Origin: an uncultured Pelagibacteraceae bacterium
Lineage (GTDB): Bacteria > Pseudomonadota > Alphaproteobacteria > Pelagibacterales > Pelagibacteraceae
Direction: 5' to 3'
Assembly: GCA_902614905.1 (NCBI GenBank)
Contig: CACMMN010000002.1
Span: 1 to 40,000 of the forward strand
DNA length: 40,000 nt
Shown here piece by piece: positions 1 to 40,000 of this stretch. The notes beneath the pieces are model-generated. The model did no database searches and was not told the DNA's origin. It worked only from the letters and a program-made list of their open reading frames with translations. Within the stretch, counting starts at the first letter, position 1. Each line of letters begins with the position of its first letter. The translations under genes and the position numbers were made by a program.

Positions 1-843
1 TGATAATAATAATGTCTCAATAAGAATTTCTTTACCTAATTTGTATCTATGTAAAACTCTCATTTTATCATGGCTAAAAATTTTACTGTCTTTTGTTCTA
101 AATGAATTTAAATAAATAAGTTTGTTCTTATAAATTTTTTTTAAGTTTGAAAAATATTCATATTCTTCAGTTACTAAGAAAATTTTCTTGTAATTATCTA
201 AAAGCAAATTATCAATGATTTCTATAGTTTGCTTTAATGTCGGTGGTAGAGGATGATTTGGTGTAATTTTCATATCAGACCCTCTCAAATGAAGTCCAAT
301 AATTTTTTCATTTTTAAATTTATGTTTATAAATATGATTTACGTTATTTAAAATATTTTTTTTAATTTTTATCTTTTTTTTTACGATTTTTCTAAACTTA
401 TCTAAAGATTTTAAATTTATATATTTTCTTGTATCTAAATAATTCTCTGAAAAATTGACATTTTTACTCTTATAAACATGATCTAATTTAATTTTTGAAA
501 GATTTTTGAAATAATACTCCCAACTATTAAAGGTATTACACACTTTAGTTAGTTCATTATATTTGGTATGAAAGTTCTCTAAATCAATAATTGGCGTGTA
601 TTTTTTACCCTCGATGTATTTTAAGATAATTATTACACTTAAAAATATAGAAAATAAGCCTCCTCCTGGAGAAAATCTAATAACATATATTTTTTTTTTA
701 TGATTTTTCATACCAAATGAAATCATTTGTTTGCTGAGGTATTTATTTATTTTTAAAAAATTTTTTCCTTTGTGTCCAGTTGTTGTATGATCTACAAATG
801 ATTTTTTATAATACTTAAAAAGTATTTTTTTTATATATTTCAT
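1..843 (-). CDS. Partial fucosyltransferase-like glycosyltransferase (3' end off the left edge)
   Basis: An open frame begins with ATG at 843-841 and runs leftward without a stop to base 1, so about 281 residues are visible and the C-terminus is missing. Its start overlaps the stop of the upstream methyltransferase gene (TAATG), which supports translational coupling. A glycine-rich segment (FSPGGGLFS, about residues 57-65) near the N-terminus and a GLHLRGSDMK motif (about residues 187-196) followed by a proline-rich HPLPP resemble the nucleotide-sugar-binding region of NodZ/O-fucosyltransferase GT-B enzymes, where the HxRGxD arginine contacts GDP-fucose. A downstream IFLVTEE strand fits the same fold. 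The family assignment rests on motif recognition. Donor and acceptor are unknown. It is the last visible gene of the leftward operon. Confidence 0.6.
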   Translation of the reverse strand, partial: MKYIKKILFKYYKKSFVDHTTTGHKGKNFLKINKYLSKQMISFGMKNHKKKIYVIRFSPGGGLFSIFLSVIIILKYIEGKKYTPIIDLENFHTKYNELTKVCNTFNSWEYYFKNLSKIKLDHVYKSKNVNFSENYLDTRKYINLKSLDKFRKIVKKKIKIKKNILNNVNHIYKHKFKNEKIIGLHLRGSDMKITPNHPLPPTLKQTIEIIDNLLLDNYKKIFLVTEEYEYFSNLKKIYKNKLIYLNSFRTKDSKIFSHDKMRVLHRYKLGKEILIETLLLS

Positions 844-1652
844 TAAAACCAATGATAAGATAATTTAATATCTTTTTTCTTTTCTATATTTTTTTTATCT
901 AATGAATTTGGTAAATCTATAATTTGGTTTTTTCTTTGAACATATTTTTTATTTAAAAATGTCACTTCTAAAACATTAGGTATAACTAAATCATCAACAG
1001 TAGTTACTCCGCAACAATTATTTGGATGAATATGATTTATTTCAAAATAATTTTTTAATTTTCTAAAAACTGAGATATAATTTTCTAAAAAAACTTCATT
1101 AGTTAAAAATTGTAAATGGTGAAATTCAATTACCATGATTTTTATTTTTTCTAAATTAAAATTAGAAATAGAGTTTATTACTTCATATTCAGATCCCTCA
1201 ATGTCCATTTGTACTAAAAAATCTTTATCAGTCGGATTGACAGAATTCTTTATCCAATCATCAAATGTTATAGAATTTTCTGAATTATAGGATTTAATAA
1301 ACTTCTTCTCAAATTTGAACAAATCTTCAGCGGCAGGTTCATCGACAGTAAAATCAGCTAAAAAAGACTTAATTTCTCTATTTTTTAATTGGGATTCAAA
1401 TTCTGAAATCAATCCTACTCCAGGTGAAAAGCAATATTTAATACCATCTAAAATATCTGGCAATAAATAGCCACCATCTCCTTCTCCTCCTACTCTTATT
1501 AATGGATGTCCTAAGTCAAATGGTTTTGTTAGCGATATAGCTTCTAGAATTCTTTTTTTTTTTGCTCTTCCATAAAACTCTATTTTGCGTTTTCTAAAGA
1601 AACTCTTAACAAATTGTTTTATCATTTTTATTAATGGATTTTGTTTATTCAT
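843..1652 (-). CDS. FkbM-family SAM-dependent methyltransferase
   Basis: This 269-residue protein shows a methyltransferase layout. A basic N-terminus is followed by VGGEGDGGYLL (about residues 54-64), a variant SAM-binding loop, then an acidic strand, LVQMDIEGSEYEV (about 146-158) and VIEFHHL (174-180). The DIEG-E and IEFH pairing is typical of FkbM-type O-methyltransferases that act on sugars or lipids in glycan clusters. A C-terminal HIHPNNC segment and LEVTFL strand match a subgroup of this family with a shortened motif I. It lies one base from the upstream glycosyltransferase and overlaps the downstream gene by one base, so it belongs to the same leftward transcript. The methylated substrate is probably a sugar hydroxyl, but nothing in the sequence specifies which one. 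Confidence 0.75.
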   Translation of the reverse strand: MNKQNPLIKMIKQFVKSFFRKRKIEFYGRAKKKRILEAISLTKPFDLGHPLIRVGGEGDGGYLLPDILDGIKYCFSPGVGLISEFESQLKNREIKSFLADFTVDEPAAEDLFKFEKKFIKSYNSENSITFDDWIKNSVNPTDKDFLVQMDIEGSEYEVINSISNFNLEKIKIMVIEFHHLQFLTNEVFLENYISVFRKLKNYFEINHIHPNNCCGVTTVDDLVIPNVLEVTFLNKKYVQRKNQIIDLPNSLDKKNIEKKKDIKLSYHWF

Positions 1653-1653
1653 G

Positions 1654-2784
1654 TTAAGTGCTTAAAATAATTTTGCTAAATTTTTCTGTATGTGAAAAAA
1701 TTGTGTAATCTTTTGTTTTTTTTTTTGCTTCAATTTTTTTTTTAATAATTTGTTCTTTAGGTAAGTCTATAAAATAATCAAATTTTTCCACTAAACTACT
1801 TAAATTATTTGACTCAAATAAAAGTCCGCGCCTATCATTTTTAATAAATTCTCTAGGACCATTTGGACAGTTAGAGCTGATAATGAAAGTATTGCACATA
1901 GCCGACTCAATCATAACAAAACCTGGGTCTTCCCAAAGAGATGTTGAAATATAACATAGAGAATTTCTTAATAAATTTTTGATATTTTCCACGTGTCCTA
2001 AAAATTTAATTTTATTGTCAAGTCTCATTTTTTTTACTAAATTTTTTAAGTATTGCTCTTTTTCACCATGTCCACAAATCAAAAGTTCAAGGTGATCATA
2101 TTTTTTGGAAATTTTTTCAAAGAATTTTATTAGTAATTCTTGGTTTTTTTGTTTTGTAAGTCTTCCAGCTGAAATAATAAACTTTTTAGAACCTAAGTCT
2201 GTTTTATTATTTTGTCTTTTGTAATCGGACAAAACTATAACTGGATCATAAATTACACATAATTTCTCATTTTTGAATATATTCATTTTTTTTAAATTTT
2301 CGTAGGTCTGTATTGTTGGACAAGTTACTTTATAAATTTTTTTATCAATAAGCTTCCACAAAATTTTCCTACCAAAATGAAGCTTTGGCAAACCTGAAAT
2401 TCTAAGAATAAGTTTTGTTTTAAAATCAAATAATAAAAACAACATAATGGGCAATGATGTCAATAAATGTATTATCAAAAAATTTGGCTTTTTTTTTCTT
2501 AATAGTTTAAATAAAGGTATTGTTGAAAATAAAATTATTATTAGGTAAGTTATTCTACTCTGAATAAATCCTTTAATCGGTAAATTTTTAAAAAAATTAA
2601 ACGGCGTTAAATCATGAAAATTTAATTTGTGATTTTTATGAAAATTCCATTCACCGATAGAATTAATGATAGTGGTCTCAATATTTTTAGAGAAATATTT
2701 TTTAAAACCTGATGCGGAATTAATTACCGCTTTGATTGTAGCAACTTTATCAATACAGGGGGCCCAATAATATACATTAATCAT
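1654..2784 (-). CDS. GT4-family glycosyltransferase
   Basis: This is a GT-B fold retaining glycosyltransferase. The C-terminal domain carries SAGRLTKQKN (about residues 205-214), LLICGHGE, and an EDPGFVMIE segment in which Glu285 and Glu293 form the E-x7-E signature that binds the nucleotide-sugar donor. The N-terminal domain opens with INVYYWAPCIDK, the expected first strand and acceptor-side loop. I place the start at ATG 2784-2782. A longer frame from 2817 adds 11 residues unlike any family N-terminus and would overlap the upstream gene by 41 bases, whereas 2784 gives an 8-base overlap. Two hydrophobic stretches around residues 78-90 and 110-122 may be membrane-proximal. Sugar specificity cannot be read from the sequence. 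Confidence 0.8.
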   Translation of the reverse strand: MINVYYWAPCIDKVATIKAVINSASGFKKYFSKNIETTIINSIGEWNFHKNHKLNFHDLTPFNFFKNLPIKGFIQSRITYLIIILFSTIPLFKLLRKKKPNFLIIHLLTSLPIMLFLLFDFKTKLILRISGLPKLHFGRKILWKLIDKKIYKVTCPTIQTYENLKKMNIFKNEKLCVIYDPVIVLSDYKRQNNKTDLGSKKFIISAGRLTKQKNQELLIKFFEKISKKYDHLELLICGHGEKEQYLKNLVKKMRLDNKIKFLGHVENIKNLLRNSLCYISTSLWEDPGFVMIESAMCNTFIISSNCPNGPREFIKNDRRGLLFESNNLSSLVEKFDYFIDLPKEQIIKKKIEAKKKTKDYTIFSHTEKFSKIILST

Positions 2785-3751
2785 TAAAAAAAATTCTGTT
2801 ATCTTTATACCACTCATAGGTTTTCTTTAGCGAAATCCTAGAAGAAGTATATTTAGTATTTCCTATAATATTTTTAATTTTTAGATTGCTACCGTGTGTC
2901 TTTATCACATCTGCTTTATTTAATTTAACATTCTTAATTTTTGGATTTACATTTAATTTTTTATAAAAAGAAATTATATGTTTGAGATTTAAAGGTCTAT
3001 TTGCACAAATGTTAAATACATCAAAATTTTTTAGTTTTGACCTGTGAGCAAAAAGTTTATCCAATATATTTAAAACATCCCCAATGTATGTAAAATCTCT
3101 GTCATGATTACCGTTGTTATTTAAAAAAAAGTATTTTTTTGAAAAAAAAGATTTATAAAATTTAAATAAAAACATATCTGGTCTACCCCATTCTCCAAAA
3201 ACAGTAAAAAATCTAAGACCAATAATTTTTAATTTATATTGTTTTGAATAAATTTCAGCCATTTGCTCATTTATTTTTTTTGACAAAGAATAAATATTTT
3301 TTGGATTCAGAATTTCCTTTTCAGATGATGGAAATTTTTTACTATCACCGTATACTGAACTTGAAGATGCAAAAAAGATTATTTTGGGTGGTTTATGTTT
3401 CAAAATTTCAATAAGATTAAAAAAGCCCAATATATTAGAGTCAAAGTACTTTTGTTGATTTATAAGTGAGTATCTAACACCAGCTTGAGCACAAAGATGA
3501 TAAACATAATCAATTTTTTTATTTTTTAAATAATTTAATAAATGTTTTTTGTTGTTTAAATTAATTTTTGAAAAGTAAAAATTTTTATATTTTTTTAATT
3601 CTTTTAATCTCTTTTTTTTGTAACTTACTGAATAATAATTGTCTAAATTATCAATACCAAATATTTTAAATTTTTTTTTTAAAAGATATAGGCTAAGGCT
3701 AAAACCAATAAATCCACAACAACCAGTCAATAGAATATTTCTTAATTTCAT
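2777..3751 (-). CDS. Extended SDR sugar-nucleotide epimerase, UDP-glucuronate 4-epimerase-like
   Basis: The 324-residue protein is an extended short-chain dehydrogenase/reductase. It has a TGCCGFIG dinucleotide-binding motif (residues 9-16), a serine-rich SSSSVYG strand (129-135) and the catalytic Tyr154/Lys158 pair in YSLSK. The AQAGVRYSL loop (88-96) and RFFTVFGEWGRPDMF are characteristic of UDP-GlcA 4-epimerases, which make UDP-galacturonate, so a uronic-acid donor is the best guess. The family glycine motif is usually TGxAGFIG. A cysteine here replaces the alanine, which is conservative. It sits between two glycosyltransferase genes and overlaps both by a few bases, consistent with supplying a donor to the same pathway. 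An epimerase or dehydratase with another UDP-sugar remains possible. Confidence 0.75.
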   Translation of the reverse strand: MKLRNILLTGCCGFIGFSLSLYLLKKKFKIFGIDNLDNYYSVSYKKKRLKELKKYKNFYFSKINLNNKKHLLNYLKNKKIDYVYHLCAQAGVRYSLINQQKYFDSNILGFFNLIEILKHKPPKIIFFASSSSVYGDSKKFPSSEKEILNPKNIYSLSKKINEQMAEIYSKQYKLKIIGLRFFTVFGEWGRPDMFLFKFYKSFFSKKYFFLNNNGNHDRDFTYIGDVLNILDKLFAHRSKLKNFDVFNICANRPLNLKHIISFYKKLNVNPKIKNVKLNKADVIKTHGSNLKIKNIIGNTKYTSSRISLKKTYEWYKDNRIFFND

Positions 3752-4869
3752 AAATTAATCATTATTTTATTTAAATACTTAATATATTTTTCTACCTGGT
3801 TTTTAATGTAAAAACGATAAATTTTTGATTTTGATATAATAATTCTATTTATAGATTCCTTATAGTTACAATTCATTATTTTAAGTTTTTTTGCTAACTC
3901 CTCATAATTTTTAAATTGAAAGTAAATCCCATTTTTATGATAAAGAATATCCTCTGCGCCACTACACCTTGTAGAAATACTTGGAACCTCGCAATTAACT
4001 GCATCAATTAGGGCGTTTGGAAGACCCTCGTATAATGATGGTAAAACAAAAAATTTTGCCTTTTTTAAATAAATATTTGTGTCAACAACCCAGTTTTTAA
4101 AAATAACTTTTTTTTTAATACCTAAATTTTCACTTAAATTTTTAAGTTTTTGTTTATCTGGTCCATGACCTAAAATAATTAATTTATAATTTTTATTGTT
4201 TTGGTTAAATATTTTAAAAGCCCTAATTAATGTTTGGAAATTTTTCTGTTTACACAGTCTTCCAATAGATAAGATAATTTTTTGTTTTTTATAATATTTT
4301 TTTTTTTTTAATTTGTTGATGTACGGATTAAAAATAAGTTTTACTTTATCCTTTTTTAATAATATTTTTTCAAGAGATTTTTTAGATTTAGTCGAATTGG
4401 CTATAACACCATCTGAAAAATTATAAAAAATTATTTTTAAGAAAAAAACAAAATACGCAAGTATTTTTATATCTGCATACCTAGTTGCTTCAAAAATATC
4501 TTCTGAGTTTCGTATAACAATTTTAATTCCAAAGAGTTTACAAATAATTATTGGAACGATATTGCTTTGAAATGAAAAAAAAATAGTTTTTTTTTTATTA
4601 ATATTTGAAAAAAGTGAAATTATTGAGTTTATTGACAAAACTGATGAAATTATTCTTTTAGAAAAAAAAGTAAAATTTAATTTCTTTATAGGGATTATCT
4701 TTACTTTATTCGAAACTTTATAATTATCTTTCCAATTTAAACCTTCAGTTATTAAATATACATCTATTTTTTTATTTATACATTCGTTTACAAAATTTTG
4801 AAGGATTTTGGTTATGCCTCCTCTTTCGAATGAAGGATAATATACAATTATTTTGTTAAAATTTTTCAT
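3748..4869 (-). CDS. GT4-family glycosyltransferase
   Basis: This 373-residue GT-B enzyme has a FERGGITK acceptor-side loop (about residues 14-21), SIGRLCKQKNF (201-211), IILGHGPDK (231-239) and SLYEGLPNALID (278-289). The usual E-x7-E donor motif is present as Glu281 followed by Asp289, a conservative substitution. The profile matches retaining glycosyltransferases of family 4 that use UDP- or GDP-sugars at the cytoplasmic face of the inner membrane. Its start overlaps the stop of the upstream FkbM gene by four bases (ATGA type) and its end overlaps the epimerase start. The donor is unknown, though adjacency to the uronate-epimerase-like gene makes a uronic acid a reasonable candidate. Confidence 0.8.
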   Translation of the reverse strand: MKNFNKIIVYYPSFERGGITKILQNFVNECINKKIDVYLITEGLNWKDNYKVSNKVKIIPIKKLNFTFFSKRIISSVLSINSIISLFSNINKKKTIFFSFQSNIVPIIICKLFGIKIVIRNSEDIFEATRYADIKILAYFVFFLKIIFYNFSDGVIANSTKSKKSLEKILLKKDKVKLIFNPYINKLKKKKYYKKQKIILSIGRLCKQKNFQTLIRAFKIFNQNNKNYKLIILGHGPDKQKLKNLSENLGIKKKVIFKNWVVDTNIYLKKAKFFVLPSLYEGLPNALIDAVNCEVPSISTRCSGAEDILYHKNGIYFQFKNYEELAKKLKIMNCNYKESINRIIISKSKIYRFYIKNQVEKYIKYLNKIMINL

Positions 4870-5696
4870 AAATAACTTTTAGATAAATTTTTTTTAATAA
4901 AAACAAAATTAGAAAGATGAAAAATATTATTTTCTGGCCGAAGAGGATCTATTTTTTTAAGAGGATATCCATAAGGTAATATTATGCTGGGTTCGTAACC
5001 GTTAAGCACTTTAGAAAATTCATATATGTTATTTTGAGTGACTATTTGATGTACATTAAATTCGATTTGAATAAATTTAATATTTTTTTCTTTAATAAAA
5101 TTAAGTGCCCCTTTTAATACATTCATCTCATAACCTTCTGTATCAATCTTTAATAAATCGACTTTTGAAAGATTGCGTAATTCGGAAATATCATCAATTC
5201 TCTTTATTCTCACGATTTGAAATTTATTATTTTTATTATTAACAAATGAAAATTTATTGGCATTTTCATAAAATGAAGCTAGTTCGGATGTATCATTAGA
5301 AAAGTATAATTTTTTTTTTTCACTTTTTTCTCCGATACCATAGTTCAAAACTGTTAACCTATTATTAAACTTATCTTTTAATTTTTTAAGTTTTTCAAAA
5401 GCTCCTGAGAGTGGTTCTATTGCAATTACTTTTGCATCAGTCATCATCAAAATTTCTTTAGCATAGCTTCCAACATTCGCACCAATATCAATACAAATTT
5501 TCAGATCTTTTTTTATTAAGTTAATAAAATTATATTCACCAGTTTTTTTATGATTTCCAAAATTCGTATAACCTTGTGCTTTTATTGTAAGTAAAAAAAT
5601 AGCATAATTCAATTTTTGCATTACTTTTCTTCCAAAAATAAATACATAAATTTTGCCAATTAATAAAAAAATTTTTAATATAAGTTTTTTAATCAT
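4866..5696 (-). CDS. FkbM-family SAM-dependent methyltransferase
   Basis: The 276-residue protein has the canonical FkbM order. CIDIGANVGSYAK (about residues 68-80) is the SAM-binding motif I, VIAIEPLSGAF (90-100) is motif II with its acidic residue, and LLKIDTEGYEMNVLKG (181-196) is followed by IQIEFN. The N-terminus is hydrophobic (residues 5-20) and could associate with the membrane, but it is not a clear signal peptide. FkbM enzymes methylate hydroxyls on sugars or polyketides. Here the setting points to O-methylation of a glycan residue. It overlaps both neighbours by four bases and is clearly co-transcribed. It has a more typical motif I than the other FkbM-type protein at 843-1652, so the two probably act on different substrates. 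Confidence 0.85.
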   Translation of the reverse strand: MIKKLILKIFLLIGKIYVFIFGRKVMQKLNYAIFLLTIKAQGYTNFGNHKKTGEYNFINLIKKDLKICIDIGANVGSYAKEILMMTDAKVIAIEPLSGAFEKLKKLKDKFNNRLTVLNYGIGEKSEKKKLYFSNDTSELASFYENANKFSFVNNKNNKFQIVRIKRIDDISELRNLSKVDLLKIDTEGYEMNVLKGALNFIKEKNIKFIQIEFNVHQIVTQNNIYEFSKVLNGYEPSIILPYGYPLKKIDPLRPENNIFHLSNFVFIKKNLSKSYL

Positions 5697-6802
5697 ATTA
5701 TTTTTTTAGAAAATTTTAAGAATTTATCGACTCTTATTTTCCAGGTATATTTTTTTGCAGTATTTACAGCATTAATGTTTAGTTTTAATAATTTTTTATT
5801 AAATGATTTTTCAAAAAAAATTTTTTCAATTAGTTTTTTCCAACTTTCTACCTGATTTATATTTAATAAATAACAGTTGAAGTTATCTTTTAATAAATGA
5901 CTATAATTTTCATGACATGATGCTAATAAGGTTCTGCCAGAAGCCAAATAATCAAATAATTTAAGTGGTGACATATATTTTCCGACCTCGACAGAATTTG
6001 ATTTTACATAAACTTTTTCAGAATATGGCATTAAAATTACCTTAAATCGTGATAAAACAGAAGGGATCTTGTTGTAGGCAACATGGTTTTTAAAAAAAAC
6101 ATTTTTTGGATTAGATAACAAATTTTGTTTATTTAAAGTTGAAATATCACCATAAAGATAAAAGTTTATATTAGGTAATAATTTTGAAAGTTTTAAAATA
6201 AACTCTATTCCTTTTCCTCTATAAAAACTGCCAGTATAAACACATGATAACTTAATTTTATTCTTTTTTTGTACGTGCTTGAAATCTTTTAGGTCTACAC
6301 CGTCATCAAGAACTATGAATTTTTCTTTTTTAAAATTAAAATGACTATTAAGATTTTTATGAATTAGAACATAATATTGTTTATTACAATATTTTGTAAA
6401 TCTAAAAATTTTAAAAATTATGTTTGTTAATCCAGAATTTTGATGATGAATTTCTAAAAAGTTTTTTATCCCAAAAAAAGAAAATACCATACTTGTAATA
6501 ATACTACGTGAAAAGATGATAGTTTTATCATCTCCTATTTTTTTGAAATAATTGAATGCATTCATTGCTAAATTAATTCGTTTAAAAAAATTTACATTTC
6601 TTTTATTGCTTAATTGTTTGATATAAAAAATGGATTTTAAATTGTAATTTTTTTTTATACTTTTAAAGGATTGCGTATTGTTATTAATTAATAAATGTAC
6701 TTTATATTTATTTGAGAATTCATCGCACATTTTAAGAATTTGAATAGCTTGCGCTGACGTATTTGGAAAAGATATATCAGACACATAAATTAATTTGTTC
6801 AT
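5693..6802 (-). CDS. GT4-like glycosyltransferase
   Basis: This 369-residue protein has GT-B features. The N-terminal strand and loop YVSDISFPNTSAQAIQ (about residues 6-21) is followed by VLDDGVDLKDF (164-174), a common linker motif before the C-terminal domain. Then come YTGSFYRGKGIE (189-200), NINFYLYGD and a YMSPLKLFDYLASGR stretch (277-290), which corresponds to the donor-binding helix usually written as P-x-K-x-x-E-Y-x-A-x-G. Here Asp replaces the glutamate. The features support a family-4-like glycosyltransferase with unknown donor. It lies immediately downstream of a second GT4-like gene with no gap, so the two probably add consecutive residues. Confidence 0.75.
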   Translation of the reverse strand: MNKLIYVSDISFPNTSAQAIQILKMCDEFSNKYKVHLLINNNTQSFKSIKKNYNLKSIFYIKQLSNKRNVNFFKRINLAMNAFNYFKKIGDDKTIIFSRSIITSMVFSFFGIKNFLEIHHQNSGLTNIIFKIFRFTKYCNKQYYVLIHKNLNSHFNFKKEKFIVLDDGVDLKDFKHVQKKNKIKLSCVYTGSFYRGKGIEFILKLSKLLPNINFYLYGDISTLNKQNLLSNPKNVFFKNHVAYNKIPSVLSRFKVILMPYSEKVYVKSNSVEVGKYMSPLKLFDYLASGRTLLASCHENYSHLLKDNFNCYLLNINQVESWKKLIEKIFFEKSFNKKLLKLNINAVNTAKKYTWKIRVDKFLKFSKKII

Positions 6803-7855
6803 TTATTTAGCTTTTATTTTTCTTAAAATATTTTTTAATTTAATAATATTGCTGTCTAGGGAATAAGATTTCTCAACTTTAGTAAATGAATTCAAAATAA
6901 ATTTTTCTCTAAGCGTTTTATCTACTTTTAATTTTAATATTTTTTTAACCCAATCATTTGTATCTTTACATAAAAAACCGTCTTTTTTATGTCTAATTAC
7001 AATTCTATTTTCTCCAACTGGAGATGCTAATACTGGTATACCAGAACCCATATATTCAATAATTTTAAATGCACATTTTCCAAGAGTTTTTTCATCTTTT
7101 ACAAGAGGCATAACTCCTATATCAAATTTTTTAATTTCTTTTACTGTTGAATTTACATTTTTCCAATTGATATGATTTTTATACTCAAATTTTAATCCTT
7201 TTATAGATCTAAATAATCTCAAAATTTTATGATTATTTGCCATACCAATTAATCTAAATTTGAATTTAATTTTTTTCTTAATCAATTCTTCAAAAATTGG
7301 TCTAAGAATTAATAGATTTTTATAATGATTATTCCCATTTCCAATCCAACCAATTGTGAAAATTTTATTTTTTATTTTCTTTATACATTTATATTTTTCA
7401 TGAGGTATTGATGTAGGAAGTTTATAAGTTTTTATATTTTTCTTTTTTGACCATTTATAAAGTGTATTACTTCCAACAATAACAATATCCGATATTGATG
7501 TTAAAATTATAGTACTTAACTTAGTAAAGGGTTTTATATATATTGCGTCATCGAAATCAAAAATTATTTTTTTTTTGTAAAAAAATTTAAGAAAAATTAT
7601 TATTAATAAAAAATCAAAATTATAAACTGTTTTGACTAAATAAATTATGTTGTTTTGATTTTGATTCTTAATATATCGATAATTTAGATATAATTTTTTT
7701 AATCTAGAAAAATTAAATTCATATCTATTATAAATCTCATCTATTTTTATTACCTTAGTAATATATGACTCTTTCAATTTTTTAGAAAAAAGATATCCTC
7801 TAAATCTGGCAGTAGCACTGTTTACACTTTTATTTACAAAAAAAATAATTTTCAA
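6803..7855 (-). CDS. GT4-like glycosyltransferase
   Basis: The 350-residue protein contains IIFDFDDAIY (about residues 97-106), a motif typical of a GT4 subgroup with a D-x-DDA-[IV] loop. It also has TIGWIGNGNNHYKNL (167-181), which corresponds to the first strand and loop of the donor-binding domain. The segment CAFKIIEYMGSGIPVLASPVGEN near residues 265-287 carries the donor-binding glutamate (KIIEYM). A hydrophobic stretch at about 81-92 precedes the FDFDDA motif. The stop is one base from the next gene and its own start is one base from the upstream methyltransferase, so it belongs to the long leftward operon. Donor and acceptor are unknown. Confidence 0.75.
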   Translation of the reverse strand: MKIIFFVNKSVNSATARFRGYLFSKKLKESYITKVIKIDEIYNRYEFNFSRLKKLYLNYRYIKNQNQNNIIYLVKTVYNFDFLLIIIFLKFFYKKKIIFDFDDAIYIKPFTKLSTIILTSISDIVIVGSNTLYKWSKKKNIKTYKLPTSIPHEKYKCIKKIKNKIFTIGWIGNGNNHYKNLLILRPIFEELIKKKIKFKFRLIGMANNHKILRLFRSIKGLKFEYKNHINWKNVNSTVKEIKKFDIGVMPLVKDEKTLGKCAFKIIEYMGSGIPVLASPVGENRIVIRHKKDGFLCKDTNDWVKKILKLKVDKTLREKFILNSFTKVEKSYSLDSNIIKLKNILRKIKAK

Positions 7856-7856
7856 A

Positions 7857-8765
7857 TTAAACTTCCTTTTTAACGATTATTGTAAAAGTGCTAGATAATT
7901 TTAGTAAACTTAAAATTAATGTAAATGGATTTAATAAGTTTACTATAATGTTATGTATTTTTGGTCTTTTTTTTAAATTAAATAACTTATAAAAACTTTT
8001 AACCTCTACAGCTGAATTTCTAGAGTAAAGAATTTTTATTTTCGTAAACTCTAATTCATTTAATATTTTTTCTAAATTATGATCAGAAAATATATGTAAA
8101 TGTCTTGGTATATCTAAGTTATGCCAATGTTGACCAAACATTTTTCTAGATAAAGAATTAAAATTTGGTGTTTTTATAATAAGAATACCATCTTTTGAGA
8201 GTTTCTTTTTTAAAAGTAAAATCAAATTTTTCGGATCAATTATATGTTCGATTACAGAGCTTAGGTTAATTACATCAAAATAATCATTAGGCATATTATT
8301 TAGAAAATTACTGGAGTAAAATGATACATTTTTAGTTTTAAGATTGTCTATATTTTTGTTGAATTTATCGTATCCAAAAAAAGTCCAATTGGAATATTTA
8401 GAGCTTAATTGTTTAATATTTTTGCCATTACCACATCCATAATCCAAGTAATTAATCTTTTTGCTAGAAAACCTTTCTAATATTCTCTCTAAATTATTCA
8501 TTTTTAATTTTTTCATAATTAAATTTTTAAAATATGTTAAATTTTTACTTTTGGTATTATTAGGACTCATATCTTGGGTATATACCTTGTAGTTTGAAGG
8601 ATAATATTTTTTTAGTTCTTCTTGCGTTGGCATTGGTTGCAAAGAAGTGACCTTACAATTTTTACATTGATAAATATCAAATTTTTTTTTGTCAACTTTC
8701 ATGTAACTGTCTGATCCGCTCAGGATGAAAGTTGTCTCTAAAGATTCACAAAGATTACATTTCAT
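7857..8765 (-). CDS. Class I SAM methyltransferase with N-terminal zinc ribbon
   Basis: The 302-residue protein opens with two cysteine pairs, Cys3/Cys6 and Cys34/Cys37, forming a zinc-ribbon-like module. A class I methyltransferase domain with NYLDYGCGNGKN (about residues 105-116) as motif I and SSVIEHIIDP as the post-I region follows. The RHLHIFS motif further on is common in the Methyltransf_23-type proteins of polysaccharide clusters, which methylate sugar nucleotides or glycan termini. The last 25 residues are hydrophobic and could contact the membrane. Its start overlaps the upstream sulfotransferase-like gene by four bases. The substrate is unknown. The gene at 13162-14160 has the same zinc-ribbon plus methyltransferase architecture, so they may be distant paralogues. 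Confidence 0.8.
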   Translation of the reverse strand: MKCNLCESLETTFILSGSDSYMKVDKKKFDIYQCKNCKVTSLQPMPTQEELKKYYPSNYKVYTQDMSPNNTKSKNLTYFKNLIMKKLKMNNLERILERFSSKKINYLDYGCGNGKNIKQLSSKYSNWTFFGYDKFNKNIDNLKTKNVSFYSSNFLNNMPNDYFDVINLSSVIEHIIDPKNLILLLKKKLSKDGILIIKTPNFNSLSRKMFGQHWHNLDIPRHLHIFSDHNLEKILNELEFTKIKILYSRNSAVEVKSFYKLFNLKKRPKIHNIIVNLLNPFTLILSLLKLSSTFTIIVKKEV

Positions 8766-9730
8766 TTTAAATAATGTTTACTATCAAATTCTTGTAAAAA
8801 TTTTTTTTCATAATAATTATAATTAGTAAGATATTTTTCACATTCTATTTTTTCTTCATTTGTTAAATAAATATTAAGATTTTCGTGAACAGCGGAAGTT
8901 CTTTTTTTAAATTCAAGAAATTTCTTTTCGTTAACTTTTAATTCAAGTCCAAGTTTATTTATAAATTTTTTACAATACTTATAGTTTTGGTCTGCATCAT
9001 CAATTCTGAATATTAGAATTTTATTTTTATCAATAGTTGAAATCTCATTATATATTTTTTCTAGTGTTGTAGAAATGAATAAGGCTATCTTTCCAATTTG
9101 TGAAAGAGACTTAAATTTATCATTACTTACTCTTAAATTAATTATTCGTCCATAAAAATGGCTTCCCAATTTTTCAGATTTTTCAAGGAATTGGTTTATA
9201 TCTGTTTTAATTTTTTCTTTATACCACCCTTTATTTTTGAAAGAGCGCATCACCCTATTAAAACTTGGAACCAATATAATTAATTTTTTTGGTTGTAGTT
9301 TTTCATATAAATATTTTATACCATGGGAAAAATAAGGACTTGAAATATAACTTACGTCTCCAGTTTCCCAGTCAGATAAAATTTCACTTTTTATTAAATC
9401 TAAAAATTCTTCATTATAATTTTCCACGTTGTGAGATTTACAGTATCGAAAAAATGATTCTTGTTTAGGATTTCTTTCTCCGAATGCTGTAACTTTGCCA
9501 ATAGAGTTTATAATATCTATTAACCATTTTGCACCTCCTCGTCCAACCTGCGTTTGTAAAAATAATATTTTACTATTTTTTTTTGAGTCGTAAATTTTAT
9601 TAATCTCGTTTCTGCCATAACTATGATAAATATTTTTTGGTTTTGTATTTCTAAATTTTCTATTGAAATATTTAAATTTTATAACACTGAAAATATATTT
9701 ATTTTTTTCTATAAATTTTTTTACAAACAT
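8762..9730 (-). CDS. Sulfotransferase-like P-loop protein
   Basis: The 322-residue protein has ILFLQTQVGRGGAKWL (about residues 55-70), placed like the 5'-phosphosulfate-binding loop of PAPS-dependent sulfotransferases. It also has LIILVPSFNRVMRSF (150-164), where Arg159 and Ser163 fit the 3'-phosphate-binding motif. The spacing of about 90 residues between them is normal for sulfotransferases. The usual loop lysine is replaced here, because the loop reads GRGGAKW instead of the usual pattern with PKSGTTW, so activity is uncertain. The start at 9730 overlaps the upstream cytidylyltransferase by 32 bases, and no later Met precedes the conserved core. The likely role is sulfation of a glycan at the cytoplasmic face. 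A non-catalytic P-loop protein is the alternative. Confidence 0.5.
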   Translation of the reverse strand: MFVKKFIEKNKYIFSVIKFKYFNRKFRNTKPKNIYHSYGRNEINKIYDSKKNSKILFLQTQVGRGGAKWLIDIINSIGKVTAFGERNPKQESFFRYCKSHNVENYNEEFLDLIKSEILSDWETGDVSYISSPYFSHGIKYLYEKLQPKKLIILVPSFNRVMRSFKNKGWYKEKIKTDINQFLEKSEKLGSHFYGRIINLRVSNDKFKSLSQIGKIALFISTTLEKIYNEISTIDKNKILIFRIDDADQNYKYCKKFINKLGLELKVNEKKFLEFKKRTSAVHENLNIYLTNEEKIECEKYLTNYNYYEKKFLQEFDSKHYLK

Positions 9731-10121
9731 TTTTAATTAAAGTACTAGATGTTCCTTTTGTGTATTTTATAAAAAAAACTTCTGTATCAAGTTTTTTTAG
9801 TCTTTTTTTCAAATCCTTCCACTTTTCTGAATTTTTCCAGTCATCACCTTTAAAAATAATATTAAATTTATATTTTTTTTTTGCTAATATTTTGTCATCT
9901 ACCTTTTCTTCAACAACTTTATCCACATATTTCAAACTTTTAATAATTAAATATCTTTCTTTAAACGGTATAACGGGTTTTTTATTCTTTAATTTTTTGG
10001 CTAATTTATCATTCGATACTGCTACAATTAAAAAATCACATTTTTTTTTAGCTTCTTTTATTATATTCAAATGTCCTATATGGAATAAATCAAATATACC
10101 TGTTGTGTAACCAATTTTCAT
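9699..10121 (-). CDS. TagD/RfaE-C-like cytidylyltransferase (HxGH nucleotidyltransferase)
   Basis: This 140-residue protein matches the length of stand-alone glycerol-3-phosphate cytidylyltransferases. GYTTGIFDLFHIGHLNII (residues 4-21) carries the HxGH motif as His14 and His17, VAVSNDKL follows, and GTSSTLI (about 123-129) corresponds to the RTxGISTT-like C-terminal signature in weakened form. Such enzymes activate an alditol, ethanolamine or sugar phosphate with CTP, giving CDP-glycerol in TagD or ADP-heptose in the RfaE C-domain. The neighbours are an ABC flippase (9 bases upstream) and a GT-B protein with similarity to glycerophosphotransferases, so a CDP-alcohol donor for a phosphodiester-linked substituent is plausible. 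Substrate identity cannot be fixed from sequence. Confidence 0.75.
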   Translation of the reverse strand: MKIGYTTGIFDLFHIGHLNIIKEAKKKCDFLIVAVSNDKLAKKLKNKKPVIPFKERYLIIKSLKYVDKVVEEKVDDKILAKKKYKFNIIFKGDDWKNSEKWKDLKKRLKKLDTEVFFIKYTKGTSSTLIKNVCKKIYRKK

Positions 10122-10130
10122 AAATATATA

Positions 10131-11840
10131 TCACTTTCTTAATATACTTCCATTTTCAATAAACAAAATTTCGTCACAAAAACTAACTAATTTTTTGTTA
10201 TGAGAAACAATAATTATTGTTTTGTTGTTTTTTAAATTGTTTAAAGTTTCATAGAATCTATTTTCTGATTTTTCGTCTAAATTATTTGTAGGCTCATCAA
10301 GAATTATAATATTTCTGTCTTGGTACAAGCATCTTGCTAAACCAAGTCTTTGTCTTTCACCGCCAGACAGATTTATACCATCTTCTTTAACAAGTTCATT
10401 TAACCCTTTTTTATTTGAATATTTTATTAAATTAACTTTGTTTAGACAATCATAAAGCTTTTTTAAGTCTATAAAATTTTCATTTTGGAAAAGTGTAACA
10501 TTATCCTTGATGGATGCTTCGAACAAATAAATTTTTTGAGTTACTATACCAAAATTTTTTTTCCAGGCTTCTTCATTTATAATATCTTTTTTATCATCTA
10601 CTATAACTGAACCTTTAGATGGTTCTATTAAACCTGTAATAAGGTCAATAAAAGTACTTTTACCGGATCCACTTTCGCCTATAATTCCAATAATCGTATC
10701 TTTTTTAATTTTAAGATTTACATTGTTTAAAATATTTATTTTTGATTTCGGATAACTAAAAGATATATTTCTTAATTCAATATAATTATTAAATTCACAT
10801 TTAGTTTCATCATTATTTTTTTTTAACTTATAGTCTCTTGAAATTACATCATTTAGTGCAATAATTGTAGGTAAAGCAAAATTAATTGCCTGTATATTAT
10901 TCATAGTTTTATAAAATGAGGGTATAATTTTAAAAGTTGCTACTATATAAATCGCTAACGAACTTATCATTTGATCAAATGATAACCCCTTATTGTAGAA
11001 ATAAATAATTATCATCATTAAAAAAAATAAAACTGCTATCTCAAGTAAGTTTTTTGGTATTATTAATAGTATACTTTGTTTAAGATAAATATTTTTTAGT
11101 TTGTTTGCTATATTTAAAAAATCTTCCGTAATTTTTTTTGAAAAGTTAAAAAATTTAATTTCTCTTAATCCTCTTATAGCCTCTAAAACTCTTTGATTTT
11201 TTGTTTTTTCGTATTTTCTTCTATATCTTCCATAATTAAACAATCTATTTTTGTTTAATTTAAAAAATAGAAAACAAATTATTACAGCAATGAAAACTAT
11301 AATAAGTATCTTTAAGTCACTATGTAAGTACAAAAAAAATAACATTGAAAATATAATTAACAATTCTGAAATAGTAGAAAAAAATGGAAGAATTAAATTA
11401 GATTTCAAAATTGTTGTTTCCTCATTAATATCTCTTAATTTTTCTGAAGTGTTTTTATCAATTGTGGAAAACCATGACCCATGAATAAAATCTTGAAGTA
11501 TTTTTTTCTGCATTGAAATTTGAATATCTAAAGTGCATTTGTTAAATAGGTAGTTATTTAGTATAGAAAGAAAAAAACGAATTAAATTTATTATAAGAAT
11601 AAATATAAGAAAAAAGTATAAAACACTTGTTTCTGGTATTTGTTTTAATGCTTTTTCGAAGTTAATATTAAAAAAATTCATCTCCTGACCGGACAAATAT
11701 TGCAATACTGGAATTAATGATGTTATTCCAATAACCTCAAGCAAACTTATCAAAAATATTAATGGAACAAAACAAGAGAGTGAAAAAATATTTTTTTTGC
11801 CTATTATTAATAATAATTTTTTTAATAAATTATTTTTCAT
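10131..11840 (-). CDS. ABC transporter, fused membrane and ATPase domains (glycan/lipid flippase type)
   Basis: The 569-residue half-transporter fuses an N-terminal membrane domain to an ATPase domain. About six hydrophobic segments are visible (near 22-45, 73-95, 155-173, 177-194, 262-282 and 290-308). The ATPase has Walker A GESGSGKST (388-396), a Q-loop in GIVTQK, signature LSGGERQRL (491-499), Walker B IIILDEP (511-517) and a VSHN switch histidine. Architecture and length match MsbA/PglK-type exporters that flip lipid-linked oligosaccharides. It is the only transporter seen in the window and no Wzx-like flippase is visible, so it is the candidate for moving the finished lipid-linked glycan across the inner membrane. 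Its start overlaps the upstream gene by four bases. Confidence 0.9.
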   Translation of the reverse strand: MKNNLLKKLLLIIGKKNIFSLSCFVPLIFLISLLEVIGITSLIPVLQYLSGQEMNFFNINFEKALKQIPETSVLYFFLIFILIINLIRFFLSILNNYLFNKCTLDIQISMQKKILQDFIHGSWFSTIDKNTSEKLRDINEETTILKSNLILPFFSTISELLIIFSMLFFLYLHSDLKILIIVFIAVIICFLFFKLNKNRLFNYGRYRRKYEKTKNQRVLEAIRGLREIKFFNFSKKITEDFLNIANKLKNIYLKQSILLIIPKNLLEIAVLFFLMMIIIYFYNKGLSFDQMISSLAIYIVATFKIIPSFYKTMNNIQAINFALPTIIALNDVISRDYKLKKNNDETKCEFNNYIELRNISFSYPKSKINILNNVNLKIKKDTIIGIIGESGSGKSTFIDLITGLIEPSKGSVIVDDKKDIINEEAWKKNFGIVTQKIYLFEASIKDNVTLFQNENFIDLKKLYDCLNKVNLIKYSNKKGLNELVKEDGINLSGGERQRLGLARCLYQDRNIIILDEPTNNLDEKSENRFYETLNNLKNNKTIIIVSHNKKLVSFCDEILFIENGSILRK

Positions 11841-13153
11841 TTCAGTTCATTAAAAATAAAATTATTTAATCTTTTGCCTGACTTACCATCGGAATTCCCG
11901 ACTTCAATTTCTAGTTTTTTTAAATTCATTTCTGAAATTTTTTGATCAAATTTGATTTCTTTGTTTAAAAATTTTTTCATCAATTCAAAAAATTTTTTTT
12001 TTGTTTCAAACTCAAAAATGTTCGTAGTTTGAGAAAAATCGAAAGTAAACTTTTTGTATTGCTTTTTTATATCAACCAATGGAATTAAAACTGGTTTAAT
12101 TGATGCCATTGCTTCATAAATTATTGTACTATTAAAAGCAATACATAAATCAGCATACTTTAAAAGATATGATCCTGTGCCTTCATTTATTATTTTGACA
12201 TTTTTGAATTGTTCAAACTTTTTTAATCTCTTTATTTGATCTGGATTACCAGTTTTTGTCTTTATGATAAGATTAATATTTTTATTTTGACACATGTATT
12301 CAAATAATATTTTTTCAAATTTTGATGCATTATTATTCCATGTGTAATTTTCTAAGTTTTCGTTTGGAAGATTATAAAACTTTCCTCTTATATATGGCAA
12401 ACTTACCACGTCTTGTATAGCGTAATAAATAATAGTAAAAAGTTTTTTTGAATTATTTTTTTTATTGCTTCCAAATTCAAATGAATAATCAATTCTTGAA
12501 CATCCCACTACGAAAATATTTTTTTTTTTTATAATTTCAGATTTGACCAAAACATTTTTTTCATCATGATTATAAACTACAATTTTGTCACCAGAATATT
12601 TTTTAATATATTTTTTATACATCAGCTCATCTAGAATTCTTTTTCCAAAGGATTTTGTACATTCTTTGTGAAGAGTTATAAACTTTATGTTATTTTCTTT
12701 TGATGCTGTAGCTAAATCCCAATCTGTTAAGTTAGTTAAATTAAAGTTTGCTATAATTGAGATCCTAAAAAAAAACTTATAATATTTTATTATCTTTTTT
12801 AAAAATTTTTTATATTTAATCCTATTATTAATTAATTCTTTATCAGAATTAAAATTTATAAAAGTATTATAATCATCACTACGTTTGACAAAATAATGGA
12901 AAATTACTTTTATATTTGACCTTGCTAATATTAAAGTATCAAAGTAAACCTCTTTTTTATAATAAACAGAGTACAAATCATCCATCCCGCCACTTTTGTG
13001 GAAAACTAAAATTTTTTTGTTATTTTTTGTATTAGATATTTTTTTGGTCAATAAAGCTAATTTTAAAAAGGTTAAAAAAGGTAAATTAGTTTTTAGGCCA
13101 AAGTAAGCTATGTAATTTAAAAAATATTTTATTGTGTTTTTGAAATATTGCAT
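11837..13153 (-). CDS. GT-B-like surface carbohydrate biosynthesis protein (glycerophosphotransferase/capsule-type)
   Basis: This 438-residue protein has the late motifs of GT-B transferases that act on capsule and teichoic polymers. IVVYNHDEKNVLV and FVVGCSRIDYS are followed by NEGTGSYLLKYADLCIAF and NSTIIYEAMASIKPVLIPL in the C-terminal half. The latter resembles the DYSS-V-x-E-x-x-x-x-x-K-P-v region of CDP-glycerol glycerophosphotransferases and of KpsC/S-like enzymes. I could not assign a specific family. Its end overlaps the ABC transporter start by four bases, and a TagD-like cytidylyltransferase lies just beyond, which makes a CDP-activated alcohol or sugar donor attractive. Strongly basic and Asn-rich composition matches its neighbours, so there is no sign of recent transfer from a different base composition. 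Confidence 0.5.
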   Translation of the reverse strand: MQYFKNTIKYFLNYIAYFGLKTNLPFLTFLKLALLTKKISNTKNNKKILVFHKSGGMDDLYSVYYKKEVYFDTLILARSNIKVIFHYFVKRSDDYNTFINFNSDKELINNRIKYKKFLKKIIKYYKFFFRISIIANFNLTNLTDWDLATASKENNIKFITLHKECTKSFGKRILDELMYKKYIKKYSGDKIVVYNHDEKNVLVKSEIIKKKNIFVVGCSRIDYSFEFGSNKKNNSKKLFTIIYYAIQDVVSLPYIRGKFYNLPNENLENYTWNNNASKFEKILFEYMCQNKNINLIIKTKTGNPDQIKRLKKFEQFKNVKIINEGTGSYLLKYADLCIAFNSTIIYEAMASIKPVLIPLVDIKKQYKKFTFDFSQTTNIFEFETKKKFFELMKKFLNKEIKFDQKISEMNLKKLEIEVGNSDGKSGKRLNNFIFNELK

Positions 13154-13161
13154 TGTCTAAA

Positions 13162-14160
13162 TCAGTTCAAAATAATTGCATCTTTTAAAGGTTTTTTTTG
13201 ATCTATTTCATCAAACCTTTTTTTAAAAAATTTAAAATCTTTTCTAAATTTTTCTATATATTTTTTAAATTTATCTTTTGATGGAATCTCTTTTTTTTTT
13301 CCTATATAGAAAATAGTATTATCGCTTTTTAAACCTCCTTTATTAACAGGACCTGTTAAATTTATTTTATCAGTAGAATATAAATGATTGAAACCATGTT
13401 TAAAAAGAAAAGTCCTAAAAGTATTCAATGAATAAATTCGGTGATGATTATGATTTAAAAACATCATGCTATTTCCAATGGGATTTCCTCTTCCCTCTAA
13501 GACTATCAATCCGTTGTTTTTTAAATATTTAAAACATTTTTTTAGAACTATATTTGGATCATAAACATGTTCTAATGAACCTATTATTATAATTATATCA
13601 AAAGATTTTGGATTAAAGTTCATTTTTTCTGCCTCTATAGCTTTTAAATCCAAATTAAAATATTTTTTTCCAAAACTTACCCATTTTTTATCTGGATCTA
13701 CACCAACGCAATGCCAGTTTTTTTCTTTAAATGGCTTGAGCATCCCTCCTAAAGAACACCCAACATCCAGAATTGATCCTTTTTTTTGATTAAAATTTTT
13801 TTTTAAAAAATTTAGTAAATATTTACCTCTTTTTTGTATATCTTGAAGTTGTAGCTTATTAGGTTTTTGAGACTTGTATATTCTTTTTCTATAAATAATT
13901 TTATAATAATCGTCATAAAATTTTTTTTCAATCTTATACTTCTGAAATAACAAGTTACATTTATTGCAAAGAAAAAAAGGGAAGTAACAAAAAATATCGA
14001 ATAAATTTTTGTTTTTACCTATATGAATTCGACTACGTATTATATTATTTTTTTTATTTCCACAAATCTCACAATTATTAATTTTAAATTTATATTTTTT
14101 TTTTAATCCGAGAAATTTTAAATATTCTTCTATTTTTTTTTGATCAAATTTACTGGTCAT
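13162..14160 (-). CDS. Class I SAM methyltransferase with zinc ribbon
   Basis: The 332-residue protein starts with a zinc-ribbon-like module (Cys30/Cys33 and Cys65/Cys68) followed by a methyltransferase core. ILDVGCSLGGM (130-140) is motif I, VGVDPDKKW is motif II and IIIIGSLEHVYDP is the post-II region. An N-H-H-R-I-Y-S segment downstream matches the HxxxF/Y element of Methyltransf_23-type enzymes in O-antigen clusters, some of which C-methylate keto sugars or cap chains. It lies eight bases upstream of the GT-B-like gene and six bases downstream of the CmoA-like gene. Substrate unknown. It shares architecture, but little obvious identity, with the gene at 7857-8765. Confidence 0.8.
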   Translation of the reverse strand: MTSKFDQKKIEEYLKFLGLKKKYKFKINNCEICGNKKNNIIRSRIHIGKNKNLFDIFCYFPFFLCNKCNLLFQKYKIEKKFYDDYYKIIYRKRIYKSQKPNKLQLQDIQKRGKYLLNFLKKNFNQKKGSILDVGCSLGGMLKPFKEKNWHCVGVDPDKKWVSFGKKYFNLDLKAIEAEKMNFNPKSFDIIIIIGSLEHVYDPNIVLKKCFKYLKNNGLIVLEGRGNPIGNSMMFLNHNHHRIYSLNTFRTFLFKHGFNHLYSTDKINLTGPVNKGGLKSDNTIFYIGKKKEIPSKDKFKKYIEKFRKDFKFFKKRFDEIDQKKPLKDAIILN

Positions 14161-14166
14161 TGTTTA

Positions 14167-14871
14167 CTATTTTATACAAAGATAACCCTCGAAACATATA
14201 TGTTTAAAAATAGTTGTAATATCCACAAATCCTGATCTTTTTAATAAACCAGTGTTTCCAAATGTTGAAAATGGCTCTAATACCCCTCTCAGTGATTTTT
14301 GTTTTTCTATTATTTCTTGATTTGAAAAACCATTCTCCTCCTTGAAATCAAGATACAGTGAATTTAATATATCTTGAAATCTTGCATCTGGAGCCCTGAC
14401 TTTTTCGAACATAATAAATGCTCCACCCCAGTTTAAACTTTTGTAAATTTTGTTTATTACATTTTGTCTATATTTTGGTGGTATAAACTGAATTGTGTAA
14501 TAAGACACAATTAAATCTGATTTTTTTAAATTCTGCTTAAGAATATTTGAGTGTACTATTTTAAAATTTCTAATCTTTTTCTTTTTCAAATTCTTTCTTG
14601 CAAAGTTAATCATTTGTTTTTCACTGTCTAAACCTATCAAATTCACCTTTTTATTTGAAAATTTATATAACTTTTCTATTAAATTACCTGTTGAACAGCC
14701 AATGTCATAAAAATTTGAGTTATCTTTTAAAAAAAAATCCGATAATTTTAAAATTATCTCATGACCTAAATCATATTCAGGTACTGATGCCGTTATATGA
14801 TTGACAAAATTATTTGGAACATTTTTCCCAAAATTCCAACTACCTCTTTTTTTTTTAATATTAATTTTCAT
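14167..14871 (-). CDS. CmoA-like SAM methyltransferase
   Basis: The 234-residue protein aligns by eye along its whole length with CmoA, the enzyme that makes carboxy-SAM for tRNA wobble modification. Shared segments include SVPEYD, FYDIGCSTGN (54-63), YYTIQFIPP, KIYKSLNWGGAF and the LYLDFKEENGFSNQEI helix. True CmoA has an arginine in the helix after that segment for binding the carboxylate, and the matching stretch here reads EKQKSLRG, so a plain SAM methyltransferase is at least as likely. It is the first gene after the palindromic promoter at 14884-14913, whose predicted start site is only a few bases before this ATG. It heads the long leftward operon to the window edge. Its glycan-cluster context is odd for a tRNA enzyme. 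Confidence 0.7.
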   Translation of the reverse strand: MKINIKKKRGSWNFGKNVPNNFVNHITASVPEYDLGHEIILKLSDFFLKDNSNFYDIGCSTGNLIEKLYKFSNKKVNLIGLDSEKQMINFARKNLKKKKIRNFKIVHSNILKQNLKKSDLIVSYYTIQFIPPKYRQNVINKIYKSLNWGGAFIMFEKVRAPDARFQDILNSLYLDFKEENGFSNQEIIEKQKSLRGVLEPFSTFGNTGLLKRSGFVDITTIFKHICFEGYLCIK

Positions 14872-14883
14872 AAATACAGATAA

Positions 14884-14913
14884 TTTATATCGTTCAAATT
14901 TTGAACAGTAAAG
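14884..14913 (-). promoter_or_regulatory. Palindrome-in-spacer promoter, copy 1 (leftward)
   Basis: Read on the minus strand, a -35 box TTTACT (14912-14907) is separated by exactly 17 bases from a -10 box TATAAA (14889-14884). The spacer holds a 15-base inverted repeat (14892-14906) with perfect 7-base arms GTTCAAA/TTTGAAC around one central base. The predicted transcription start, near 14877, is about six bases before the ATG at 14871, so the leader is almost absent. Two more copies occur at 25770-25799 and 33489-33518. A dimeric repressor bound to the spacer would block RNA polymerase. Sequence and spacing are seen directly, and the regulatory role is inferred. Confidence 0.75.
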
Positions 14914-14943
14914 CTTTTTTTTGTTATTTAATGTTTTTTTATA

Positions 14944-15714
14944 TTACTTTTGATAAATAATGTTATTTATTTCTTTGTTATAACTTTTAGTAAGAGATTT
15001 TACTATATCATCACATAACGCAATTTCGTTTTTGGAAAGATTAATTTCTCTGTTTAGTCCTCTTAAATATCTTGATGATTTTTTTATTTTATTTAAGTCG
15101 TTATTTTTTAGATCAAAATTATCGTCATTTAAAATTAATTTTAAAAAATTTTTTTCATTATTAATAAATTCTTTATAATTTATAAATAATTTTTCTGCTT
15201 CTATTTTAGAATTATACCAAGAAATAACAAACTTTACATGGAAAGGTGTGTAATTAAGAATTATATTTTTATTCATACTGCTTACAGTCATATTTTTATG
15301 TAATATACAAAAGGGATTTTTATCATAAATTTTTTCTTTGATAATTTGATCTCTTAAACTACAAATTGTTTCATATATATTTCTTGTTTGTATTATTACC
15401 TTATGTTTCTTAGAAATATACTTAGAAATATAATCATCAAATAAAGAATGTTGATGTGAAGTAAAAACATTATCCTTAAAATTGGATAAAGTTAAATTTT
15501 TATACAATTCATTAATATCAGTAACTTGCGGTCTGTTCCTATAAAAAGGAACTGCTGGAAGTACAGTAAAATTTTTATTAATAAATATATTTTTTAAATA
15601 TGTTGAAGCAGATTTAGGTGTACAAAAATGCCAAACGAAATTGCTTGTTCTAATTTTCTTTTTTATTTTTTTGGCTCTTAAATAAAATATTAATCTATTT
15701 ATATTTCTTATCAT
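14944..15714 (-). CDS. Sulfotransferase-family protein
   Basis: The 256-residue protein has HFCTPKSASTYLKN (about residues 29-42), a good match to the 5'-phosphosulfate loop of PAPS-dependent sulfotransferases, including the loop lysine. KVIIQTRNIYETICSLRD (105-122) follows as the 3'-phosphate site, with Arg111 and Ser119 in the expected R-x7-S pattern. Two histidines in TSHQHS (85-90) lie where the catalytic base is usually found. It probably sulfates a glycan or lipid carrier in the cytoplasm. Its start overlaps the upstream SGNH gene by 20 bases. It is the last gene of the operon that begins with the MarR-type regulator. The 72 bases after its stop carry only promoter copy 1. Motif quality is better than in the other sulfotransferase-like gene (8762-9730). 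Confidence 0.7.
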   Translation of the reverse strand: MIRNINRLIFYLRAKKIKKKIRTSNFVWHFCTPKSASTYLKNIFINKNFTVLPAVPFYRNRPQVTDINELYKNLTLSNFKDNVFTSHQHSLFDDYISKYISKKHKVIIQTRNIYETICSLRDQIIKEKIYDKNPFCILHKNMTVSSMNKNIILNYTPFHVKFVISWYNSKIEAEKLFINYKEFINNEKNFLKLILNDDNFDLKNNDLNKIKKSSRYLRGLNREINLSKNEIALCDDIVKSLTKSYNKEINNIIYQK

Positions 15715-17089
15715 TGCTTATCATCTCGTAAATAAAATTAGAAATTTCAATATAACCTTCCTCTGTAAAATGTCCTTGAGTTTGATAGGGGATCAAAGCC
15801 ATAGGATTTTCGTGATTTTTAAAAAAATTGCCTGTGTCTATAGGTTTAATATTATACTTATTTACTATATTTAAAATATCTTTCTTATGCCTGCAGTTGG
15901 GACAAATCCCTGGATTTTTTTTATATCTACCATAGTTTTCCAAGTACACAAAATAAAGGTTTACATTATTTTTTTTTAATGAATTGACTATATTATTAGT
16001 TACAACTTCAAAATCTTTTAAATTTATATATTCATTTTTATGTTTAAAAATTATCTGTCTTATATGGTATAATTTTATGTATTGAGAAAATAAAACTCTT
16101 TTTTTTTTTGAATAATTATTATTAATTTCTTCTTCCTTGGTTTCAAAATATTTTCCTTCAATTTTTTTAAAAGATTGGTTAATACGATTTTCAATTATTT
16201 CATTAATTATACCTTGCTTGGCAATTAAATTTTGTTCATAATCTTCGTCTTGCAAATACTTTCTTAGAGTATTTGATTTCATTTCAAAGTTTAAATCTGA
16301 CAGATCATTTCCCTCATAGTATATCCAAATCACATTATCAATATTTTGAAATTTTATAATATATTCTCTAATCACTGCAAGGATCGACAGCGGGCCAAAC
16401 CCCCCTTGCCCTAAATTAATTATCCCACCTTCAATGGATTTTTTCCTTAAATTCCCAGTGAATGTATTTTCTTCATTTACACATGCACCATGAACCATGG
16501 AGTCGCCTAAAAATACAAAATTTATTTTTTTTTTGTCCCATTCTATATCTGGATTGTTAAATCCATACCGATCACTTTTATATCTTGAGTAATAACCTAT
16601 TTCGTTACAATATATAGTTTCAACATTTGATTTTCCAGATAGTGGATAAACTGACATGTTTTCCTCTAAATAAAATTCTTTTGGAGGAACTACTTTAGAT
16701 ATATCTTTATTCTGTTCTTTTTCATCGAGATAAATTTTAGCAACTGACCTATTATCATATTCTGCATTATAAATTTTTTTATATTCTAATTTTTGATTAA
16801 TAAATTGTTTTAAGGCTTTATTATCTAATTGATCTAAAATCAAATATAATTCAACTAAATAAAGAGAAAAAAATATAGAAAATGAAAGTAGCAAAATATT
16901 TTTTTTATTTTCATAAGATAATTTTATGTAACATAAACAAAAAATAAAAAAAAATATTATAAAAATAAAATATGGTTTATAATAATTATTAATATTGCCG
17001 TCATGAACAATTTGAGATTTATAGTAAATATATACAGATAATAGAGCTAACAATATATGTGGTATAAATATAATTATTTTATTTCTCAT
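15695..17089 (-). CDS. Membrane-anchored SGNH/GDSL hydrolase-like protein
   Basis: The 464-residue protein begins with about three membrane segments (near 4-23, 39-56 and 63-85). A soluble domain with SGNH-hydrolase blocks follows. FVFLGDSMVHG (191-201) has Ser197 as nucleophile in block I, NLGQGGFGP (225-233) is block II/III, IYYEGNDLSDL (256-266) is the GxND-type block with Asn261, and GHFTEEGY (439-446) supplies the block V histidine. The Asp usually three residues before that histidine is not evident (a Thr is there). Related membrane-tethered SGNH proteins add or remove O-acetyl groups on periplasmic polysaccharides. With the catalytic domain after three membrane spans, a periplasmic location is likely but not certain. 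It lies 14 bases downstream of the CMP-sugar synthetase gene. Confidence 0.7.
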   Translation of the reverse strand: MRNKIIIFIPHILLALLSVYIYYKSQIVHDGNINNYYKPYFIFIIFFFIFCLCYIKLSYENKKNILLLSFSIFFSLYLVELYLILDQLDNKALKQFINQKLEYKKIYNAEYDNRSVAKIYLDEKEQNKDISKVVPPKEFYLEENMSVYPLSGKSNVETIYCNEIGYYSRYKSDRYGFNNPDIEWDKKKINFVFLGDSMVHGACVNEENTFTGNLRKKSIEGGIINLGQGGFGPLSILAVIREYIIKFQNIDNVIWIYYEGNDLSDLNFEMKSNTLRKYLQDEDYEQNLIAKQGIINEIIENRINQSFKKIEGKYFETKEEEINNNYSKKKRVLFSQYIKLYHIRQIIFKHKNEYINLKDFEVVTNNIVNSLKKNNVNLYFVYLENYGRYKKNPGICPNCRHKKDILNIVNKYNIKPIDTGNFFKNHENPMALIPYQTQGHFTEEGYIEISNFIYEMISNDKKYK

Positions 17090-17103
17090 ATACTAGTTAG
17101 ATT

Positions 17104-17799
17104 TTAAAATCTAAATTTTTTTGCATTTCTAAGATCTATGTGATTATCTATATTAATTACATGATAATTTGTAATACTTATTTTACTTTTGTTTAAATAT
17201 ATTGATTTTTTTTCAATCAACTTTTTAATTTTAAAAATATAAAATAAACCGTTTCTTATATATGTATTATCTAATTGTTGTCTAGCAACCACTTTTTCTC
17301 CACTTTTATCAAATAGCCTAAAATAATTTTTTTTAGTACAAGTAATAATTTTTTTGGGATGAAATTTTTTTTCTACTTTTGAAACAGACCAAATACTATT
17401 TAAATTATTATCAATTAATTCGTTTAATGATTTAGTTATTTGACTCTTTTTTCTAAATGGAGAAGTTGGTTGTAAATAAATTAGAATATCAAAATTTTTG
17501 TTAATAGATTTTTTTAAATTATAAATTGTATTTTCTATTATTTGATAATCTGAAATAAAATCCCCAGAAAGTTTATTGGGCCTTATCATGCTATTAACTT
17601 TCATTTTTCTTCCAGTTTCTAAAATCTTTTTATGATCAGAATTAACTACAATGTGATCAACAAAATTAAGTGATTTTGCAAATTCTATAGTAATCTGAAT
17701 GAGTGTTTTGCCGTTAATTTTTTTTAGATTTTTTAACTTTATTCCTTTACTACCACCTCGGGCTGGAATTATTATTAAGATCTTTTTATTTTTAAGCAT
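17104..17799 (-). CDS. neuA: Acylneuraminate/pseudaminate cytidylyltransferase-type CMP-sugar synthetase
   Basis: The 231-residue protein has the NeuA-family start IIIPARGGSKGIKLKN (about residues 9-24), which binds CTP, then VVNSDHKKI and LIYLQPTSPFR with the conserved QPTSP-R segment. Enzymes of this family activate a nonulosonic acid (sialic, legionaminic or pseudaminic) to its CMP form. The next gene in the operon, four bases upstream, is a NeuB-family synthase, the expected partner. Because PseB and PseC homologues occur in the same island, a pseudaminate-type substrate (PseF activity) is more likely than sialic acid. The short 231-residue length fits bacterial single-domain family members. 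The symbol marks the family rather than a proven substrate. Confidence 0.85.
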   Translation of the reverse strand: MLKNKKILIIIPARGGSKGIKLKNLKKINGKTLIQITIEFAKSLNFVDHIVVNSDHKKILETGRKMKVNSMIRPNKLSGDFISDYQIIENTIYNLKKSINKNFDILIYLQPTSPFRKKSQITKSLNELIDNNLNSIWSVSKVEKKFHPKKIITCTKKNYFRLFDKSGEKVVARQQLDNTYIRNGLFYIFKIKKLIEKKSIYLNKSKISITNYHVINIDNHIDLRNAKKFRF

Positions 17800-17802
17800 T
17801 AA

Positions 17803-19353
17803 CTAATTAGAAAATCCGTATTTATTGTCTATAGCTCCAAAGCCCCAATTTTTAACATACGTTTTTCTTTCATCTCTACTTAGTTTGGAAATTCTTTTAT
17901 CTTTATAAAAACTGTCATCTTTGTAACTTGTTGTAGAAATTTCCTCAAAAATACAACCATTTTTATCAGTTCTAAATTTATGCCATACACCAGGCTTAAC
18001 CAAAATTTTATCACCTGATTTTAGTATGGATTTTTTTCCATTTAAGGTCGAGATCAGTCTTCCTGATAAAATTTGGAAGGTCTCTTCTTTTTTTTTATGT
18101 TTGTGAAGTGGGTGTTTTTGATTTGCAAAAAGAACAACTATTTTTTTTGCATAACTTCTATTAACACAGTTAAACAGAAAACAACCATATTGTAAAAACT
18201 TCCTAACTCCATAGTGATGTGAAATTTCTAAATCAAAATCTTCACCCAAATCTATTTGATTATTATTTAAAATCCCCTTTACATTGTGAATATAACTCGT
18301 GATTAGCTCTAAGTTTCTATCTTTTTTTATTATAATATTTTTTTTCGTAATCTTTTCATCTTTTTTAAATATTTTATTACTTATATTTACAAGCATTTTT
18401 GAGCTTATTTCAGAGGACGATAATTGCCCTTGTTGTTTTGGGAATGCAAAATAAACGTTTTCTTTATTTAATATAGTTTTCTTATTTATTTTTTTTTTAG
18501 CATATGCACCTCTATCAAGCATACTTAGGGTTTTTTTCTCGATTTTACTTATAATTTTTTTTTCGCCCCCAAGGGTAAGTTTTACATTCTCAAGATTTTT
18601 CAAATATTTTTCAAATTGATTAGGTGTAATAGAATAATTGTTAAGTTTGTATTTTTTGCTATTTAATCCAATATGTTTTTCAAACATTCTGGCTCCAGCT
18701 GAGTAAGCAATTGTTGAAGGTAATAAATTTTCTGGTTCCTCGTGAGTCGACCATCCTATTACTAAATTCTTATAACGTTTTTTTAATATATTTATCTGAT
18801 TTAATTGCATGGTATCATTGGAAGAAGGGTAGATCGCGGTACAATGCATAATAGCAAATGATGTATTTCTCTGACTAAAAAAACTGACTATTTTGTCTAT
18901 TTGGGCAATAGTTTTTCCTCCAGTTGAAATAATTTTCGGGATCTTAGATTCTCTTGCTTTTTCTAATAAGCTCCAATCATTTGATGAAACGCTTGCAATT
19001 TTCATAATATCAAATTTCATTTTTACAATTTTATCTATAGAACTTTCATCAAAAGGAGTGCAGGATGTTAATAATCCATTTTTTTTTATTAGTTTTCTTA
19101 TACGCTCAAACTTATCTAATGACATTTCAGTTGAAAGGAACCTTTTAACAAAATGATTATCTTTATTATTAATTTGACTTGGGTGAATGAAAGTTTTTAA
19201 GTTTCTAAATTGGAACTTTATAGTGGCCTTTACCCTTTTTTTTTTGACGATTTTTGAGAATAAATTTACAATTTTTTTTGCATGATTGTAATCTCCAAAA
19301 TGGTTGTTAGCCATATCCAAAACGAATAAATTATTAAAAATATTATTATTCAT
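17803..19353 (-). CDS. neuB: NeuB-family nonulosonic acid synthase fused to a C-terminal cupin
   Basis: Residues 1-280 form a NeuB TIM barrel, which condenses phosphoenolpyruvate with a six-carbon sugar to give a nine-carbon acid. Visible elements are MANNHFGD (14-21), IKFQFRN, SCTPFD (97-102), KIASVSSND, STGG (143-146), MHCTAIYP (169-176), WSTHE and FEKHIGL (224-230). Residues 280-345 form an antifreeze-like SAF domain starting at DRGAYAKK. Residues 400-480 are an extra cupin with HPLHKH and KEETFQILSG, where His417, His419, Glu424 and His458 would bind a metal, resembling D-lyxose isomerase-type cupins. At 516 residues it is about 160 longer than ordinary NeuB. The cupin may isomerise or present the substrate. 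The motif usually written GYSDH is WSTHE here. Confidence 0.85.
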   Translation of the reverse strand: MNNNIFNNLFVLDMANNHFGDYNHAKKIVNLFSKIVKKKRVKATIKFQFRNLKTFIHPSQINNKDNHFVKRFLSTEMSLDKFERIRKLIKKNGLLTSCTPFDESSIDKIVKMKFDIMKIASVSSNDWSLLEKARESKIPKIISTGGKTIAQIDKIVSFFSQRNTSFAIMHCTAIYPSSNDTMQLNQINILKKRYKNLVIGWSTHEEPENLLPSTIAYSAGARMFEKHIGLNSKKYKLNNYSITPNQFEKYLKNLENVKLTLGGEKKIISKIEKKTLSMLDRGAYAKKKINKKTILNKENVYFAFPKQQGQLSSSEISSKMLVNISNKIFKKDEKITKKNIIIKKDRNLELITSYIHNVKGILNNNQIDLGEDFDLEISHHYGVRKFLQYGCFLFNCVNRSYAKKIVVLFANQKHPLHKHKKKEETFQILSGRLISTLNGKKSILKSGDKILVKPGVWHKFRTDKNGCIFEEISTTSYKDDSFYKDKRISKLSRDERKTYVKNWGFGAIDNKYGFSN

Positions 19354-19354
19354 A

Positions 19355-20383
19355 TTAAAAAAACCTTCTAATTATTTTCATGCATTCAATTGCTTTGATA
19401 ATATTGATTCTTGACAAAAAATATTTTTTTTTTGTATCTATACCACAAATGTGCTTTATTTCGCTAATAAATTCTGTAGATCTATCTTTTCTGAAAAAAT
19501 TTTTCTGTTCTTTTCTGCCATTGATTAATCTTACAAGGTCATTATTTTTTTTAAAGTTATGAATCCAAGAAATGATTCTATTTTTTTTTAAATAGATATT
19601 TATTTCTTTTCTTGGATTTAAACTAAATAAATCTAATTCTAAATTTAATTTTTTTGATTTAGAATAAAATAATATACTTGAATACTTATCATATTTTTTA
19701 TTTTTAGTAGTTGTAGTAAAAACGACTCTTTTGTCTAAAATATTGAATTTATTTTTAAAAAATTTATTAAGTAGACATATACTTAAATGTAATCCATGCG
19801 AATGTTCTTGTAAGGCTCCGCCTCCTTTTTTAAAATCTCCTAAATATGTATCCTTCTCACTTTTAAGCCAAAAATGAGCATTCATTATTCCTCTCCATCC
19901 CTCTCTCCATTGAATATCAATAAATTCAATATCATTAGGGTTAACTGACTCTATCTTTTTAAACAAATAATTAATTGATGGAGAAATAGAGTGATTATAG
20001 CCACAAAATATATTTCCACTATTAATTTCTTTTTTGGATAATGAAAATTTTTGATTAAATACGCAAAGTGGTTTCTCTATAAGTATTTTTTTAAAATTTA
20101 AATTATTTTTACATTTTTTATATAATTCGAAGTGAGAAATTGGTGGTGTTCCAATTATTACTAATTCAAATTTATTTTTAAGTTTAAATACTTCTTTAAA
20201 ATTTACTAATTTAATTTTATTATTCCATTTTCCATATCTTTTTATAAAGACTTTTTTTCTCATTCTTTTAAGTGCAGTCAAAGAAATATCTGTAACAAAA
20301 ATATTGAATTTAAGTTTTAAACATGCATTGGTCATGTGATTGCCAATTGATCCTGCGCCAAAAATTAAAACATTTTTAACCAT
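19355..20383 (-). CDS. Gfo/Idh/MocA-family NAD(P)-dependent oxidoreductase
   Basis: The 342-residue protein has a Rossmann motif IFGAGSIGNH (7-16), VIIGTPPISHFE (75-86) and the family signature IEKPLC (102-107), in which Lys104 is the usual catalytic or cofactor-positioning residue. EHSHGLHLSI further on fits the C-terminal domain histidine motif used as acid/base. Such enzymes oxidise or reduce sugar nucleotides or free sugars, for example 3-dehydrogenation before amination. It lies between the NeuB-cupin gene and the asparagine-synthase gene. Its start overlaps the latter by eight bases, and its stop is two bases from the NeuB start. Substrate unknown. A role in making a modified precursor for the nonulosonate is plausible. 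Confidence 0.8.
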   Translation of the reverse strand: MVKNVLIFGAGSIGNHMTNACLKLKFNIFVTDISLTALKRMRKKVFIKRYGKWNNKIKLVNFKEVFKLKNKFELVIIGTPPISHFELYKKCKNNLNFKKILIEKPLCVFNQKFSLSKKEINSGNIFCGYNHSISPSINYLFKKIESVNPNDIEFIDIQWREGWRGIMNAHFWLKSEKDTYLGDFKKGGGALQEHSHGLHLSICLLNKFFKNKFNILDKRVVFTTTTKNKKYDKYSSILFYSKSKKLNLELDLFSLNPRKEINIYLKKNRIISWIHNFKKNNDLVRLINGRKEQKNFFRKDRSTEFISEIKHICGIDTKKKYFLSRINIIKAIECMKIIRRFF

Positions 20384-22187
20384 AAGTTTTCGAAAATCGA
20401 TTTAGGAATATTGATGTTGTTAAAATAACAAATAAATAAAAACTAGATGAATTTTTACTTTTTTTGAAAAGTTCATACTTTTTTATGATTTTATTCTTAT
20501 CAAAAATATCATTAAAAGTTGAATTTGATGAATTAATTGTGTCTATGAAAAAATCCTCTAAATAAGTTGAAAGCCATAGTTTTTGAGGATCAACAATATC
20601 TCGTTTATTTTTTTGAAAAAAACTTTTTAAATCATATGAATGTAATGTTTTTTTTAACAAATATCTAGAACCATATTTTTTATTGTATTTCTCTTTATTT
20701 TTAAGATGATAACAAAAGTTAAAAAGATTATGATTTAGAAATGGTACTCTAGTTTCAATACTATGCTTCATAGATATTCTATCTGTATATTTTAGCATTC
20801 TGGGTAATTTGATGTATTTGATATCATAAATCTGAGATTTTTGTAAATTGTTAAGTTTACATTTAGTTTTAAATTCAAGATTGTTTTTTGATTTAACGTA
20901 ATCTGAGTAAAAATCTTTATTAAGTAAGTCTAGATCAACTCCTAGAGTACCATCTGTTGTATATTTGCCTTGATGTTTTTTTGTAAGCAATTTTTTTCTA
21001 AATATATTTTTTCCAAATTTTCTTTTTAAATAATCTGTATTATATTCGTCAGTTAAGTATGGAAAATAATTATAACCATAGCTGCCGAACATCTCGTCTC
21101 CACCATGTCCTTCAACAATAACTTTTAAATTATCTTCTTTTGCTAATTTGTATAAGGAATTTACTGCAAAGAGTCTCATAGAAGTAAATGGAGACTCTAA
21201 AGTTTCTGTTAAGTCACTCATATTATCAACCACATCAGCAGGTTTAAGTTTATAGATCTTATTTTTTAATCCTAAATATTTACAAGATTTTTTAGCAGCC
21301 TCAGATTCACCAAATTTTTTTGATATGAAATCATAAGTATATGTTGTCATTTGATATTTAAGATTCTTAGAAAAGTATGTGGCTAAAAAATTACTGTCAG
21401 TGCCTCCACTTAAAAATAATCCAATTTTCCTGTCAGATATTAAGTGTTGATTCAGACTCTCATTGAGTAAGGTTTTTAATTTATCTGAGTTTGGACTTTT
21501 ATAATTAAATAATTTTTTTGATAAATCCCAGTATTTGAACTTTTTTTTTTTATATTTTGTAAGCACAATATAATGACCGGACTCTATTGAAGATATATTT
21601 TTAAAAAAAGTATCCTCACCATGATCTAGATATCCATCTATTAAAAGATTACCAAAGGTTTTAAGATTAAATAGGTTGTTCTTTTTGTTGTATTTCAAGA
21701 TTGGTTTTATTTCAGAGGACAAAACATAACTATTTTGATTTTCTGAAAAATAAAGTGGTTTTATACCAAATCTATCTCTTGCTACAAAACATTTATTTTC
21801 AAGTTTATCGTATATTACAAAGCTGAACATTCCCTCAATTAGTTTTAAACATCTAAAGTTGTATTTTGAGAAAAGATTAACAAGTATTTCTGTGTCAGAA
21901 TTGCTTTTTAATTTAATTTCAGGTAAATACTGTCTAAGTTTTTTCGCATTATAAATTTCCCCATTAAAATTAATTAAATATCTTTTACTGTGATCAAACA
22001 TTGGTTGATTTCCTTTATTGCTCAAATCTATAATTTTTAATCTAAAAAAATTTGATCTAAAATTCTTATCAAAATATGATTTTACGGGCGTATCTCCCCT
22101 GTGTAACATTAGCTTTGATGAATTATTGAAATTTTCAATGTCATGATTAAACGATTTTTTTTTAAATTCTATGAAAAATCCGCACAT
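20376..22187 (-). CDS. Asparagine synthase-like glutamine amidotransferase (AsnB type)
   Basis: The 603-residue protein begins MCGFFIEF, so Cys2 is the N-terminal nucleophile after Met removal. The glutaminase domain shows FNGEIYN (74-80), SNSDTE and DRFGIKPL. The synthetase domain has the PP-loop FLSGGTDS (258-265) and an EGHGGDEMFG motif. AsnB-type proteins activate a carboxylate with ATP and transfer ammonia from glutamine. In glycan clusters such proteins typically amidate uronic acids or related sugar carboxylates. At about 600 residues it has the length of such cluster-associated enzymes rather than the shorter housekeeping AsnB. A free-asparagine role cannot be excluded. Neighbouring genes are a KpsC/S-like transferase and a Gfo/Idh oxidoreductase. 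Confidence 0.85.
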   Translation of the reverse strand: MCGFFIEFKKKSFNHDIENFNNSSKLMLHRGDTPVKSYFDKNFRSNFFRLKIIDLSNKGNQPMFDHSKRYLINFNGEIYNAKKLRQYLPEIKLKSNSDTEILVNLFSKYNFRCLKLIEGMFSFVIYDKLENKCFVARDRFGIKPLYFSENQNSYVLSSEIKPILKYNKKNNLFNLKTFGNLLIDGYLDHGEDTFFKNISSIESGHYIVLTKYKKKKFKYWDLSKKLFNYKSPNSDKLKTLLNESLNQHLISDRKIGLFLSGGTDSNFLATYFSKNLKYQMTTYTYDFISKKFGESEAAKKSCKYLGLKNKIYKLKPADVVDNMSDLTETLESPFTSMRLFAVNSLYKLAKEDNLKVIVEGHGGDEMFGSYGYNYFPYLTDEYNTDYLKRKFGKNIFRKKLLTKKHQGKYTTDGTLGVDLDLLNKDFYSDYVKSKNNLEFKTKCKLNNLQKSQIYDIKYIKLPRMLKYTDRISMKHSIETRVPFLNHNLFNFCYHLKNKEKYNKKYGSRYLLKKTLHSYDLKSFFQKNKRDIVDPQKLWLSTYLEDFFIDTINSSNSTFNDIFDKNKIIKKYELFKKSKNSSSFYLFVILTTSIFLNRFSKTYG

Positions 22188-22191
22188 ATAA

Positions 22192-23727
22192 TTAATATTT
22201 AAATTTATTTTTTAATTCAAAAACTTTTTTTATTTCTTTAAAATAGAAATCCCACATATAGTCTAAATTCTTTTGATTATTTCTTAGATTAGATTGATAA
22301 ATATCATTTTTAAAACCAATATCATAAGCTGCGGATATATAATTCAATAACTTTTCATCGTAATTATCTTTAACTCTGTTATCAAAAGATTCTTCAATTG
22401 TAGTTATAATAGAGGAAATTTCCTCTAAATGTTTTAACTTATAAACATTAGGTAGTTCTGACATCATTTCGAGATCACCTATTAAAATGGCCGGTTTAAA
22501 AAATATTGAAGATTCAAAAACAACTGTACCACCAAAAGAAATTAAATATTTCATTTTTTGGTAAATTTTATCCATAGGCGTAGAGGGATGAATGATTTTT
22601 ACATTTAAAGTATTTTGAATCTTATTTAAAAAAGTTTTTGATCTTTTGCCAAAAGTCCATGGATGGTCTTTTGTTACTAAAGTAATTCCATTTGGTAAAA
22701 ATCTTGCTAAAGTTCTTATTGTTGATAAAACATGATCATGCACCGGATTTAATAATCCTAATTGGCTTTCTGGATAATGTTGTAATGGAAAAAAAATAAA
22801 ATTGTTTATATTTTCGATTTTATCATATTTAAAATTTTGAGTGTCAATAATATTTTTTCTTTCTGAAATGTAATCTCTTATTAAATAAAACAAATTGGTA
22901 TTATCAGAAGCTGTAATTTGTTTTTTTTTAAGTCTATCATTTTTTTTAAAATGGTAAAAAATCATAGAAATTAATTTTTTAACGTCTGAGAGGTTATACC
23001 ATTTTTTTGTTAACTTGATATCTCTCATATGAAATGCTATCTTCAATTTTTGTCTGTTTTCTGACAAATAATTTTTTGCGTTTTGAAGATTCGATGAGTT
23101 ATTAATTGAAATATTAAATTTTTTTACTTTGTCTAAAAAAAAACTTTTTGAACTATTTATGTCATAGTAAAAAGCACTTATATTTTGAACCTTGGTATCA
23201 GAGGAAAAGAAAAAAGGAATTTTATATTTGTTGGATAATTGTTGAATTAAATAATGCTTAATATCTCCAAAGTTATATCCAATAATTAATTCAGGTTTGA
23301 ATTCATTAAATAACTTTCTTAAAGAACATGCAAAGGCTAAAATATATTCAACAATGGTTTCATCAGAAATATTTTGTTCATATGAGAATGGGTATTTCTT
23401 ATTGTAAGAAAGACTATATTGCCTTAATGTATGTGCATATTTCCAGATATTATTTAATTCAAAGTCCTTCTCAAACTCTTTTAATGAATAATTATTTTTT
23501 TTTATAATCTCTTTTGTTTTTTTTGACACATCGCTTTCATTTAATGAAAATTCAAATTTGACTTCTTTTTGATTATTTATAAAATGTTCAGTAGACTTTT
23601 TAAAATTGATAGTCGCTAATTTTGACCCAAATTGATTAAGTTTTTTAGTTATTTCAAATCCATGATTTATTGCCCAATCTCTTTGATGTATAACTATAAT
23701 TCTTTTATCTTTTAAGAAATCTGTCAT
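22192..23727 (-). CDS. Capsule polysaccharide (KpsC/KpsS-like) glycosyltransferase-like protein
   Basis: The 511-residue protein contains FIFFPLQHYPESQLGLL (about residues 312-328), LPNGITLVTKDHPWTFGKRS (about 346-365) and YLISFGGTVVFESSIFFKPAILIGD (about 392-416). The order of a PLQ-PE motif, VK-HP-G-R and a GT-x-x-x-E-x-x-x-x-x-K-P-x-x-x-G motif is that of the Capsule_synth family, whose members transfer beta-Kdo or related acidic sugars onto a lipid. A transferase that uses a CMP-nonulosonate or CMP-Kdo donor fits an operon that also contains NeuB and NeuA family genes. An N-terminal domain of about 200 residues has no recognised motif. Assignment is by pattern only. Confidence 0.65.
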   Translation of the reverse strand: MTDFLKDKRIIVIHQRDWAINHGFEITKKLNQFGSKLATINFKKSTEHFINNQKEVKFEFSLNESDVSKKTKEIIKKNNYSLKEFEKDFELNNIWKYAHTLRQYSLSYNKKYPFSYEQNISDETIVEYILAFACSLRKLFNEFKPELIIGYNFGDIKHYLIQQLSNKYKIPFFFSSDTKVQNISAFYYDINSSKSFFLDKVKKFNISINNSSNLQNAKNYLSENRQKLKIAFHMRDIKLTKKWYNLSDVKKLISMIFYHFKKNDRLKKKQITASDNTNLFYLIRDYISERKNIIDTQNFKYDKIENINNFIFFPLQHYPESQLGLLNPVHDHVLSTIRTLARFLPNGITLVTKDHPWTFGKRSKTFLNKIQNTLNVKIIHPSTPMDKIYQKMKYLISFGGTVVFESSIFFKPAILIGDLEMMSELPNVYKLKHLEEISSIITTIEESFDNRVKDNYDEKLLNYISAAYDIGFKNDIYQSNLRNNQKNLDYMWDFYFKEIKKVFELKNKFKY

Positions 23728-23736
23728 TAAAATTTT

Positions 23737-24741
23737 TTAAGATATTTGAATTCCTTTAGAACTGTACTTAACTTTGTCCTTTTTTGATTTACTCAACTGT
23801 AAATCTGAAGTGAAGAATCTATCCCCTACTTTCAGTTTTGAAATTATATTTTGATTTTTTATGTTTAAAACTTTTTCAATTAAAAGAACATTTTTATCTC
23901 TTGTGCTGACTACAATCCAGTCACCATGATGACGGATAATCAAACCAGTCATAAATGGATGATTAATAGTATCTCCCGAACTCAATTGAACCCTTTTTAT
24001 TTTTACAAATTGCTTATTTATTGTTGTAGATGAACCTGAATATGGGTCATCAAACGCGTTGATAAATCTCTCAATTTCATATGATTTCATATTCCAGTCA
24101 ATCCAGCCATTAATTTCTGTATTAAGTCTAGGATAGTAAGTTCCTAAGTAGTCCAATTGATGTTTGAGTTGAAATTTTTTTCCGCTAATTATTTTTGAGA
24201 TAAAGTTTTTGTAAAATACTAATAAATTATTATTAGCATAATGATCAAATTCTGTAGGTATTCTACAACTTGAAGGAAATATTGTTGTTTTGTAGTCTAT
24301 AATTGGACCTTTATCAATACTCTTATCTATTAGGTGAACAAGTTGATTTGATATTCTTTCCCCTCTCAATATTTTCCACGACCAATGTCCGGCCCCCGCA
24401 TCGTAGGGAAGTCTTGCGCCATGAAAATTTATCAAATTTCCACTAAAGAAATTTTGGATTGTCTCTTTTTTAAAAATATATCTACAACCAAAGCTGATGA
24501 ATAAAGTTTTTTTTATATCAAATTTTTTTTTTAGATTGCTTCGAATTTTGCTGTTGAAGTTGTAAGATATTTCGTGATTTACATTTATTTTTTTTGATTT
24601 TATTTGGTTTTTGGTTGATATTAGATAACTATTTAGTTTTAATTTTTTATTTTCACGATATAATTTTTCAATTATATCTATGTAACCAAGAAATACTACG
24701 TTTTCTAAATTTTCAACATAAAAAAAATTATTCTTAATCAT
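23737..24741 (-). CDS. Sugar N-formyltransferase-like protein
   Basis: The 334-residue protein has a formyltransferase core. LINFHGARLPYDAGAGHWSW (about residues 103-122) supplies Asn105 and His107, and IDKSIDKGPII (138-148) supplies Asp143, together the Asn-His-Asp triad of N10-formyl-THF-dependent enzymes such as methionyl-tRNA and sugar N-formyltransferases. A C-terminal part with IDWNMKSYEIERFINAFDDPY matches the element after the catalytic domain in sugar formyltransferases. A glycan cluster favours an amino-sugar acceptor. Because a PseH-type acetyltransferase is absent in the window, an N-formyl group on the nonulosonate precursor is a natural proposal. It overlaps the downstream neighbour of the regulator by eight bases. 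Confidence 0.8.
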   Translation of the reverse strand: MIKNNFFYVENLENVVFLGYIDIIEKLYRENKKLKLNSYLISTKNQIKSKKINVNHEISYNFNSKIRSNLKKKFDIKKTLFISFGCRYIFKKETIQNFFSGNLINFHGARLPYDAGAGHWSWKILRGERISNQLVHLIDKSIDKGPIIDYKTTIFPSSCRIPTEFDHYANNNLLVFYKNFISKIISGKKFQLKHQLDYLGTYYPRLNTEINGWIDWNMKSYEIERFINAFDDPYSGSSTTINKQFVKIKRVQLSSGDTINHPFMTGLIIRHHGDWIVVSTRDKNVLLIEKVLNIKNQNIISKLKVGDRFFTSDLQLSKSKKDKVKYSSKGIQIS

Positions 24742-25435
24742 TTTTTTTGAATAAAATAAAATACCAAGGTAGATGAACCGGGCCTGAAAAAAGAGTGTTT
24801 TTGTTAAATTCAGTCTTTATTGTATAGCTACCTCTAGTCTTTTTTTTCTTTTTAATTTTTTTTTTAGGAAAAAAGTTTTTTTTAGTGATCAATTTATAAC
24901 CATATTTTTCAAAAATTTTGATTGTATTAGGTAATGAATGAATGTTAAAATCAGCATCTGGATTATTATCGTTAATTATTTTGTTATTTAAGTCTCTAAT
25001 GTGTATTAAAACATCCAAATATCCCTCATAAAAAAGTGAATTAATTGCTATCCATTTAGCTTTCAGATTTTTTATACTTTTAACTACAGGTTCTATTTTT
25101 TTAAATACGCAAAAAGTGTGGGTAGAAAATAAAGCGTCGTATCTATTTTTGTTTTTATTTATTTTCAAAATATTTTTAACATAAAATTTATTATTTTTAT
25201 AATTATTAAATTCATTTGCTTTTTTAATTTGAGACTTGGCGTAATCCCATCCAGTAAAATTAATATTTGGATATTTTTTAGAAAAATAATTTATGTTAGA
25301 ACCAATTCCACAACCAAGATCTAAAATACTTTTATTATTTCTATTAAAAAAATTATTATTTTTTAAAAATTTTTCAAATTCTATTGTGCTTTGGTATGGT
25401 TTTTTAAATTGTATTATTTCTGTATTTTTGCTCAT
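24734..25435 (-). CDS. Class I SAM-dependent methyltransferase
   Basis: The product has motif I SILDLGCGIGSN (about residues 36-47), NFTGWDYAKSQI as motif II and LFSTHTFCVFKKI as the post-II strand, so it is a class I methyltransferase of about 233 residues. I choose ATG 25435-25433, one base after the regulator stop. A longer frame to 25462 would overlap the regulator by 26 bases and add nine residues of no recognisable family character. It sits between the MarR-type regulator and the formyltransferase in the leftward operon. The C-terminal half is basic and contains a K-rich run. The acceptor is unknown; small-molecule or sugar methylation is likely. Confidence 0.7.
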   Translation of the reverse strand: MSKNTEIIQFKKPYQSTIEFEKFLKNNNFFNRNNKSILDLGCGIGSNINYFSKKYPNINFTGWDYAKSQIKKANEFNNYKNNKFYVKNILKINKNKNRYDALFSTHTFCVFKKIEPVVKSIKNLKAKWIAINSLFYEGYLDVLIHIRDLNNKIINDNNPDADFNIHSLPNTIKIFEKYGYKLITKKNFFPKKKIKKKKKTRGSYTIKTEFNKNTLFSGPVHLPWYFILFKKND

Positions 25436-25436
25436 A

Positions 25437-25763
25437 TTAATCAATTTTTTTTTCCAGTTCATTTTTTAATTCGTCATACTCCTGCATTTTTCTTTTCATA
25501 AAATTAATAGTTAACTGGGTTTTGAGAGCAATACCTTTAGGTGTTATTATATAAAAATAATTATTTTTAGAATTTAAATTAAATCTATTTTTGTTTTTTT
25601 TAAAATTTTGAATTTTAATAAGTCCTTTTTGTTTTAATGCAGTAATAATATAATTTAGTTTTCCTAAACTTATTCCAAGATTTTTTGATAAATCTCTCTG
25701 TGAGGCCTCAGGATCTTTATTTATTTTTCTTAAAACATCTAAATATTCTTGATCTTTTTTCAT
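25437..25763 (-). CDS. EPS-associated MarR-family transcriptional regulator
   Basis: The 108-residue protein matches the MarR_EPS family in length and pattern. ASQRDLSKNLGISLGKLNYI (about residues 19-38) is the winged-helix recognition region, ITALKQKGLIKIQNFKK is the wing start, ITPKGIALKTQLT (about 73-85) is the conserved TPxG segment, and a C-terminal helix follows with the EYDELKNEL pattern. Members of this family occur next to exopolysaccharide operons. A palindromic promoter at 25770-25799 abuts the gene, and its predicted start site falls on or beside the ATG, so the message would be leaderless. There is no alternative Met downstream. The palindrome recurs at the other two leftward promoters, so this regulator is the prime candidate to bind all three. 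Confidence 0.85.
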   Translation of the reverse strand: MKKDQEYLDVLRKINKDPEASQRDLSKNLGISLGKLNYIITALKQKGLIKIQNFKKNKNRFNLNSKNNYFYIITPKGIALKTQLTINFMKRKMQEYDELKNELEKKID

Positions 25764-25769
25764 AAGTTT

Positions 25770-25799
25770 GTTATAACGTTCATATTTTGAACAGTAAAG
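25770..25799 (-). promoter_or_regulatory. Palindrome-in-spacer promoter, copy 2 (leftward, at the regulator)
   Basis: On the minus strand, TTTACT (25798-25793) and TATAAC (25775-25770) are 17 bases apart. The inverted repeat at 25778-25792 reads GTTCATA-T-TTTGAAC, so one arm position is mismatched relative to copies 1 and 3. The expected transcription start is near 25763, which is the A of the regulator ATG, so this would be a leaderless transcript. The 57-base gap also separates the divergent amidotransferase gene (start 25821). A rightward promoter is not clearly resolvable here. The role as operator for autoregulation is inferred. Confidence 0.75.
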
Positions 25800-25820
25800 T
25801 AAAAATTTATTTATAGTAAA

Positions 25821-26981
25821 ATGAAAATATGCTCTACTTGCGTTATACCAGAAACGGCTGAAACACTAACTTTCTCCGAAACAGGAAAATGTTCAGTCTG
25901 TAATCAAATTAACTTTAAACACAAAATAAACTGGGAATCTAGAGGAAAAGATTTGGATAAATTAATAGAAAACTACAAAGGTAAGTATGATTATGATTGC
26001 GTCGTTCCTTTCTCTGGAGGCAAAGATTCTACTTTCACGCTTTGGTATTTAGTTAAAAAAAAAAAATTAAAACCTTTGGTAGTTCGGTTTGACCATAATT
26101 TTTATAGAAAGAATCTAGAGGAAAATAATCAAAGAACTTTGAATATTCTAGGTGTTGATATTATAAATTTTAAACCAAGTTTTGAAATTGTAAAAAAAAC
26201 AATGATTGAAAGTTTAATTAGACGAGGTGACTTTTGTTGGCATTGTCACGTTGGCATCGCAGCTTATCCAGTTAATATTGCAATAGAAAAAAAAATTCCC
26301 CTAATATTTTATGGTGAGCCATCTTCGGAATATTCTTCTTATTACAACTATGAAGAATTTGAAGAGGGCAATGTAGAACATTTTAATAAAACTACAAACC
26401 TAGGCATAAATGCAGAAGATATGTTAGAAATGATAAATGAAAGATTTCCAAATTCTAATTACACATTAAATGATTTTAAACCTTTTATTTTTCCTAGTCA
26501 GAGAGAGATGAATATTAATAATATAAAATCTGCATACTTAGGTAATTACATTCCCTGGGATGTTAAAAAACAAGTTAAAATAATTAAAGATGAATTAGGT
26601 TGGAAAGGTGATAATGTTGAAGGCATTCCACCAGAATATGAGTATGAAAAAATAGAATGCATGATGCAAGGAGTTAGAGATTATATAAAATTTCTTAAAA
26701 GAGGATTTGGTCGTACTGCACATTTAACTTCAATAGATATTAGAAACAATAGAATGTCACGAGATAAGGCACTTGATTTATGTAAAATTTTTGATGGTAA
26801 AAAACCAAAATCTTTGAGCTTATTTTTAAAAATTATAAACAAATCTGAAGAAGAATTTTACTCTATGGTAAAAAATCATATTGTATCTCCGGCTCCGCGG
26901 TGGGATCAAAATGAAATGAAAAAAAATAAATCAAATATTACTCCAAGTGACTTTGATAGCTGGTTAGAAAAATTTTCTTAG
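25821..26981 (+). CDS. N-acetyl sugar amidotransferase (WbpG/PseA-like, acetamidino formation)
   Basis: The 386-residue protein has a zinc-binding N-terminus (Cys4, Cys7, Cys24, Cys27), a PP-loop ATPase motif FSGGKDS (64-70) and a further CWHCHVG (138-144). These are hallmarks of the N-acetyl sugar amidotransferase family, which converts a sugar N-acetyl group to an acetamidino group by adenylating it and adding ammonia. The ammonia would come from the HisH/HisF pair encoded immediately downstream (one and nine bases apart). Known relatives are WbpG in Pseudomonas O-antigen and PseA/LegA-type proteins in nonulosonate pathways. A SGGKDS PP-loop plus the paired glutaminase strongly supports the role. 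The exact sugar is not known, with a pseudaminate-type sugar favoured by context. Confidence 0.9.
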   Translation: MKICSTCVIPETAETLTFSETGKCSVCNQINFKHKINWESRGKDLDKLIENYKGKYDYDCVVPFSGGKDSTFTLWYLVKKKKLKPLVVRFDHNFYRKNLEENNQRTLNILGVDIINFKPSFEIVKKTMIESLIRRGDFCWHCHVGIAAYPVNIAIEKKIPLIFYGEPSSEYSSYYNYEEFEEGNVEHFNKTTNLGINAEDMLEMINERFPNSNYTLNDFKPFIFPSQREMNINNIKSAYLGNYIPWDVKKQVKIIKDELGWKGDNVEGIPPEYEYEKIECMMQGVRDYIKFLKRGFGRTAHLTSIDIRNNRMSRDKALDLCKIFDGKKPKSLSLFLKIINKSEEEFYSMVKNHIVSPAPRWDQNEMKKNKSNITPSDFDSWLEKFS

Positions 26982-26982
26982 A

Positions 26983-27591
26983 ATGAATATTGGTATTATA
27001 GATTATGGAGCAGGAAATGTTCAATCTGTTTACAATGCTATATATAGGTTAGGGTATGATCCTCTAATAATTCAATCATATAAAGAAATTGGCAAGCAAG
27101 ACAAATTAATAATACCGGGTGTGGGATCTGCTCATAGTTGCATTAAAAGTCTCAAAGAAAAAAATATGTTCGATTTAATAAGAACATTTTATGAGTCAGA
27201 AAAGCCAATACTAGGTATATGTCTTGGCTTACAAATTTTTTGTAAAAAACTTTATGAGAACGGTATTTCAAGTGGGCTAAATATTATTAATGCTGATGTG
27301 GTTCCATTCGAAGAAGATACAAAAACAAATATTGGATGGTCTGACGTTGAGTTAAATAATGAAATTAAAAATAAATTTAACTGCAAAAAAAATACAAGTT
27401 TTTATTTTTGTCACTCATATTATTTAAAGTTGAATAGTAAAGATAATAAGATAAATTGCTATTATTCAAATATATTTAACAAAAAGGTTCCAGCTGTATT
27501 AGAGAAAGATAATTTCTTAGGAACACAATTTCATCCTGAAAAAAGTCAGGTTAATGGATCAAATCTTTTAATACATTTTTTAAAAAAATAA
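26983..27591 (+). CDS. hisH: HisH-type glutaminase subunit (sugar amidotransferase partner)
   Basis: The 202-residue class I glutamine amidotransferase has PGVGSAH (45-51) as the oxyanion-strand region, the nucleophile elbow LGICLGLQ with Cys80, and QFHPEKSQ with His184 and Glu186 completing the triad. It hydrolyses glutamine and passes ammonia through an associated HisF-type barrel. Placement between the sugar amidotransferase and a HisF homologue, one base after the first stop, is the WbpG-HisH-HisF arrangement, so its job here is probably glycan amidination and not histidine synthesis. There are no other histidine genes in the window. Confidence 0.9.
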   Translation: MNIGIIDYGAGNVQSVYNAIYRLGYDPLIIQSYKEIGKQDKLIIPGVGSAHSCIKSLKEKNMFDLIRTFYESEKPILGICLGLQIFCKKLYENGISSGLNIINADVVPFEEDTKTNIGWSDVELNNEIKNKFNCKKNTSFYFCHSYYLKLNSKDNKINCYYSNIFNKKVPAVLEKDNFLGTQFHPEKSQVNGSNLLIHFLKK

Positions 27592-27600
27592 TTTCCAATA

Positions 27601-28344
27601 ATGGCTTATTTAAGAATAATTCCTTCATTGCTACTATCAAATAAAAAATTAGTCAAAGGTGTGCAATTTAAAAATCACAAAATAGCTGGAGGTCCTAACT
27701 CAACAATTTTAGCATATGATAGCCAAGGTGCTGATGAGATATCTCTAATTGATATCGACTCTTACCATTCACATAAGGAACCAGATTATGAAACATTAAA
27801 TAAAATTTCAGAAAGTTGTTCTACACCTATTACATTTGGAGGTGGGATTACTAACTTAGATATCGCTCTAAAAGTTATAAGATCAGGCGCTGAGAAAGTT
27901 TATCTAAACAGAGCTGTTTTAAAAAATCAAAATATTTTAAAGGAGTTATCAAAAAAAATAGGATCTCAAGCAATAGTTGTTGGTATTAATTTAATTAAAA
28001 GAGAAAAAAAATTTAAAATTTATGAGAGAGAAGGGTCTAATTATGATTTGTTTGATTATTTGAAAAAAGTTCAAAATCTAGGAGCAGGGGAAATCAAAAT
28101 TACTTTTGTTGAGAGAGAAGGCAAAAAGCTAGGCTTAGATCTAGAAATTTGCAAAACAATTTTAAAATTTTTATCAGTTCCATGTATTTTTGAGGGTGGT
28201 ATTGGTTCTTTGGAGGATATTAAAAATGCATTTATGAATAATGTTAATGCAGTTGGTTTGGGCACCATGTTAATATTTAGTGACTACAATATTGTTAAAA
28301 TAAAAAAATACCTCTTAAATGAAAATTTTAAAATTAGGATTTGA
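27601..28344 (+). CDS. hisF: HisF-type barrel, AglZ/HisF2-like, probable ammonia channel for amidation
   Basis: The 247-residue protein aligns with HisF. It has RIIPSLLLSNKKLVKG (5-20), the TFGGGI phosphate-binding loop (78-83), VGIN (127-130) and GLGTMLIF near the end. The two catalytic aspartates of Thermotoga HisF, Asp11 and Asp130, are Leu11 and Asn130 here. Loss of Asp11 in a PSLLL context is typical of HisF homologues in sugar amidotransferase triads. The barrel therefore probably tunnels ammonia from HisH to the amidotransferase without cyclase activity. Its stop overlaps the convergent PseC-like stop by 11 bases. Confidence 0.85.
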   Translation: MAYLRIIPSLLLSNKKLVKGVQFKNHKIAGGPNSTILAYDSQGADEISLIDIDSYHSHKEPDYETLNKISESCSTPITFGGGITNLDIALKVIRSGAEKVYLNRAVLKNQNILKELSKKIGSQAIVVGINLIKREKKFKIYEREGSNYDLFDYLKKVQNLGAGEIKITFVEREGKKLGLDLEICKTILKFLSVPCIFEGGIGSLEDIKNAFMNNVNAVGLGTMLIFSDYNIVKIKKYLLNENFKIRI

Positions 28345-29503
28345 TATTATATTTAAAAAATTTACCTATTTTTTTTGAGATATAGTTAATATCTGATAAA
28401 TTCATATTTGTATGCAAAGGTATAGTAAGTTGAGAAATATAAAACTTTTTTGAATTTGATGATTGACTAAATAAAGTAATTTTTTTTAAAGATTGGTGTA
28501 ACATTAAAGGTTTATAATGAATTTGTGAAGCAATTTTATTTTTTTTTAAGTAATTCATAAATTTTTTTTTATAATTTAAAGATCTATTTTTTAAAAAAAT
28601 AACAAATAAATGCCAAAATATTTTTTTATTATTAATATTTAAAATTGAAAAATGTTTTTCATAATTTTTTAACTTTTTTAAATAATGTTTTACTAGCTTT
28701 TGCCTTTTGGCTCTAAATTGATTTACTTTATCAATTTGGTCTAACCCAATTGCTGCATTTATTTCACCCATCCTAAAATTTAAACTAGGATGATTCATTT
28801 TATATGGGTCTACTATTGAAGTCCTCTTTAATGAAAAGGATCTAAGTTCTAAAATTTTCTTATATAAACGTTGATTATTAGTTGTTATTGCTCCACCTTC
28901 TATTGTCGTAATATTTTTTAGAGGGTGAAAAGAAAAAGTTGTTATTGATGAATGTTTAGAACTACCCACTTTCTCACCATTGTCATAAGTGGATCCAAAA
29001 CTGTGACAAGCATCTTCTATAATTTTAATTTTTTTTTTTTCACAAATTTTTGAAATTGCACTTAAATCAGGTGTTGCACCAGCATAATGTATGGGTATGA
29101 AAACGTTTGGTTTAATTCCCAATTGACCGCATTTCTTAATAATATTTTTAAATTCATCTAGACTAACCATCCCTGAATTTTTATCGATATCGCACAATAC
29201 AACTTTGCCTTTAAGTAAATATACAATATTGGCAACTGACACAAAGTTTATATTTGGAATAATTGCAATAATATTTGTTTTATTTTTCAATGCTAGTAAA
29301 GATATGAACAAAGCCGATGTCCCACTATTACAAACAACGCAATATTTTGAATTAGTCTGTCGTTTAATCTTTAGTTCAAGTTGTTTACAATAAGTATCGT
29401 TTGTAACGTATTTTTTTTTAATACTGTCAATAATTAATTTTTTCTTAATATTTTTTAAGTTATGAAGTCCATAATCATTCGTATTTAAATTATGCTTACC
29501 CAT
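28334..29503 (-). CDS. pseC: PseC-like UDP-4-amino-sugar transaminase (DegT/DnrJ/EryC1 family)
   Basis: The 389-residue PLP enzyme has CNSGTSALFIS (58-68), HYAGATPD (139-146), IIEDACHSFGSTY (161-173) and FSFHPLKNITTIEGG (190-204), with Lys196 as the Schiff-base lysine. The HPLKNITTxEGG signature is characteristic of PseC-type aminotransferases that add the 4-amino group in UDP-altrosamine synthesis. It overlaps the upstream PseB-like gene by one base (TAATG), the usual PseB-PseC pair. A second, more divergent DegT-like gene at 37405-38433 has a different PLP motif. The call is good at family level. The exact regio- and stereochemistry is inferred from pairing with PseB. Confidence 0.85.
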   Translation of the reverse strand: MGKHNLNTNDYGLHNLKNIKKKLIIDSIKKKYVTNDTYCKQLELKIKRQTNSKYCVVCNSGTSALFISLLALKNKTNIIAIIPNINFVSVANIVYLLKGKVVLCDIDKNSGMVSLDEFKNIIKKCGQLGIKPNVFIPIHYAGATPDLSAISKICEKKKIKIIEDACHSFGSTYDNGEKVGSSKHSSITTFSFHPLKNITTIEGGAITTNNQRLYKKILELRSFSLKRTSIVDPYKMNHPSLNFRMGEINAAIGLDQIDKVNQFRAKRQKLVKHYLKKLKNYEKHFSILNINNKKIFWHLFVIFLKNRSLNYKKKFMNYLKKNKIASQIHYKPLMLHQSLKKITLFSQSSNSKKFYISQLTIPLHTNMNLSDINYISKKIGKFFKYNIKS

Positions 29504-30510
29504 TAAATAAAATTATTTTTGCTAAGAATATTTCTCAATTCAGTAACATTTAGAAAATCTCTATTTAAATCACTAGAGTATTTAAAATTCTCTTTTACAG
29601 ATTTTAGCCTCTTTTTCTTTTTATAATTCTTTATTTGATTTTTAGTAAAATTATTTAGAATTATATAAAAATTTTTACCTTCGATTGTGCATATACTATC
29701 TGTTTGGGAAACCAATTCTTCATGAATTTTTTCACCAGCCCTAATTCCTATAAGTTTAAATTTTACTTTAGAATTTATTGCTTTTCCTAAGTCAACAATC
29801 CTAAAACTTTTTAGTTTAGGTACGAAAATCTCCCCCCCTAGATTATTTGTCAAGCACCATTCTACAAATTTAACACCCTCCTCCAGTGTAATATTAAACC
29901 TGGTCATTTTGTTATCAGTTAATGTCAAACTTTTTTTTGATTTATTTAATTTTATGAAAAGTGGCAACACAGAGCCTCTGCTACCTAAAACATTTCCGTA
30001 TCTTACAATGCTAAATTTAGATTTTCTAGAACCTTTGATATTGTTTGCTGACAAAAAGATTTTATCTGAACAAAGTTTAGATGCTCCATATAAATTAATA
30101 GGAGAAGATGCTTTGTCTGTTGATAATGCCACTACATTTTCAATTTTTTTTTCTAAGGAAACGTCAACTACGTTTTGAGCGCCAATGACATTTGTCTTAA
30201 TTACCTCCATAGGATTATATTCTCCTAAATTTACATGCTTTAAAGCTGCTGCGTGAATTACAATATTGATACCCTCCATGGCTCTAGACAATCTATCTTT
30301 ATCTCTTACATCTCCTATGAAAAATCTTATAAAGGGAAACTTTTCAGGTGGAAATTTTTTTAACATCTCACTTTGTTTAAATTCATCTCTACTATATATT
30401 ACTAATCTCTTTAAATTATATTTATTTTTTATTACTCGTTGGCAAAATGCATTTCCAAAACTTCCTGTTCCTCCAGTAATTAATATTTGTTTACCTGATA
30501 AATTTTTCAT
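29503..30510 (-). CDS. pseB: PseB-like UDP-GlcNAc C6 dehydratase/C5 epimerase
   Basis: The 335-residue extended SDR has TGGTGSFG (12-19), HAAALKHVNLGEYNP (86-100) and STDKASSPINLYGASK (130-145). Asp132, Lys133, Tyr141 and Lys145 fall at positions that, from memory, match the numbering of Helicobacter FlaA1/PseB, whose Asp-Lys-Tyr arrangement drives inverting 4,6-dehydration. Classic PseB carries V-P-A/S-E-Y-N-P where this protein has VNLGEYNP. It would convert UDP-GlcNAc to the 4-keto-arabino-hexulose that PseC aminates. The gene sits two bases from the fusion aminotransferase and overlaps pseC. In this cluster it gives the first committed step to the pseudaminate-type product. Confidence 0.9.
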   Translation of the reverse strand: MKNLSGKQILITGGTGSFGNAFCQRVIKNKYNLKRLVIYSRDEFKQSEMLKKFPPEKFPFIRFFIGDVRDKDRLSRAMEGINIVIHAAALKHVNLGEYNPMEVIKTNVIGAQNVVDVSLEKKIENVVALSTDKASSPINLYGASKLCSDKIFLSANNIKGSRKSKFSIVRYGNVLGSRGSVLPLFIKLNKSKKSLTLTDNKMTRFNITLEEGVKFVEWCLTNNLGGEIFVPKLKSFRIVDLGKAINSKVKFKLIGIRAGEKIHEELVSQTDSICTIEGKNFYIILNNFTKNQIKNYKKKKRLKSVKENFKYSSDLNRDFLNVTELRNILSKNNFI

Positions 30511-30512
30511 TT

Positions 30513-32540
30513 TTAATTTAATCTTTTAAAAGTGCTCTGACAAACCTGTCCATCTAAAAGTTTGTTTATATTTTTGTTAGTTTGTGATTCTTTTATTTTG
30601 TAAAATATTTTATCGAGATTTTTTGTATAAAGTTTTAAATCTTTATCAGTGTGTGCAGTAGAAACAAAAATTGAGTTAGATGATAAAAAATTACTTTTAA
30701 GCATTTCTTGTGATATAAATGTTTTATATTTTAAATTATTTTTGCTATCAAATGAAAAATTTGGAACGGCATCAATACCATTAATATTAGTTTTTAATTC
30801 ATATTTTTTTGATAATTTAATCCAAATTTTTTTTATTTTTCTTCCATAATTCGAGACGTAAGTCCAAGATTTTATTTTATTCATTATTTCTAACGTTTTT
30901 AAAGCTGCTGTATAACCACTTCTCTCTGACCAAAATGTGCTACTTATAAAACTATCTTTGGCATGTTTCATTACAAATCCCTTACCTATTATTGCAGTAA
31001 TTGCATATCCATTACCTAGAGCTTTACCAAACATACAAATATCAGGATTGATTTTATATTTTAAATGCAATCCTCCATAAACTTCTCTAAATCCTGAACT
31101 GCATTCATCAAATATTAAAACTATTTTATTTTTTTTTGTTAAATCTCTAATTTTTGATAAAAATTCTTTAGAAGGTATATAATTTCTTGAAACTTCCATT
31201 ATCACACATCCTATGTTTTTATTTTTAATTAAATTTTCAAATGCTTTTAAATCGTTGTATTCAAAGGTAAACACTGTGTTTTTTAATTTATTTAAAACAC
31301 CTTCAGTCTTTAAATTTGATAATAAATGAGGGTTTAAACTATTTTGATTTTTTAAGTTTGCAGCAAGATACCAATCATGCCACCCATGGTAGCCGCAAAC
31401 AGCAATATTTTGTTTTTTAGAATACGCTCTAGCTATTCTTATAGCCATCGCGTTAGCTTCTGCCCCTGTTCTAGCAAATTTTGCATATTCAGACCATGGA
31501 TGTAACTCTATTAATTTTTCTGCTAATAACACCTCTTCAACACAATTTAGTGAAGACATATTACTTTTATCAATATTGTCTTTGACCGCATCATCTATTT
31601 CTTTTCTAGCATATCCTAACAAATTTGTTCCCACTCCCATCAAGTAAAAATCTTTAAATTTTTTATTATCTAAATCCCAAATCGTAGAGCCTTTTGCCTT
31701 TGTATAATAAGTTGGCCAAAATTTAGGGAGAACTAAGTCTGGACTTTTAGAAAAAAACATATTTCCATTTGGAATTGATTTTAAAGCTCTCCTCCACATT
31801 TTTTGCCCACTACATAATTGTGAACCTTCATCTCTTTTAAATTTTGTGTTATTTTTAAATAAAATTGGTTTTTTTTTGTAAAGTTTAATAATTTCATTTA
31901 GAGTAAAATTCTCTCTTGGGTAAAAATATTTAAATATTGCTTTGATGCATTCATAATCCTCGTTTTCATCAATTGTTAATCTTAAATTAGAATAATTATT
32001 TTTAGATTTTTTTTCACCAACATAAAATTTATTTGGATTATTTTTGATGTATGATGTTACGTGCTCTTTATCATAATCTATATTTTTTTGCTTAAAAATT
32101 TTTTTTAAAGTAGTAAATTTAAATACTTCAACATCTATACCATCTGGAAAAGTCGGTTTTTTACTATCACTTAAATAGTCGTAATTTCTCTTTTCAAACT
32201 CTGAAATAAAATTATCTACGATTGAGTAATCAACAAGTGGATTGTCTCCAGTCAACCTTACTATTATTTTAGCTTTAAATTTTTTTGCCGCAAAATAATA
32301 TCGGCTTAAGACATTTTTTTTACTTCCAATATAATAATCAATTTTTTTTTTTTTAAGAATTTTTATTAGTTGCTTGTTTGAAACATCAATTGATGTTGCA
32401 ATTACAATCTTGTCGATATATTTAGATTTTTCTAGTCTGTCTATAAGTATCTCTATTAAAGTTTTGTTATTGATTTTAGATAATATTTTTCCTGGATATC
32501 TAATGGATTCGCACCTAGCTTGAATTATAGCACATATCAT
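30513..32540 (-). CDS. Fusion: SpsF-like cytidylyltransferase plus class III (GSA-type) aminotransferase
   Basis: This 675-residue protein has two parts. Residues 1-235 form an SpsF-like nucleotidyltransferase with AIIQARCESIRYPGK (4-18), YIGSKKNVLSRY and VRLTGDNPLVD (94-104). Residues 240-675 resemble glutamate-1-semialdehyde aminotransferases. They have ARTGAEANAMAIRIARA (356-372), GYHGWHDWY (383-391), LIFDECSSGFR (475-485) and MFGKALGNG (503-511), where Lys506 binds PLP. This pairing occurs in polysaccharide clusters with PseB, PseC and an aldo/keto reductase. The joined activities suggest amination and nucleotide activation of a nonulosonate or related keto sugar, perhaps at C8. It lies between the reductase and PseB. 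The specific reaction is inferred, not read from sequence. Confidence 0.8.
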   Translation of the reverse strand: MICAIIQARCESIRYPGKILSKINNKTLIEILIDRLEKSKYIDKIVIATSIDVSNKQLIKILKKKKIDYYIGSKKNVLSRYYFAAKKFKAKIIVRLTGDNPLVDYSIVDNFISEFEKRNYDYLSDSKKPTFPDGIDVEVFKFTTLKKIFKQKNIDYDKEHVTSYIKNNPNKFYVGEKKSKNNYSNLRLTIDENEDYECIKAIFKYFYPRENFTLNEIIKLYKKKPILFKNNTKFKRDEGSQLCSGQKMWRRALKSIPNGNMFFSKSPDLVLPKFWPTYYTKAKGSTIWDLDNKKFKDFYLMGVGTNLLGYARKEIDDAVKDNIDKSNMSSLNCVEEVLLAEKLIELHPWSEYAKFARTGAEANAMAIRIARAYSKKQNIAVCGYHGWHDWYLAANLKNQNSLNPHLLSNLKTEGVLNKLKNTVFTFEYNDLKAFENLIKNKNIGCVIMEVSRNYIPSKEFLSKIRDLTKKNKIVLIFDECSSGFREVYGGLHLKYKINPDICMFGKALGNGYAITAIIGKGFVMKHAKDSFISSTFWSERSGYTAALKTLEIMNKIKSWTYVSNYGRKIKKIWIKLSKKYELKTNINGIDAVPNFSFDSKNNLKYKTFISQEMLKSNFLSSNSIFVSTAHTDKDLKLYTKNLDKIFYKIKESQTNKNINKLLDGQVCQSTFKRLN

Positions 32541-32541
32541 A

Positions 32542-33429
32542 TTACCACTTAGAAGGATTAATTAGGTTACTATTATTTTTTAAGATTTTATTCATATAAT
32601 TTAAATTTTTATTAAAAATTTTTTTTTCATACAATTTTACTACTTCTTTAAATTGTTTATAATTGTCAAACCCAAAAATAACATTTTTATAAAAATTAAA
32701 TGTTTTCACATAACTTATACAAATTTCAAGTGGACTTAAGTTATATTTGATTAAAAAATCCCTCCATTTAGATAAAAGTTTAAATTTTTGGAGTTTTTTT
32801 GGTATTTTATTGAATTGCATTAGCAAAAGACCTTGTAAGAAGACTGACCTAATTTGAATTTCTATTTTTTTTCTTTTAAGTAAACTCAAAATTTTTTTAT
32901 CTAATACTCTATTGTCAAAAATATTAAATGGAATTTGTACAATATCAAATTCATAAGATTTAATTATTTTTTCTAAATCTTTTAAAGAGTAACATGAAAT
33001 ACCTATTTTTTTTGTTATTTTTTTTTTTTTTAAATTTTTTAAAGCGTTAAAAATTATATCTTTTTTGTTGGATTTAATATCCTGAATATCATGTATTAGT
33101 ACTGAATAGAATTTTTTTATACCAATTTTTCTTAGTGACTGATACGACATTTCTTCTACATAATCTTTTATTATGTTGCTTTTTTTATGTCTAATTTTTG
33201 GTAGCTTAGTTGTAATATTAAAATTATTTTTTAAATTTAATTTTGATAAAATTTGACCGATTTTTTTTTCTGAATCACCATATGCTATTGCCGTATCTAT
33301 TGAATTAATTTTTTTTTTGTTTGAAGATAATAAAATTTTTTTAAATTCATTTAATCTTATAGATTTTTTTCTTGAATTATTTATACCATATGGCAATCCT
33401 AGCTGTGCAGTTCCAATAGATATTTTCAT
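32542..33429 (-). CDS. Aldo/keto reductase family protein
   Basis: The 295-residue protein has IGTAQLGLPYGINN (5-18), SIDTAIAYGDSE (43-54) with Asp45 and Tyr50, ITTKLP (72-77) with Lys75, and VLIHD (110-114) with His113. These form the Asp-Tyr-Lys-His tetrad of the aldo/keto reductase superfamily, which reduces a keto group with NAD(P)H. It is the first gene of the leftward operon from promoter copy 3 (33489-33518), with a leader of roughly 50 bases, and is followed one base on by the cytidylyltransferase-aminotransferase fusion. It is likely to act on a keto sugar in the same pathway as PseB and PseC. Members of this subgroup in glycan islands are poorly characterised, so the substrate is open. 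Confidence 0.8.
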   Translation of the reverse strand: MKISIGTAQLGLPYGINNSRKKSIRLNEFKKILLSSNKKKINSIDTAIAYGDSEKKIGQILSKLNLKNNFNITTKLPKIRHKKSNIIKDYVEEMSYQSLRKIGIKKFYSVLIHDIQDIKSNKKDIIFNALKNLKKKKITKKIGISCYSLKDLEKIIKSYEFDIVQIPFNIFDNRVLDKKILSLLKRKKIEIQIRSVFLQGLLLMQFNKIPKKLQKFKLLSKWRDFLIKYNLSPLEICISYVKTFNFYKNVIFGFDNYKQFKEVVKLYEKKIFNKNLNYMNKILKNNSNLINPSKW

Positions 33430-33488
33430 GTAAGGCAGATAACTTTGTTATTTTATTCCTTATTTTTCCTTGATATTTTTAAAGATTT

Positions 33489-33518
33489 CTTATATCGTTC
33501 AAATTTTGAACAGTAAAG
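33489..33518 (-). promoter_or_regulatory. Palindrome-in-spacer promoter, copy 3 (leftward)
   Basis: On the minus strand, TTTACT (33517-33512) lies 17 bases from TATAAG (33494-33489). The inverted repeat at 33497-33511 is identical to copy 1, with 7-base arms around one central base. The predicted start near 33482 leaves about 50 bases to the aldo/keto reductase ATG at 33429. Identity to copies 1 and 2 extends from the -10 box through the -35 box; copies 2 and 3 also share several further bases on the -35 side. The sequence match is direct, and control by the MarR-type regulator is inferred. Confidence 0.75.
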
Positions 33519-33535
33519 TAAAAACTTATGAGTAA

Positions 33536-33564
33536 TTGAACTAATTTATATTTGATGATATTAC
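33536..33564 (+). promoter_or_regulatory. Candidate rightward promoter for the PhyH operon
   Basis: TTGAAC (33536-33541) and TATTAC (33559-33564) are separated by exactly 17 bases. They would start a transcript about 20 bases before the ATG at 33591. Each box matches the sigma-70 consensus at four of six bases. Such matches arise by chance in DNA this AT-rich, so the call is tentative. It lies to the right of the palindromic promoter copy 3, and its -35 TTGAAC resembles one arm of that palindrome. Confidence 0.35.
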
Positions 33565-33590
33565 AACATAAATTCAATAAATCTTAACAT

Positions 33591-34394
33591 ATGATTTTAA
33601 AAAACATTGATAATCCTCTAATTAAGAAAATTCACAATAATTTGACAAAATTTGGATATATTAAAGTATCAAATTTGATAAAAAAAAAATATGTAAATCA
33701 ACTCCTTTGTCAGTTAAAGCAAATTCATAAAAGTGGGGTTGTTAATAAAGGTTTGCCAGAAAGAGATTCTAAAGATCTTAGAGTAAACAACTTAGCGAAA
33801 AGAAGTAAAATTTTTTGTGATCTAGTTTCAGATCCTCAAATAGAAAAAATTTTAAAACCAATTCTTAATGATAAATATTATAGGTTTTTACCACCAAGTG
33901 TTCCAAATTATATTTTAGGAGGGTTCAATGGCAGGTCAAGTGGAAATAAGTTAGACTTACATATTGACTCTTGTATGCCGTATCTAGGAAATTACAGAAG
34001 TTCTATGTTAGTGCTTTTTGTTTTAGAAAAAATGAGTGATATAAATGGAGCGACTATAATTGTACCAAAGTCGCATTTAAGTGGTACCTACACAGATAGA
34101 AAAACCAAAAAAATTAAAATAATTAATGCTTTTCCTGGAGATGTTCTTTTTTTAGATGCTAGAACATGGCATGGTACAACTGAAAATAAAACAAATTCAT
34201 CTAGATGGTTAATTACTAGCGCATTTTATGCTTGGTGGATGAAGCAACAAGTAGATTTTCCTAGGTCCATTCCCAAAAAAATCCTCAAGAAATTAAGTAA
34301 TAAACAAAAACAAATCTTAGGCTTTTGTTCGATACCACCGATTAGCGAGGAGGATAGAATAAATATAAAATGTGGTTATGAAGTACTAAAATAA
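33591..34394 (+). CDS. Phytanoyl-CoA dioxygenase (PhyH)-family protein
   Basis: The 267-residue protein has a LDLHIDSC motif (121-128) giving His124 and Asp126, a DINGATIIVPKSH segment (150-162), and TWHGTTEN (192-199) giving His194. Arg205 in SSRWLITSAF could bind 2-oxoglutarate. The 2-His-1-carboxylate iron site is therefore intact. The family hydroxylates or epimerises diverse substrates, including lipids and amino acids. In a polysaccharide island it may hydroxylate an acyl chain or an amino-acid or sugar substituent. It is the first gene of the rightward operon and lies three bases before the methyltransferase. I cannot assign the substrate. Confidence 0.8.
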   Translation: MILKNIDNPLIKKIHNNLTKFGYIKVSNLIKKKYVNQLLCQLKQIHKSGVVNKGLPERDSKDLRVNNLAKRSKIFCDLVSDPQIEKILKPILNDKYYRFLPPSVPNYILGGFNGRSSGNKLDLHIDSCMPYLGNYRSSMLVLFVLEKMSDINGATIIVPKSHLSGTYTDRKTKKIKIINAFPGDVLFLDARTWHGTTENKTNSSRWLITSAFYAWWMKQQVDFPRSIPKKILKKLSNKQKQILGFCSIPPISEEDRINIKCGYEVLK

Positions 34395-34397
34395 AAT

Positions 34398-35096
34398 ATG
34401 CTTATTAATTATCAAACAAAACAGTGGGTAAAAAAAAATTCTTTTGAAAAAAAATTTGGGTCAATAAATCCTCCCTTATTTCCAAATGAGATGTTGGTTA
34501 GGCTTTGTTCTTCGTCAAGATTTTCAAAGATAAAAATTAATATTTTAAGAAAAAAATTTAAGATTTTAGAAATAGGATGCTTTTCAGGTAATAATTTAAG
34601 ATTTTTTTTAGAAAAAAAAGTACATTGTTATGGTTCAGAAATAAATAATGAGATGAGAAATCTATGTATTAATAACCTAAAAAAATTTGGCTACAAAAAT
34701 ATTAAAATAAATATAGGAGATAATGAAAATATTAACTATGGTAACAATTATTTTGATTTGTTGGTATCAATTAATACAATCCATTATTCTTACGGTAAAA
34801 ATTTAGAATATGCAGTCAAAGAGTACGCTAGAGTTATAAAAAAAGGTGGTATTCTCATATTTGAGACACCTACGCCGATGCATACTACGGTCAAAAAATC
34901 AAAAAAGGTAGGAGATTTTCATTTTTTATGGGGTGATAAGGGTTTTAGAAACAAAAATCCAATTGGATTTATAAATAATTTAAGTAAATTTAAAAGAATT
35001 CTTAATAAGTACTTTTCTAAATTTGAAATTAACCATAAAGTAGAAAGTTATAATAAAATTAAATTATCTACCTATTTTTTTGTCTGTAAAAAATGA
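34398..35096 (+). CDS. Class I SAM-dependent methyltransferase
   Basis: The 232-residue product has KILEIGCFSGNNLRFF (about residues 55-70) as motif I, YGSEINNEM as motif II, YFDLLVSINTIHYSY as the post-II strand and VIKKGGILIFETPTP as the conserved later loop. It is a class I methyltransferase of ordinary length. It lies three bases after the PhyH gene and overlaps the next small gene by four bases (ATGA), so the three are probably co-translated. The substrate is unknown; an intermediate shared with the PhyH oxygenase is plausible from the spacing. Confidence 0.8.
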   Translation: MLINYQTKQWVKKNSFEKKFGSINPPLFPNEMLVRLCSSSRFSKIKINILRKKFKILEIGCFSGNNLRFFLEKKVHCYGSEINNEMRNLCINNLKKFGYKNIKINIGDNENINYGNNYFDLLVSINTIHYSYGKNLEYAVKEYARVIKKGGILIFETPTPMHTTVKKSKKVGDFHFLWGDKGFRNKNPIGFINNLSKFKRILNKYFSKFEINHKVESYNKIKLSTYFFVCKK

Positions 35097-35308
35097 GATT
35101 TAAAAAAAAGATTAATAAAGAAAAAATAAAATATTATTTAAAAATTATAGATAGAATTGAAAAAACAAGAAGTAAAAATAACTTCAATTGGATGAATATT
35201 TTAAGAATATCGTTAAAAAATGCCCCTGAAGAAACTTTAAAGGTAATGAAAAAAATAAATATAGCAGACACAAAAATATTAAAGTTAAATAAGAAATTTA
35301 AAAACTAA
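35093..35308 (+). CDS. Small conserved-looking protein of unknown function (71 aa)
   Basis: This 71-residue, highly basic protein has no recognised domain. It overlaps the methyltransferase gene by four bases and ends two bases before the ATP-grasp gene, so its position supports translation. The sequence shows a helix-rich, amphipathic pattern (residues 4-25 and 45-68), a central NFNWMNILRISLKNAPEE stretch with a conserved-looking Trp, and no cysteine. It has no signal peptide or membrane segment. A small carrier or adapter for its neighbours is one idea, but it lacks the Asp-Ser-Leu motif of acyl carriers. I do not assign a function. Confidence 0.6.
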   Translation: MRFKKKINKEKIKYYLKIIDRIEKTRSKNNFNWMNILRISLKNAPEETLKVMKKINIADTKILKLNKKFKN

Positions 35309-35310
35309 AT

Positions 35311-36453
35311 TTGAAAAAATTAAACGTTGCAGTTTTAGGACTAGGAGAACATCAACTTAAAGGAATACAAACTTTAAGAAAAAATTACAATATTATTGGA
35401 TTCGATTTTAATAATTTTGCACCTGGAAAAAAATTTGTAAAAAAGTTTTATAATATTCAACTTAATAAAAAAAAAGAAATACTAGAGCTTTGTTATAAAT
35501 ACGGAATTGTCAAATCATTCGCATTTAATACTGAGGCACCTTTAAAAACTATTTATTATATAAACTCAAAAATCGAAAAGAAAAAAATTAATTTACATCA
35601 TGTTCAAAATAAATATTTACTTAGAAAAAAACTTAAAAAAAATTTATTACCAGTACCTAAGTTTTTTATATTTAAAAATATTTCACAATTAAAAAAATTG
35701 AATTACCCATTTGTTGTAAAACCTGTTTTTGGTTCTGGATCAAGAGGAGTTTTTTTTTCAAGAAACTACCTAGAATTTAAAAGATTATTTAAAAAATTTT
35801 ACTTTAATTACAAAAATAAAAAGATTTTAGTAGAACAGTATTTGCCTGGAACTGAATTTGCTGTTGATGGATGGATTGACAAAAAGTGTAATATAACAAT
35901 TGGAGCGATTTCTAAAAAAGAGAGAAGCAAAGCACCAAATTTATTCGATAAAAGTCTTATAATAAATTACCAAAATAAAAAAATAAAAGATAAGTTAAAA
36001 ATTTATTTAAAAATTTTATTTAGTGTTTTAAAGATTCAAAATCAAATTTTCCATATAGAGTTTAAGTATCAAAAAAACAAAATATATCTAATAGACTTTT
36101 CAATTAGAGGAGCGGGTTATTCTGTTTACTCGGAAATTTTATCTAAAATATTAAAACAAAATACAGATCAAATTTTTATTGATATGTGTTTTAATAAGTT
36201 GGTTAGGATTAAAAAACCATCTAAAGAATTATTTTATATATTTTTTTTTAATAAATCTCAAATTAAACTAATTAAAAAACTTAAGAGAGAAATACAAAAA
36301 TTAAAATCTTTTAGAAAAATTAAATTTTATGGTAATTTAGAAAATAATTTAAAAATTGAAAATTCAAGGCTAGGGCACATATTGCTTGCTTCATTTAAAA
36401 TGAATTTTTTGAAAAAAGATATAAATTTATTAAGGAAAATAATTTCAACATGA
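35311..36453 (+). CDS. ATP-grasp family ligase-like protein (TTG start)
   Basis: The 380-residue protein starts with TTG at 35311, two bases after the small gene. No in-frame ATG precedes the Rossmann-like VAVLGLGEH (7-14). It has the ATP-grasp lid and phosphate loop FVVKPVFGSGSRGVFFS (134-150) with Lys137, an EQYLPGTEFAVDGW segment (175-188), and IEFKYQKNKIYLIDFSIRGAGYS, which supplies the metal-binding acidic residues. ATP-grasp enzymes join a carboxylate, through an acyl phosphate, to an amine or thiol. In this setting it could attach an amino acid or acid side chain to an amino sugar. The specific partners are unknown. Confidence 0.8.
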   Translation: MKKLNVAVLGLGEHQLKGIQTLRKNYNIIGFDFNNFAPGKKFVKKFYNIQLNKKKEILELCYKYGIVKSFAFNTEAPLKTIYYINSKIEKKKINLHHVQNKYLLRKKLKKNLLPVPKFFIFKNISQLKKLNYPFVVKPVFGSGSRGVFFSRNYLEFKRLFKKFYFNYKNKKILVEQYLPGTEFAVDGWIDKKCNITIGAISKKERSKAPNLFDKSLIINYQNKKIKDKLKIYLKILFSVLKIQNQIFHIEFKYQKNKIYLIDFSIRGAGYSVYSEILSKILKQNTDQIFIDMCFNKLVRIKKPSKELFYIFFFNKSQIKLIKKLKREIQKLKSFRKIKFYGNLENNLKIENSRLGHILLASFKMNFLKKDINLLRKIIST

Positions 36454-37427
36454 AGAAATTTTTTATATGTCTCACGTTTGATACAGACCCAGATATTATT
36501 TTATCATCCAAAAAAATTGATTCTAAAGATAAGAAAATAGTAGGTTGGAACGGTTTGACAAAAGGAAAAGAAATAATATTCGATAAAGTAAAATCAGTTG
36601 AGAAAAAATATAAAGTTAAAATTCCACAAACTTGGTTTGTTAGAGTTGACAGCCAAATTAAATATTATCATGGTAAAGCAGATTGGCTGCTTAAAAAGTA
36701 TTCAAAATTTTGGAGAAAAATTATAAAAAATAATGGTGCCATAGAATGGCACATACATTTTAATAAAATTAATAAAGACAACACATGGAGTAATGAAAAT
36801 AAACCAGGCATAATAAAAAAAATGTTAATTGAAAATCATAAAATATTTAAGTCTTACAAAGCTCCAAACTGTATTAGAATTGGTGAAGCGGTCATGACAA
36901 ATTATGTCGCTAAAATAATTAAAAATTTAAAAATTACAGCAGATAGCAGTGCTTTGCCCGGAAGAAAAAGGTACGATAAAACAAAATTTTTCGATTGGTC
37001 TAAAGCCTTAAACCGACCTTACTTTATGAGTATTAAAAAATATCAGAATGAGACTTTAATAAATAAAAAAGGAAAACTTTTAGAGATACCAATGAATACA
37101 ATTTTAACTAAGTGTGAATACGATAAAAAACCAGTTAAAAGATATTATAATTTAAGTTTTCACAATAAAATTTTAAGAAAAAATTTAAATTGTTATATTA
37201 GAGAAAAAAATTATCTTGTTACTATGACCCATCCTTATGAGGTTGTAAAAACTTTTAAAAATAAATATAATTCAAAATTAATTTCATTTTCAAAGAATGA
37301 ATTTAAAAAAAATTTAGAGCAAATAATATTATCTTGCTACATAAATAATAAATTACCAATTTTTGTTAATATGGAAACATTAATTAAACTTATAAAGTTA
37401 GGTCATGATAAAAAAAAAAATTTATAA
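36450..37427 (+). CDS. Polysaccharide deacetylase-like (NodB-type fold) protein
   Basis: The 325-residue protein begins ICLTFDTDPD (6-15), the TFDxD motif of NodB-type deacetylases, in which the first Asp is the base and the second binds metal. WHIHFN (100-105) supplies His101 and His103 of the metal triad, and MTHPYE near residues 254-259 a possible general acid. The set suggests a metal-dependent carbohydrate deacetylase acting on an N-acetyl sugar. There is no clear signal peptide, so it may be cytoplasmic and act on a nucleotide sugar or lipid-linked intermediate. The gene overlaps its upstream neighbour by four bases and its downstream neighbour by 23. Confidence 0.7.
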   Translation: MKKFFICLTFDTDPDIILSSKKIDSKDKKIVGWNGLTKGKEIIFDKVKSVEKKYKVKIPQTWFVRVDSQIKYYHGKADWLLKKYSKFWRKIIKNNGAIEWHIHFNKINKDNTWSNENKPGIIKKMLIENHKIFKSYKAPNCIRIGEAVMTNYVAKIIKNLKITADSSALPGRKRYDKTKFFDWSKALNRPYFMSIKKYQNETLINKKGKLLEIPMNTILTKCEYDKKPVKRYYNLSFHNKILRKNLNCYIREKNYLVTMTHPYEVVKTFKNKYNSKLISFSKNEFKKNLEQIILSCYINNKLPIFVNMETLIKLIKLGHDKKKNL

Positions 37428-38433
37428 ATTTTTTAAAGACAAGACAGAATATGATAAATTATTTTTTGCGGGTAGAGCTAATACTTTAATTTGGATTATA
37501 AGTGAATATTTAAAAAGTAAAAAAAATCCAACGATAATTTTACCCTCCACACTATGTGTCTCACCTGCAGTAATATTTAAAAATTTAGGTATTAAAATTA
37601 TTTATGTGGATATAGATTATAGAACAGGCCTTATAAGAGAAGATCTTTTAATAGAAAAAATAAAAAATTTCAAAATTGATGCTATTTTTTACGTAAACTT
37701 ATTCGGTAATGTTGGTAAAAATAGTTTTTTAAGATATGCAAGAAAAAAAGGCATACTATTAGTTCAAGATTTAGCCCAAACTTTTATAAGCTACTCAAAG
37801 AATAAAAATAAAAAATTTATTTTTGGAGATATAATTATAATTTCTTTTGGTTACTCTAAAATTTTTGACTTAAATGGTGGGGCAATATTATTAGCAAAAA
37901 ATAAAAATCTTTATGAGAAATTAAAAGAGATAAAATTAAAAAAAAATAGTAAAAACTTAGATCATGTTAAAAACTATTATTTGCATTGGTATCATAATGA
38001 TTTTTCTTGCAGTAGAATAATAAACATTACTCATACTAAGAAATTCGCAAAGAAACTTTACGTTAGACCTTACAATTCGAAACTCGATAAAAAAATTTTT
38101 TTATCGTTGAAAAAATTAAATAAAGAGGAGCTGAGAAGAAAAAAAATACTCTCACTTTACAAAAAAGTCTTTAAAAATAAAAAAATAAAAATTTTAAATA
38201 ATGATGTTTCATTGTTACCTTGGCGATTTTGTTTTTTAGTAAAAAAAAATAGAGACAAAATTTTGAAGGTTTTGAGAGATAGTAAATATGATGCTTCGAG
38301 TTACTATCTTGCGTTAAAAAATTACAAAAATTCTGCTAGACTAGAGGATAAAATTATAAATTTGTGGTTGGATAATAAAATAAACAAGAGGAAAATTTAT
38401 CGTCAGTACCAAATTATAAAAAATCTTTTATGA
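37405..38433 (+). CDS. DegT/DnrJ/EryC1-like aminotransferase
   Basis: The 342-residue PLP-fold protein has FAGRANTLIW (21-30) in place of the usual G-T-x-A-L motif, VDIDYRTGLI (68-77), LLVQDLAQTF (118-127) for the PLP ring contacts, and IISFGYSKIFDLNGGAILL (145-163), where Lys152 is the probable Schiff-base residue. The order matches DegT-type sugar aminotransferases, but the substrate-binding end is divergent. The start overlaps the deacetylase-like gene by 23 bases, including an A11 run. The next gene overlaps its stop by four bases (ATGA). The pairing with an aldolase-like and an ATP-grasp protein suggests a nonstandard amino sugar or amino acid. Confidence 0.75.
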   Translation: MIKKKIYKFFKDKTEYDKLFFAGRANTLIWIISEYLKSKKNPTIILPSTLCVSPAVIFKNLGIKIIYVDIDYRTGLIREDLLIEKIKNFKIDAIFYVNLFGNVGKNSFLRYARKKGILLVQDLAQTFISYSKNKNKKFIFGDIIIISFGYSKIFDLNGGAILLAKNKNLYEKLKEIKLKKNSKNLDHVKNYYLHWYHNDFSCSRIINITHTKKFAKKLYVRPYNSKLDKKIFLSLKKLNKEELRRKKILSLYKKVFKNKKIKILNNDVSLLPWRFCFLVKKNRDKILKVLRDSKYDASSYYLALKNYKNSARLEDKIINLWLDNKINKRKIYRQYQIIKNLL

Positions 38434-40000
38434 AAAATTTTAAAATACTCGATTGTACTTTAAGGGATGGATCTTATGTTCTGGATTTCAATTTTTCTTT
38501 AATTGATACTTTTCTAATTTCTAAAGTTTTATTTGAAAGTGGAATAAATTATGTTGAAATTGGTCACGGTCTAGGATTAGGGGCATCAAAAATTAAAAAA
38601 ATAAAAAATTCTCTATATAGTGATAATGATTATATCAAAATTTCTAATTTGGCTAAAGTTTCAAAAAAAAATAAAATTGGAAGCTTTTGTTTTTCAAATA
38701 ACGTCTCTTACAAAAACTTTGATGACGCAAAGAAAAATGGATTAAATTTTATTAGATTTGCTTTTGAAAAAAAAAATTTTACAAAAATAAAAAGGGACAT
38801 AAACTATTGTAAAAAAATTGGATTTGAGGTTCATTTAAATTTGATAAAAACATATATATACTCACAAAAACAATTTGAAACAATTATTCAAAATATTAAT
38901 CAGCTTAATATTGACTATTTGTATATAGTAGATTCGTCTGGTGGCATGACAGGTAAAGAAGTAAAATCATACATTGAATTAGCAAGAAAAAAACTTTTGG
39001 GTAAAATAAAAATCGGTTTTCACGGACATAATAACCTTGGTATTGCGAATTCTAATTGTATAACTGCTTTAGAAAATGGGGCCGAAATAGTTGATGCATC
39101 TATGCTTGGTATGGGTAGAGGTGCTGGTAATGCGATAACAGAAAGCGTTGCCGCTTACTTGATAAGAGAAAAATATTTAAAAGAGATAGATTTAAAAAAA
39201 ATCTTATTTTTTATACAAAATTATTTGCTAAAAATATTTCCACAGAATTATTTAATTGAAAACGTTCTTATAGGTAAAAGTTATTTCCATGATAGCGAAA
39301 TTGAAATTTTGAAGGATTTTTCAAGAAAAAATAAGATTAATTATTTAAATGCTTTAGACAAAATTTCTTTTAAAAAAGGTTTTAATAAAAAAAAAATTAA
39401 AAAGAATATTGACAAAATGAACAGTGTATCAAAAGTAAGAGACGTTTATTTTGATCATAAAAAAACTATAGAAAATGATAAATTATTGCCAAGAAAATAT
39501 TATGACTTTACTGATTTTAAAAAAAATTTAGTTGCTCAAAGTTTAAAGCTAAATTCAAAAAAAGTTATTACTATATGTCGAGGAAAAATTAGAGATTTAA
39601 AAATATATAATGAATTTGGCTTAGCCCTAGGCCACATTGTTAGTGAATCTAAATTAGTAGACAAAAAAATAATAAAAGAGTTTAAAGATTTTAACTTATT
39701 TTTTGATAAAAATTTAAATAAAGAAAATTTTTATAGCTATTCTGAGCACGAAGTAAAACTCAAAGCTTGTGCGGATATAGCTAATTTGAAAAAATATAAA
39801 ACTATCAAATTTATTGGTAAATTCGAAAAAGATTTTAAAGACAAAATTAAAGAGATAAGGACATCAAAAATATCAAAAAAGATTCTTTATATATTGACAG
39901 GGAATAAAATTCCAAAAATACATAAGAAAAGCGATGTTTTGATTCTTGATAATATTAAAAAAAATGACGCTTCAAATAAGAAAATTAATTTAATAAAACC
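38430..40000 (+). CDS. DRE-TIM aldolase-like (HMGL-type) protein with long C-terminal extension, partial
   Basis: An open frame from ATG 38430-38432 runs to the right edge without a stop, giving 523 residues. The N-terminal part has LDCTLRDGSY (7-16), the metal-binding and catalytic D-x-x-x-R-D-G motif of HMG-CoA lyase-like and 4-hydroxy-2-oxovalerate aldolase enzymes, VEIGHGLG, GFHGHNNLG (near 198-206) and GMGRGAGN (near 226-233). These reactions make or cleave a bond to pyruvate or acetyl-CoA. Residues beyond about 310 form an extension with VITICRGKIRDLKIY and a basic, Lys-rich tail that I do not recognise. The start overlaps the aminotransferase by four bases. The aldolase domain is confident, and the role of the extension is unknown. 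Confidence 0.75.
   Translation, partial: MKNFKILDCTLRDGSYVLDFNFSLIDTFLISKVLFESGINYVEIGHGLGLGASKIKKIKNSLYSDNDYIKISNLAKVSKKNKIGSFCFSNNVSYKNFDDAKKNGLNFIRFAFEKKNFTKIKRDINYCKKIGFEVHLNLIKTYIYSQKQFETIIQNINQLNIDYLYIVDSSGGMTGKEVKSYIELARKKLLGKIKIGFHGHNNLGIANSNCITALENGAEIVDASMLGMGRGAGNAITESVAAYLIREKYLKEIDLKKILFFIQNYLLKIFPQNYLIENVLIGKSYFHDSEIEILKDFSRKNKINYLNALDKISFKKGFNKKKIKKNIDKMNSVSKVRDVYFDHKKTIENDKLLPRKYYDFTDFKKNLVAQSLKLNSKKVITICRGKIRDLKIYNEFGLALGHIVSESKLVDKKIIKEFKDFNLFFDKNLNKENFYSYSEHEVKLKACADIANLKKYKTIKFIGKFEKDFKDKIKEIRTSKISKKILYILTGNKIPKIHKKSDVLILDNIKKNDASNKKINLIK

Follow-up and report, generated by a model that had tools for sequence, protein, structure and literature searches.

The winged-helix regulator MarR_EPS, encoded within a surface-glycan cluster of an uncultured Pelagibacteraceae bacterium, is, to judge from sequence comparison, probably a dimeric repressor that acts on the inverted repeat GTTCA-N5-TGAAC, serving as a local autorepressor of its own gene and of the glycan cluster around it. 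In the window (the whole stretch of 40,000 nt that was analysed) this 15-bp palindrome precedes the regulator and two other operons of the same cluster, and because the same site lies ahead of nearly all relatives of the gene, the regulator most likely shuts off both itself and the cluster. Autorepressors acting through a palindromic operator are a system type already known; what is new is how widely this operator is spread, together with the fusions to enzymes, and the site seems to be previously undescribed. Surface-glycan clusters of SAR11 are believed to be important in encounters with phage and grazers, and nothing about how they are switched was found in the searched literature. A defined operator allows jointly controlled operons to be predicted in uncultured genomes; further, MarR_EPS, a large family that has been named but not studied, gains its first testable target site.

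The regulator and its setting in the glycan cluster

The features on which the argument rests are the following:

25437..25763, minus strand: MarR_EPS (TIGR04176) winged-helix regulator gene, 108 aa, identified by its TIGR04176 profile match
25778..25792, minus strand: operator copy 2, GTTCAAAATATGAAC, in the promoter of the regulator gene itself; core common to 73/75 homologues
25793..25798, minus strand: -35-like TTTACT directly abutting operator copy 2 (consensus geometry)
25770..25775, minus strand: -10-like TATAAC of copy 2, 17-nt spacer; predicted +1 is the A of the ATG at 25763
14892..14906, minus strand: operator copy 1, GTTCAAAATTTGAAC, with TTTACT at 14907-14912 and TATAAA at 14884-14889; predicted leader about 6 nt
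33497..33511, minus strand: operator copy 3, GTTCAAAATTTGAAC, with TTTACT at 33512-33517 and TATAAG at 33489-33494; predicted leader about 53 nt
14871 to 843, minus strand: copy 1 operon (methyltransferases, ABC transporter, glycosyltransferases)
14944..25462, minus strand: genes behind the regulator (methyltransferase, formyltransferase-like, Asn synthase, NeuB, cytidylyltransferase and others; from Pfam and gene order)
33429 to 28334, minus strand: copy 3 operon (aldo/keto reductase, cytidylyltransferase-aminotransferase fusion, Polysacc_synt_2, DegT)
25821..28344, plus strand: divergent genes (N-acetyl sugar amidotransferase WbuX, GATase, His_biosynth-like)

The gene, the sites and their promoter-like context are direct observations, as are the conservation, co-occurrence and clustering of the sites described below. 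An earlier note had treated 25437-25799 as the regulator feature; the gene is real and lies directly behind promoter copy 2, but that span comprises gene plus promoter. The same note took the regulator for the only one in the window, which holds at the sensitivity of a profile scan: no helix-turn-helix family was found by it in the other scanned ORFs, several of which are without a Pfam match.

In profile searches the protein matches TIGR04176 (MarR family EPS-associated transcriptional regulator) with 116.2 bits (E 6e-34; curated cut-off 88) and passes the Pfam threshold for HTH_24 (38.9 vs 21.9 bits), while it narrowly misses that for MarR (PF01047 and PF12802 being the Pfam entries of the family; 24.0 vs 24.6) and also misses that for MarR_2 (22.0 vs 27); sequence comparison with the PDB gave weak matches only, and among named homologues the closest are from uncultured Pelagibacteraceae (SAR11). 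The AlphaFold2 model (pLDDT 84, pTM 0.67) is a winged helix with a single long helix (75-107) at the C-terminus; in this single chain the extra N-terminal helix is absent and an interface like that of canonical MarR dimers cannot be recognised. The fold resembles MarR proteins (Foldseek E 1e-4 to 1e-3, TM 0.6; VIA Z 10.8-11.5, with 11.5 to both 1lnw_D and 3voe_A), tied as structural neighbours with PadR, the CggR DNA-binding domain and Sso10a (Z 10.7-11.9). With the PadR, CggR and Sso10a-like domains the model has in common a wing with a long helix behind it at the C-terminus; by sequence family, however, the protein does not match PadR or CggR, whose operators also differ from GTTCA-N5-TGAAC. 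The canonical MarR repressors (E. coli MarR, MexR, MepR) are alike in their winged helix and in the palindromic operator at their own promoter, but are about 140 aa in length, whereas members of the regulator's family have about 105 aa, the usual N-terminal helix being missing and one long C-terminal helix being present in the model. As judged from the model, "MarR-like" is right for the fold and the probable mode of action; as a member of the canonical MarR family the regulator is a candidate, with a Pfam MarR score just under the cut-off. A biofilm-related MarR-family repressor, BpsR, is known from Bordetella (PMC6837509).

Profile searches identify the window as a surface-glycan cluster with glycosyltransferases, an ABC transporter, NeuB, methyltransferases, Polysacc_synt_2 and DegT, two cytidylyltransferases of the CMP-sugar type, and the WbuX amidotransferase with its GATase and His_biosynth-like partners. 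The regulator agrees with TIGR04176 in sequence family and in location, that is, in the exopolysaccharide or surface-glycan setting expected of that family. In NCBIfam the entry is a name only; no paper naming TIGR04176 was found in the searched literature, nor any published operator or mechanism for MarR_EPS, subscription journals and regulon databases lying outside the scope of that search. Gene order suggests that the genes at 14944..25462 are likely to be co-transcribed with the regulator from copy 2. The 57-bp gap between the regulator and the divergent amidotransferase gene at 25821 contains operator copy 2, so that any promoter in this gap would overlap it; the divergent genes are perhaps controlled by the regulator as well. 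Within the copy 3 operon, the ORF at 30513-32540 joins a CTP_transf_3 cytidylyltransferase to a class-III aminotransferase in one protein of 675 aa.

Read along the minus strand, copy 2 has the sequence TTTACT-GTTCAAAATATGAAC-GT-TATAAC-AAACTT-ATG, with a 17-nt spacer and a 6-nt discriminator. All three sites follow the order TTTACT-site-2 nt-TATAA[ACG]; hence the palindrome occupies most of the 17-nt promoter spacer. The copy-2 promoter was not listed by a mechanical sigma-70 scanner since the -10 rule of the latter demands a T as the sixth base, which is C in TATAAC; as the scanner finds promoter-like matches as frequently in shuffles as in real sequence, the hexamers alone are no evidence, but their recurring position beside the site is. 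It had been noted before that the predicted transcription start of the regulator coincides with its ATG, and the consensus promoter, from which alone the start is derived, agrees: the 6-nt discriminator places +1 on the A, with which a leaderless regulator mRNA is compatible and therefore possible. Copy 1 has nearly this geometry (about 6 nt of predicted leader) and copy 3 does not (about 53 nt). Copy 2 differs from copies 1 and 3 at site position 6 (position 10 on the gene strand). This difference had been read as an arm mismatch which might weaken binding, but it falls within the 5-bp centre, which homologues do not conserve; with conservation confined to GTTCA/TGAAC, weaker binding of copy 2 is not predicted.

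Exact GTTCA-N5-TGAAC occurs at three sites in the window, vs 0.02 expected in shuffles. Pattern searches of the 1.01-Mb own genome (assembly about 82% complete) with the 22-mer GTTCAAATTTTGAACAGTAAAG, allowing up to three mismatches, returned three copies, all within the window, and none for the reversed control; the bare pattern has a fourth match at C2:97588, with C in its centre, inside a gene. A chance palindrome in AT-rich DNA was rejected on the shuffle counts for the window and for Pelagibacterales upstream regions and on the site counts in other taxa.

Conservation of the site and its distribution among genomes

The set of Pelagibacterales homologues comprised 76 distinct MarR_EPS genes with flanks, one of which has only 4 bp of contig upstream and was not counted as testable. 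Perfect GTTCA-N5-TGAAC lies within 200 bp upstream of 73 of the other 75, L060 and L086 having no exact site in that range. When all inverted repeats with 5-bp arms and gaps of 0-12 were counted without bias, GTTCA with a gap of 5 ranked first (73/75); Markov shuffles of the upstream regions gave a mean of 0.015 genes with a site and a maximum of 1. Further named SAGs (80 loci with 60 genes new to the comparison) carry the exact site upstream in 56 of 59 testable genes; among the four site-less genes one is masked with N, and for L120, L123 and L149 the operator was not found upstream. The proposal that the regulator controls itself through the palindrome, which the earlier note had tied to the presence of the same palindrome before MarR_EPS homologues, is strongly supported by this comparison as well as by homologues elsewhere in the phylum (see below), and unrelated upstream sequence in homologues is excluded.

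Two sites are present upstream of 49 genes, 20-24 bp apart in 43 of these. The first abuts TTTACT, TTTACA or TTGACT in 42/73 homologues, and a 17-nt spacer is the best promoter fit in 48/73; the second overlies the -10/start region, with the ATG within the site in about 15 genes. The predicted leader measures 0-4 nt in about a third of the homologues and mostly 8-15 nt in the rest. Conservation is restricted to the 5-base arms; bases 6 and 10 of the centre can pair in only about half of the sites (25/43, 24/43 and 12/24).

Co-occurrence was counted across 297 Pelagibacterales genomes, 75 of them with MarR_EPS, using an AT-centred site pattern: 69 have both site and gene, 6 the gene only, 13 the site only and 209 neither (odds ratio 185, Fisher 1e-46, relatedness of the genomes being ignored). 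Of the 24 sites away from the regulator that were fetched from regulator-bearing genomes, 22 are intergenic, vs 0/8 in regulator-free genomes, where all are inside genes (Fisher 4e-6; tallied by hand, with G028 left out of the test). The neighbours of such distant sites are aminotransferase, cytidylyltransferase, amidotransferase and asparagine synthase-like genes, the proteins having been judged by eye and mostly without profiles. On contigs which also hold the regulator, 13 of 13 such sites, among the matches listed, are at most 26 kb from it. In many relatives these sites have no recognisable -35 beside them, so that the exact relation to the promoter varies. G028, a 63% complete genome in which no MarR_EPS was found, has three intergenic sites at one locus (L234, G028:C27) beside radical SAM, 2OG-oxygenase-like and epimerase-like genes.

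Proposed mechanism and competing readings

From this pattern we infer binding, dimerisation, and repression rather than activation. A regulator dimer would sit on each GTTCA-N5-TGAAC, the half-sites of which are one DNA turn apart, and thereby fill the 17-bp spacer between -35 and -10, where it would hinder RNA polymerase. At copy 2 this would result in negative autoregulation; copies 1 and 3 would place two further operons of the nonulosonate-type surface-glycan cluster under one local switch, perhaps together with the divergent amidotransferase genes. In most relatives the second site, 20-24 bp downstream over the -10 or the start codon, could accommodate another dimer side by side with the first. 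Repression would be relieved by an inducing signal, itself a postulated element of the scheme.

The same palindromes might instead serve activation, by promoter remodelling or recruitment of RNA polymerase, and the imperfect -35 hexamer (TTTACT) would fit such a role; some MarR-type proteins do activate, for example EmrR (PMC6469979), and dual control is conceivable as well. Activation is nevertheless unlikely, as the spacer is already of the optimal 17 bp and filled by the site, and the second site of the relatives lies over the -10/start region, both being positions which normally block initiation. Another view would regard the repeats as a promoter cassette that was copied recently, has no role in regulation and is kept by descent only. 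The three window copies are indeed alike in some 30 bp outside the palindrome, with still more in common between copies 2 and 3; against this, only the 5-bp arms are constant across relatives and classes while centres and flanks vary, GC-rich genomes included, which leaves the cassette very improbable.

The alphaproteobacterial LexA box, GTTC-N7-GTTC, resembles the site in half-site and N7 spacing, and the palindrome might belong to LexA or some other regulator and be near MarR_EPS by happenstance. That is very improbable: the orientation is invariably inverted, not direct, the site tracks MarR_EPS across the 297 genomes (odds ratio 185) and, among the matches listed, clusters within 26 kb of it, and the same site precedes homologues in distant taxa, with a form having a 4-bp centre before enzyme fusions. 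LexA or an unrelated factor as the owner of the site was rejected on co-occurrence and clustering. An additional translational effect, by a leaderless regulator mRNA and the overlap of operator and start codon, would add to autorepression by the dimer and not replace it. It has somewhat less than an even chance; the predicted +1, which in the window falls on the regulator's ATG, and some 15 relatives whose start codon lies within the operator speak for it, but the transcription start is taken from the consensus only, and longer leaders are predicted at copy 3 and in many relatives.

Relatives outside SAR11 and enzyme fusions

Among short MarR_EPS genes from other members of the class and phylum, 17/23 upstream regions contain one exact site. 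A group of proteins of about 210 aa (L096-L116) scores below the TIGR04176 cut-off and combines the winged helix with a C-terminal domain without Pfam match; it is likely a sensor-bearing sister family of MarR_EPS. Here the site lies upstream in 19/21, with two or more in 15, successive sites being mostly 22-25 bp apart. The short and the 210-aa groups together have 52 upstream sites in 11.7 kb, vs 1 in the other 131 kb of these loci.

In one alphaproteobacterial family of 11 proteins (L095, L214-L223) the winged helix is fused to ATP sulfurylase/APS kinase, domains which were profile-searched in one of the 11; all 11 have GTTCA-N4-TGAAC upstream, with a centre one base shorter. These fusions possibly supply PAPS for sulfated glycans. 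There is about an even chance that one domain and a nearly invariant operator, GTTCA-N4/5-TGAAC, serve surface-glycan regulators throughout the phylum, including fusions to NeuB, radical SAM and ATP sulfurylase/APS kinase; with the domain fused to pathway enzymes behind the operator, these enzymes would be their own autorepressors, able to sense substrate or product directly. Fusions behind the same or a one-base-shorter site also suggest what the signal may be, namely a pathway metabolite, either sugar or sulfate.

Polysaccharide operons are also controlled by RfaH and ops, that is, at elongation by a NusG paralogue (PMC7593976). An ops-like GCGGTAGC lies between palindrome and gene in the MarR_EPS leaders of other Alphaproteobacteria (L088-L092, L094, L209), 38-77 bp upstream of the MarR_EPS match; none is present in the SAR11 window leaders. 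Together with the palindrome this element suggests a combination of initiation control and RfaH-type antitermination.

Fusions occur within SAR11 too. Two proteins of about 430 aa, L065 (G235) and L087 (G130), consist of a MarR_EPS domain fused to radical SAM/SPASM and have tandem operators upstream. A minus-strand ORF of 369 aa at L244 (G191:C1:24000-29000) fuses a MarR_EPS-like winged helix to NeuB; GTTCA-N5-TGAAC lies at locus position 2560, about 12 bp ahead of the start of the fusion, which makes a self-regulating nonulosonate synthase possible.
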